Below, in pieces: positions 1-64,000 of a stretch of 64,000 nt of DNA. The DNA comes from Liolophura sinensis (lineage: Eukaryota; Mollusca; Polyplacophora; Chitonida; Chitonidae), in contig NW_027017972.1 in assembly GCF_032854445.1 (NCBI RefSeq), forward strand, positions 60,001 to 124,000. Reading direction: 5' to 3'. Below the pieces are notes generated by a model, which saw only the letters and a program-made list of their open reading frames with translations, did no database searches and had not been told where the DNA came from. Both the position numbers and the translations under genes were made by a program. Positions within the stretch are counted from its first letter, which is position 1. The number at the start of each line of letters is the position of its first letter.

Positions 1-1310
1 GGAAGAGAACTTCTGTACTGCTATGTCTGAATGATAATTTAGATAAACACAGAGAAAAGTAGGAGAATTTCTGTACTGCTATGTCTGAATGGTAATTTAG
101 ATAAACACGGAGAAAAGTAGGAGAATTTCTGTACTGCTATGTCTGAATGATAATTTAGATAAACACGGAGAAAAGTAGGAGAATTTCTGTACTGCTATGT
201 CTGAATGGTAATTTAGATAGACACGGAGAAAAGTAGGAGAATTTCTGTACTGCTATGTCTGAATGGTAATTTAGATAAACACGGAGAAAAGTAGGAGAAT
301 TTCTGTACTGCTATGTTTGAATGGTAATTTAGATAAACACGGAGAAAAGTAGGAGAATTTCTGTACTGCTATGTTTGAATGGTAATTTAGATAAACACGG
401 AGAAAAGTAGGAGAATTTCTGTACTGCTATGTCTGAATGGTAATTTAGATAGACACGGAGAAAAGTAGGAGAATTTCTGTACTGCTATGTCTGAATGGTA
501 ATTTAGATAAACACGGAGAAAAGTAGGAGAATTTCTGTACTGCTATGTCTGAATGGTAATTTAGACAAACACGGAGAAAAGTAGGAGAATTTCTGTACTG
601 CTATGTCTGAATGGTAATTTAGAAAAACAAGGAGAAAAGTAGGAGAATTTCTGTACTGCTATGTCTGAATGGTAATTTAGATAGACACGGAGAAAAGTAG
701 GAGAATTTCTGTACTGCTATGTCTGAATGGTAATTTAGATAAACACGGAGAAAAGTAGGAGAATTTCTGTACTGCTATGTCTGAATGGTAATTTAGACAA
801 ACACGGAGAAAAGTAGGAGAATTTCTGTACTGCTATGTCTGAATGGTAATTTAGATAAACACGGAGAAAAGTAGGAGAGTTTCTGTACTGCTATGTCTGA
901 ATGGTAATTTAGATAAACACAGAGAAAAGTAGGAGAATTTCTGTACTGCTATGTCTGAATGATAATGTAGACAAACACGGAGAAAAGTAGGAGAATTTCT
1001 GTACTGCTATGTCTGAATGGTAATTTAGATAAACACGGAGAAAAGTAGGAGAGTTTCTGTACTGCTATGTCTGAATGATAATGTAGACAAACACGGAGAA
1101 AAGTAGGAGAGTTTCTGTACTGCTATGTCTGAATGGTAATTTAGACAAACACGGAGAAAAGTAGGAGAATTTCTGTACTATGTCTGAATGATAATGTAGA
1201 CAAACACAGAGAAAAGTAGGAGAATTTCTGTACTGCTATGTCTGAATGGTAATTTAGATAAACACGGAGAAAAGTAGGAGAATTTCTGTGCATCTGAATG
1301 ATAATGTAGA
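1..1310. repeat. Minisatellite, 58 bp unit, about 22 copies
   Basis: Unit core TTCTGTACTGCTATGTCTGA followed by ATGGTAATTTAGATAAACAC and GGAGAAAAGTAGGAGAA. Copies are highly alike; the last ones are shortened. The array runs off the left edge. Confidence 0.97.
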
Positions 1311-2784
1311 ATAGTGTTTTGAGGAATATTCCGTAAGACTTACAGACATGCAGAGTGGCACAAAAAAGTCCACACTTTAACAATGTATGACAGATTATAG
1401 CCTATGACTAATAAAGATGTATGGCGACGACCCAATGAAATGTTTCATGTATATTGAAAGATTATAGCCTGTGTGTCTGACTTTATACATTAAAGGCTCC
1501 AAGTTATTGACAAAATACTGACAAATTTCTGGAAGATAGATGTTCAGTGTTTCATCTACATGTACATTTTTGTATTTTAAATTAAGGTTAAAATCTAAAA
1601 AGCTTGAATAAAATATATATGATTTACATCTACACTTGGACAATCTAAGTCATAAAGCACCAAAAGACTACTAAAATCACAACACCACTGAAAACACCAC
1701 AACACCACCATAAGGGCTGCACCACAAAATCCACCATACGACACCACATTGCGTACGTCTACAAGAACTTCAGTCATTTGAAAGGCCAGGTAAAATCAAG
1801 TAAGTATAACTCCTGTTTCCTAAAGTTTAGTCTAACAAGGACAGATCGCTCGACCTTGACAACTCCATGTTCCCATAGAAAATATATTTTATATCACAGG
1901 ATCTCAAAAAAGGTTTTAAATCCGATAACTTTACATTGTTACAGACCCCTTCCCTGACTCAGTTGTCTACAGAGCAAAACTCTACAGAGGATCTCTAAGC
2001 AATGAGATTGTGTGACTGCGACTTTGCCTCAAAAAATAGTGGGATGAGGTGATATACCCACCGTAAAAAGTAAAACATATCGACTTCAACATATCGACAA
2101 GAAAACTCAGTTTAATCTGGCCTTTCAAACAACACAATGTAACACATATAAAAGCAGGGTCAATTAAAATTCAATCCAAACTGAAGTAAGGAAAGTTTAA
2201 AGAGTTCCTCAATTTGCCATATAAAGGAATTTTAAAATTGAAAAGGCTGTGTTCATAAAACTTCTTTTTCGACGACAGCTAGATAAAGCATAACATATAA
2301 ATTTATCCCAAAGGCAAATATAGTTAGATATTTGAAAAACATGTTCAATAATATTTTTACTCCACAAACAGTCCAGAATTAGGAAAACAACTACAGAGAG
2401 CTTCTTCGAGAGTAACATCAGAATAATGGATCCGAAATTAAAGTTTAGAAACCAATGAGAGCAAAAGAAGCATAATTTACTAATCATTACAACACTCAAC
2501 CTCTACTACCACAGCTACAAAATGCTAAATTAAATGAGATAATGGCCAGCTCCATGTCTTCACCCAACTCTTGACCATCTGACGCATAACTGTCTCAATA
2601 AATCCCATCCACAGTTTTTACATGCCCAGTGACTGTTCACATAACAACTGTTTTCTCAGTGCCACATGGCTGTTTTTATTCAAACACCCACTGGTCTCTC
2701 TTACAGGTGACTTTTGAGTTAGCAAGCAACATTGGTCTGCCTTCACAGGTCACAGGATTGTTTTTACATAAAAGTAGTCATCTT

Positions 2785-2990
2785 CACAGGTCACATGAAT
2801 TCCACTACAGGTCACATGAATTCCACTGCAGGTCACATGAATTCCACTGCAGGTCACATGAATTCCACTGCAGGTCACATGAATTCCACTGCAGGTCACA
2901 TGAATTCCAGTGCAGGTCACATGAATTCCACTGCAGGTAACATGAATTCCAGTGCAGGTCACATGAATTCTTCTGCAGGTCAACTGACTA
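2785..2990. repeat. Minisatellite, 21 bp unit, about 9-10 copies
   Basis: Unit GGTCACATGAATTCCACTGCA, so most copies contain adjacent EcoRI (GAATTC) and PstI (CTGCAG) recognition sequences. It lies just downstream (in the EPB41L5 sense) of the last visible exon. Confidence 0.95.
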
Positions 2991-3182
2991 TACCCATGGA
3001 CTTTCCACAAGCTCACAAAGCATTTGGGAGCTGTGCCAGTGGTTTAATGACGAACAAAATATATGCTTTCTGTTTTTAGGAACTTACAGCTGAGCTGCCA
3101 TGTTCAGATGAGCAGGTGTTGGATTCAAGCATTAGTTGGCTGATCACATGACGCCACATGTCGTACCACGAGTCAAGCTTAC

Positions 3183-3312
3183 CTGCGGAACACCCGCAAA
3201 CTTGGACGAGGCTGAGGGTGCGTCCCCTGCTGATCCTATCCTCCGTGAGTTTGTGCCCGCAGTCTGGGTGTCACTGGAGGGTGCTCCCCTGTGGAGGTTA
3301 TTTGCATTGTGC
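3183..3312 (-). CDS. EPB41L5: EPB41L5 exon 16 (last visible exon)
   Basis: Residues 623-666, [20 protein letters not shown] then [20 protein letters not shown] and GVPQ. The acceptor is CTTTTAG and the donor CAG|GTAAGC; it ends in phase 0, so more coding exons must follow. If the intron were retained, a stop would come 12 codons later. Confidence 0.75.
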
Positions 3313-6300
3313 CTAAAAGGATGAACGAGAAGACAACAACATTATTTACAGTCTGTGCAAGTATTACTAATAACCCATCAACAGTTTGGTACGTAGAAGC
3401 TTGAGCTTGCAGACAGGGACCTTCTCCACGTAAAGTAGCTCTGGCTTATGTTAATCTATGTAGTCTTCTGTTCCTTCCAGCCTATGACAGTATATTAAAT
3501 GTACAAGCATGCATGGATGCTTTGTATTTCATGTCGTGTTTAACAATTTTAATGCCCAGACCGTTACATGTCTAATGTAGTATACCTGTATGACAAGACA
3601 GCTATGGTCAGTTTGACCCGATTCACCTTTATGTACAAAAAGGTAGCCCACTGATGCATGTGTACAGTGTATGTCAATATTTTGAGTCACACTCTCACAG
3701 TTACTGTACCTAAACCAAAGCATGACGGACAGACAGAAACACCAAAATTATTTTACTTTGGTTGTCTTTTATAGAAGCATGGGACCTTAATAAGCATAAT
3801 GATGCAGACAGTGATGTGATGACTTAAGCAGGCAAACCGCACTTTAAGAGGTTTTTAAGCCTTTAGTAAAGTTGACAAAGTAGGTAACTTATTTATTTAC
3901 TTGATTGGTGTAGAATATTTGACTTATACATATACAACAACAGTCAGCATTATGGAGGGAGGAGCCAGACTTGGAAACCAACAAGCATGCACAGCTTGCT
4001 GGTAGCTAAACTACAGCCCTTTATTACCATACTACATGGACACTACAGCCAAACCACAGGAAGGCCACTGGCCCAATGGCAGGCTACTTGCACACTACTG
4101 CCAAGTCCCAGGATGTGGATATGAGCCAAACCACGAGGAAGCCAGTGGCAGGCTACTTTCACACTACTGTCATGTTCCAGAATGTGGGTATGAGCCAAAC
4201 CACAGGGAGGCCAATGGCAGGCTACTTGCACACTACTGCCAAGTCCCAGGATGTGGATATGAGCCAAACCACAGGGAGGCCAGTGGCAGGCTACTTTCAC
4301 ACTACTGCCATGTCCCAGAATGTGGGTATGAGCCAAACCACAGGGAGGCCAATGGCAGGCTACTTGCACACTACTGCCATGTTCCAGAATGTGGGTATGA
4401 GCCAAACCACAGAGAGGCCAATAGCAGCCTACTTGCACACTACTGTCATGTCCCAGAATGTGGGTATGAGCCAAACCACAGGAAGGCCAATGGCAGGCTA
4501 CTTGCACACTACTGCCAAGTCCCAGGATGTGGATATGAGCCAAACCACAAGGAAGCCAATGGCAGGCTACTTTCACACTACTGTCATGTCCCAGAATGTG
4601 GGTATGAGCCAAACCACAGGGAGGCCAATGGCAGGCTACTTTCACACTACTGCCATGTCCCAGAATGTGGGTATGAGCCAAACCACAGGGAGGCCAATGG
4701 CAGGCTACTTGCACACTACTGCCATGTCCAAGAATGTGGATATGAGCCAAACCACAGGGAGGCCAATGGCAGGCTACTTGCACACTACTGCCATGTCCCA
4801 GAATGTGGGTATGAGCCAAACCATCCACGTAACTTTCAACTTAAATACCATTCAGGCACACAACAGGGAAACCAGTCAGAAAATTTTAAAACTTTGTTGT
4901 ACTTGTTGAACCATATCTATCAGGTGTTTACTAAATAAAAACAAACTTATTCCTGTTACTCCCATTCTCATTTAATTCACGAATGCTTCACAGCTGCAAA
5001 TGTGAATCACTCTGTACAAAAACAACTTCAACCATTTATCTACATACAAGTTTGCTTCTGATTTAACAGTACTTTCGTCTCTAATTCAAATCTTTTGGCA
5101 TGAAAAGATAAGTCTTACCCGTTGACAATGAGCTGAGAGTTGTTAGGAGTGGACTTGAGGAGCTGTGCCTTATCACTGACACTGGAGCGCTGACTGAAAG
5201 AAGGAGAGGGGACAGATTAGATATCAGGGGGATTAAAACACATCGCATTTGTCACATTCCCAGAAGGCTTATTTAACAAGAGATGTCAACACGGATCAAA
5301 ATTATAAAATTTTAAGAGACAATACAGACTGTATAAAATATATTTTATTTATTTCTTCATTTGTTTGTTGTTTTAAGCCATACCCTGGAATTTTTCACTT
5401 ATGTTACTGCTATCAGTTTTATGGGTGGTGGATATCACGCCAGATACTTAATGGGGTAAACCACCGACCTTTGGGCAGTTACTGACAATCTTTCCCTCAT
5501 GTGACTTCAAAGATAACCACTTATGACATTAGTGGAAGGCAAGTGGTCATCTAAGGACAGATTTTACAAACCACCACGCAAGTGACAAGTGTTGTGTCCA
5601 AGGCCCCATGAAGAGAGAGAGAGAGAGAGAGAATGGGCGAACCTACAAATTCCCTGTCCAAGGCCAGGGTTGAACTCCTCTCAGATTATACGGTACCACA
5701 CATTTTTAAGCCACAAATTTTACTCCATTCTGATTGATTCATCCGTCTTACAGCTTCACTTACTAGCCTTTTATGAGGCTGAATTAATTTCCTATCAGAA
5801 ACACATAAGTGTTGGCCAACAAAATATGACTTTAAGGCATTCATATGCTTCTGAAAGTCCACTTTTTCAAACCAAACAATACTTAAAGCTATTTCACTGA
5901 ATAGGAATGTTGACAGCTATGCTTTCTGAGTGGAGACCAAAGAACACATACTGAACAAACCCATCAGCATAGTGAACGAAGAACCAAGCTAGAAGTGTTT
6001 GTTCTGTTAACGGCTCAGCTACATGTACATGTCAACCGTGTAATCTTTTGGCAACCGTTCTGTCCAACTTGCCTCATCACAAAAATTTTTTCTTGACTTC
6101 ATAAAGTGAAGGACAATAGCTGGTTTAGACAAACTGACATTCCGCAACCTTCTCGTATGTTTTACTCCAGTTTCAGGCTTCTTTTGAGTTCACTCTTTAC
6201 TTTGCACTCATAAAACTGTTTTCTGCATGTCGTTAGTGATATGGTTGATGGTATCAGCAGGGACATGGTGAATACGGCAAGATGTTAAAGCGTTTACAAT

Positions 6301-9300
6301 ACATGTACATGTGCCACTCCTTTAAACACTGTTTAATTCACATCTAATACACTAAAGCTAATGTTGTATTGAGTCTAAATACTGCTCCTTGGCACTGCTT
6401 TGAGACCTTTCTCAAACAAATGTTCACCAAACCTAATATTAGAGCAATCTATGACTGATACATTGACCGATTCCTAAAATTAATATCCATTTTAGAGCAC
6501 ACCATCTGATACAATTACCCAAATTAAATTCCTCTAATTTATGGGACAGATATTAGTAGTGTTGAAAGCAAAAAATTACATTTCTTTACCAGCCCTTTGG
6601 AAAAGTAAAGATACGAATATGTTGTTCATTAGCTGGTCTAACCATGTGAGAAAAAAGAAACCCAAATATTGCTACAATTACATATACATTGGTCAAAATG
6701 AGAAGACCACGTGTCCCCCAAATTAGAGGAAATGGGGTAGTCCTAATAAAGCCACATGGATGTAAATACAAGAACTAAACGATTCACATGTACCAGACAG
6801 AGATTGTTTCTCTAAAACATGACAGGTCAATTGTAGGAACGGGAATGTTTTCTTCAACTTTCACTAAATGTTAATAAAACACACAATGAGACCAGTTACT
6901 TTATTTGGTGTCTAATCAGTTGATTTGCCACATCAGCTGAATTGTACAAATATTATTCACCACTGTTTTTGATCATATACATGTATTGGTTACAGCCTTT
7001 ACAAGGTTAAATAAATTATAAAAAAAAAATTATTAGAGGGCTATAAAATGCTGTGGTTTTGTTTTTGTGTAATGTTGCAACCTTTCAATACAATTTCTTT
7101 CTAAGACTGGAGTAGACTTTAAGAGAGAATAACAATTGTCAAGCTCTTACGTACATGTCACCTTAAACTCGTAACACACACCTGTAAAATTCTTGAATGA
7201 CACTTGATTTTTTTTATTCCTTGACAGGTAAATGAAAGCTGCTGCATTTTTAGCATTTGTGCCTTACTTTTCGGCGTATTTTTTGGGTACATCAGCACTG
7301 AAGTCAGAAAGGCATCTATGTATTCAAGACTGCAATACAGTGTACAAATTTCAAGTTTGGCTTCATGGACAAAACTGGTTTTAAGCCAGTAATAACGTCC
7401 TTGCATGTTTGCCAGGAATTTATTCAAGCATATTGTCATGGCATTATTCTGTGTTCACTGAAAAAATATACTTTTTCTGAAGCCCTGAAACTGAACAATC
7501 CAACCAATGTAGTTTTGTCTCCAAAATGTAAAAATGTGAATAAACTGTGGTGAAAGCTGATCTTTCAAAAAAGGCTGAGAACCTAGGGTATATGAAAGAA
7601 ATAGTGGGGAAACATTACACTTGGCTTAATTTATCCTTAAGAATACAAATAAGAAGAGATTATAGATGAACACTTTCTACTCGGTTCTGCAGTGCTAACC
7701 TTAAAGCTCTTCCCAGAACAAGGACTGCTTGCAAAAAGGGATCGCAGGCCCAAAAATCACTACGATCTTGATCGTAGCCACAGCCTATAATCAAGACCCT
7801 CTTGCATGTAGGGATCGTAAGCTACGATATTTGGAACTTACAATCAGAAATTACAATCGGGTCAACCCTGTTGTACACATTTACATTCAACCCAAAATTA
7901 ATGTTAAGTACAAAAACTTGTCTAACAGAGAGACTGTTAGTCAGAGTTTTTCGACTCAGTTTAGAAAGATAAGTAATGTAACTGTCTGAAAAAGATTTTA
8001 CGAGCATTTTTTCATATGTTGTTGTTGTTGCTAGCTCCTGAATCATTATGACGTAGAACACTTTTGAAAACAAAGGCAAGAAAAACTTATTGACCAGTAC
8101 ATTGTCCATTTACACAATCCACCTTTGCCAAAGAGTCGAATTTGGCATACGATCACGGTTGCAACTTCAAAAAATTACGATCACCTTACAACTCCTGTGT
8201 GCAAGCAGTGTAACTTATTACAATCAACTGTAAACTCCACTGTAGGATCTAGAATCAATTGCAGCTACCAGCGGGCCCTGAGGGGCAGTTTACAGACAGG
8301 TGATAAATCTTCATTCACCTAACACTTGCAATGATACACCATTTTCATTCAACAGTTCCTTATGAAATAAACAAAACTTCCTACTCTATAAAGACTCCTC
8401 TAAAAAGGATGCCAAAACTGCAGTCTGTTTTTTTTTAGTATGTTTCAAAATTTTAACAGGAGAACACTTTTCAAAATTCTAACATAAACCACCTTCTTTT
8501 ATTACCATTATTATTATGATTATATTTTCACGGCCCATCACCCAACCCGAAGGTGAAAAATGATAAAATTCCCAACATGGTGGATGTTAGTTTGGTCTGC
8601 CCAATTCAAAAGTTTAAATGGCTGAATTACTGTTAAAAGATGGTTTACCGATGCCGACTTTGACATGTTTATGTTTTGTTCGTATCAGGGAATCTGTGGA
8701 TAGCAAAAATTAATGTAGGGTTCGAGCCTGTTTTTTTTAGTGAAATTGCCCAATGTTTTTTTAGTGAAATTGTCCAAGGTTTGCTTTACTTCACTATTAG
8801 TGTGACCTGTTGAGGTATGACGGACCCTCCACTGGGCTGTGTCGGAGACCTGCTGAGGCGTGACAAACCCTCTACTGGGCTGTGTCAGAGACCTGCTGAG
8901 GTGTGACAAATCCTCTACTGGGCTGTGTCGGAGACCTGCTGAGGCGTGACAAACCCTCTACTGGGCTGTGTCAGAGACCTGCTGAGGTGTGAAAAACCCT
9001 ATACTGGGCTGTGTCAGAGACATGCTGAGGTGTGACAAACCCTCTACTGGGCTGTGTCAGAGACCTGCTGAGGTGTGACAAACCCTCTACTGGGCTGTGT
9101 CAGAGACCTGCTGAGGCGTGACAAACCCTCCACCTGGCTGTGTTGGAGACCTGCTGAGGCGTGACAAACCCTCTCCTGGGCTGTGTCAAGAGACCTGCTG
9201 AGGTGTGACAAACCCTCTACTGGGCTGTGTCAGAGACCTGCTGAGGCATGACAAACCCTCTACTGGGCTGTGTCAGAGACCTGCTGAGGTGTGACAAACC

Positions 9301-12300
9301 CTCTACTGGGCTGTGTCAGAGACCTGCTGAGGCGTCACAAACCCTCCACCTGGCTGTGTTGGAGACCTGCTGAGGCGTGACAAACCCTCTCCTGGGCTGT
9401 GTCAGAGACCTGCTGAGGCGTGACAAACCCTCTACTGGGCTGTGTCAGAGACCTGCTGAGGTGTGACAAACCCTCTACTGGGCTGTGTCAGAGACCTGCT
9501 GAGGTGTGACAAACCCTCTACTGGGCTGTGTCAGAGACCTGCTGAGGTGTGAAAAACCCTCTACTGGGCTGTGTTGGAGACCTGATGAGGTGTGACAAAC
9601 CCTCTACTGGGCTGTGTCAGAGACCTGCTGAGGTGTGACAAACCCTCTACTTGGCAATGTCAGAGACCTGCTGAGGTGCGTAGGATTATCGTTACAGGTG
9701 TGACTATAGTTCCGTCTACTGACTAATCCTAGCTAGTTTGCAAGCGGAGGTATAATCCCCGTGTATTCTGCTATGCGAACACAAAGCCGTGAAAAGCAAA
9801 AAGTTTACTGTTCAATATGTAACCTACCTCAGCGAAACAAAATCAGTTCATCCACTTGATTAAGCAGTTTAAGGCAGTAAATATGCCATCGAAGTCATCG
9901 ACTGGTATAGATGGTCGGCGCACTAAATTTGATACAGAACCTTATAGCAGATATTTTATGGCAAAACTCCACAAATCTTCAAACAAACTTCACAAACAAA
10001 CACGACTTTCTTGTGAATAAAGCACGTGCAATAGCGCGTGCCTCCCACTGAGGATATCGCCCCAACACAGCCAGGAAGCAGTCACGCCTCTGTGTGATCC
10101 TTCACACTCATATCTTATCATTTGTCGAGCTTGTATAAAAGTGATATCTAAATAACATCATGTATTTATATTACTGTAAGGACTGTGTAAGCCTCATATT
10201 GAATGAACTGAGAGAGAGAAAAAACAGCCCAAAACACACATGTTTAGGACAGTAGCAGACATCACCGGGCTGCAGACCTTTCACCGTAGGCTACTTCCAG
10301 TTGACAGACATGTAGGCTAAGCCACAGCTACCAGTGTTTTCTACCAGGAACCTGAAATGGCTGGTGTATTTTTTTTAACTTGACTGGTGTGTTTATGAAG
10401 GTTTCAAGATTAGCCTACATTATTGATTGTCTACAGACATAACTGCTGACCAAAATGCCACCTGGGAAGACATACAGAAGAGGGATTTACACAGAAACAT
10501 GAGATTAATTCGTTTCTGTTGTTCAAGATTTTTTAAACCCTGCCGTGCGTGTAAATTAATAAAGTTTGACACTTGTGAGTATTATTAACTTACTCCAGTA
10601 TCACATGCCTATCTAATTTTACTTGAACATAAAAGATCAAATATTACCATTCTATACATCCATGCACCTACTCCATTAGACTTATACAGAGTTACTGTTA
10701 CTCTACAGACCACAACCATGGAAACTAAGCTACTTGTAGAATTCCAGCTTCATCTTCTCCCAATCAAAGGTCGTTGTTGTTTACAACACCACATGTTAGC
10801 GCTCAGAAGAGTTCCTTCTCAAAACGCATTATTTGATTATTATGGTTATCATGGATACACAAACAGCCACCATTTTGAATGCATATATATGCTGGAATTA
10901 GAGACACCTATATTTTTCACTAGATCAGAGAAGATTGTTCATCCACACAGCACTCAGATGTTAGCACACAGAAGAATCCACACCCAAAGTCCATCACACA
11001 ATAACAAATTAAGGTTTAATATAGAAACTATCACCATGTTATGTTTATAATATAGATACACGCGTTGGTTAGTTTTGATTGGATGATGGGTCGCCATGGT
11101 CACCTGTGAAAGACTCTATCTTCGTCATCACTTTCTTCCGGGTCCGAATCACTATTGCTGTAATCAAGGATGCAAACTTTACCCACAAGAAAACATGAAG
11201 GGCCTCACCAGACCGTGTCGTGAGTATGAACAGGTGAGCCTATATACTAGGCTACTTCACACCGTTCTTGTGAGGACAGACTCTACTCTAAAAACAACAT
11301 GGGGGTCCTTACTAGACCATTCCTGATAACATACGTGTACACAGATGGCCTCTATACCAGGCTACTCTAATCCTACAGGTATTTGCCATGACGAGAGAGG
11401 CCATCTCACCCATTATCTCAATTAGATAATAAGATGCATGTATCTGCCTTTTTCTTGTCATATTCCTCAAACAGAATTTCAAAAAGAGAAAAATTAGATC
11501 AATTTCATCTTTAGCCTATCCTTTTATTAAAAAAAACAAAACAATGAATGTCACTACAGCAAGAGATTTACTTCGCATGCAGCCAAAGGACACGTTTACA
11601 ACTTGGCCAGAGCATGATGTTGATTACATCCTCACTTCATACACTATCTATATCTACACTTGACTACACATTCTTATACACAAGTAAAGTTCATACAGTA
11701 AGAAGGCAAAGGGCTATCAGCCATGCATACAAGGAGAAGAATACATGTACCCAATACCTGTAAGGATTCAAAGTTACATACATGTAGAAATATTCAGGAC
11801 AACTGAAAGGAACTAAGAAAACTGAAAGGAACTAAGAAAACTGAAAGGAACGAAGAAAAGTGCAGACAGAGAATTCATCTAGAGCAAATCATTTTCATAG
11901 TAAAAGAAAAGGAGGGGAAACAAAAAAAAAAAAAGCCCTGAGGACAATCATGCCAGATTTATCCTTTAAGTTTATTATTATTATTATTATTATTATTATT
12001 GTATTATGCTTAATAAACGATGCTTTTCCAATTTCACATGCAACTCTTATTAGTTTGGGTTACGTTCCATGCGATCTGGTCAACCAAAACAAATCAAGAA
12101 GGAATTTTTTGCAAAAAACATATCAAAAATGCTTTGTGGAAAAAATGAAGGTCAAGGCATAGCAGGCTTTGTCTGAAGACACAAATCCAAATGCATCACT
12201 GAGCATAGAAACATTGTACAACGCCATTACATCCAAGTTCCATAAATCACTGCCACTCAACACATATGTGTATTCACAAATTTATGATTGAATATTTTAG

Positions 12301-13191
12301 GAACCATTGAGTTAAGTCCTACCTCAGAGCTCCTTCCTCCCCTGTATCATCATCATCTTCTTCCGTTTCTGTCTCTGTTTCTTCTATACAAGCTTCCTTC
12401 TCATTGGCTGATAAAAAAGAAAAGATTATGTTTATGCCAATTTCATTGGCTGCTAGTGTGTCAAGAGTTGAACCATAACAATTTTTGTGTGTCAATAAAA
12501 ATTTGCCTACTCTATCACTCTTTAAGAGCATTATTGTTAAACTAAAGTTGCTTTCTAAGTTTTGGTGTGTTTCCCACCTGACTTTTGGTGCATATGGACT
12601 TAAGACATGACTAGATAATTTTTTCCAAAATTCTTACTTATCCCAATCATCAATAGGGGTGAGGCTTGGAGGGTGGGGGTTGGGGAGATCTCAATACTGC
12701 TGAAAAGTGAATGAGTTTTGCCTTCGCTATGTGTTAGTGAAAGCAATAACCATCAATATTTATTTATTTATTTATTTATTTGATTGGTGTTTTACGCCGT
12801 ACTCAAGAATATTTCACTTATACGACGGCGGCCAGCATTATGGTGGGTGGAAACCGGGCACAGCCCGGGGGAAACCCATGACCATCCGCAGGTTGCTGGC
12901 AGACCTTCCCACTTACGGCCGGAGAGGAAGCCAGCATGAGCTGGACTTGAACTCACAGCGACTGCATTGGTGAGAGGCTCCTGGGTCATTACGCTGCGCT
13001 AGCGCGCTAACCGACTGAGCCACGGAGGCCCCCATAACCATCAATAGGGGTGAGACTTGGAGGGTGGGGGTTGGGGAGATCTCAATACTGCTGAAAAGTG
13101 AATAATGAGCTTTGCCTTCGCTAAAATTGTAATACAGAAAGTCTTTCTCAAAAAATTTAGTCAAGTACATCTTAGTCCTGGTAACGATCAT

Positions 13192-13226
<35 letters not shown>

Positions 13227-16200
13227 AACAACAACTGAAGAAAGAACAAATAAATCTTAGTTTGAAGAGATGATCTTTCGATGAGTAAATAAAAATTTGT
13301 CTACTCTTTCATCTGAAGCCAATAAATAGACGGACACACTGACAAACTCCAAAAGAATATTGGCCAAATGTTACAAATATCAGCTTCACTTACATTTTTT
13401 CAGCTCCTCCTCCATCTTTGCCTTGAGTATATTACATTTCATATGTTCTGGCGGAATAGCCGTCGCCCCTCCTGCAAACTTGATCTGGTTGTTAATAAAA
13501 CTGTTCACATCTTTGGGAGGCTTGGACACCACAGGTCCTGGTCGGTCCAGTCCCTTCATCTTGGCCGCAGCTAGCTCAGAGGCCTCTGCCAAGAACAAAG
13601 CATAAATAGCCATAGTATTTCCCCCCTTTTGTTGTCAAGACAAATTATCATTCTCTGTGTGTGGTAATCTACATGTAAGAGGAAGATGTGACGGCCAGGA
13701 ATTCCAAGTCTGGGTTATGCCACAAAATACACCACCTGCATTCACCAGGTAGACAACTTAGATTTGGTAGCAAGGCTACCAAAGAGCTCACCTGTAGGGG
13801 ACACAGGAATGAGAAACTTCAACTCAATACATAAATACTGAAGTCATGAATTTCCGCTCGTGAATTTGGTAATGTTCGTAATTTATGGTAATTAATATGC
13901 ACACAAAGCATGCACCAGCGATGGAACATTCCCATTGTGTCACTGAGCTTTATGTGAAACTTCAGGTCAATACATGCTGAACTTTTTGAGATACCACCCC
14001 TAACATGTTGTTTAACCATGATTCTAATACACAGTACACTAAGTCAGGAATTTAGTAATTTACTGTATTTGATATGTACACACCGAATCACAATGGAATA
14101 TCCCCCGCGAGTTATTGTGCTCTACATAAGTGCAAACCCTGATCTCAACACCTACACCACCCAAACATCTTGTTTAACATTGCTTTCCCTGTTATAAGAC
14201 ACCGACGGTCATGGTATAACGTAAGCTATGGCTATACTTTGTACAGGTGAGATAAAAAATCATCAGTAAGGGAAGCTGGCAGCAGTGGTATAAGTGAAAT
14301 AAAACACCAAGCAAATAAATAAATAAACAAACAATGTATAAGGTGTATGCATAATTCAGAATCAAGCAAATTGTGTTACATCAAAAATGCTAAACTTGGT
14401 GAATTACAGTAATTTTTCTTTCTCGTAAGGCTATAAATTAACTGAAGCCAAAATTGCATGTACATGTACCACACGTACAGAAATAAATTATTGCCCCTAC
14501 AGAGACAGCACACGTACCTAAGAGACTAAGCTCTGGGATTGGCTGATGAGGGGAGGGCGAACTGACAGACGAGGAGGCAGACTGATCCGATGACTGTGAC
14601 GGAGTTCGACCTTTAGCCGTCGCCTTGATCAGATTATCCAATCGCTCCATAGCCGAGACAGATGTTGTAGCTTTGGCAGTGCTCCCATTGGCCACAGTCA
14701 GGTTTGACGCCTCCTCTTCTGCCTTCTGGGAGGACTGAGCTGCAGGTAGTGGAGGCGAGGGAGCCGACGGCTTAACGCTGGGCTTGGGGGCAACAATGGG
14801 TGCGGGTTTGGGCGTCGTCACAGTAGCTGTCGTCTTGACTTCAGACTCGGCCTTTCTGCAATTTATTGAGTCAAGATTAAATATGGCAACATGGACAACA
14901 TCAATCTTAATTGATGTTTTTCGAGCAGAGTAAACTGTCAATGTCAGCGGGTATAAGAGCAAAACTTGACAATCATCTAATCTGTGTGAAAAGCAGACCA
15001 TTTCAGGAAAAAAAAATATATAAAGATCAGATGAAATAAAAATATGATATTTAGTGTTGGTGTCACCTTATCCAAAATTGCAAAAGAACAATTTTAACAA
15101 ATTTTAACAAGTAATTAACAATTTTTTGGTCATATGATTATTATATGAAGTTACAACTTCCTCTTTTAAGGTCTTAGGTGTGACTCGAACCAAGATTGAC
15201 CCTGGATCTACCTCTCCCGAAGCGGACGCTCTACCAACTGTGTTATCAGGGTCGCCCTAGGCCTTGAGAATGTTTATACAAAAAGAATCTAGGCTGGGAT
15301 TGAACCTGCATCTGATCTAATGTAGCTAGTGAAAGCCAAGGCAAGCGCCTTAATTACTTGGCGCCAACATGCATGATTTAGTGTCAGCACCAAAAGGTGG
15401 GATGTCTTGTCTAACAATAGTGTCCTCATCAACTTACAACTGTTTACTTAGGCTTTACAAAGAGTTTCTTCAAATCAGCCATTTCGACTACCACATTGTG
15501 TAAACCACAGTTCAAACAGGCTTACTTGGCGTTCCTTTCACGCTCCCGTTGGCGTGCTAGCTCTGCCTCCTTCCGCTCAAACGTTGTGCGTCTTGAATAC
15601 CTTTGGCTGGGCTTGCGCTCAAACTTGACGCTCCTTCGAGCCTTGTTCATGGTGGCAGTCTGGTATTCTGTGTGCCCGCTTGATCAGCAAACAGGTAAGA
15701 TACGCAATTAATCCTTGTTACTGCTTTCCAAAACCGTTAATTGTGTCATTAGGAAGATGTAGAGAGCATTGTATATTGTAAAGGAATGTTTCAGTGAAGA
15801 CTGCTGAAAGCGGGGAATTAAGACACCTTAAAGGTTCACGAACTACAACATACAACTTTCAGTGTATTTACTTCCTCTATTAATTTTTGTCATGATGCGG
15901 AATTTCCAGTTTTGTTTTTTTTTTTTCAAGAAAATCCTGATGGCAAAGTCTGAAAATCGGCCAAATGACAGAGTGAGTGCTTGGGATTTAACGTTGTACT
16001 TAACAATTTTTCAGTTCTCAGAGTGCATGTAACGTTCCACTTTGTTGCAGTACAGATTTTCACTGCTCTTTTACCAAGTGCTGCCTGACTGAAATGACTT
16101 ACCAATGGCAAGTAATTCACCTCACCAACACCCATACTGATACGGATCTCTTTCAAGGTCTTAGATGTGACTCGACCCAGGAATGACCCTGGATCTACTG

Positions 16201-19200
16201 CCCCAGAAGCAGACGTTCTACCAAACCATCAGGGCCGGTCCAAATGATAGAAAATGTTCATGTGTTGGATATTTATTTATTTATTTATCTATTTCATACT
16301 CAAGACTTATTTGGTACTCAAAAATATTGCACTTATAGGACAGCAGCCAACATTATGGTGGGAGGAAACCGGTCAGAGCCTGGGGAAACCCACAATCATC
16401 CATGTGTTGGATCACCTATCAAAAAAATTCACAAGATTTATGGGTCACCAACTGCACTGTAGTACAAAAATTATAGAAAGGTGAATAGCTACAAATCACA
16501 CAAAATTACACAACATTTTTCGTAGACATTAGTATAACTGGTGGATTCACGGGTGAAAAGTTTCATGAAATTACATGTATCAGTGAATCATTATTTAGGT
16601 TACTGGTATTCTGCAAACGTTACTGAAATATTACATGTCTGATGTAACAAGTCATCTTCAGGGCAGCATACATCCACTCTTCAGTCATTGTCTACATATC
16701 TTCACAGATTCCCTGTACATGTTCCCACACAGATCTGACTCATCTATACCGGAAACGAGAGCCCACACCGATCTGACTCATCTATACCGAAAACGAGAGC
16801 CCACACAGATCTGACTCCTCTACAGCGGAAATGAGAGCCCACACAGATCTGACTCCTCTATAGGGGAAACCAGAGCCCACACAGATCTGACTCATCTATG
16901 CCGGAAACGAGAGCCCACACAGATCTGACTCATCTATACCGAAAACGAGAGCCCACACAGATCTGACTCCTCTATAGGGGAAACCAGAGCCCACACAGAT
17001 CTCACTCATCTATACCGGAAACCAGAGTCCACACAGATCTCACTCATCTATACTGGAAACCAGAGCCCACACAGATTTGACTCACCTATACCGGAAACGA
17101 GACCCCATTCTGAAGAAGTTCTGTCTGCGAGACCCCGTCCTGCCGGGTCCCTTGAGACGAAAGAAGGCATGGTGCTCAACCGCACACTTCCACAGGTGTT
17201 TACAGGCTTTCTGGTTGTGCAGACGAAACACAAACGTATGCTCGTGTTCCTGACCCTGAAACAGGAAAGGGGAGTACACGAAAGGTTTCAAGGTTGGATT
17301 GTTGAATAATATAACCCAAAACTTTCATTTTTATAGGCAAATAATTGTCACAAAGTATTACTTCTGATGTAGACTTTAACATTTTTCCATTAGGATATCA
17401 CAAAAACTGGGGAAGTGAAAACACTTGTCTAGGGTCAAAAGACGCTCAGAATAAGGCAAACTGAGCAACTAAGCCAAGGAGGAAATGTTAGGTAATTTAC
17501 CATAACTGTGTAACTTATTAAAAGTTACCAAATGAATGATTGGTTTAATGTTTACACATGAGCCTTCAAGTTGCTAATAAGTGGGGCATGATTTATGCTT
17601 ATATCCCATTGTTGTCTCTGTACTTGTCAAACAATTATCTCGGTGTCGGAAATTAAATCTATAGAGATGACTTCATGGCATGATCACGAATATTTTACTC
17701 ATACAACAGCAGCCAGCATGGCCAAGCCACGGAAAAACCCACAACCATCAGCAGGTTGCCAACAGACCTTCCCATATAGGGCCGGAGTGGAGGCCAGCAT
17801 AAGCTGGACATAAACAAACTGAGACCACACAGTCACTGTGCTGTATTAGCATGCTAACCACACCTCCACCCTCTATAATGCCAACACTTACATAAACAAA
17901 CTGACTGCGACCACACTGGTGGGTGGCTTCTCAGTCTTTGCACTGTGTTAGCATACTAACCACTCCTCCACCCTCTATAATGGCTTCTCAGTCTTTGTAC
18001 TGTGTTAGCATACTAACCACTCCTCCACCCTCTATAATGGCTTCTCAGTCTTTGTACTGTGTTAGCATGCTAACCACTCCTCCACCCTCTATAATGGCTC
18101 CTCAGTCTTTGTAGTGTGTTAGCATGCTAACCACTCCTCCACCCTCTATATTACTGTCACACCAACACTTACATCATCATCATCCTCCACTACAATAAGT
18201 GTGAGTTTCTTCCCCCTGAAGTCCAACTTAGTCATCTTTGGCCTGCAACAAAGAAAACGATCACTGGTATAATTTTTATCTTTTGAATTTTCTTCAAATT
18301 GGTGCATGCTGTCATTCTCAGTGTAGGGATGTCTTTGCCTTCATTTCCTTCACACTATTACATCTTGCCATAACTGTTCTCTATACATGGATTTCTTAAA
18401 TAACATTATTCTTTCTTTTCATACTCTTCATTACACAGATTTAACTTCACCCACTTTCTTCATGTTATTCATTGTCATATTCCTTACCTGACTTTCCTTG
18501 CCTTATTCCATGGTACCATACTTCATACGTGGACTGCTTCACTTACAAAACCTGCTTCACCTTGTTCCATGGTGCCACACTTCATACATTGAATACTTCA
18601 CTTACAAAACCTGCTTCACCTTGTTCCATGGTGCCACACTTCATACATTGAATACTTCACTTACAAAACCTGCTTCACCTTGTTCCATGATGCCATACTT
18701 CACACATTGAATACTTCACTTACAAAACCTGCTTCACCTTGTTCCATGGTGCCACACTTCATACATTGAATACTTCACTTACAAAACCTGCTTCACCTTG
18801 TTCCATGGTGCCACACTTCATACATTGAATACTTCACTTACAAAACCGGCTTCACCTTGTTCCATGGTGCCACACTTCATACATTGAATACTTCACTTAC
18901 AAAACCTGCTTCACCTTGTTCCATGGTGCCATACTTCATACGTGGACTGCTTCACTTACAAAACCTGCTTCACCTTATTCCATGGTGCCACACTTCATAC
19001 ATGGACTGCTTCACTTACAAAACCGGCTTCACCTTGTTCCATGGTGCCATACTTCATACATAGAATACTTCACTTACAAAACCTGCTTCACTTTATTCCA
19101 TGGTGTCATACTTCATATATAGAATACTTCACTTACAAAACCTGCTTCACCTTGTTCCATGGTGCCATACTTCACACATGGACTGCTTCACTTACAAAAC

Positions 19201-22200
19201 CTGCTTCACCTTATTCCATGGTGCCATACTTCATACATTGAATACTTCACTTACAAAACCTCCTTCACCTTATTCCATGGTGCCACACTTCATACATTGA
19301 ATACTTCACTTACAAAACCTGCTTCACCTTGTTCCATGGTGCCACACTTCATACATTGAATACTTCACTTACAAAACCTGCTTCACCTTATTCCATGGTG
19401 CCACACTTCATACATTGAATACTTCACTTACAAAACCTGCTTCACCTTATTCCATGGTGCCACAGTGAGTGAGTGAGTGCTTGGGGTTTAACGTCGTACT
19501 CAACAATTTTTCAGTCATATGACGACGAAGGAATCATTAGGGTGCATGTACATGTAATGTACCTCCTTGTTGTAGGACGGATTTCCACCGCTCTTTTATT
19601 TAGTGCTGCTTCTCTGAGACGACTTACCGAAGGCAAGTAAGCCGCCCCGCCCGAGCCATTATACTGATACGGGTCAACCAGTCGTTGCACTATCCCCTTC
19701 ATGCTGAACGCCAAGCGAGGAAGTTACAACTTCCTCTTTTAAAGTCTTAGGTGTGACTCGATCAAGGATTGATCCTGGATCTACCGGTCCCGAAGCGGAC
19801 GCTCTACCAACTGTGCTATCCAGGCCGGTCTCCATGGTGCCACACTTCATACACAGAATACTTCACTTACAAAACCTGCTTCACCTTGTTCCATGGTGCC
19901 ATACTTCACACATGGACTGCTTCACTTACAAAACCTGCTTCACCTTGTTCCATGGTACCATACTTCATACGTGGACTGCTTCACTTACAAAACAGGCTTC
20001 ACCTTATTCCATGGTGCCACACTTCATACACAGAATACTTCACTTACAAAACCTGCTTCACCTTGTTCCATGGTGCCATACTTCACACATGGACTGCTTC
20101 ACTTACAAAACCTGCTTCACCTTGTTCCATGGTACCATACTTCATACGTGGACTGCTTCACTTACAAAACCTGCTTCACCTTGTTCCATGGTGCCATACT
20201 TCACACATGGACTGCTTCACTTACAAAACCTGCTTCACCTTGTTCCATGGTACCATACTTCATATGTGTACTGCTTCACTTACAAAACCTGCTTCACCTT
20301 GTTCCATGGTGCCATGCCTCATACATGGACTGCTTCACTTACAAAACCGGCTTCACCTTATTCCATGGTGCCATACTTCATACATAGAATACTTCACTTA
20401 CAAAACAGGCTTCACCTTATTCCATGGTGCCACACTTCATACATAAAATACTTCACTTACAAAACCTGCTTCACCTTGTTCCATGGTGCCATGCTTCATA
20501 CATGGACTGCTTCACTTACAAAACCTGCTTCACTTTATTCCATGGTGCCATACTTCATACATAGAATACTTCACTTACAAAACCGGCTTCACCTTATTCC
20601 ATGGTGCCATACTTCATACATAGAATACTTCACTTACAAAACCGGCTTCACCTTATTCCATGGTGCCATACTTCATAAATAGAATACTTCACTTACAAAA
20701 CCTGCTTCACCTTATTCCATGGTGCCACACTTCATACACAGAATACTTCACTTACAAAACCTGCTTCACCTTGTTCCATGGTGCCATGCTTCATACATGG
20801 ACTGCTTCACTTACAAAACCGGCTTCACCCTATTCCATGGTGCCCTTCTTCACACATGGACTGCTTCACTTACAAAACCTGCTTCACCTTATTCCATGGT
20901 GCCCTTCTTCACACATGTACTGCTTCACCTGCTTCACCTTATTCCATGGTGCCCTTCTTCACACGTGGACTGCTTCACTTACAAAACCTGCTTCACCTTA
21001 TTCCATGGTGCCCTTCTTCACACGTGGACTGCTTCACTTACAAAACCTGCTTCACCTTATTCCATGGTGCCCTTCTTCACACGTGGACTGCTTCACTTAC
21101 AAAACCTGCTTCACCTTATTGCATGATGCCATACTTCATACATGGACTGCTTCACTTACAAAACCTGCTTCACCCTATTCCATGGTGCCATACTTTATAC
21201 GTGGACTGCTTCACCTACAAAGCCTGCTTCGTCTTATTCCGTGGTGTTAAACTTACCAGAAAAACAGTCCAATTTTCTGTTGCCCCTCAAAAACCAGAAT
21301 TCCTGTTGGCGTTAGACCAAGGGAATATTCCTGTCCGTCACGGCCCTGACAAATTAATTAAAAGAAAAATAATATAAACTTCAAAATCAATCACCAATGT
21401 TTTATAAATATGCTCTCCCGTTGGCACCCCTGTGTAATGAATGTGTTGCATGTAGTTGTATGTTGTTTTGGATAGTTTTTGTACTATTCTAGTTTTAGAA
21501 AGCGATACAACCACTGCTATAAATGGCTTGATGTCAATTTTTTCAATTCATTATACATAAATAATCGAAAACTGATATTTCAAACATAAAATTCAGGGCC
21601 TTTAACAGTTTAAGAATCATTCAGGACTTTTCTCAGTGTAAAATTTTCTACATGTATGAAATTATCAGATGAACATATGAATTCATGTGTATCTAATACA
21701 AGAAAGTTTCCAAAGTATGATTTGGCCAATCATGAATTTCATGTAATCATTCAGTATTAATACTGTAAAAATGTACATTACCACATATTGCCAAAATGTT
21801 TGACAATAAATATCAACGGCTGCAAAACAACATTTCCTAAAACCTACTTCTTTCAAAGCATCTTCAAGTACACAAACTTCAAATTTAATTGAACGTTAAT
21901 ATAAAGGCTTAGCCAAATGAAACAATCTCATTCTGCCAACCTACCTTGCCCACATCAAACTGTGCAATGATGCTTGTAAAGGAACAGTGTGCTTGTACAA
22001 TGTACACACAAATGTAAGTGTAAACAAAAGTCACAGACTACCGTAATACTCCCAAACATTCCACCAAGAAGGTACAAAATACCCATAGATTTTTATAACC
22101 TATAAGACATGGCTTAGTTATTTGATAATTTCATTTAAATTTAACACTCCAGGTTTCTAGCTAGAAAATATTATTCAAACTTTGTATGAAGATTTAACAA

Positions 22201-25200
22201 TTTCATAAATGATTCCAATTTTCGAAAAAATCCAAACATTTACGGTACCAATATTATCTTCATAATGACTAAACATGTTGATTTTTTCAATATGCATTGA
22301 TCTGGCAGACAGTAGACAGTAACACTGTTCATTAGTCTAGACCATAGATGCATTTATAATGCACACACATGGCAAATTATGTCAACAAAATGAAATGACA
22401 TCCCACTTCTGACACCATCATAAAAACTACTTACTGGGTTCTGTTTTATCATAATGAAAACCACAGAAACTGGTCAAATACATGTAGGAAGGAATCTGTC
22501 TTATCTGAAGTCTATAGCTTATAATCACATACATGTACATGGAAGAACTTTCATCACAGAACTGGGTCAAGTACAGGAGAAAAATTCATCCTTTGAAATC
22601 ACTGAAACAACACAACCCCCACCACCCCCTCCTCCAAATTCCCAGAAAAGAATCTGTTATACATTATCAACATGTCGATACAGCAATCTTCTCTTATTAT
22701 TCTCTACAGGACTCACCATGACATAGTGCATGTCCACTCCATACATCTCCAGCCATTTCGCCTTGTTTAGGTAGTTCAGCTCTGCCTGGGCTGGTGTCTG
22801 ACCACTGAAGGACAACACAGTAACACCGTACAATTTATCAGGGGATTAGCACAACAACATAAATAAGTCTATATTTTTAAGCCATGGTTCCACATACATG
22901 TCTAATGAAAAATGATTCTGGGTTTAAGTTGATATACTCAACATTCTGCTCGCATGTTTTACATGATACTGTAATTTCTTTGAACTTACAGCACATGTAC
23001 TTCTCTCATTGAGACTGTAACTGACATTACTGAGAAATGAATAACGTGATCACACTGTGACTTACTTGAGCTTCTGGTACTGTTCAAACACGGCCAGTTC
23101 AAAGTCCTCAGTCTGGTTTGGTATAAATCTGAACTCCGATATATACCCTGGGGTGTGGACTGTACTGTCATAGTCTCCTAACTCCGCTGTAAAGCACAAG
23201 ACCGTACTATATGTAACACACTCCTTCACTCTCATATCTACACATTACCAGCAAATACACATGTATAGGTAGTTCTGTATGCATGTATGTGTACTTAAAG
23301 TATTACGTTGTACTTAACAATTTTTCAGTTTTAATTATGACAACGAGGAGTAATAAGGTATGTGTATGCATGCTGTGTCTTCTGGAGGCAGGGCGAATCC
23401 ATGCTTCCAATGTGCTGCTGCCGCTGAAGTATCATCCCGGCAACAAGTACCATTTTTAAAGTTCAAATGAAAATCTCCCGACTTCGCTTGGTGGATGCTT
23501 TTGTCCATAAGGCCACCAAAGCAGTCTTTCTTACTTCTGACAGAAACACTGATCAATCTCTGCCTGGAGATTTCTCAAAGACAGTATTTTGTTTCTGTTT
23601 ACACGTTTACTGTTCACAAGCATATGTGGAGGTATAACAACTTAACCATGTCTTGGTGTAAACTGGCAACATGTAACTAATTATTGTCTTACACTGCAGA
23701 TACTAAAAGACATTTCACCTCAAGCATGACGGTTTGACATGATGTGACCAAGAGGTTAAGCACACCAACAATCAGTAGAACACTTCCTCTCATAATGATG
23801 CTATCAAGTGGTTTACCAATTATTTGCCAATTACTTTCTTTCTCTGCTTGTAATCAACAGCTGTGGTATTGTAACTGTGTTCATCTGTTATGTCTCTGCC
23901 GATATCAAAGTTTTCAGGTAACTGAAGTTGTGGTAAATGCACATGCATCCTGATTGAGATGTAACTTTGAAGAACATGAAATCTTAACATTTGGCATTGA
24001 TCAGATTCAAGGGCATGTAGATGAAAATTAAAACTGGATTCAAATAATACATGGAAATAATAAAAGTTGCCAATATTTGAAACCTCTTTTGATCATGAGT
24101 TAAGATATCCAGAGAAACATATGTTTACCATGGCTTAATTCATGCCACAGTGCAAAAGCAGGTGCGACAGTCACAAAAATCTGCTGCTTTTCCCCAAACC
24201 ATCACTTTCATTTATACCCAGCTTATACATGTATGTGTGTAGCCTAAAATATGCCAACATGCTGTTAGCTGGTTAAGAGGTGAGACGTCCCACAGGGATC
24301 TCCCCCTAAAGCCCCTCACACAAGCTGGTATCATGTCCCTACTCAGTAGCCAGGCCTGACCACAACTGTTAATCACTTCCTATGGCCAGGCCTCAGGGCT
24401 GTCACTGACCCCTAACATCTTCATAATCCCCTCAATCCAGGCCACTGATACAGGCCCTGAGGTTTTGTGGTTAAACACCCACTTCATCAAAGACTGGAGA
24501 AAATCGTGTTTGAACAGTCTAAAGGTAGCAAATTTGTCAGCTTTGCTCAGGCCAAATCCTACAGACGAAAGCACACGTATACTACATACATTTACATACA
24601 ATGTATCCATGTAAAGTTCATTAAAGTTCCCTGTAACACAGCGTACAGTACCTGTAATCAAGATCACTGCTCTTGATACATGCCCAGGTATGACAGCAGT
24701 TCTCCAAAGTAATGATTCTACATGATCATGGCCCTACACACGTATTCAGAGTTGATGAAGTTTCTTCTGTACAGGTACAGGTACAGCTGTGCCCTCATTC
24801 TGTGTGTTCCACTGATCTTGGCAAGGTGTGTTGAAGCTCGTTTGGAAGGTACATGTATTTATTTACTTATTTGACAGGTGTTTTACCCTGTACTCAAGAA
24901 TATTTCACTTTTACAACGGCGGCCATCATTATGGTGGGATAAAACCAGGCACAACCCGGGGGATACCCATGCCCATCTGCAGGTTACTGGCAGACCTTCC
25001 CACTTACGGCCAGAGAGAAAGCCAGCATGAGCTGGTTTTGAACTCAGAGCAACAGCATTGGTGAGAGACTCCCGGGCCATTGCGACATGCTGGCGTCTTA
25101 ACCCCCTTTGCCCACAGAGTACATGTAGGATGGTATGATATCCTACTGGAAAATGATAGTTCTTGAACTGAAAGAAAATTTTTACACCATTTACAAAATG

Positions 25201-28200
25201 CACTTTTGGGGCATTTACTGTACGTCTTTCTCAGATGAAAATAATGACTGCCACATAAGAACTATATATAAGATATAAATGATATACAATCTTACACTGG
25301 ACAGCAAAGGCAGATAACTCCACGGCCACTTCAAACGCACACGGCAGTCTCTCTGTCAGGATGTCCTCCTTAAGCTGTAGGAAGAACTGATACCTACAAA
25401 TTACAGACACAAACATTTTTCTCACACAAAATGAACATTCAAACTGTAAATTGAGCAATATCTCTGAAATACCGAGAACATCAGGTACCTGTGAACTCGC
25501 TCGCTGATCTATTTTTGCTAAAGGACGGCTCTAGCAGCAGCTGGTGGGGCCCTTGATCTATGAGGTTGGAGGTTCAAATCCAGCCCTCACTATTCAGAGA
25601 AGGTTTATCAGAGGGTGATGATAAACAAAACACCATATGTATCGATAGTGTATTTCTCCTTAAGTTTCAGAAACACATAAAAGCCTTAAAATGACACTTT
25701 TCGATCCTTAAGTTTTTGTTGTAAGAAACTACATGCAATGACAACACAGAAAAAAGGGATACAGAATCGACGCTGATTGGCTGACAGCAGAGGCAGGTTT
25801 TCCTGAGTCAAATCTTGAAGTCTTTGCCACACTTGAATAAATGTTCCCTACCTAGAATTCAGCTTGGGCAGGACATAGCCTGGACTTACCTGTCTCTCAC
25901 ACCAGCCAATCAGAATCGAATCTGTATCCTTTTATTAGTGGCCTTTAATAAGGTGAATGTATCAATCAGATTCAAGCAAAATGTGACTCTCACAAAATTC
26001 ACTTTTCAGTGAAATCTGAGATAAAGACAGATTATCTTAATCCCAGGTGAAATACAGAACAGTTCAACTCTAGAGCTATTAAGAGTTTCATGCATGTAAC
26101 AACATTATGTACAGGTGTCCATGTGTAAAGGATCATCTTGGGCGTGACTTTTGTTCCACAGCTACATATAACTGATGGTGGGCTATAGTGTGGACACAAA
26201 ACCACCCATGTGAACTATAACTTGAATGTCCACCTCAGTTATATTCATGTACAGGTAAGTACTGAGTTGAAACAAGGTCACAGAGCTTTCTCACCAAGTA
26301 CAAAGACACTAAAGAAACATGAATCACATGTGATAAAAAAAAAATACAGCGAGACTTTATACATGAGCTGTATGAACATTCAAGGTAAATCAAGCTTTGC
26401 GGTGAAAAACTCGTGTAGATTGTGACGTGTGTGTGTGGATCAGGTGGCAACGTTATGGGCATAATAGAGGCACACAAAAAATTGATGTAAACCATCTCTG
26501 TGTGTGGGAACAATGGATGCAGTGTAACATATGTCATCTCTCCTTAAACTCAGCAGGTTATATGGCTTCTGTATCAGATGAATGTGAGACAAAGGAACAG
26601 CGCTGCATGTAAAGATATGGATATTTTCAATCTTCTGAATCAACGCATCCATGTGGGTTACCATAACTCCTCAACCTTTCCAACTGCCTCGGCAAACCAA
26701 GACTTTCTGCAAGAACTATTACGCGAACATAAATAATTTGCCCAGTATTATGAAGTACATGTGGCATCTTTAATGACACCAACAAATCATTTTTAGCGTC
26801 ATTTTCATAATACGTGTAAGCATATGCATGAATTCCACTGAAAATATGCTTAAGTGGTTGAAAAGGTTGAGATTTTACAGTACACAGTACATGTAGTCTG
26901 TATACAGTATATGTAGTCTCTGTACAGTATACAGTACATGTAGTCTGTATACAGTATATGTAGTCTCTGTACAGTACACAGTATATGTGGTCTCTGTACA
27001 GTATACAGTACATGTAGTCTCTGCACAGTATACAAGAACATGTAATTAATATAGAGCACGTGTGCATGAACAGGTGCCCTGCGGCAGTGAAAATGGGCAG
27101 GTAGTTATTATTAAAATGTTTTTTTCATTCTGCAATTCAACCCAAAGCATGAATATGATAACAGAGCAGGGAAGTTTCCAGTTATCCAGGTGTAACAATT
27201 AAGTGACAAATAGGACAGTAAATCATTTCAGCTAGACACTGTTTTGCCTTTGCCCATGGATGAACACGTGTGTAGGGTATGAGTGACATGACACCGTTTT
27301 GCCTTTGCCCATGGATGGACACGTGTGTAGGGTATGAGTGACAAGACACTGTTTTGCCTTTGGCCATGGATGCACACGTGTGTAGGATATGAGTGACACG
27401 ACACTGTTTTGCCTTTGGTCATGGATGTACACGTGGGTAGGGTATGAGTGACAAGACACTGTTTTGCCTTTGGCCATGGATGTACATGTGGGTAGGGTAT
27501 GAGTGACACGCCACTGTTTTGCCTTTGCCCATGGATGTACACGTGGGTAGGGTTCGAGTGACACACCACTGTTTTGCCTTTGGCCATGGATGGACACGTG
27601 TGTAGGGTTCGAGTGACACACCACTGTTTTGCCTTTGGCCATGGATGTACATGTGTACAGGGTACGAGTGACACACCACTGTTTTGCCTTTGCCCATGGA
27701 TGTACATGTGTGTAGGGTATGAGTGACATGACACTGTTTTGCCTTTGGCCATGGATGTACACGTGGGAAAGGTTTGAATGGCACACCACTGTTTTGCCTT
27801 TGGCCATGGATGGACACGTGGGTAGGGTATGAGTGACATGACACTGTTTTGCCTTTGGCCATGGATGTACACGTGGGAAGGGTTTGAGTGACATGACACT
27901 GTTTTGCCTTTGGCCATGGATGCACACGTGTGTAGGATATGAGTGACATGACACTGTTTTGCCTTTGGCCATGGATGCACACGTGTGTAGGGTATGAGTG
28001 ACACGACACTGTTTTGCCTTTGGCCATGGATGGACACGTGTGTAGGGTATGAGTGACATGACACTGTTTTGCCTTTGGCCATGGATGTACACGTGGGAAG
28101 GGTTTGAGTGACATGACACTGTTTTGCCTCTGGTCATGGATGCACACGTGTGTAGGATATGAGTGACATGACACTGTTTTGCCTTTGGCCATGGATGCAC

Positions 28201-31200
28201 ACGTGTGTAGGATATGAGTGACATGACACTGTTTTGCCTTTGCCCATGGATGGACACGTGGGTAGGGTATGAGTGACATGACACTGTTTTGCCTTTGGCC
28301 ATGGATGGACACATGTGTAGGGTATGAGTGACACGACACTGTTTTGCCTTTGGCCATGGATGGACACGTGTGTAGGGTATGAGTGACACGACACTGTTTT
28401 GCCTTTGGTCATGGATGCACACGTGTGTAGGGTATGAGTGACATGACACTGTTTTGCCTTTGGCCATGGATGGACACGTGTGTAGGGTATGAGTGACATG
28501 ACACTGTTTTGCCTTTGCCCATGGATGTACACATGGGAAGGGTTTGAGTGACATGACACTGTTTTGCCTCTGGTCATGGATGCACACGTGTGTAGGATAT
28601 GAGTGACATGACACTGTTTTGCCTTTGGCCATGGATGCACACGTGTGTAGGATATGAGTGACATGACACTGTTTTGCCTTTGGCCATGGATGGACACGTG
28701 GGTAGGGTATGAGTGACATGACACTGTTTTGCCTTTGGCCATGGATGGACACGTGTGTAGGGTATGAGTGACACGACACTGTTTTGCCTTTGGCCATGGA
28801 TGGACACGTGTGTAGGGTATGAGTGACACGACACTGTTTTGCCTTTGGTCATGGATGCACACATGTGTAGGGTATGAGTGACATGACACTGTTTTGCCTT
28901 TGGCCATGGATGTACACGTGGGAAGGGTTTGAGTGACATGACACTGTTTTGCCATGGAGGATGGACGTAGGGTATGAGTGACACGACGCTGTTTTGCCTT
29001 TGGCCATGGATGGACATGTGTGTAGGGTATGAGTGACATGACACTGTTTTGCCTTTGGCCATGGATGGACACGTGTGTAGGGTACGAGTGACACGACACT
29101 GTTTTGCCTTTGGCCATGGATGCACACGTGTGTAGGATATGAGTGACATGACACTGTTTTGCCTTTGGTCATGGATGCACACGTGTGTAGGGTATGAGTG
29201 ACATGACACTGTTTTGCCTTTGGCCATGGATGGACACGTGGGTAAGGTATGAGTGACACGACACTGTTTTGCCTTTGCCCATGGATGTACATGTGTGTAG
29301 GGTATGAGTGACATGACACTGTTTTGCCTTTGGCCATGGATGCACACGTGTGTAGGGTTTGAGTGACATGACACTGTTTTGCCTTTGGCCATGGATGGAC
29401 ATGTGTGTAGGGTATGAGTGACATGACACTGTTTTGCCTTTGGCCATGGATGGACACGTGTGTAGGGTATGAGTGACACGACGCTGTTTTGCCTTTGGCC
29501 ATGGATGGACATGTGTGTAGGGTATGAGTGACATGACACTGTTTTGCCTTTGGCCATGGATGTACATGTGTGTAGGGTATGAGTGACATGACACTGTTTT
29601 GCCTTTGCCCATGGATGTACACGTGTGTAGGGTACGAGTGACACACCACTGTTTTGCCTTTGCCCATGGATGTACATGTGGGTAGGGTATGAGTGACATG
29701 ACACTGTTTTGCCTTTGGCCATGGATGCACACATGTGTAGGGTATGAGTGACACGACGCTGTTTTGCCTTTGGCCATGGATGTACACGTGTGTAGGGTTC
29801 GAGTGACATGACACTGTTTTGCCTTTGCCTTTGCCCATGGATGCACACGTGTGTAGGGTTTGAGTGACATGACACTGTTTTACCTTTGCTCATGGATGGA
29901 CACATGTGTAGGGTATGAGTGACATGACACTGTTTTGCCTTTGCCCATGGACGGACATGTGGGTAAGTTATGAGTGACATGACACTGTTTTGCCTTTGGC
30001 CGTGGATGGACACGTGGGTAGGGTATGAGTGACATGACACTGTTTTGCCTTTGGCCATGGATGCACACGTGTGTAGGGTTCGAGTGACGTGACACTGTTT
30101 TGCCTTTGCCCATGGATGCACATGTGTGTAGGGTTTGAGTGACATGACACTGTTTTACCTTTGCCCATGGATGCACACGTGTGTAGGGTTTGAGTGACAT
30201 GACACTGTTTTGCCTTTGGCAATGGATGCACACGTGTGTAGGGTATGAGTGACATGACACTGTTTTGCCTTTGCTCATGGATGCACACGTGTGTAGGGTA
30301 TGAGTTACACAACACTGTTTTGCCTTTGCCCATGGATATACATGTGTGAAGGGTACGAGTGACACAACACTGTGTTTCCGGTCTCTCTAACATGGTGCAT
30401 GCTATGGCACCGTAAGAATTTCTCATTGAAACTTGATTTATAGACTTACTCAGCACATCAGAAAAAATGACTGTGACATTTATATCTGTTTCCAGGCCTC
30501 TTCCAAAACAGCCAAGGTTAGATTATTTGTGGTCTTTTCTTTTAAGCCTACATTAAAAAAAAATATCTGGAATCTGCCTTAATTGTGATGTAAATGTGTA
30601 TGTTCATGTATGTCACCAAAATCTGAGAAAAAATTATCATGCAGATTTGCTTGACCTGATTCATCAAAAACCCACTCCAAGTTTTACCACAGTCCTTCAA
30701 ATACATGGTGTTCACCTAACTTGCTGCAATCAAACACTGCATAGCAAACAAAACCCATGTCATAACGAGAGGGGGGCCCCTATGGAACCTCATCCCACCT
30801 CATTCCTGTGTCCAGGTCCTTTGTTTACACACCATGAGATAAGCAGTGGATCAGCCAGGCTAGTACAACTGTTACTCCTGTAACTGTAGTATTCTACATC
30901 TACCATCTTCATAAAGTGCAAGCCTACATGTACCTCTGTCTTCTACACTACACACGGACACAAGATTAACTACAGGCTGTCCAATATCTCAGCAATGCCC
31001 CTCCACATGTTCATACTTCATTGCTTGTGGGTAAACAGCATGACGAAATTGCTGACTTTCCAGAAATACAGTACACCATTTTCAAAGTTATTATTCATAC
31101 ATGTAGCTGACGTGTTTTGAATTGGGCCTATAATGTATACCCACCGTATTACATGTCCTTCATTTTTAACCTGAATTCAACTTCTCTGACACATCATAAA

Positions 31201-34200
31201 AGAGCATTTTAGTGTGTAAGGCCTGTATTTACAAGTTAATGTACATATTTATATGTGTTCCTTGAATATACATGTACTGTTGATTATAGTTCACATAGTT
31301 CATCGGTGCCCACAGTGTTACTCAAAATCCACACCTCCTGCATTGCACGAGTCACTTTATCCCCCCGCCCCCTCACCATACCCTACCAAACCCCCCAAAA
31401 CGGGAACATGCATTCCACAGACCATGTAAGCCCATCACACCCCCTGCCATATCATTGATTATAGTTCACATAGTAAATCAGAGGCAATAACTTTATTCTA
31501 CTGGAGTCTGAGAGAACACCATCAAAATTTGCCTCCAGTAAATAAACAACATGTAACCATGCCTCAATGTTGAAGAATTACAGTAAAGTCAACTGGTCCA
31601 AATGACAATTGGAGGCTGCCACTTACCTCGTGAGTTCTTCGTGTAAATTATTTGGCTCAGAAGAATAAAACTTGACTCTGAATCGGAATGTGTAAGGTGG
31701 ACCAACTGAAAGATACATAAAACATACATGTAATTACCTGTGCAAGAATTTCATGAAATGGTTATTCTAAAATTGCTGGCATTTGCCGTACAGCAGCTGA
31801 AGAAGAAAACACATCAAAGAATCAACAAGTACATGTATACCTGTACATTGTATAACAGTTGGCTAAAAACTCTGGGATTTTGGAATTTAGGATGGAATTT
31901 GTTCTGTACAATGGTAAACAAATCAGTTCCAATTCTTATTACACAAACAAACACTATCAGCTGGAAACAAGTCTGAAAACTATGCAAATTAAGCATCAAT
32001 CTGGCTATATGCAAATCCTTCTGTTAAAGTGTGACATGTAAATCCGCTATTATGGCAAGACTGACTGACTGACTTTTTTCCCCCACTAGAAAGTGTAAAC
32101 ACGAAAAATCGAGTGAAGCTGATCTCACAGGATGACACGTGTAATATAATGCAACATTCACTCTTATTCACTTCTTTTCCATTCTTAAGTACGGCTTAAA
32201 ACACCAACCATACAACTACAGTATATAAATCATTCATTTCTGTTTCACAATTTTTACAAATCTAATAACTATTGGAGCTTTCCTGGCTTTGACCTATTAA
32301 CACAGCGATTAATTTAATAATCCTTCAGTTAATTCCAGCTTCACTCAAGGCTACAGACTGCCATGGTAGCTGACCTTTAGTGCTTTGTCCTGCACAACAA
32401 GGGAAACAACTCCAGGTACACAAGTATAGAAAACTTACAGCATCTCTGGTAAACACAGTATCATATTGGGCTATGCCCCATAAATATCCCGTGATTTACT
32501 TTAGTCAGTGTAGGACATCTTAGGACACAAAGGACTTAAGACCGGGGAGGGTGATGCTGGGGTTCAGAGTGAACTAGCTGGCTAATCCCATAAAACTGTT
32601 CTTATCAGAGGCTGGAGGCAGTCAGGGGAGAGTCTGAAGGCAGTCAGGGGACAGTAAAACAGGTCTGCATTAACTCACTCTACCCTAGATAAGACATTTA
32701 TCCTACATGTAGCTATGACTTCCAGGCTTCAATGTATTTTACAAAGAAACAACTGCTGGCATACAGCATACACTTCCAAGTATTTGTGATTTTTACATGT
32801 GCATTACATGATGCCTAAATCTGTTTGGATCAATAATTATGACTTTAAGTTTAATAATACCAAGTCTTCCGCTATGATGGATACATGTACACGTACATGT
32901 ACACGTACATGTACACGTACATGTACACATACATGTACACATACATGTACACATACAGAGATGTAAACAAGTATAGACGTAAACATGCAAGTATCTACTT
33001 GATTTATTTATTTGATTGCTGTTTTACGCCGTACTCCAGAATTTTCACTTATACAACTGCCAGCAATGAGGTGGGAGGAAACTGGGCAGAGCCCGGGGGA
33101 AACCCGTGACCATCCGCAGGTTGCTGGCAGACCTTCCCAAGTACAGCCGGAGAGGAAGCCAGCATTAAACATGCAAATATAGATATAAGCTGTGTGTATA
33201 TTTGAACAGGTAACAATGTGTGATACATGTTAATGACAGTGGTCTGCTTTAAGGAACAGATGCGTCATCTGCTTGGTGTAAAAGACAGTAATTTCCATAC
33301 GAACATTTAATAAGAATATCTATGAAAACCAAAAAGCAAGAAAGGTGCTTGGCACATTACTGAGAAAGCTTTGTATACAGCATTCCCCTGAGAAGCAGCA
33401 TGATAGTCAAGGAACTACATGCCCTGTACTCTGTAACACACTATCATCTGTGCACCCTTCCAGGTTAAAAAAATCTTTTCCACTTCTTCAAATTACCACC
33501 CCTCTCCTATGCACTGTTAACAGGTAGTTCATATTCATCTCTTCTTCAAATTAACACCCCTCTCCTATGCACTGTTAACAGGTAGTTTATAATCATCACT
33601 TCTTCAAATTAACACCCCTCTCCTATGCACTGTTAACAGGTAGTTTATAATCATCACTTCTTCAAATTAACACCCATCTCCTGTGCACTATTTACAGGTA
33701 GTTCATATTCACCACTTCTTCAAATTAACACCCATCTCCTGTGCACTATTTACAGGTAGTTCATATTCACCACTTCTTCAAATTACCACATCTTTCCTAT
33801 ACACTGTTTACAGGTAGTTCATATTCATCACTTCTTCAAATTACCACATCTTTCCTATGCACTGTTTACAGGTAGTTCATATTCATCACTTCTTCAAATT
33901 ACCACCCCTCTCCTATGCACTGTTAACAGGTAGTTCATATTCATCATTTCTTCAAATTAACACCCCTCTCCTATGCACTGTCAACAGGTAGTTCATATTC
34001 ATTATGTCCCATTAACCTTAACAATAACTGAACTATAACCTGGGTTTGAACCCTTGAACAGAACAACCACCATGACCTGATCACAGCCCCATTAACAAAC
34101 AGTTCAACTCCACCGTGCTATAAACACGTACTTCCAGAGGATTTATTTTAATGGCTGAGGTGTGCAAAGTTTGATCTTTTTTTTAAGCCTCTTGACACCT

Positions 34201-34518
34201 CTTGTGAGTCAGTTCTGATCACCACGATAGGACAATGGACTGGTGACTACATTTACATGGCTATGGTTGACCTGGTTTGATTTGACCATGTCTGCAGTAA
34301 ATGCGCACTTTGTATACTTAATGTAAGCAGCAGTGCCCTTAAGCTCCGTTAGGTAAATATGCACAGGTATAAATTTTTTTGCCTCTGAATGACTCTAAAC
34401 CTATTTGTCAGATTATTGCAGCTCCCTAATGTACAAATTTGCTTAAAATACTAATGTGAAATGTACCGTAAATCTCCTAAAGTGCTAATCCAAATATCAT
34501 GCTACATGTATATATCTC

Positions 34519-34557
<39 letters not shown>

Positions 34558-37500
34558 ACTGAATCTCACGCTTTCTTCACAGCTCAGACAATATTTATGG
34601 AGTCCAATGGGTGTGTGTGTGTGTGTACTGAATCTCACGCTTTCTTCACAGCTCAGGCAATATTTATGGAGTCCAGTGTAGATATTCCTTCCTCTCGGAT
34701 GCAATTTACCCACCCTAATGCTCTGATTATGGTGATAATAAAAGTTTTGTTATGTTTGCAAACACCGAAGTTTCACAACAAGTAAACAATTTTCCAGACT
34801 ATGCACATACATATAAATGTCAGAAAAACACCTGGATGACCTTGTGTAAAGGCTAATGAAATAGGGCTGTTCCATTATGCATATAATATGCGCACACGTA
34901 TGTGCCTGTTGCTTGATGGAAAATCATTGACACTGTGCTAGTATGTCACTCTAAGTTGTATTAACGTGTGAAGACATTCATTTCTGCTACCTTTTTTCAG
35001 ACGTTTATGGTAACCACTTCCCCTGGAGTTTTGACCCGCATTTAATGTCACACTGACAAACACATGGAGTTCTGATATTATAAACACACAGCATCTGGGG
35101 TCAACAGCCTGCCTACCTCTTTATAATTACACATGTATGTACATGTAACGAGTTTCTCTTCCACATGTCCTAATAAAAAAACATCCCACACATTGCATGT
35201 ACAGAGCTTTCATTAAAGATTAAATATAGGTACATATGTACAATGTACAGGTAGGTCACCTACGAAAACTTAACACAGATTCTGAACACACCTGTAGCCC
35301 TAAAACCTTCAGAAATTAAAGGCAACAAAAAGCCCAAACGGTTCCAGCAGATTTGGACTTTGAAATATACCTGCACATGTACATGTGGATGCAACTGTTT
35401 TTTATCTGGAGCTACACGTCAAAGTGCAGTCACGGAGAGCCTGGCGTCATCGACATAAATATGTAGTACATTTGGAACACAGTAAAACAAATACATGTAT
35501 TTTATTTTATTTAATTGGTTGGTGATTTATGCCATATTCCAGAATATTTCACTCATACAACGGCTGCCACCATTACGATGAGAGAAAACCAACCAACCAG
35601 GACATACAATGACAGTAACCATACACGTACATTGAACCTAGAGAGGAGCAGTGCTCCCTCCACCCAGGACATACAATGACAGCAGCCATACACGTACACT
35701 GTGTCTGGAGAGGAGCAGTGCTCCCTCCCACCAGGACATACTTTTACAGCAGCCATACACGTACACTGTGTCTGGAGAGGAGCAGTGCTCCCTCCAACCA
35801 GGACATACAATGACAGCAACCATATATGTACATTGTATCTAGAGAGGAGCAGTGCTCCCTCCAACCAGGACATACAATGACAGCAACCATACACGTATAC
35901 TGTATCTGGAGAGGAGCAGTGCTCCCTCCAACCAGGACATACAATGACAGCAACCATACACGTATACTGTATCTGGAGAGGAGCAGTGCTCCCTCCACCC
36001 AGGACATACAATGACAGCAACCATACACATACATTGTATCTAGACAGGAGCAGTGCTCCCTCCACCCAGGACATACAATGACAGCAGCCATACACGTACA
36101 CTGTGTCTGGAGAGGAGCAGTGCTCCCTCCAACCAGGACATACAATGACAGCAGCCATACACGTACACTGTATCTTGAGAGGAGCAGTGCTCCCTCCAAT
36201 CAGGACATACATGTACAATGACAGCAGCCATACACGTACACTGTGTCTGGAGAGGAGCAGTGCTCCTTCCAACCAGGGCATATAATGACAGCAACCATAC
36301 ATGAATTATGAATGAAAGACATGCATTCATGAGTACAGCATAAAACCCCAACCAAATTATTGCAAAAGTAACACTACTCCATGCAGCATCCACATACGGA
36401 AAATGACCTAAAGTTTCGTCCTGGGACTCGGAAAGTGTATCCTAGGGTTCATTTCGTCCATTGTGGTTGTTACTGACTGAGCTCTGCAGGGGAGCACAAG
36501 GGGTGGTCAGGAGATTATATGGACAGTTCAATAATGTAATAAACAAGCTCACTCTTCACTGAGCAGTCTATGCTCCTACCACCAACAGCTCATTTTTTCC
36601 TCAGTTTAAATTAAAATGATTTTAGCACCTGCACTTTGCAACAGGCTGACTGTTTTATTATCGTCATTTTGTCATAAATGGGAAGTTGGAAGAAAACTCC
36701 GGAGATTAAGCGTGACTAATCAGTACCTTTCAGCAGGGCTCTGTGTATATAAATCTGTAGCAAAATGTAGCATGCGGCAAATCAATACTTGTAAACTAAG
36801 CCCACCAGCAGACGAGATGATGTCAAATTACGATCAACGTGACTCCTACACATATGCATTTGCACCGCTGCAGCTTAACATAGCTTGTTCATTCTGGTGT
36901 AATTTTAAGGAAAGTCAACTTCCACCCAGATTTCGTAAACATGAATACGTAATTTACTTAATATTTCAGAGTCCCCTCAGATGAAATTTTAGTCATATAG
37001 ATTGGTTTTATCTACATGTAGATAGATACAAGCCACTTACAATCACAGGACTCGACATTTCCACGTGTCTACCCATTGATCAAGTGACTATAGCTGGTGA
37101 AAGGTAACATAGGCCTAACACTATTAATCTGATCGTCTGCAGCGTACATTCTGCATGTCCATTTCAGAGAGTGCTTGGAATTTAAAGGTTTGCAATAGAC
37201 ATAGCATGTCTTAATACTTTCTTCGATTTCACTCATGGGTATATTTAGAGATCTACATGTAAGCCTACAAGTAGGGAGACCTGCACACCTCACTGTCAGT
37301 GACTTGGCCCCATGTGCCGAGGATTAGCAACCAGAACTACTAAGTGCCATGCAGGGTAATGAAATGGGCGGGGTGCTAATTGCTGTCTTCTGCCATCTCG
37401 CCGATAACTCAGATCATGCGAAGGTAAACGACAGTAACTCAGGTGCGACACTTCAGGTCATTTACCGCACATGAACTTGTGACATACCCAATTTTTTCAG

Positions 37501-40500
37501 CCTTTGTGTATATCTGTGAGCTGATCCAAAAGTAACTTCAGCATTATTCTGAAGGGCTAGAACAAGCCCTCTGGGTTTGAATGATGACATCTTTAGGGAG
37601 TGTCAGTGTCTAGATCGCCTAGATCAATAAATCAAAGTTTTGAAGATCAAAGTAACCTTCAAAAAGAAAAATTACTTAGTGCTCACTTAACTGTACTAGT
37701 TATTATTACTTAATACATTCTGTACTTACTTTTGACCTGCTTCTTGATGGGCTTGGTTGGATCCAGCCAATGCTGCAAAAGTCAAACAGACAACAGATAC
37801 AAAGTATTAGTCAACCAAACCACATGTACCCTCGCAAATTTGCATGTACACATGCTTGTTTATTTGACTGGGGTACTAAAATGCCATATCCAAGATCATT
37901 TCACTTACACGACACTGGGACCTCTGTAGCACACTGGTTAGCGTGCTAGTACAGCACAATGACTCAGGACCCTCCCACCAACAGATGCTGTTGGCGCGAG
38001 TCCTCTGTGGGTGTACATGGGAAGGTCTGGCAGTAATTTGCAGATGGCCGAAGAGAAACCCGGCCACTGTCCAGTTTACTCTCATCCACACTGCTGTCCG
38101 TCATTGTATAAGTTAAATATTCTTAAGCACGACTAACAGAATATTGTTTTTCTTTTTCATATCTTTCCACTTTTTTTTCCCAAATTTAATTAAAAAACAA
38201 ATGAAATGCAGATCTACAAAAAATTCTGAACACGAATAACCCAGTGGCGTATGGTATACAAGTAACACATAGTAACAAACATACACAGTACAATGCCAGA
38301 ACTTACATTAACATTGTGAGCATCTGTATATTGCAGTCCAAAGTAATCTTTCTCAATGATGTCCAGGTAGTAAAACACCTGCTCCAGTAAACTGCTTCCT
38401 TCTGCCTTTTTCTGTAAACAATAAAATATATAATGTGAGCAAGTGCATGCTTAGGGTTTAATCTAGTGCTGCTTCACTGAGATGACTTACCAGAGGCAAG
38501 CAATCTGCCCCGCCCGGGCCATTATACTGATACAGGTCAACCAGTCACTGCACTGTCCTCTTAATGCTGAACGCCAAGCGAGGAAGTTACAACTTCCTCT
38601 TTTAAAGTCTTAGGTGTGACTCGACCTAGGACTGACCCTGGATCTAACGTCTCTGAATTGGACTATAAACCGACCCATTTACAGATAAATCCAGTGTACA
38701 TGTAGATATAAACATATGAAAGATACGTGTCCAAGCCGTTGACAAAGTAACAGCATACTATTTCTACATTTTGAATTTTGATAATTATCACACTCTTTTA
38801 TTGTGTGATGATAAACCTCAACTGGTTTGATATTACAAAGGAGGCGATTAAAGACAACAAATCACATGTTGTGCTCGTCTGATGACCAGACGCAAATCAC
38901 ATGTTGTGCTCGTCTGATGACCAGACGGAATGTTCAGCTTAAAATCATAAACTTAACCACTTAATTGACATTATTTCTAATGTCAACTGTGAAAATACAG
39001 TGTGAAAGACCTGTATGTCCCAAAAGCAAGGTTAAAGTGAACATGAAGTCAGCCACTAAAGCTGAATTAATTAATAAAGTAGTATTCGAGAAATGTTCTG
39101 TATAAATTTTAAAATCTACACCGCTTATTAACAAAGTAAATAGCAAACAACTGTCAGTCCCTAGGAACTCATTTGGTGACTAAATTTTGCCATGTATCTA
39201 GAGTGATGTCACAAAACCTAGGAGCTCTCTCTCATACCATCGGTATAAACAAAGTGACAATGAGAAAATACCAACAAAAACACTTGCTACCCAACCAAAA
39301 AGATGGAAACTGTCGAAGATTTTGTTTTTGAGGCCTCTTCACTTATAGTGGTGAAATAGTGTTGCGCAGAGTAAACCATTCTAAACTGTGGTGCTAGCTG
39401 TTCCCTGGGGTATATTGTTTCCACCTTGCTTCACTAATGACAACAGGAGTATGTGGCTTAATTCTACTGCACATGTATCCTGGAGCACATGTATCCAGGA
39501 GTACACGTATCCAGGAGTACATGTATCCAGGAGTACACGTATCCAGGAGTACACGTATCCAGGAGCACATCTATCCAGGAGCACACGTATCCAGGAGTAC
39601 ATGTATCCAGGAGTACATGTATCCAGGAGCACATCTATCCAGGCGCACACATATCCAGGAGTACACGTATCCAGGAGCACACGTATCCAGGAGTACACGT
39701 ATCCAGGAGTACACATATATGCATGGATAATTTTGCTGTGCACACTGGCAATATTTCTGTAACATCGTGGCCATGAATTCGGCGTGAACATGTCCATGTG
39801 TGCAAGACTCAGGCCATCAGTAACAACAACCAGAACCAACCCTCCAAAAATGGGCCCTACTCCAAATTTTTATTGACATTTTCATAGGACTTCATATATT
39901 CTTGTATATTTATTCTGATGTTAATTTCTTTAAGATCCCTATGTTTGCATTATTCAGAAAACGGGCCACACGTGATAATTTTGTTACCAAAATCCAATTA
40001 TTTGGGTAAAAATGTCTTAAATAGCAAGCTATCAAAAGCCTGGAGATTTCTGTGTAACTCGCTGTTAATTAAACCAGCAGGTGTTTGTGTGCAAGTTTAT
40101 TTTGAAAACATTTCCGTTACTATGACAACCAATTATCAGGCAAAGCAGCAAAACACCTGATCCAAAACCTTTTAGGAATCAATCAAGGTGACAAGGTGAC
40201 AAACATGTCCAAATGTCTGAGAATTCTGCACGAAAATATGAATGTTCTCTCACTAACATGTACATACATACCATTCCACATGCACATACCTACAGTGTAC
40301 ACGTACCTGTATTATTTAAAGCTTGTCTTTGAAGACATTAAGTTTATGTGTATCGCTAACATGTCCATACATACCATTTCCACATGCATGCGCCTACACC
40401 GTACCTGTATTACTTAAAGCATGTCTTTGAAGACATTATGTGTATCAGTATATTGCACCAACCACTTGCACACCTGTTCCCTTCCTAACATGAACACTGA

Positions 40501-43500
40501 TGTATACATTTACACTTAACTTGCATGTGTTAATTAACCTGAAGACATGATCCTAATTCCTCAACCTTTCTGCATATGAAAGAGCAAATTTCAGTGCAAG
40601 TTATGCATATATTTAACTTGATTTGCAGACAATATGACGGAGTGCCTTGAATGTTTTAAACAACATGTATATACTGTTACCCCAGCATAACGTGTGCACA
40701 TATGCACATGTGCAGATCCATGAAGCAATCAGGTACAAGTAATTAGAGAAATTATCCAACATCTACAGCTACAACAGATCACTGAACATTTCTAAAATCT
40801 GTTATTACGAGATTAAGTAGTCCTGTAAACTGTAATTAGCACAGACAGGAAATGTGATTGCTGATCAAAGCTGTTATCACTGTACAGGTACATGTATTCT
40901 CTGTCGCAGAGACCTGAGAGCAGCTTTCACATGTATGCACAGCCTGTATAAGGTCAGACGTGTGACAGATGTGTGACAGACGTATGAAGGCAGCACTACA
41001 TCATGTGTTCAGATAAAAAGTCAGACAATGAGATAATACTGACAAAGCACTTACCTATACAGGTACATGTACATGCATAGTGTATTACAGACACATCTAC
41101 ATGTATGCAGGTGAACAAGCAATGTTACATGTATATGTACCTGCTCTAGTAATATCAAAAATGGGAGAAATTTAATGGTAATAAACCCTTTAAGCAAGGC
41201 TTTGCAAATATAATGTCTGTGTAAAAAACATTACACAGAAGAAGAATGAACATGAAGAAGAATTCACACTGCATTAGCTGTGTTCTCCAACTTGGTATGC
41301 CACAAGGAGTGTGAGGAAACTGTAGACTGGAGTTCAAATCTTAGTACATCCAGTTACATGTACATATATACTGTATACCTGTACACACAGCTGTAACATT
41401 TTTAGACGTCAAATGCTTGGTACATGAACACTGTTCTCCCTTTTGAACCAAAGTAGATTCAAAAGCCCTTTCAACTGTCTTTGATATGTAATGATTGCAG
41501 GTTTTAATGCAGAATGAATATATTTACATTGTAGGGTAGAGGAGAGACTCTTTTTGTATTGTAATGATGTTTAAATCTTCCCCCTGTAATGTTCTGCATT
41601 GTAATAGAAACATGTTAAATTATTTCCAGGATTCGCATGCCTGACGGCCCAAAAAAATTCAAGCACTTTTCGAGTACTTAAAGTACAAATTCAAGTACCT
41701 CAAACGACACTCACAACCTCTGCTTTCGCGTACAAACTGCGACAACAGGCGCTGCTTGAATATGTCTTTAGGTCATTTCGTAAGCGTGGTTCAGCCATGC
41801 CTTGGCATTCGACTGGTACACAGCCTTGCGTTGGTGCCATAACCTTCAGTCCTTGCAGACATCACTGATACTCAGAAAACCCATCATTGATTCTTATAAA
41901 TTTTCTGCTGTCCGTCAGAATAAAAATCGCAGCTTAAAATTTTTCCGCACAACGCATGTGTTTTTAAACAGTGCCACTGTCAGTCACGAGTAGTCTAGGG
42001 CGGACTTGGGTGACACAAACAAAATTAAGTACTTTCAAGGACCTCCACATAAAAATGGTCAAATTCAAGTACTTTCCATTCGTTGAATAACCAAAATAAA
42101 ATTCAAGCACTTTCAAGGTTTTCAAGGACCTGTGCGAACCCTATGTTTCACTTTAAAAGAGATCATTTGATTTGGGGATTAATGTCGTACATGTACTAAA
42201 AAATTCTCTACCAAAAACTGTACAGAATGACAGAGGGCCAGTTTATGGCTGGAAGAAATCCAAGTGTCTGTAGACAAATCCCAGAGTTGCCCTGCATTAC
42301 ATGTAGGTACCTTGCATACCAGCTGACATACAGCTACAGCCGCTGCTACAAACGTTAGAGGTACATAGATTCACACCTGTCACCTCATTGGTCCAGGGCC
42401 AGACAGTTGTAGCCAACCAGTGTTGATCCAGTTCTCAACAGTTTGAGCCAGCTAAAGAGCCCATGTAACAGATTGAAGATTAATCACATTATTATTAACC
42501 TGGATTACTTACAAGCCTTACATCTGTCACTGTAGGAGCTATGTTCACGAAGTACAATAAACAAGATTAAGTAGATGTAGGATAGGATCTGCTCTGTACA
42601 CCATAGATTTAGTCTAAATCTGACAACCTGGTTAGCTGATAAACAACATTTCCCATTCACAGTCACAGATGTACATGTGTTACATAGCATGCTGGATGGG
42701 ATCAATCCCCATGAACAGGATTATCTCCGTGAGCTGGATTATCTCATCAGCTGGATTATCCCCATGAGTTAGCTCTACAGGAACTACAGGATTATCAGCA
42801 CTTCCATTATGACATACATATACATGCCCCAAGACAATCTTCACTAATCCAGTTTACCTGTTAATATTGCACCTGAATGACCTGTACAGAATACAATGTA
42901 CAACAATTTTATACACATTTGATGTATATTTTGTCCGAAAGGTTTAGGCAAAATTCAATCAAAAAGATGCTTCTTACATGAACATGTCAATGAGTCCGGG
43001 TATGCAGCATATCAACATGCCTTAAATGGGACAGAGAGAGACACAGAACTGACAGCTTTACCATTCAAAATCCCCAGTACTCAAAGAGTCCTGTGGTGTC
43101 TGGCTATTAAATCCAGATTTCCTCTAACACTGGGCTTTCACAAATAAACTATTTTATCGGTTGCTGCTCTGTTAATAAAACGGATTACCCCATACCATTA
43201 GCAGAAATGTCAACATTTACTGAGGACAAGGGGTGGTAAGCCGTATTTAGCCTTATTGAGCCTGACCACAAGAAATCACACTGTACACAGCGAATGGGTG
43301 TTCAATGCTCAAACATTTGTCATACTGGAGTATTGATACTGTGTAACACAGAGGTGGAAAAAGTCACTGCTTCCCAAAACTGTGCAAGCAAAAACTTTCA
43401 TTCACGAAACAAGACAAAGAGAAAGTGCTGAGTCAAAATGCCTGCCTACAGAGTCCCATAACAACAGTGTGTGACCAAACATCAATTTCACACGGCTTGA

Positions 43501-46500
43501 TGTACACATTTCTGTTGAGGTTACCATTCTGAATCTTACAAACTGTTAACATTAACACAGATACATGTAACATGTACATGTCAGCTATGATCATCATGTC
43601 AATGTAAATGTATACACATACTCAAAGTAAAAAAGCGCTCTCAGTTACACAAATTGGATATTTTGCAGTTGCCAAAATTGTACCAGTATGTAATTGCACA
43701 TAATCAGAAACGTTTTTGTACATCAAATCGAAATTTACAGTACTGTAATTCTTCAACCATTTCGCGTATTTGCAAGGTATTTATTCAAGCATATTCTGAG
43801 AGGAGAGTTTGCGAAGTACTGTAAGGACTTGTGTAGTGTTTTGTGAAGCACTGAAACTGGCTAATCCAACCAATGTAGTTTCGTCTCTAAAATTAAACCA
43901 AAAATGTCGATAAATTGCACTGGAAGTTGCTCTTTCAAATACGTGAAATGGTTGTGGAATTAGGGTAGTACTGTCTGAAAAAGAAATAGGACATTAGCAT
44001 ACAGGTGCCTGAGGCATGGAAGAAGGAGTAATGACGTACAAAACAAGTTTTTAGAAAGTCTAACAGGTTTTTAAAATTATTCTAAGACATGCCAGATACT
44101 TAAAATTTACTCTACAGATTTTCAAGTAACAAATGCATACTGATCTTAAATTACATGTGCATTCATTTTTTTTATAGAATTTTAAGACTTCCAGAATTCA
44201 AATACTGGCACGGCTATGGTGAGAAAATACCAATATCATTTCAAATAGTTTCGAAATACACTGTACAAGTAGATACACTTATGTGTACATGTACACATAC
44301 AGAGTTAAACAACATTTCTAATATAAAGAGTGATATATCACTTGGAACAAAAATAATTAAAATGGGTCACTTTTTTCTCGTCAAAAATTGTTTACAGCTG
44401 TCATCCTAGGAGAGTTTAATTATAATCTATTTCTTTTAGCGAGTTGCCTACATTCAGCCGCCTGTAAAATCAGTCATACTCGCTACCAAAACTGCCTTTA
44501 ATCAGTCAGTGTCAAGTAACAACCCAAGCTCTGCACATTGACATACTCAACGTCCATATTATTACAAGGATAATGCAGTTAGAATACTTTTTCTAATTCA
44601 TAATGTTAAACTCCATAAGCTTAGTTTCGACACCAAGAACTCATTGCCTGTTGTGACATCATAATTTGTCAAAAACAAGTGGCATGCTGGGGAATGGGCG
44701 TGGATCATTTCACTATTATACAAATTTATAGTACCCCAGGCAGTTAAACAGAATAAAATTCTGTATCTGTCGTGAGATCACACGGCTACTGCTGAGCTAG
44801 GATATTTTTATACTATTTCAGTTATTAAGGTTATATTGTAACAAAGCGTGAAGACGATTACACTCATGGCAGGGGCCGAAACAGAGTCAAATTGATTGGT
44901 TGCGATTCACCATTCCAGAATTACATCATTCTAGAGAAGAATTTTGTTGCTACGGATGTTCGTTTAGGCCATCTGAATATGAAGGATGGAATGTTGTCTG
45001 CATTTACATGCATACATTTTTGTCTTTTAATTTTCTCCCCAACCGACAACTGCTGGGTGTATCTTTGAGGTGTTCTAAACAAGGAAATAATACCATTCCT
45101 AACCAATCCAATAAGTTTTCAACATCAATTTTGTCATGATTAACTGCTTTGACTCTGACTAACTCGGATCTCCGACCGCCTTCTCTAATTCTCATTCTAA
45201 AGATCAGGACTTTGTAAAGTACCTAATTTGATAAAAGCATACAGGAAAGCATCACCTCTTTATCATCAATGTCAACAGCACATCATACATGTATTACATG
45301 TACAACGACACGTATCACATGTACAACGACACATATCACATGTACAACTACACGTATCATGTACAACTACACGTATCACATGTCCAAATACACATATTAC
45401 ATGTACAACTACACGTATCACATGTACAACTACACCTATCACATGTACATCTATTTTATGTTCATAAAAGTATACATTATATACAACAATTGCCCTGGAG
45501 CTCTATACAGCATTGTTCTACAACAATAACCAAACCCTTGACCTGACCCCATAAACATACCCTGAAGAAAGGGGATATAACCTCTAGGGTATAAGTGTAC
45601 TTTTCCTCTCCTCCCCAATAATGATGCTCTACAGACACATGTACTATGACCTACACAGTAACACCCATAAAGCTTCAAACCCACATTTCTGTTAGGCTAT
45701 CACCGAAAATATGTTCAGATAGAAAAGGGAAGACAGGACAATCTACAGGTATCACATTCAATAGGTTTACCCCAAAGTCCAAAACAGGGAAACCTCCCCT
45801 GTACAACCCAGGGATATTACGATCTGTGCCCTAAGGTTAAACACTACAGGAAATACATACATGTACATTTGTACACAGGACGGTGTGAGAACTACAGCAG
45901 ATACATACATGTACATTTGTACACAGGACGGTGTGAGAACTACAGGAGATACATACATGTACATTTGTACACAGGACGGTGTGAGAACTACAGCAGATAC
46001 ATACATGTACATTTGTACACAGGACGGTGTGAGAACTACAGGAGTTACATACATGTACATTTGTACACAGGACGGTGTGAGAACTACAGGAGTTACATAC
46101 ATGTACATTTGTACACAGGACGGTGTGAGAACTACAGCAGATACATACATGTACATTTGTACACAGGACAGTGTTAGAACTACAGCAGATACATACATGT
46201 ACATTTGTACACAGGACAGTGTGAGAACTACAGCAGATACATACATGTACATTTGTACACAGGACGGTGTGAGAACTACAGCAGATACATACATGTACAT
46301 TTGTACACAGGACGGTGTGAGAACTACAGGAGATACATACATGTACATTTGTACACAGGACGGTGTGAGAACTACAGGAGTTACATACATGTACATTTGT
46401 ACACAGGACGGTGTGAGAACTACAGCAGATACATACATGTACATTTGTACACAGGACGCTGTGAGAACTACAGGAGTTACATACATGTACATTTGTACAC

Positions 46501-49500
46501 AGGACGGTGTGAGAACTACAGCAGATACATACATGTACATTTGTACACAGGACAGTGTGAGAACTACAGCAGATACATACATTTACATCCTCCACCAACA
46601 GGTGAATGTACATTTGTACACAGGACGGTGTGAGAACTACAGGAGTTACATACACGTACATTTGTACACAGGACGGTGTGAGAACTACAGCAGATACATA
46701 CATGTACATCTGTACACAGGACGGTGTGAGAACTACAGCAGATACATACATTTACATCCTCCACCAACAGGTGAATGTACATTTGTACACAGGACGGTGT
46801 GAGAACTACAGCAGATACATACATGTACATTTGTACACAGGACAGTGTGAGAACTACAGCAGATACATAGATTTACATCCTCCACCAACAGGTGAATGTA
46901 CATTTGTACACAGGACGGTTTGAGAACTACAGCAGATACATACATGTACATTTGTACACAGGACGGTTTGAGAACTACAGCAGATACATACATGTACATT
47001 TGTACACAGGACGGTGTGAGAACTACAGCAGATACATACATGTACATTTGTACACAGGACGGTGTAAGAACTACAGGAGATACATACACTTACATCCTCC
47101 ACCAACAGGTGAATGTACATGTGTACACAGGACGGTTTGAGAACTACAGCAGATACATACATGTACATTTGTACACAGGACGGTGTGAGAACTACAGCAG
47201 ATACATACATGTACATTTGTACACAGGACGGTGTAAGAACTACAGGAGATACATACACTTACATCCTCCACCAACAGGTGAATGTACATGTGTACACAGG
47301 AAGGTGTAAGAACTACAGCAGATACATACATGTACATCCTCCACCAACAGGTGAATGTACATGTGTACACAGGACGGTGTAAGAACTACAGGAGATACAT
47401 ACACTTACATCCTCCACCAACAGGTGAATGTACATGTGTACACAGGAAGGTATAAGAACTACAGCAGATACATACACTTACATCCTCCACCAACAGGTGA
47501 ATGTACATGTGTACACAGGAAGGTGTAAGAACTACAGCAGATACATACATTTACATTTGTACACAGGACGGTGTAAGAACTACAGCAGATACATACACTT
47601 ACATCCTCCACCAACAGGTGAATGTACATGTGTACACAGGACGGTGTAAGAACTACAGCAGATACATACACTTACATCCTCCACCAACAGGTGAATGTAC
47701 ATGTGTACACAGGAAGGTATAAGAACTACAGCAGATACATACACTTACATCCTCCACCAACAGGTGAATGTACATGTGTACACAGGAAGGTGTAAGAACT
47801 ACAGCAGATACATACACTTACATCCTCCACCAACAGGTGAATGTACATGTGTACACAGGAAGGTGTAAGAACTACAGGAGATACATACATTTACATCCTC
47901 CAACAACAGGTGAATGTGCATGTATATATACACAGTCTAGTAAATTACTGGACAGTTTTAAACTTACAAATGTACAAATAACCCCTTTGTGCTTTTCACC
48001 AAAAATTGAAAACACAGCCAATTTGGTGGTTTTCTACTGTATTGTGTCAAAATCTCATCAACACACTCTCTTGGGTGATTCCACTTTATAACAGATTTAC
48101 ATTTTTTATATACATTTCATTACTGATGCACAATTACATGTACATGAATGGACGCCATGGAAATATGCGTGCTTTTCTCCTGGCTGTGATTCACAAGAGA
48201 TAACATACATCTAGGCATACATTCTGACGATGTACAAAGTCCTTCAAAGCCAAGGGAGATAAACCACACATTCATGAATCCCTAGAAAGGCAACAGTGAC
48301 AAAACGAACATATGTGTGCATGCATTGGTTCGTGTACATTAGATCTGATATCTGTTCCTTTCTCCCCAGTTTTGCTTTCAGAAATACAATGCAGAAGACA
48401 TAAGCTGAGAACATGGCCAACTGATCTAAGAGCTAACATGTACCTATTTCCAACTTGCCACATAATTTTTGTACATGTCCATGCATCATTTTACCAGCTG
48501 GCTTTTCCTACATGTACGTTCTCTCTAGGAAAATCATCGTAATCTGTCATTTGCTCAGGCAGATTTGGTGACATGGTCTACGGTACATGTGCATGTGATC
48601 CCAGCCCTGGTGAGGAGACAATATACATGCACTACGTACATGTAGGCTGGCCAGCATTTGTTTTGTGTTAAGATGATATTGAAAGCACTGAGATAAGATC
48701 ATTTACCAGTCTATTCAAAGATCATATTTTTCCACAAAGTTAGTAATGGACCTTCATATATACATGTAGATATACATGTGTGTACAATAGGTACTGTGCT
48801 GGTGTACTGTTAGGACAAAGATACACTCTAATTGACTTCCCTGCTGTTTAACTGGACAAAGGAACAGTTTAACAAGGGCCTCAATAGGTATAGTATATCC
48901 CCTGCTGATGAACACAATCAGAGATCACTGGATTCAATTTCACTTCCCCACCCATGAGCTGTCCCATTATTTCTCACAGAGCACTTGCATATCTGTTTCA
49001 CAGCTTGGGGTGGAAAGCGTTTGTGTGGGGCACTGCCACAGGGAGTTTGGCATAGGGTTGAGAGCCTACCAAACATATACTAGTGTACACAAGGTTCTAC
49101 ATGCATTTTAAATTAGGAAGATTCATCACAGATCAAGAAATGAGGCCAAAACAATTTCATGTAAATTAGAATACAGGCTGAAAGTTGAAAAGTGATTTTA
49201 GATTTCACCATCTCTCACACTACACCATGGCACAAAATGACAGCTCAACATACCTGATACTAGAGATTTAGCCCGACTTTGATATCTGGGTGTCTTATTT
49301 AGATTATGGTCTAACTTTTATCTTTCCTGTACAGATTCCACGCCCCCCCCCCCCCCCCAACCGATGCTGATTTCCATAGAATATTAAGAAATCTCAAAGA
49401 CATCAAGACACTCATGAAAAGATCCACCCCACCTACCCCACTTGCCACACTACACCCCACCTGGCTCTACAGGTGATGACATGTTTGTCATTGATGCACG

Positions 49501-50261
49501 TTGCTTTCCCATCAGACAAAGGACAGTATTACTACATAATTATGAGAGGCATCTACATTTATACATGTAGATACACAGATCCAAATGGACATGTACACGT
49601 ATGTACACATGGCAGGTTGATTATGAAATAGCACACATGTACATGTGGGACTGGAGCACAACCCGCAGGCCGTGGTTTTAATAACAATAACATTATGCAC
49701 TGTACATGTCGCATGTTTCATTAGCAATGCTGTTTTCATTTCCTGCCTATTCACGACGTTCCACTGAGCTCATTAATCTATGACACAAGTGCATGCCCTG
49801 TCAAACTGCATCCTGCACTGGCTGCTGTCATAGACTGTCAAACACAGGCTTCTCATCACACAAACAGTCACATTGCCTTTGCCCAGGCTTGTGGACTACA
49901 CAGTTAACAGGCTGTTTATTGCAGTGCAGAGATTATTCTTGGCACATTGTACAGGTAACAATTATATGTATCATTAACCTGACAATTACATACTACAAAG
50001 CACACACGTGAACAATGTACCAGTAAAATGAACAAGTACTGATTGCCTCACATCAGAACCAGTCAAGGCATGTCCTTGGAAAGGCCAGACATTTTCTTAC
50101 ATTGCCAGTTCATGTGTTAATATATGAAGCATTGTCAGTTAGCAGAGCTGGATAATACAAGCCTGAGGATGTCTCACTGATTGGTGTTTAATGCCGAGTC
50201 AAGGACTTTTCACTTAAACAACAGCTCTACAGTTTATATCTGGATGGAGAATCCGATATAT

Positions 50262-50297
<36 letters not shown>

Positions 50298-52861
50298 ATT
50301 GTCCGAATTTTATGGTAAATATTATAGATTGTCAACAAACTATATTGTTTTGTAATAAAAAAGACTACATGTACACTTGAACACACATGTAGTTGAGCAT
50401 GTTCACGTACATGTCAGTTATGATGTATGTACAGTACATCTGGACTACATACATGTATTTTTTGAATGTACATGTACACCACTACAATAATACATGTACA
50501 TGTATGTAACAATGAGCCAGCATTTATAACAAGACAGGCACTTAATCACTTCATTCCTGCTAATGCCTCATAACAGAGGTTGATAAATATCTTTTTTGTT
50601 TCTTTACATAAGTACATGATCAAATCCAAGCCTACAGTCATTACCCCTCCCCATTCTCCCATGTTTCCACCCTAACTCCACTGCTTTTAACTCCTCAGCC
50701 TCTACCCTCTGCAGAAACAAACTGCATTAATTACTGTATATTAATGTGCTTCCTGTGCATGTAGCTGGATATCTGTGTTCAACATCTGAAAGGTCTACAG
50801 TTACATTCATACATGTATGCATGCATATTGTATTGTATGCATGGTTCAGAAGACTTCTTACAGCCCTGACAATGTAGTCTGCTCTCCTCTAACACGAAAC
50901 ATGAAAGACATGACTGGAGAATACAACTTGATCAAACAATGCACTAATAACATTTTTTCGGTTTTGATTACTGATTTTTACAAGGCCATCGTATATAATA
51001 TTTCTTTATCAAATGATCGACCAAAAGTTAAATGCACTGTCAAAATGGCAGGTCATCATGAACTAAAAGTGAAAAAAATGCCTGATCTTCCACTGTCTCC
51101 CATCTTAACATTTAAAAATATGACAGATGTTCACATCTGAAAACTTGTAACATTTTTATGTGCTGCACTTTCAAGTGAAGAGAAACTGAACATGTGATGT
51201 ACATGAATACACATGTGTGTACTTACGAGCTAAATGCAGTCTTAGATTAGCACACACACCTGTTCACGTACCTTTAAACATACACAGTTTATTTTCATCG
51301 CAAAGACAACACAGACTCAATTCGAACTTGTGTTATGGTATCCCTGAAAGTCACAGCCTATAGTTCACAGGAACGCTGCAAATCTACTGGTAGCAGCTTA
51401 TCCAACCTACCTCATCTAGCCTGACCCGGTTCTGAGGTGAGCTGCCAAAGGCTCTACCTGTACCCAACCACGCAATCTTTTTCTTTGTTGTCGCTGGTAA
51501 TACAATACTTTTCAACCAAGGAAACACTCTAAAACCCATTACAAATTATAGCTTATTTCTCCCAATAAACACTGCCAGTATCATTCAGAATAGATTTCTC
51601 TCATTCAGAATAGAATTCTCTCGTTCAGAATAGAATTATCTTGCGTAGCGTGCCGCAGCAACGTCAATCTGATAAGAACTATTTTGACTATTCAACCTGA
51701 AACCACTCCTACGTTACAACATACAGGTCTGATCACGGTAAGAAAAATAATTTTCTGTACCCTTATCCACTTTCTCAAAAAGTCACTTGCTTCAAAAAGG
51801 GCTGTTCTTTTTTTTTGTAGTTAGATCTGATATAGAGGTAAGTGCACCATTCTACATATGCGGACCATTGGTTTTTAATTTTGACCAGGTTTTTGTCACA
51901 AATGCACATTGTACTGGCAGAATAAAAAGTAGCCAGAGCTGTCATACACACAGTACATGTGTGCATGCATTGTTCCCCTTGCAGGTGCCGTAAACACGTT
52001 CCAGTGACATGTACATTAATTAATTCTTCTGATTAATCTACTGATTCGGTACTATGCAGGTATAATTAAAGAGGACAACCACAAACAATGAATGGTCGCA
52101 CAGTCCATTACGCAGCTTAGCCTCCATCTTGCTCACATTGATAGATTGTATTTACTTAATGACTTCTCTAGCACAATTCATAGTTACTGGTACTAACGCC
52201 TTAAGTTACTGAGTTATGTCACAAATTATATCAAGGTAATCATCTTCAAATTTTAAAATTCTATACCATTTTTTCTTTAAATTTATGTAAGTTGCCCAAT
52301 TTAGACAATCAAGGGGTCAAACGTGTTCATTTAACCGCTTTTTGATTTTCAAGGGATGAAATACTTACAGTATGTATTTCTCAGAAGAAAGGCTAAAAGG
52401 CTTATAAAATACATTATATAATTTAAATAGACTTAATGTCAAATCAAATATGTGCAGCAACATTCATGTTTTTATTGAAATCTAAAATAATGTCAGCTGT
52501 ACATATTCATGTTACACCGCAACGTGCACCGGTTTATTATGAATTATTTATTTATAATTACCCAAATCGCATGGATCTACAAAATTTAAATTGCGCACAT
52601 TACATGTACACGTAGCTCGCACCTGCTTGGGGAAAAAGGTCTGTGCCATGGAAAGATCAAGAGAACAAGGTAAATGTTACACATGAGAAATCTACTTACC
52701 GGAACATCAACGGACAAATCAGCGCCGTCTAGTAAAATAACTTTACAGCTAAGCACATTCTTCTTGTGTTTCACTGGAACTCCCGCAGTTTGGGCATCTG
52801 ACCTGTTTTTAGCCCCCCTGCCAGTTCGTCGTTTGCTCAAGAACCTGAAAAACGCTGACAT
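3183..52861 (-). CDS. EPB41L5: Band 4.1-like protein 5 (Yurt-type FERM protein), 16 exons, 3' end outside window
   Basis: Sixteen exons join in one frame with matching phases and GT/AG borders: 52861-52700, 38411-38307, 37772-37730, 31705-31627, 25393-25296, 23186-23066, 22804-22717, 21345-21257, 18242-18173, 17255-17086, 15678-15526, 14855-14518, 13585-13394, 12407-12323, 5193-5119 and 3312-3183, giving 666 residues with no stop. A FERM domain spans about residues 38-325, with motifs such as [30 protein letters not shown] and [18 protein letters not shown]. It is followed by a FERM-adjacent segment ([26 protein letters not shown]). These match vertebrate EPB41L5 more closely than EPB41L4A/B. 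Family members act at the cortical cytoskeleton, bind Crumbs-type tails and control epithelial polarity and junctions. The tail is Ser/Pro/Ala rich and acidic and ends open at 3183. The remaining exons and stop lie to the left or were not recognised. The start is fixed by an in-frame TGA at 52874-52876. Confidence 0.95.
3889..3984 (-). mobile_element. SINE family A, degenerate tail fragment
   Basis: TTATTTATTTACTTGATTGG, then a worn copy of the ATATTTCACTTATACAACGG and CAGCATTATGG block. It lies just before the 69 bp array. Confidence 0.6.
4040..4830. repeat. Minisatellite, 69 bp unit, about 11 copies
   Basis: Unit core GGCAGGCTACTTGCACACTA, CTGCCAAGTCCCAGGATGTG, GATATGAGCCAAACCACAGG. Because 69 is divisible by three and the unit lacks stops in several frames, it gives long open frames on both strands. 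It lies in the intron between EPB41L5 exons 15 and 16. Confidence 0.95.
5119..5193 (-). CDS. EPB41L5: EPB41L5 exon 15
   Basis: Residues 598-622, [20 protein letters not shown] then QLIVN. It has an acceptor CTTTCAG, a GTAAGA donor and a phase match on both sides. The sequence is Ser-rich with no recognised domain. The preceding intron is about 7.1 kb, so a skipped exon cannot be excluded. Confidence 0.78.
5342..5690 (-). mobile_element. SINE family C candidate
   Basis: The tail side is T-rich (TTTTATTTATTTC) followed by TAAGCCATACCCTGGAATTT. The body ACCGACCTTTGGGCAGTTAC matches, in reverse, the element at 63745. It continues through an (AG)n run at 5612-5631 to a B-box-like AGGGTTGAACTCCTC. 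Ends are uncertain. Confidence 0.5.
7400..7605 (+). repeat. Dispersed repeat, copy 1 (unknown family)
   Basis: Shares TTTATTCAAGCATATT, CTGAAACTG, AATCCAACCAATGTAGTTT and downstream blocks, in the same order and orientation, with 43762-43990. No coding or tRNA-like feature. Confidence 0.6.
7719..8212. mobile_element. Possible non-autonomous DNA element with short inverted ends
   Basis: ACTGCTTGCA at 7725-7734 and its reverse complement TGCAAGCAGT near 8199-8208 bracket AT-rich DNA with internal palindromes such as CTACGATCTTGATCGTAG. Only about 10 bp of inverted repeat is clear and no target duplication was established. Confidence 0.25.
8800..9676. repeat. Minisatellite, 43 bp unit, about 20 copies
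   Basis: Unit core TGTGACAAACCCTCTACTGG then GCTGTGTCAGAGACCTGCTG and AGG. Lies in the intron between EPB41L5 exons 14 and 15. Confidence 0.96.
9677..11795. other. Intronic sequence, nothing recognised
   Basis: No exon, SINE or tandem array was recognised. Short open frames here show no family resemblance. Confidence 0.5.
11796..11858. repeat. Short tandem repeat, 20 bp unit, three copies
   Basis: Unit AACTGAAAGGAACTAAGAAA. Confidence 0.85.
11971..12001. repeat. (TTA)n microsatellite
   Basis: About ten TTA triplets. Confidence 0.95.
12323..12407 (-). CDS. EPB41L5: EPB41L5 exon 14 (acidic)
   Basis: Residues 570-597, [20 protein letters not shown] then DTGEEGAL, strongly acidic. The acceptor is TTATCAG and the donor GTAGGA, weaker than the others. 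Entry phase 1 and exit phase 2 fit both neighbours, so the call rests on splice sites and frame rather than homology. Confidence 0.8.
12648..13122. repeat. 80 bp direct duplication flanking a SINE
   Basis: 12648-12729 and 13040-13122 share ATCAATAGGGGTGAG, CTTGGAGGGTGGGGGTTGGG, GAGATCTCAATACTGCTGAA and TTTGCCTTCGCT with few differences. The SINE at 12759-13033 lies between them. Confidence 0.9.
12759..13033 (-). mobile_element. SINE family A, full length, tRNA-derived
   Basis: Read on the minus strand it starts GGGGGCCTCCGTGGCTCAGT with an A-box-like TGGCTCAGTCGGTTAG and a B-box-like GAGTTCAAGTCC, and ends GTACGGCGTAAAACACC and a (TAAA)n tail. It is flanked by a perfect 13 bp target duplication ATAACCATCAATA at 12746-12758 and 13034-13046. 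Confidence 0.92.
13194..13225. repeat. Poly(A) run of 32
   Basis: Uninterrupted A tract on the plus strand; on the EPB41L5 sense strand it reads as poly(T). Confidence 0.95.
13394..13585 (-). CDS. EPB41L5: EPB41L5 exon 13
   Basis: Residues 506-569, [20 protein letters not shown] onward to [21 protein letters not shown]. The PP-x-x-K-NILKA motif resembles the conserved PPDFKSNILKAQ block in the vertebrate EPB41L5 tail, which supports orthology beyond the FERM domain. Phase 1 on both sides. Confidence 0.9.
14262..14330 (+). mobile_element. SINE tail fragment (family A-like)
   Basis: GGTATAAGTGAAATAAAACA then CCAAGCAAATAAATAAATAA, the 3' terminus of a worn SINE. Confidence 0.5.
14518..14855 (-). 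CDS. EPB41L5: EPB41L5 exon 12 (Ser/Pro/Thr-rich linker)
   Basis: Residues 393-505, starting [18 protein letters not shown]. It is low complexity, rich in Pro, Ser, Ala and Thr, and contains [15 protein letters not shown]. No domain is recognised and it is likely disordered. The frame joins exon 11 (phase 2) and exon 13 (phase 1), and the donor is GTACGT. Confidence 0.85.
15148..15260 (-). mobile_element. SINE family B, tRNA-like head only
   Basis: GAAGTTACAACTTCCTCTTT, then GGTCTTAGGTGTGACTCGAA and CGAAGCGGACGCTCTACCAA match the 5' part of the full copies at 19465 and 60301. Confidence 0.75.
15526..15678 (-). CDS. EPB41L5: EPB41L5 exon 11 (FERM-adjacent segment)
   Basis: Residues 342-392. 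It opens [20 protein letters not shown], then [12 protein letters not shown], a near match to the FERM-adjacent domain of EPB41L5. It continues with a charged stretch [12 protein letters not shown] that is probably helical. Enters and leaves in phase 2. Confidence 0.95.
15971..16239 (-). mobile_element. SINE family B, diverged, near full length
   Basis: It begins (tail side) GAGTGAGTGCTTGGGATTTA, then ACGTTGTACTTAACAATTTT, and ends at GGGCCGGT. Flanked by an imperfect duplication CCAAATGACA (15961-15970) and CCAAATGATA (16240-16249). Confidence 0.85.
16271..16400 (-). mobile_element. SINE family A, 5'-truncated
   Basis: ATTTATTTATTTATTTATCT then CAGCAGCCAACATTATGGTG and GGAGGAAACCGGTCAGAGCC. 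Target duplication CATGTGTTGGAT at 16259-16270 and 16401-16412. Confidence 0.85.
16728..17100. repeat. 38 bp minisatellite derived from the EPB41L5 exon 10 donor junction
   Basis: About nine units of ACACAGATCTGACTCATCTA then TACCGGAAACGAGAGCCC. The right-most unit overlaps the true exon 10 end (17086 onwards, CTATACCGGAAACGAGACCC). Only that unit reads CTCAC (GTGAG on the minus strand); all others read CTCAT or CTCCT. Confidence 0.93.
17086..17255 (-). CDS. EPB41L5: EPB41L5 exon 10
   Basis: Residues 286-341 plus two bases: [20 protein letters not shown], then [18 protein letters not shown], ending GSRFRY plus AG. This is the F3 C-terminal helix and the start of the FERM-adjacent region. The donor TATAG|GTGAGT is the seed of the neighbouring 38 bp array, in which the GT is lost. 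Confidence 0.96.
17680..17869 (-). mobile_element. SINE family A, diverged
   Basis: CACGAATATTTTACTCATAC, CAGCAGCCAGCATGG, ACCATCAGCAGGTTGCCAAC, and GAGGCCAGCATAAGCTGGAC lead into a head remnant CACTGTGCTGTATTAGCATG next to the 57 bp array. Confidence 0.8.
17870..18150. repeat. Minisatellite, 57 bp unit, about five copies, containing SINE head sequence
   Basis: Unit CCTCCACCCTCTATAATGGC, TTCTCAGTCTTTGTACTGTG, TTAGCATACTAACCACT. The GTGTTAGCATACTAACC part matches the tRNA-like head of the adjoining SINE. Confidence 0.88.
18173..18242 (-). CDS. EPB41L5: EPB41L5 exon 9
   Basis: Residues 262-285, (W)[18 protein letters not shown] then EDDDD, part of F3. It begins with the third base of the Trp codon and ends in phase 0 with GTAAGT. 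Confidence 0.94.
18498..21240. repeat. Minisatellite, 59 bp unit, about 40 copies, interrupted by a SINE
   Basis: Unit CCTTGTTCCATGGTGCCACA, CTTCATACATTGAATACTTC, ACTTACAAAACCTGCTTCA. It occupies most of the intron between EPB41L5 exons 8 and 9 and reaches within 20 bases of the exon 8 donor. On the transcribed strand nearly every unit contains TTTTGTAAGTGAAG. Variants near 20840-21110 read CCCTTCTTCACAC. Confidence 0.97.
19465..19830 (-). mobile_element. SINE family B, full length, inserted inside the 59 bp array
   Basis: On the minus strand it reads GACCGGCCTGGATAGCACAG then TTGGTAGAGCGTCCGCTTCG (A-box region), GGATCAATCCTTGATCGAGT (B-box region), and ends GTACGACGTTAAACCCCAAG with CACTCACTCAC. 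TCCATGGTGCCACA at 19451-19464 and 19831-19844 flanks it. Confidence 0.93.
21257..21345 (-). CDS. EPB41L5: EPB41L5 exon 8
   Basis: Residues 233-261 plus two bases, [20 protein letters not shown] then GQQKIGLFF, the start of the F3 (PH-like) lobe. The frame is completed across the donor (TG|G gives Trp). The donor GTAAGTTT directly abuts the large 59 bp tandem array that fills the next intron. Confidence 0.95.
21350..22716. other. EPB41L5: Intron 7, AT-rich, nothing recognised
   Basis: No repeat family or exon seen between exons 8 and 7 apart from dispersed ACATGTAC motifs. Confidence 0.5.
22717..22804 (-). CDS. EPB41L5: EPB41L5 exon 7
   Basis: Residues 203-232, [20 protein letters not shown] then YGVDMHYVM, the end of F2 and one of the most diagnostic stretches for this subfamily. 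The donor is GTGAGT; it enters at phase 2 and ends in phase 0. Confidence 0.95.
23066..23186 (-). CDS. EPB41L5: EPB41L5 exon 6
   Basis: Residues about 163-202, [20 protein letters not shown] then [20 protein letters not shown], matching the ELGDYD...SEFRF signature of FERM F2. It enters at phase 1 and leaves at phase 2 with a GTAAGT donor. Confidence 0.95.
23295..23465. mobile_element. SINE family D fragment
   Basis: TATTACGTTGTACTTAACAA then TTTTTCAG, GTGTCTTCTGGAGGCAGGGC and CTGCCGCTGAAGTATCATCC. It shares this body with 59640-59790. Confidence 0.6.
24858..25118 (-). mobile_element. SINE family A, full length but diverged
   Basis: ACTCAAGAATATTTCACTTT, ACAACGGCGGCCATCATTAT, and GCATTGGTGAGAGACTCCCG identify the family. 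Target duplication GTACATGTA at 24849-24857 and 25119-25127. Confidence 0.88.
25296..25393 (-). CDS. EPB41L5: EPB41L5 exon 5
   Basis: Residues about 130-162, [19 protein letters not shown] through ELSAFAVQ, the helical F2 lobe. The acceptor is TTTGTAG and the donor GTAAGA; it enters at phase 2 and leaves at phase 1. Confidence 0.95.
25752..25932 (-). mobile_element. Foldback MITE-like element, copy 1
   Basis: Terminal inverted repeats AAAGGGATACAGAATCGACG / GATTCTGATTGGCTG, with GATACAG...CTGATTGGCTG on one side and CAGCCAATCAG...CTGTATCC on the other. The reverse complement aligns along its length with 60830-61001, including CTGAATT, ATTTATTCAAGT and TTGACTCAGGAAA. Confidence 0.78.
26870..27050. 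repeat. Tandem repeat, about 46 bp composite unit
   Basis: Alternating GTATACAGTATATGTAGTCT and CTGTACAGTATACAGTACAT blocks. Confidence 0.85.
27233..30375. repeat. Large minisatellite, 55 bp unit, about 57 copies, with higher-order structure
   Basis: Unit GTTTTGCCTTTGGCCATGGA, TGCACACGTGTGTAGGGTAT, GAGTGACATGACACT. It sits in EPB41L5 intron 4. Because 55 is not a multiple of three, each reading frame cycles through all three phases of the unit, and the minus strand stays open in all frames for up to about 520 codons. Most units hold the E-box palindrome CACGTG. An eight-unit (440 bp) block starting at 28121 recurs at 28561. Confidence 0.97.
30376..31626. other. EPB41L5: Intron 4 remainder, nothing recognised
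   Basis: Unique AT-rich sequence with scattered ACATGTAC palindromes and a C/A-rich stretch near 31360-31445. Confidence 0.5.
31627..31705 (-). CDS. EPB41L5: EPB41L5 exon 4
   Basis: Residues about 104-129, [20 protein letters not shown] followed by LHEELT, the F1/F2 junction of the FERM domain. The donor is GTAAGT; it enters at phase 1 and leaves at phase 2. Confidence 0.95.
32881..32956. repeat. 12 bp microsatellite (ACATGTACACGT)n
   Basis: About six units; the unit is close to self-complementary, alternating ACATGTAC and ACGTAC. Confidence 0.95.
32995..33165 (-). mobile_element. SINE family A, 5'-truncated
   Basis: TTTTACGCCGTACTCCAGAA, GAGCCCGGGGGAAACCCGTG and GGTTGCTGGCAGACCTTCCC. Near-perfect target duplication TAAACATGCAAGTAT (32980-32994) and TAAACATGCAAATAT (33166-33180). 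Confidence 0.9.
33478..34005. repeat. Minisatellite, 58 bp unit, about nine copies
   Basis: Unit CACTTCTTCAAATTAACACC, CCTCTCCTATGCACTGTTAA, CAGGTAGTTCATATTCAT. Confidence 0.95.
34515..34680. repeat. (TA)n/(TG)n microsatellite with 69 bp duplication
   Basis: A TG run at 34531-34557 is followed by TACTGAATCTCACGCTTTCT through TATTTATGGAGTCCA, then a second TG run and the same block again 69 bases on. Confidence 0.92.
35497..35592 (-). mobile_element. SINE family A tail fragment
   Basis: TTTTATTTTATTTAATTGG, then AGAATATTTCACTCATACAA and CGGCTGCCACCATTACGATG. It directly adjoins the 67 bp array. Confidence 0.75.
35595..36300. repeat. Minisatellite, 67 bp unit, about 11 copies
   Basis: Unit AGTGCTCCCTCCAACCAGGA, CATACAATGACAGCAGCCAT, ACACGTACACTGTGTCTGGA, GAGGAGC. 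Each unit has a hairpin GGAGCA-G-TGCTCC. Confidence 0.96.
36305..37729. other. EPB41L5: Intron 3 remainder, nothing recognised
   Basis: Unique sequence. Open frames at 36616-36984 and 37069-37293 show no family resemblance and no fitting splice context. Confidence 0.5.
37730..37772 (-). CDS. EPB41L5: EPB41L5 exon 3 (43 nt microexon-sized)
   Basis: Residues 90-103, [14 protein letters not shown] plus one base. HWLD and IKKQVK are strongly conserved in EPB41L5. It enters at phase 0 and leaves at phase 1. Confidence 0.93.
37858..38135 (+). mobile_element. SINE family A, plus copy next to an inverted tail fragment
   Basis: From about 37917, GGGACCTCTGTAGCACACTG then GTTAGCGTGCTAGTACAGCA is a worn tRNA-like head, followed by GGGAAGGTCTGGCAG and a tail TAAGTTAAATATTCTTAAGC. 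Immediately before it, 37858-37915 is a family A tail in the opposite orientation. Confidence 0.75.
38307..38411 (-). CDS. EPB41L5: EPB41L5 exon 2
   Basis: Residues 55-89, FERM F1 lobe, including [25 protein letters not shown] and TDAHNVN. The acceptor is preceded by a T-rich tract (TTTACAG), the donor is GTAAGT, and both borders are phase 0. Confidence 0.95.
38449..38662 (-). mobile_element. SINE family B with internal deletion
   Basis: GTGCATGCTTAGGGTTTAAT jumps directly to CTAGTGCTGCTTCACTGAGA, missing the roughly 130 bp present in full copies, then runs through GAAGTTACAACTTCCTCTTT to the head. Confidence 0.85.
38857..38928. repeat. Two-copy direct repeat, about 37 bp
   Basis: CAAATCACATGTTGTGCTCG then TCTGATGACCAGACG occurs twice in succession. 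Confidence 0.93.
39470..39718. repeat. Tandem repeat, 16 bp unit, about 15 copies
   Basis: Unit CCAGGAGTACACGTAT with ACATGTAT variants. The overlapping open frames on both strands are its shadows. Confidence 0.96.
40250..40455. repeat. Two-copy direct duplication, about 104 bp
   Basis: Both copies carry ACATACATACCATT, CCTGTATTA, TTAAAGC and TGTCTTTGAAGACATTA in the same order. Confidence 0.88.
41627..42143. mobile_element. Worn hAT-like non-autonomous DNA transposon
   Basis: The right end read on the minus strand, TAGGGTTCGCACAGGTCCTT then GAAAACCTTGAAAGTGCTTG, resembles a widespread animal hAT-type terminus. The left end CAGGATTCGCATGCC with AATTCAAGCACTTTT is its inverted partner. No transposase is present and no 8 bp target duplication survives. 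Confidence 0.6.
42700..42800. repeat. Short degenerate repeat of GGATTATC
   Basis: The motif GGATTATC recurs four times with GAGCTGGATTATCTC-like spacing. Confidence 0.6.
43762..43990 (+). repeat. Dispersed repeat, copy 2 (unknown family)
   Basis: Same-order similarity to 7400-7605, including TTTATTCAAGCATATT and AATCCAACCAATGTAGTTT. Confidence 0.6.
45283..45460. repeat. Tandem repeat, 21 bp unit, about eight copies
   Basis: Unit ACATGTACAACGACACGTATC and variants. Confidence 0.93.
45846..47925. repeat. Large composite minisatellite, 48 bp unit with a longer variant
   Basis: Unit GATACATACATGTACATTTG, TACACAGGACGGTGTGAGAA, CTACAGCA. From about 46574 many units carry an extra block TTACATCCTCCACCAACAGG with TGAATGTACA, which dominates the right end. 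The 48 bp unit keeps frames open on both strands. It lies in EPB41L5 intron 1. Confidence 0.97.
49343..49358. repeat. Poly(C) run of 16
   Basis: Uninterrupted C tract. Confidence 0.95.
50262..50292. repeat. (TA)n microsatellite
   Basis: Alternating TA run with one early interruption. Confidence 0.95.
51596..51640. repeat. Short tandem repeat, 20 bp unit, three copies
   Basis: Unit CATTCAGAATAGAATTCTCT. Confidence 0.85.
52700..52861 (-). CDS. EPB41L5: EPB41L5 exon 1 (start codon)
   Basis: Residues 1-54. It begins [16 protein letters not shown], a basic N-terminus, and ends in the first FERM strand ([16 protein letters not shown]). The donor is GTAAGT and the exon ends in phase 0. An in-frame TGA five codons upstream supports this ATG. 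The intron that follows is 14.3 kb, the longest in the visible gene. Confidence 0.95.
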
Positions 52862-53415
52862 TTTTTCACGACATCAGTGTCTAAATAAAAACATTACGAG
52901 GCTAAAATTCACGTCAGTGGCGCAGGTAATTGGTAAAATCCGGATAAAATGCAGCAGTCTCCATTGTTTTTCCTTGGCAGACTGGCCAGGCTGTCTCACT
53001 TCCGTCTGACACACACTTTTCCGAAAAGCTTCGCTCCAATCCGCTCATCTCCCGAGTATCACCTTATTGGGCACTTCGGCTATCGCCGTCAAACTCTTCC
53101 TTGCTTTCGGTACACTGCGGTCTTTTCCGACTGAAATGAGCTCGGGACACATCTCCTTCATATTGGCTAGAAAATAAAGTGGGATAGTTTATCAAGCTCA
53201 TGTACTATTAACGAAAGAGCAGTTATAGCATCCAGATAATTTCCGTTTGGCTGTAAAAATATGGAAGTATAAAAAGGTGAAAGATAATACAGTACAATAG
53301 GGTGAAATTACTTTTGTCTTGAAGATCTTTTTTCATGTAAAACTGAAAGTAGTTCACGAATTATGCAGCACATAATATTCTATCAAAATACGCGGGGAGC
53401 GAAGGCTACCGCGTG
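52862..53415. promoter_or_regulatory. Probable divergent promoter region between EPB41L5 and TMEM177
   Basis: The start codons face away from each other with 2.5 kb between them. The stretch next to the EPB41L5 ATG is comparatively rich in CpG and free of tandem repeats. A TATAAAAAGG motif at about 53268-53277 (plus strand) and a CCAAT-like box read on the minus strand near 53161-53167 are possible elements. Neither transcription start can be placed from sequence alone. Confidence 0.35.
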
Positions 53416-55392
53416 TTACAAAAAAGCAAGATGTCTGCGCCCATTACAAATGCGTGATGCGAGGATAGCTTCGTTTTCGTCCATGATTTGTTGGATTGTG
53501 GCGTGATTTTGGGCCCTACCTATGCGAAGTTTAACGTATTTAAGAATATACGTTTGTTGGATTGAAATGCCATGTATGTTGAGAGCTGTCTCATAGCCGA
53601 AACTTGACAGTCTTTCAATTCTTCGATCTGGACTACAACAACAACACAAGTAATGTGCACCTGACAATCACGTTACAAATTGTTTACTTTCGCGAATGAT
53701 AATGACTGTGGAAAAAAATTATTTACAAAATTTGGCTGGGCTTGGTCTTTCTGAACCGATGGCTCTGATAAATGAGGCTGCAGGCCCAAATCCAGATTTC
53801 GTTGGTTCGTTTGGGACTTCAGTTGGAGATTGCTATGACAGTAGGTCTGGAAAATTTCATGCGGCCATAGATAGCTCCAAACAAGCACCAAACTAACAGT
53901 TGGTTGCGCTTCTTTCAAAAATCAGATTCAGTTTCATTAGCATGTCTTAAAATGCTGGAGACAAAGCGTACCCGCCAAATACATCTCCATGGCAATAAGT
54001 TTGCAATCATACATGTTCCTTACCATCTGTTCATTTACAACAAGTATAGTGCTAATCGGTTGTTTCTGTGGTAATGCTCACAGTGGAACACTGTACTGAC
54101 AGCCTGCATGGACATACCTGATAGGGTTGATAGCTGCATTTTGCTTTAATTGGAGTACACTCAAAAAATGTTTACCAAGCCATATGTGAGAGCAATCTCA
54201 GCCTAGCCCAGGGGTATCCAGAGCTGTGCTAGTATGTAGAGCCCTGATTGGCTGGTTATCCGTCCCACACAAAAAATTTCTCTGACCTTTACAAAGTCCT
54301 TATATTTGGTATATACGGATTCTTTATGTCATCCAAGTATACAGCTGTCACAGCCAGCATCACCAAACCATGTTTGAACAGTAATCCAGCTGTTTAAACT
54401 TTTGAATCTGCCATCTTTTGAGGCTGAACTTCTGCTAAGTTCAGGCAAGGGGTATGCTGCCTACTCGCAGATTTTTTCCAACAGTATTTTTCCTTGGAAA
54501 TTAATTTGGTTTTTCTGTTTTTTTGGGGGTTTTTTTGTGGCTTTCAGGAATAAGAGAACTCTAGTCATTGAATTTTATTGTCAACAGTTTATCTTTCAAG
54601 GAGCCTGCACCTGCCTGAGGTTTGAGCAAGAAATATGGCACTTCTCGATATAAAATTCTCAACAGCTGGATTGTCATTAAAGGAGGGTTTACTGGTGCAT
54701 GATTTGACATCTTTTAAAACCTGATAATTTATGAAATCAGTGTATCCCAGGATGGACTCAAAAGTTATAAAGGTTCATGAAATTTTCCTGTTAGGTTAGA
54801 TATGAAAAAGAGACAGGCTGTATGAACCAAGGTAGTACAGCACCTCTCAGTGAGCTATCTCAGACTATTGGAGGTTAGGTGAAGTTGTTGACTCTGGGCA
54901 CTTTAGTTCCTTACCCCATAAACCTGAGTATGGTACTGCCTTGAGTACAGGTATGAGTACCTGCCCTGATAACGTGACATGAGCAGAATGGTCTTTAAGT
55001 TCAGTCATCCCTGCTTCCTGACATGTTGATTTTAATCCTTTCATCATTGGCCCCTAGACAAAAATTGTGACCTATTTTGGGATTAGTATTTTGAATACTT
55101 ACAGCACTATTATTTAAATCTTCAGTCTAAGACCTCTTTGTAATCCTAAGGCCAGGTGCATATATATACATATATATGTAACAGGATGAGGTATGAGCCA
55201 GACTGACACTGCTCTTGTGTAACTGAGTGGAGTGTCATGCTTGGTGTCCTCAATATGGCATACAGTCAGGCAGCGCTAAAAATATGTATAAAAAGTCATA
55301 TGCAGAACTAGAATAAAGTTGAAAGGTAATTATCACCCAACATTCTTGAATGTAGGTGTCCTCTGTATGATTTATCTGTGTGGTTTCAGGCT
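53416..55392. other. Spacer and presumed 5' non-coding region of TMEM177
   Basis: Unique sequence with no SINE or tandem array seen. It contains two unassigned short open frames, 53416-53667 (minus) and 53696-53896 (plus), neither matching a family I know. A non-coding first exon of TMEM177 should lie here because its ATG follows an acceptor-like site at 55388-55389. Confidence 0.4.
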
Positions 55393-55587
55393 ATGAGTCA
55401 AAGTACCCTGTCTCTGATACTGCAAAATGGTTCGCAGTACCTGGCAGGCATCATGGCTGGTTGTATCACCGGGGCTAAAGTCTTTCCCCACACCCTCGGT
55501 CTTCCCAAATACAAGAGCTTTGTACAGCTTTACGACAAGGGATTTGAGGTGAAACTGGACGAACACACCAAACAGCTGGCGCAGGAG
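55393..55587 (+). CDS. TMEM177: TMEM177 coding exon 1
   Basis: Residues 1-65, MSQSTLSLILQNGSQYLAGI, MAGCITGAKVFPHTLGLPKY and on to HTKQLAQE. The length to the conserved LAQEVL block matches the human protein, which supports this start. Confidence 0.9.
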
Positions 55588-57311
55588 GTCAGTCAGTTGG
55601 CTTTCATTATCTTTTTGTGCAGAAAATCCTGGAAAAGTAACCAGCTACCTGATGAGAGTTAAATGCAGTGAAATACGAGTACTGGTCAAAGTAAGAGGCT
55701 GACTGCTCCTATTTGTAAACGGGTAGCAGGCTGCAAGCGTCTGGTACTTGCCTTCTCATTACTGTAACGTCCTGCACAGTAACATTTGTATTCATCCTTT
55801 TTGATAAATAGATACCACTTCTAAATTAGTTTTCACATGTCTGGAAATTTTAATAAAATATAATGAGGAAAATAAGACATCTCAGGAGGTTTTGTACAGA
55901 ATATCTGCCAAGTAATTACCAGCTTCTGATGGTTTTCTGTGTGGCTTGTGCATTGTCTCCTCGAAAAATAGCACCAGCACTGTGTAAACATAGTCAATTC
56001 GTACATAAATTCACCATATCTAACCATTACCTTCCTGAAGATTACAAGTTTTTGACCATTGAGGTTGTGCATGTATGTTCGAATGCGGATTATTCTGGTT
56101 GTTAAGTTATTATTACAGAGGCCTTAAATCTTACTGACATAGTACAAATGAAATCTAGTGAGAATTAACTTTGATTAACGCCCAATCAAACAAGTATTTA
56201 ATGAGAACAATGTTGCACTGCAAACACGATTTCTGTGAGGTCGCCAAACTGACGGGAAAACTCCAAACTTTTGGTAACTAAAAAATGAACCAAACAGCAA
56301 CATTATTTTATGAAATGAACATATGAACATGGAACTTGATTTCCAAGGGAAATGTGAGATCTGTAAAACTTTCAGGTGGCAGTCACAACTCTAGGCCAGA
56401 CAGTTTGGGTGGCTTCCTCTGGCCCAGTTTGATTACAGCTGTTCTGGATTAATAAATAAATACTCAAAATAAGTTCTCAGTGGCTATTAAAACCTGACAC
56501 TTCATGTTGACTTCAGGTTTTGGATGCTATGAATATGAAGGAAGAGATGGAGGCAAGAGTTGAACTTTTTGTTGCTTATGGTCAAGATATGGTCAGTAAG
56601 GGCTCCCTGAACACTCGCAAAGGAGGCATTGTTGGTATTCCTGCAAACTTCAAGTACCTGAGCACAGATAACGTGGAGCGAAACAAAGTAGTCCTCAATA
56701 ACAAGGGTGTTGACTGGAACTCAAGCGCTGGGGAAAAGCTGGCCGAAGCTATGGTGTTGAGTGACAATGCTAAAAAATTTGCTATTGCAAGGGAGATCTT
56801 TACAATAAAATCTTATTTCTATGCAGTGGATGCCCTTCTGGCGTCTTTTTCCTTTCTGGGATCTTACAGCTTTGGATACTTCATCAATAGAAAAATGGGT
56901 TTAAGGGAAAAGTTGCCAATGGTGGTTCGTGGTGGTCTTTACACAGGGTTTGCCTGCCTAGGTTTGCTGACGTATGTCCTGGTCAGAGATGCGTACAACT
57001 GTCGCCAAGATCGTAAACTCGACCAGAAAGCTGGCACGTTAATGCCAGCTCTGGCATTAGGCGGAGTCGAATACTACACCAAACTTCTGCAAAGGAACAT
57101 TGCTCTACGCGAACTCTTAGGAAATTCAGGGTCCTCACTTTATACAGCATACGGGAATGTTACGCAGTCCTGGAGAACACCCAAGCTCTCGCTCACCGCC
57201 CATAGAGACTTGATGATCCGCTTGGTAGAGGAATACAACAACAGCAGTAACAAAATGGGAGATGCGAAAGAAACAGAACATAGAGAAGAAACTGAAGCTG
57301 TAACAGGATGA
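55393..57311 (+). CDS. TMEM177: Transmembrane protein 177 homologue, two coding exons
   Basis: Exons 55393-55587 and 56517-57311 join in phase 0 (donor GTCAGT, acceptor TTCAG) to give 329 residues, close to the roughly 311 of human TMEM177. Family signatures are TKQLAQEVL across the splice, VGIPANF, VDWNSSAG near 130, KFAIAREI near 152, GGVEYYTKLLQRNIALRELL from 247, then LYTAYGN. Hydrophobic segments at about 166-188 and 202-222 fit its two membrane spans, and a short one lies near residues 14-30. In humans the protein sits in the inner mitochondrial membrane and works with COX20 to stabilise newly made COX2; that role is inferred here. The ATG lies three bases after a plausible acceptor (GGTTTCAG), implying a non-coding first exon upstream. 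The C-terminal tail is hydrophilic and acidic. Confidence 0.93.
56517..57311 (+). CDS. TMEM177: TMEM177 coding exon 2
   Basis: Residues 66-329, beginning VLDAMNMKEEM and ending EETEAVTG before TGA at 57309-57311. It holds both main transmembrane segments and the GGVEYY block. No strong AATAAA poly(A) signal was seen in the following 600 bases. Confidence 0.93.
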   Translation, partial: VLDAMNMKEEMEARVELFVAYGQDMVSKGSLNTRKGGIVGIPANFKYLSTDNVERNKVVLNNKGVDWNSSAGEKLAEAMVLSDNAKKFAIAREIFTIKSYFYAVDALLASFSFLGSYSFGYFINRKMGLREKLPMVVRGGLYTGFACLGLLTYVLVRDAYNCRQDRKLDQKAGTLMPALALGGVEYYTKLLQRNIALRELLGNSGSSLYTAYGNVTQSWRTPKLSLTAHRDLMIRLVEEYNNSSNKMGDAKETEHREETEAVTG

Positions 57312-57949
57312 AAAGAACTTATGGCTATAAAGTGAAATTATAAATTTAGTGCATTATGTGAAGTGTGTGATTCCGAGTGAACAGAACTGAAGTTAATGCT
57401 GCTGTCTGACAATGGAAGTATAGGCTCCATATACAGGTTGGCAGAGAGTTAATTGCATGTCATGTTAATGATCAAAATGTAGCAATCATTTCAATACATG
57501 ATTGATTCTTTGTGTACTGTGAGTAATTTGTTTTATGTATCTTCTCTGAGGTTGACTTGTATCATGGCCAAACCTTCTCAAAAACCAATCTCCTAGGTGG
57601 GAGGGGAGGAGTTGAAGTTAGTAAAATGTCAAAATCCACAAGCCCTTTGACAAATGAAATAATTCGAATCCTGCTACTGCTAGTTTAGCCAGAACTTTTT
57701 AAATTGTTATGTACCAGGAAAGATAACGTGGTTTCCTGCCTGGTTTCTTCCACTGTCGTACAAGTGAGTGAAATGTTTCTCCTCAACTTTATAAAAGTTG
57801 TATAACATTAAGTATTTTAAATGGTTATGTGGTTTTTTTGGCTAATACACGTAAAGCATCAATACTTGTAATTTAGCCACCTGCAGGTGATAATGGGGGT
57901 GAGGTGGGGTTTCCTCCCCCGGTTATCCAAACCGCTATTGTAATAGTGA
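57312..57949 (+). other. TMEM177: TMEM177 3' UTR and downstream sequence
   Basis: AT-rich sequence after the stop codon. No canonical AATAAA is evident. Towards 57890 it passes into the 3' part of a SINE (GGTTTCCTCCCCCGGTTATC, then AGTGAAATCTTCTTGAGTAT). Confidence 0.4.
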
Positions 57950-58225
57950 AATCTTCTTGAGTATGGCATAAAACACCGATCAAATCAAATCAGATCTTGA
58001 GTATGGCATAAAACACCGATCAAGTCAAATCAGATCTTGAGTATGCATAAAACACCGATCAAATCAAATCAGATCTTGAGTATGGCATAAAACACCGATC
58101 AAGTCAAATCAGATCTTGAGTATGGCATAAAACACCGATCAAATCAAATCAGATCTTGAGTATGGCATAAAACACCAATCAAATCAAATCAGATCCTGAG
58201 TATTGCATAAAACACCAATCAAATA
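57950..58225 (+). repeat. 40 bp minisatellite made of SINE tail sequence, about seven copies
   Basis: Unit TCTTGAGTATGGCATAAAAC then ACCGATCAAATCAAATCAGA. This is the family A 3' end (TTGAGTACGGCGTAAAACAC). A remnant SINE body (57885-57950, GTTTCCTCCCCCGGTTATCC) precedes the first unit. Confidence 0.9.
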
Positions 58226-58363
58226 AATAAATCGGCACAATCTTTCAAGAATAGACCATGTCTCTTTTTCCTCACATTTGAAGATTCTAACAAATATTTT
58301 ATTTTGTGTGCTAAAAATGTTGCACTGGTTTAAAACTTTAATATTCATCTTCAAGGTTGACAG

Positions 58364-58511
58364 CTGTATGTGGAAGGTCTACCAAAAACCTGAGGATGGT
58401 CGTGGGTTTCCCCTGGGCTCTGGCCCGATTTCCTCTCTCCATAACGCTGGGCGCTGTCATATAAGTGAAATATTCTTGAGTATGGTGTAAAACACCAATC
58501 AAATAAATAAA
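58364..58511 (+). mobile_element. SINE family A, 5'-truncated
   Basis: GAGGATGGTCGTGGGTTTCC, CCTGGGCTCTGGCCCG and TAAGTGAAATATTCTTGAGT with tail CACCAATCAAATAAATAAAT. Confidence 0.85.
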
Positions 58512-58765
58512 TCAAGGTGAAATGCAATTTTGATTGGAAATTCATCCTGAAAGGGACTTTAAAATCAGATAAGGTGAAAAAGCTGAGGATGATTTTGGCA
58601 TCCTGGTTTACAAATGTGTCAGTCAAAACTTTCAGACACTTTGCTGTAACAGACTAAAATGAATTATGAATTTTTAGACCAACTTTCCTCAGAGCCTTAA
58701 AAGTTTGAAACGGTGTATTTAAATATTGTTGTTTAAATTGTTAGTAATTTTAAAACCGTCCTTTA

Positions 58766-59019
58766 GGGGCCTCCGTGGCTCAGTTGGTTAGCGCGCTAGC
58801 GCAGCGTAATGACCCAGGAGCCTCTCACCAATGCGGTCGCTGTGAGTCCAGCTCACGCTGGCTTTCCCTCCGGCCGTATGTGGGAAGGTCTGTCAGCTAC
58901 CTGCGGATGGTCGTGGGTTTCCCCTGGGTTCTGCCCGGTTTCCACCCACCATAATGCTGGCCGCCGTCGTATTAGTGAAACATTCTTGAGTACGGCGTAA
59001 AACACCAATCAAAAAAAAA
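58766..59019 (+). mobile_element. SINE family A, full length, well preserved
   Basis: Head GGGGCCTCCGTGGCTCAGTT then GGTTAGCGCGCTAGCGCAGC and B-box region GCTGTGAGTCCAGC; tail TTGAGTACGGCGTAAAACAC then CAATC and A-run. Flanked by AAAACCGTCCTTTA (58752-58765) and AAAACCATCCTTA (from 59020). Confidence 0.93.
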
Positions 59020-59639
59020 AAAACCATCCTTAAAAAATACGGTTGTTTGGCATAACCCCACTCACTACTAGATAGGGTCCTTATTTCAAAGGTTTTATTG
59101 TTATCTTGGTAGAATTCTCTTTTATCTTTTTTCTACATGTTAATTTCTGTAGAATAATTATCATTTTCACTATTCAGAGTGAAAAAGAAATGCATGGTTT
59201 TTTGTGATAGGGTCGAATTGGGACAAAGAACAATTTTGAACGGCTAGCCCGTTAATTTCTGAATATGTACATTTTTTTTCACTGTTTCAAATTGTCCCAT
59301 TTTTAGTTATAATGTCCCATATTTTCTTGAGTGACGTTGAGCAGCAATCAGATAACCAAATAAATGATTGTCAGAAGGGTAATCCACACGGAGCTGTAGG
59401 TAGGTGGTAATTGTATTTGCCAAGATCTGTGCAAGGTCTCGTTTCAAGTGGGCAAAAATTAGATAAAATCAAACATAACTTTTACCTCTTCTGGCATAAG
59501 GTTTCTTTGTTTTGCCTCATGAAATTTATTTTCTCTTCAAGTGTTTCAAATCATGGTAGTCAACACAATGTCCAATTGGTTTATTGTCTTTTATTATTTT
59601 TTATCGAAATATAAAGGGGTGAAAATACAGATGAACGTA

Positions 59640-59815
59640 TGCTTCCCGTTTTACATTATACTTAACAGTTTTTTAGCCTTGAAGATGAGGGGTAGGTGTG
59701 TATACACATACGGTGTCTTCTCGTGGCAGGGCAAGTTCATGCTGCTAACTTGCTCCCACCACTGAAATATCATGCTGAAGACACCAGACATGACACCCCA
59801 CCGAGTCACATAATA
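59640..59815. mobile_element. SINE family D fragment
   Basis: TTACATTATACTTAACAGTT, GGTGTCTTCTCGTGGCAGGG and CTGAAATATCATGCTGAAGA, then CACCAGACATGACACCCCAC. Related to 23295-23465. Confidence 0.6.
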
Positions 59816-59866
59816 GAAAATGTTATGTAAAATAATCAGGGTGTCTGTCAGTCATTGTGTGAGGGC

Positions 59867-59888
59867 GGGGGGGGGGGGGGGGGGGGGG
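59867..59888. repeat. Poly(G) run of 22
   Basis: Uninterrupted G tract, preceded by GAGGGC. Confidence 0.95.
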
Positions 59889-60300
59889 AGAGCTATGTTT
59901 CCTGTTAACATAAAAATCAGCGTACCTAATTGGCTTACTGGCTATGGTACATGTAGAATACAAATTCCGATTTTTCTTGCTAATTTGACCGTCACACTGC
60001 CAGGCAGACCACTATATCAGAATAGTTGATATTTGTTGAGAAGACCAAGTCTGCCCTTGAGGCAAACATGTTTGATCATGATTGGGTGGCGCAGCCCATG
60101 GCCACGTGAATGGCTGTTTAATCGTCAGAGACATTGTGATATATCCTCAATGACCTAAAAATTCGACCACCAAAGAGCATTTTTGGAGCTAAATAAATGT
60201 CAGAATGAGATATTACCCTGGTCCTAAAATTTACATTTTCCCAGTAGGATATCACCTTACCTTCCAAGCAAGCCTCTAAACCACATTTCTAAATCAATAG

Positions 60301-60665
60301 ATCGGCCCGGATTGCACAGTTGGTAGAGCGTCCGCTTCGGGGCTGTAGATCCAGGATCAATCCTTGATCGAGTCACACCTAAGACTTTAAAAGAGGAAGT
60401 TGTAACTTCCTCGCTTGGCGTTCAGCATGAAGGGGATAGTGCAACGACTGGTTTGACCCGCATCAGTATAATGGCTCGGGCGGGGCGCCTTACTTGCCTG
60501 CGGTAAGTCGTCTCAGTGAAGCAGCACTAGATAAAAGAGCCGTGGAAATCCGTCCTGCTACAAGGAGGCACATTACATGTACATGCACCCTAAGGATTCC
60601 TTCGTCGTCATATGACTGAAATATTGTTGAGTACGACGTTAAACCCCAAGCACTCACTCACTCAC
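60301..60665 (+). mobile_element. SINE family B, full length, well preserved
   Basis: Head GGCCCGGATTGCACAGTTGG then TAGAGCGTCCGCTTCGG, body GAGGAAGTTGTAACTTCCTC (an internal palindrome) and CAGTATAATGGCTCGGGCGG, tail GTACGACGTTAAACCCCAAG then CACTCACTCACTCAC. Target duplication TTCTAAATCAATAG at 60287-60300 and 60666-60679. Confidence 0.95.
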
Positions 60666-60829
60666 TTCTAAATCAATAGCCACCCCCACCTCCCGAATCT
60701 TTACAAATGAGCAACTTAGTCATGGACGAAATTTTAGGGTATTACGTTGATGCCCCTAATTCCAACCAACATCCAACTCATGGTCACTTTTTGGCGATAC
60801 GCGACTGACTACACCTGTAGTTCTGCATT

Positions 60830-61001
60830 TAAAGGATACACAATCGATTCTGATTGGCTGCTGTGAGAGAAAGGCATGCCCGGCCTTGTCTAGTGTGAGC
60901 TGAATTTATTCAAGTATGACCAAGGCTGCACGGTTTAACTCAGGGAAATCCAGACGTAATCTCCTCGATCAGTCAGTCAGCATCGATTATGTATCCCTTT
61001 A
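60830..61001 (+). mobile_element. Foldback MITE-like element, copy 2
   Basis: Starts TAAAGGATACACAATCGATT and ends CATCGATTATGTATCCCTTT, inverted copies of each other. The inside aligns with the reverse complement of 25752-25932. Confidence 0.78.
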
Positions 61002-61090
61002 AAGATGGAGAAAACGTAAAAAATTACATGAAGTTCAGATGAAAAAGTCCAAAGGTTAGTTGTAAATGTGGTCTTCTATACTCTTTTCTG

Positions 61091-61505
61091 TTTTTTTTTT
61101 CCAAGAGAAAAAGACACATGAAAATAATTTTTGTATGGTGGGTATTTGGGACCACCTTTTGGTATTTATAGTCTTTGTGTAACAATGCTATAAATGATGA
61201 TGTAACACATGTTAAATAAATATATCGACACTAGAATTTGTTCTTTTCAGCTAACAAATATGTGCAACCTGATTTTAATCATATTTATATTTTTAATATG
61301 TTCATAAATATGATCGTAATTTAGGTTAAATGCATATGTTTGGATATAAGCAACAAATTTACATTCAAATATATTATTAGACAAGCATCATATCCTTGTT
61401 TAGAACATTATTATGCAGTGACGATAAATACCAAAGGGTGGTCCCAAATACCGCCATACAAAATTATTTGCTAATACCGTTTTTTCCTGGGGAAAAAAAT
61501 CGAAA
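61091..61505. mobile_element. Long inverted-repeat element
   Basis: The left arm, about 61091-61190, contains TTTTGTATGGTGGGTATTTG then GGACCACCTTTTGGTATTTA. The right arm, about 61405-61500, contains TAAATACCAAAGGGTGGTCC then CAAATACCGCCATACAAAAT. Arms of about 90 bp enclose about 215 bp of AT-rich DNA. No open frame. Confidence 0.75.
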
Positions 61506-61689
61506 AAAAAGTGTAAAGATCATATTTGCACATAAGTTATGACGCACTGTCATCTGATTTTGGCTTTATTTTTATGTTTTCTTCTTTATATGGTATTGCA
61601 CGAAGTTCATTGAAACATTTATACAATTCCGCCGATAGGAGGTGGATAGGAGAAAATTGGAACTAGATACGCACGGAAAACTACATAAA

Positions 61690-61810
61690 GGTGTGGGAAA
61701 GTTCATCAGTTACTTGCTAAAGGTTTACGCCTCTTACCTGAAGCCACGAGTTTGACTGCTGGCATACATGGGTGACAGCGAATATTCGAATACAGCGTTA
61801 AACACTCTTC
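61690..61810 (+). mobile_element. SINE family C-like fragment
   Basis: GTGTGGGAAAGTTCATCAGT then TACTTGCTAAAGG, and a tail-like TACAGCGTTAAACACT, as in 63745. Confidence 0.45.
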
Positions 61811-62829
61811 AGTTCATCAACTGTTCAAGGCTTCGCTTTGCATGCCAACTCTCTCCGACTCTTCTACAGCAATACATTAGTTGCATCGTTTCCATAAGCC
61901 AGCTGTATATCTTGCATACAGTAGATCCTAAAATCATTATTAAATTACGGTTATAAATCGTATTTAACACATTCAGAGAATTTATATCCCACATTAAGTA
62001 AGCAAAGCGTACGCAATGCGCAAATTGGTGTTCGAACTTGACCCGAATGGCCAAATCTGCACCCAAAATTGTATCAGCCGCTACGGTAACTGACTTAAAA
62101 TGTAACCCTTTACAACTTTGCCGATTTCAGCTTTGTTTGGAAGGTGCACAGAATTATATTCTGTTGGACAATCGCAAGCTTTAGTATCAACTGTAATATT
62201 TCACAACATTTCATATGCATCAAAAATGCAATATTATGGGCGAAATGTCATTTGCCATTAAGGTGGATTAGGTTGTGCGCAAAACCACTGTGAATCACAC
62301 AGTCCGTTAAATATGCAAAACGTATACGCGGATTTGGCTTGTCTCCAAGCTACATCTACGGTCCACAAAGCAAATTTGCATACAACATTTTATCAAAATT
62401 AGATACTATTTGAGGGCTTATTGCACTGAAACTAACGCTCAATTGACAGACGGAGAAATCTGAATTAAATTGCTCTTCGCGATATATAGGGCGTACGTTC
62501 GATAATAGCAGAATGGGCATGTTTTTCCATGTCCTAATTCCCCTGGATTTAAATGAAGCCTATGATTAATTACGGGATAAAAGACACGGGTTGCAGCCGA
62601 CTGGGCCTTGCATACCTCGCCTATTGTGATTGCAGGATCGAATCCAGCAATGGGTTTTGTGGTCAAATATGGGGTATTACTCGGGTTTGCACGTTGTAAC
62701 TTTTGTTGAAGCCCACTTTTTAGGGAGGTGAGTCAGTGGTGGAAACAGACAGGCGGGTATATGTATGTACCTGGAATAAATGTAAGGGGGATTTTGTACA
62801 TGAAGCACAAAGGAGTGACAGAAACTGAT
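61811..62829. other. Intergenic sequence, nothing recognised
   Basis: No gene or repeat family recognised. Short open frames lack family resemblance. Confidence 0.45.
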
Positions 62830-62839
62830 GTAAGTATCA

Positions 62840-63275
62840 ACACAACATTCCCGTATGGGAACTGATACGCACCAACCATAAGGAACCCACAGAAGAAAAA
62901 GGGGAAATGTAAGGAAAGATGGGCCCACGCGGGGTACATCTGGACATTCCCATGTTGGAAACATAGAGATGAACCTTAAGAAGCCCATAGAACTGACATA
63001 AGGAAAACGCATGGGGCGCACGCGAGGTACATCTGACATCACGTGGCTTTCTCATGAGGGAACCAGACAGACATAAATGATCAGCTTGGAGCCCACAGAA
63101 CTGACGTAAGAAACACATAGGCCCACACGGAGCACCTCTCATAGTGTCTGGACATTCCCGTACGGGATAACCAGAGAAAGGCAATGAACCATGAGGAACC
63201 CGCAGAACTGGCATAAAGAAAACCACGGGGCTCACATGGGGTATTCAGATTCGCTTGAGCACTCCCATAAGGCAT
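62840..63275. repeat. Degenerate tandem repeat, about 115 bp unit, about four copies
   Basis: Each unit has a CATTCCCGTANGGGA-like palindrome, AACC, AGCCCACAGAACTGACGTAA and GGGCNCACNCGGGGTACATC-like blocks at similar spacing. The minus-strand open frames here are its shadows. Confidence 0.7.
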
Positions 63276-63744
63276 CCAGGTAGATTTTAATTGGTACAAA
63301 CATCTCTGGGCCCCATAAGGGAATCCCGTCCTGGTTGCACATTATTTTGTGTATGAGGACACGCGGGTCCGATATGATAATGGTGGTTGGGTGGTACTAA
63401 AATCCGTGTGCATAGATTTCTGCATGTTTTTTGTTTGGCAGCAAGTCCCCATTGATTACGGTTTCACGTAGGCCTATATCTGTTGGCCACTAACACATGG
63501 GATTATTCTGTTGAAGTCACACGGCATACCGTAATGTGGATAGTTTTTTCTACTTGTCTGGAAATTTCCATATTTTGAGGACATCATACTGTGTATGAAT
63601 CATGTAGCCTACACTGTCACTGTCATGTAGCCTAGTCAACTGTTTGTGACGCCTTGGTCACAATAAGCCGACAAGGAGCTGGCGCTTTGTGAAGTCTAAC
63701 ATTCATTGAAGACCACTCCTCTACCAATATTGTGACATATCCGA

Positions 63745-63880
63745 GCGTCACATGTGGGAAAGTTCGTCAGTAACTTGCCAAAGTTCGGTAGTTTACGCCA
63801 GGAATTTCGGTTTCCTCCATACCGCAATCGTGTTAGTGAAAAATCTTGAGTGTGGAATAAATAAATAAATAAATAAATAT
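63745..63880 (+). mobile_element. SINE family C, 3' part
   Basis: CACATGTGGGAAAGTTCGTC then AGTAACTTGCCAAAG, CGGTTTCCTCCATACCGCAA and TTAGTGAAAAATCTTGAGTG with an (AAAT)n tail. Confidence 0.7.
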
Positions 63881-64000
63881 AGTCTCAATTCTTACATTAT
63901 GCACATTGTTTAAATGTATGTATATATTACGGCACAAATGCACTTCATATAGTTTAAGGCCGTCCTTGAAATCCAGTACATTGACTTCGCCTGGAAACCT

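Follow-up and report, generated by a model that had tools for sequence, protein, structure and literature searches.

Tandem copies of an exon–intron boundary have been described in lancelets under the name of “mirage” minisatellites, with examples in Adh3, in the globin genes BflGb6 and BflGb9, in PGBD5 and in the gene for troponin C (PMC3087553, PMC3902484). In the parts of these reports that deal with the arrays, their length is variable between haplotypes, regular splicing is said to be undisturbed, and somatic instability is reported for the Adh3 mirage (PMC3087553, PMC3902484). The AG or GT dinucleotide is kept by many, although not all, of the copies, and this is, as far as that account goes, a property of mirages and not part of their definition (PMC3087553). 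A comparable situation is found in human genes located in segmental duplications, where the relevant portion of the report describes variable internal tandem repeats at exon–intron boundaries (PMC2812944).

The array considered here lies in the genome of the chiton Liolophura sinensis, whose assembly first appeared under the name Liolophura japonica, since corrected to L. sinensis (PMC11068029; PMC12441733). The reading frame of mitochondrial COX1 is open under genetic codes 5, 9, 13 and 24 and not under code 2, in keeping with an invertebrate, although a lancelet, which the anatomy of the array had first suggested as the source, would be compatible with it as well. Like the lancelet mirages, it is made of tandem copies of an exon–intron boundary, in ten units of 20 exon and 18 intron bases each, so that the repeat unit spans the boundary. 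Its 38-bp unit falls within the range that the lancelet reports give in these parts (10–72 bp in Adh3, 150–160 bp in the globins), its copy number also varies by haplotype (nine against six extra units, provided that the two loci are alleles, as argued below), and the unit at the boundary escapes homogenisation, as is likewise stated for BflGb6. What sets it apart is the state of the splice signal, which many lancelet copies are described as keeping, whereas a GT is present in none of the 15 extra units of this mollusc. The human minisatellites are similar in having units of ~30 bp at exon–intron boundaries; there, however, altered gene structures and new introns with transcript support are reported (PMC2812944), whereas the chiton copies are intronic and have dead donors. 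Nor does the array fit a model in which introns are gained when a proto-splice site is tandemly duplicated, since none of the 15 extras would be usable as a GT donor at the copied position. The kind of array is thus already known from lancelets and from human duplicated genes, and molluscs may be a new phylum for it, as far as we have seen; the frequency of junction arrays in a mollusc may also be new. Among the titles and abstracts listed by literature searches, in which subscription journals are thinly covered, none reports junction-spanning arrays from chitons or other molluscs.

The window, by which we mean the whole stretch of 64,000 nucleotides analysed (C33:60001-124000, in a contig of 190,692 bases), carries a gene that we take to be EPB41L5-like. 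One of its exons matches FERM_C in Pfam, and the joined pieces of the surrounding exons match FERM_M, FERM_C and FA; NCBIfam gave no match. The closest solved structures to the protein are FARP2, PTPN3 and band 4.1-like protein 3. A genome-wide search for the FA family returned three places, the window's own FA exon not among them, and its results were not used. The exon ends in TTTCCGGTATAG and is directly followed by the donor GTGAGTC. FARP2, which is also a FERM-FA protein, has the same residues as the end of this exon (GS-FRY, with SG following in the next one), and for this reason the exon is likely to be the source of the array units, in agreement with the original prediction that the array derives from a coding exon/intron junction.

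Tandem Repeats Finder (TRF) places the 38-bp array at 16724-17107 of the window, with 10.1 copies. When the array is cut in register with the junction, each unit takes in the last 20 bases of the exon, and not ~21 as had been estimated, although the exon end was rightly included. The junction unit (unit 0) reads GGTATAG|GTGAGTC on the minus strand, so that the functional junction proposed earlier, TATAG|GTGAGTC, can be placed at 17086|17085, and the extra units continue from it without a gap down to 16726. Their consensus shares 35 of its 38 positions with the junction unit, and single extras share 31–35; since the likeness is this close, the repeat unit is the junction itself and a chance resemblance is dismissed, as expected if the units copy the last bases of an exon of the presumably EPB41L5-like gene together with the first bases of the intron that follows. 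At the donor position the nine window extras read ATGAGT (six units) or AGGAGT (three units), and none has a GT. The absence of GT from all of the roughly nine copies had been correctly noticed, whereas a few of the letters quoted around it differ: units 1 and 2 have ATGAGTG at the donor, and the bases before the site are CATAG in unit 5 and TGTAG in unit 7. An intact GTGAG is found in none of the 15 extras, that is, the nine in the window and the six at the second locus. Elsewhere in the gene, in the preceding intron (window 17881-18175), a copy of the intron start that matches it at 13 of 14 bases (GTAAGTGTTGG, 17894-17881) and has an intact GTAAGT lies past the separate 57-bp array.

Table 1. 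Features of the junction array, its surroundings in the window, and junction arrays found elsewhere in the genome
Feature	Position or place	Strand	Remarks
Coding exon, 170 bp, of a putative FERM-FA protein of band 4.1 type	17086..17255	-	ends ...TTTCCGGTATAG; FERM_C 6e-11; exon identical in second haplotype
Unit 0, real junction unit	17068..17105	-	20 exon + 18 intron bases; donor TAG|GTGAGT intact at 17086|17085; U1 duplex -10.8 kcal/mol
Nine extra 38-bp junction copies inside intron	16726..17067	-	donor dead in 9/9; U1 duplex -3.1 to -4.7 kcal/mol
Units 3-5, three-unit stretch equal to length difference from second haplotype (by inspection)	16878..16991	-	adjoins units 6-9
Separate array, 57 bp x 4, ~22 bases inside preceding intron of the same gene	17924..18150	-	Tandem Repeats Finder
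Junction arrays at donors	L068, L083, L088		survey
Junction arrays at acceptors	L075, L077, L115, L128		survey
Donor array at neighbouring exon	L106		outside the 7/120

The genome searched comprises 609,464,459 bases in 632 contigs, and among the matches listed one match to the array lies outside the window, at C11:30719619-30719901. At this second locus (L001, from 30719634 onward) the exon and the junction unit are identical to those of the window and are followed by six extra units, all of them lacking the donor GT. Inspection shows that three more units would turn the C11 copy into that of the window, in which units 3 and 6 are identical; the arrays measure ~270–384 bp. With the focal and 57-bp arrays left out, the two loci diverge at 1.5–1.7% of aligned bases, gaps aside (window 11459-16993, 16838-17982 and 21845-22927), and three further long stretches, arrays included, are 92.6–94.3% identical. 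We infer that the loci are alleles and that their difference in length would correspond to a single three-unit block. A recent paralog is a conceivable alternative for the C11 locus, given that an assembly gap interrupts C11 and that the three long stretches align at no more than this identity; the divergence outside the arrays, however, is close to the heterozygosity of 1.24% stated in the genome report (PMC11068029), and speaks for alleles. The C11 sequence stops at a run of 200 N (C11:30715445-30715644), which is the very point at which it ceases to resemble the window (window 22927), and for the following 2.6 kb (window 22927-25500) the matches listed by the genome search are, besides C33 itself, dispersed repeats alone. 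C33 overlaps the end of the C11 contig at the gap and extends past it, so that it may hold sequence missing from C11. Among these repeats, window 24845-25103 is an element of ~230–260 bp with dozens of matches across many scaffolds among those listed, most of them at 84–88% identity and the weakest at 72%.

The composition of the extra units bears directly on how their donors were lost. Position +1 is A in all 15 extras of the two haplotypes, and +2 is T in 11 and G in four. The junction unit differs from all of the extras at only three of the 38 positions (-18, +1 and +9), and for this reason it is seen to have stayed outside the homogenisation of the array. Just one of these fixed differences (+1) concerns the donor, and that at -18 is synonymous, falling on the third base of a Gly codon. 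U1 pairing, expressed as duplex energy, weakens from -10.8 kcal/mol at the real donor to between -3.1 and -4.7 kcal/mol at the extras, and no other GT inside the array agrees with the donor consensus in more than five of nine positions. Coding frame and donor strength both point to 17086|17085 as the site where splicing most likely occurs.

Other arrays of the same anatomy were found in a survey of 120 exon places of this genome (24 globin, 63 P450 and 33 kinase, some of them neighbouring exons of one gene), consisting of family-search matches shorter than ~460 bases with no internal stop, which were taken in rough list order and blind to repeats, neither at random nor to the exhaustion of all qualifying places. 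An array was counted if its period was ≥10, its TRF score ≥40 and its distance from the match ≤120 bases, so that junctions lying farther out escape. Such arrays were present at 30 of the 120 places, and all 30 were read. Seven of the 120 (95% interval 2.4–11.6%) have an array across a splice junction, at donors or at acceptors (Table 1), among them L115, in which only five exon bases are shared, and L068, with two copies only. In 19 of the 30 the array is near, and not across, a junction (L015, L032, L036, L040, L043, L046, L049, L053, L070, L071, L079, L096, L099, L107, L111, L114, L116, L118 and L120). L060, whose array spans a stop codon, L064, with an array inside the exon, and L066, with a 19-bp duplication inside the exon start, were left out of the seven.

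Together with L106, these junction arrays share their genome and their anatomy with the focal array, and differ from it in the fate of the spare sites. The real site was taken as the one joining the coding exon, and copy positions were read by hand. Across the eight arrays the dinucleotide is kept by 11 of 12 extra donors and 29 of 33 extra acceptors, that is, by 40 of 45 sites, with five dead, against none of 15 in the focal extras; the counts for L077 and L128 are lower bounds, as these arrays run past the fetched piece, and the tally leaves aside matches outside the TRF arrays (dead ones in L075, L088 and L115, a live one in L083) as well as the shortened final units of L083 and L106, in which no donor is included. 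Comparing live donors in the nine window extras (0/9) with those of the other arrays (11/12) gives a Fisher p of 3e-5, although copies are not independent and, counted by array, the comparison is of one with four. Among the arrays seen, spare donors that are all dead are peculiar to the focal array.

Several of the surveyed places deserve a brief description of their own. In L088 (C10:22583626-22584835) a kinase exon, which is presumably GRK-like, is followed by five tandem donor copies, all intact and all pairing better with U1 than the real donor. L077 (C3:13489085-13490297) and L128 (C10:7880470-7881661) carry at least six and at least nine acceptor copies, respectively, upstream of the intron end, with the AG intact in all those seen. 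At positions 791-891 of L060 (C11:21036012-21037311) a 31-bp array runs across the apparent end of a P450 coding sequence and has the stop codon within its repeat unit. Finally, the 19-bp duplication in L066 (C12:13772423-13773644, minus strand 497-535) is perfect and lies within the first part of a P450 exon; reading from the usual acceptor would cause a frameshift, but the terminal AG of the first copy could serve as a new acceptor.

Taken as a whole, the focal array is very probably a junction-duplicated minisatellite of the mirage type, in which a dead founder copy was amplified while the real donor remained in use. A 38-bp stretch across the junction would have been duplicated into the intron, and the duplicate would then have been hit by a G-to-A change at +1, losing its donor. 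It would be this dead duplicate, and not the live junction, that was amplified into nine and six extras, presumably by slippage or unequal exchange, and splicing would still proceed from the first, real donor, leaving the array as a passive, length-variable start of the intron. Parsimony favours this order of duplication, G-to-A change and amplification. Because the A at +1 is common to all 15 extras, a single change in the founder suffices, and because only five of the 45 extra sites in other junction arrays are dead, nine independent losses of the donor are implausible. Of the two routes offered by the original prediction, prior loss of the donor is thereby upheld. The other, in which copies were born with a live GT and each competing donor was then removed by selection, appears improbable. 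It accounts for the loss of all 15 spare donors and for the cost of using them, since each unit included would add 38 bases to the transcript and an in-frame TGA would come up in the codon directly past the junction; yet the recurrence of one and the same +1 change in every extra indicates one event, GT is kept by 11 of 12 spares in the four other donor arrays of this genome, U1 pairing in L088 is even stronger at the spares (-8.2 to -9.5) than at the real donor (-5.7), and the donor is only one of three fixed differences.

Selection could also have acted once, on the founder, in such a way that only a duplicate with a dead donor was able to spread. This possibility, which we consider tentative, would refine the amplification of a dead founder and is not exclusive of it. 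It is plausible because a spare donor would meet the TGA right after the junction and so cause a premature stop, and it fits the data; selection against live founders would look alike. However, three fixed differences on 38 positions have a ~15% chance of including at least one at +1 or +2, which renders such selection unneeded, and spare sites that are still live occur commonly across the other arrays examined. It is very unlikely that the dead copies are themselves functional, forming a ladder of weak sites for U1 or splicing factors that helps to define the real donor: the flanking bases are well kept among units and some weak U1 pairing is left, but recent amplification would by itself make the units alike, and the copy number is unequal at the two loci. 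An assembly artefact is scarcely credible. C33 is a small contig and HiFi coverage is low, at 14X in the sequencing details of the genome report, yet two contigs carry the array with differing copy numbers, and its length at either locus is only a small fraction of the mean read length, given in the same details as 8.3 kb (PMC11068029).

As regards the origin of the arrays, nothing in these data points to a mechanism that targets junctions. Arrays with a period ≥10 and a TRF score ≥50 cover 0.8% of the exon matches, 7.0% of their flanks and 3–4% of the sequence within 20 bases of the match edges, which approximate the exon ends; coverage thus falls from introns to exons, and no peak at junctions was found in the survey exon matches and flanks. 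Such repeats make up 23% of the window. Junction arrays look like the remainder at the edge when introns accept new minisatellites freely while coding sequence is cleared of them, and an array of the focal type has the look of a side effect of a genome rich in minisatellites. Elsewhere in the window, at 34542-34675, Tandem Repeats Finder reports a 69-bp stretch with the acceptor-like TTCTTCACAG twice in tandem, and no exon was identified there.

The survey suggests that junction arrays are frequent in this mollusc (7/120), which would offer many natural tests of splice-site choice among near-identical sites. The focal array is a tidy example, for which the simplest account is that a single event silenced the spare site and that copying followed. 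It is conceivable, if rather doubtful, that junction-spanning minisatellites are a standing feature throughout chiton genomes, affecting about one exon in 20, with mostly live spares that make up a large store, variable in length, from which new splice forms and new introns could arise, and that arrays of the focal type are silenced in one step by amplification of a dead founder. As a separate observation on the same assembly, contig C99 contains seven COX1 places at steps of ~15.5 kb, that is, mitochondrial genomes arranged head to tail, which is probably an assembly artefact.
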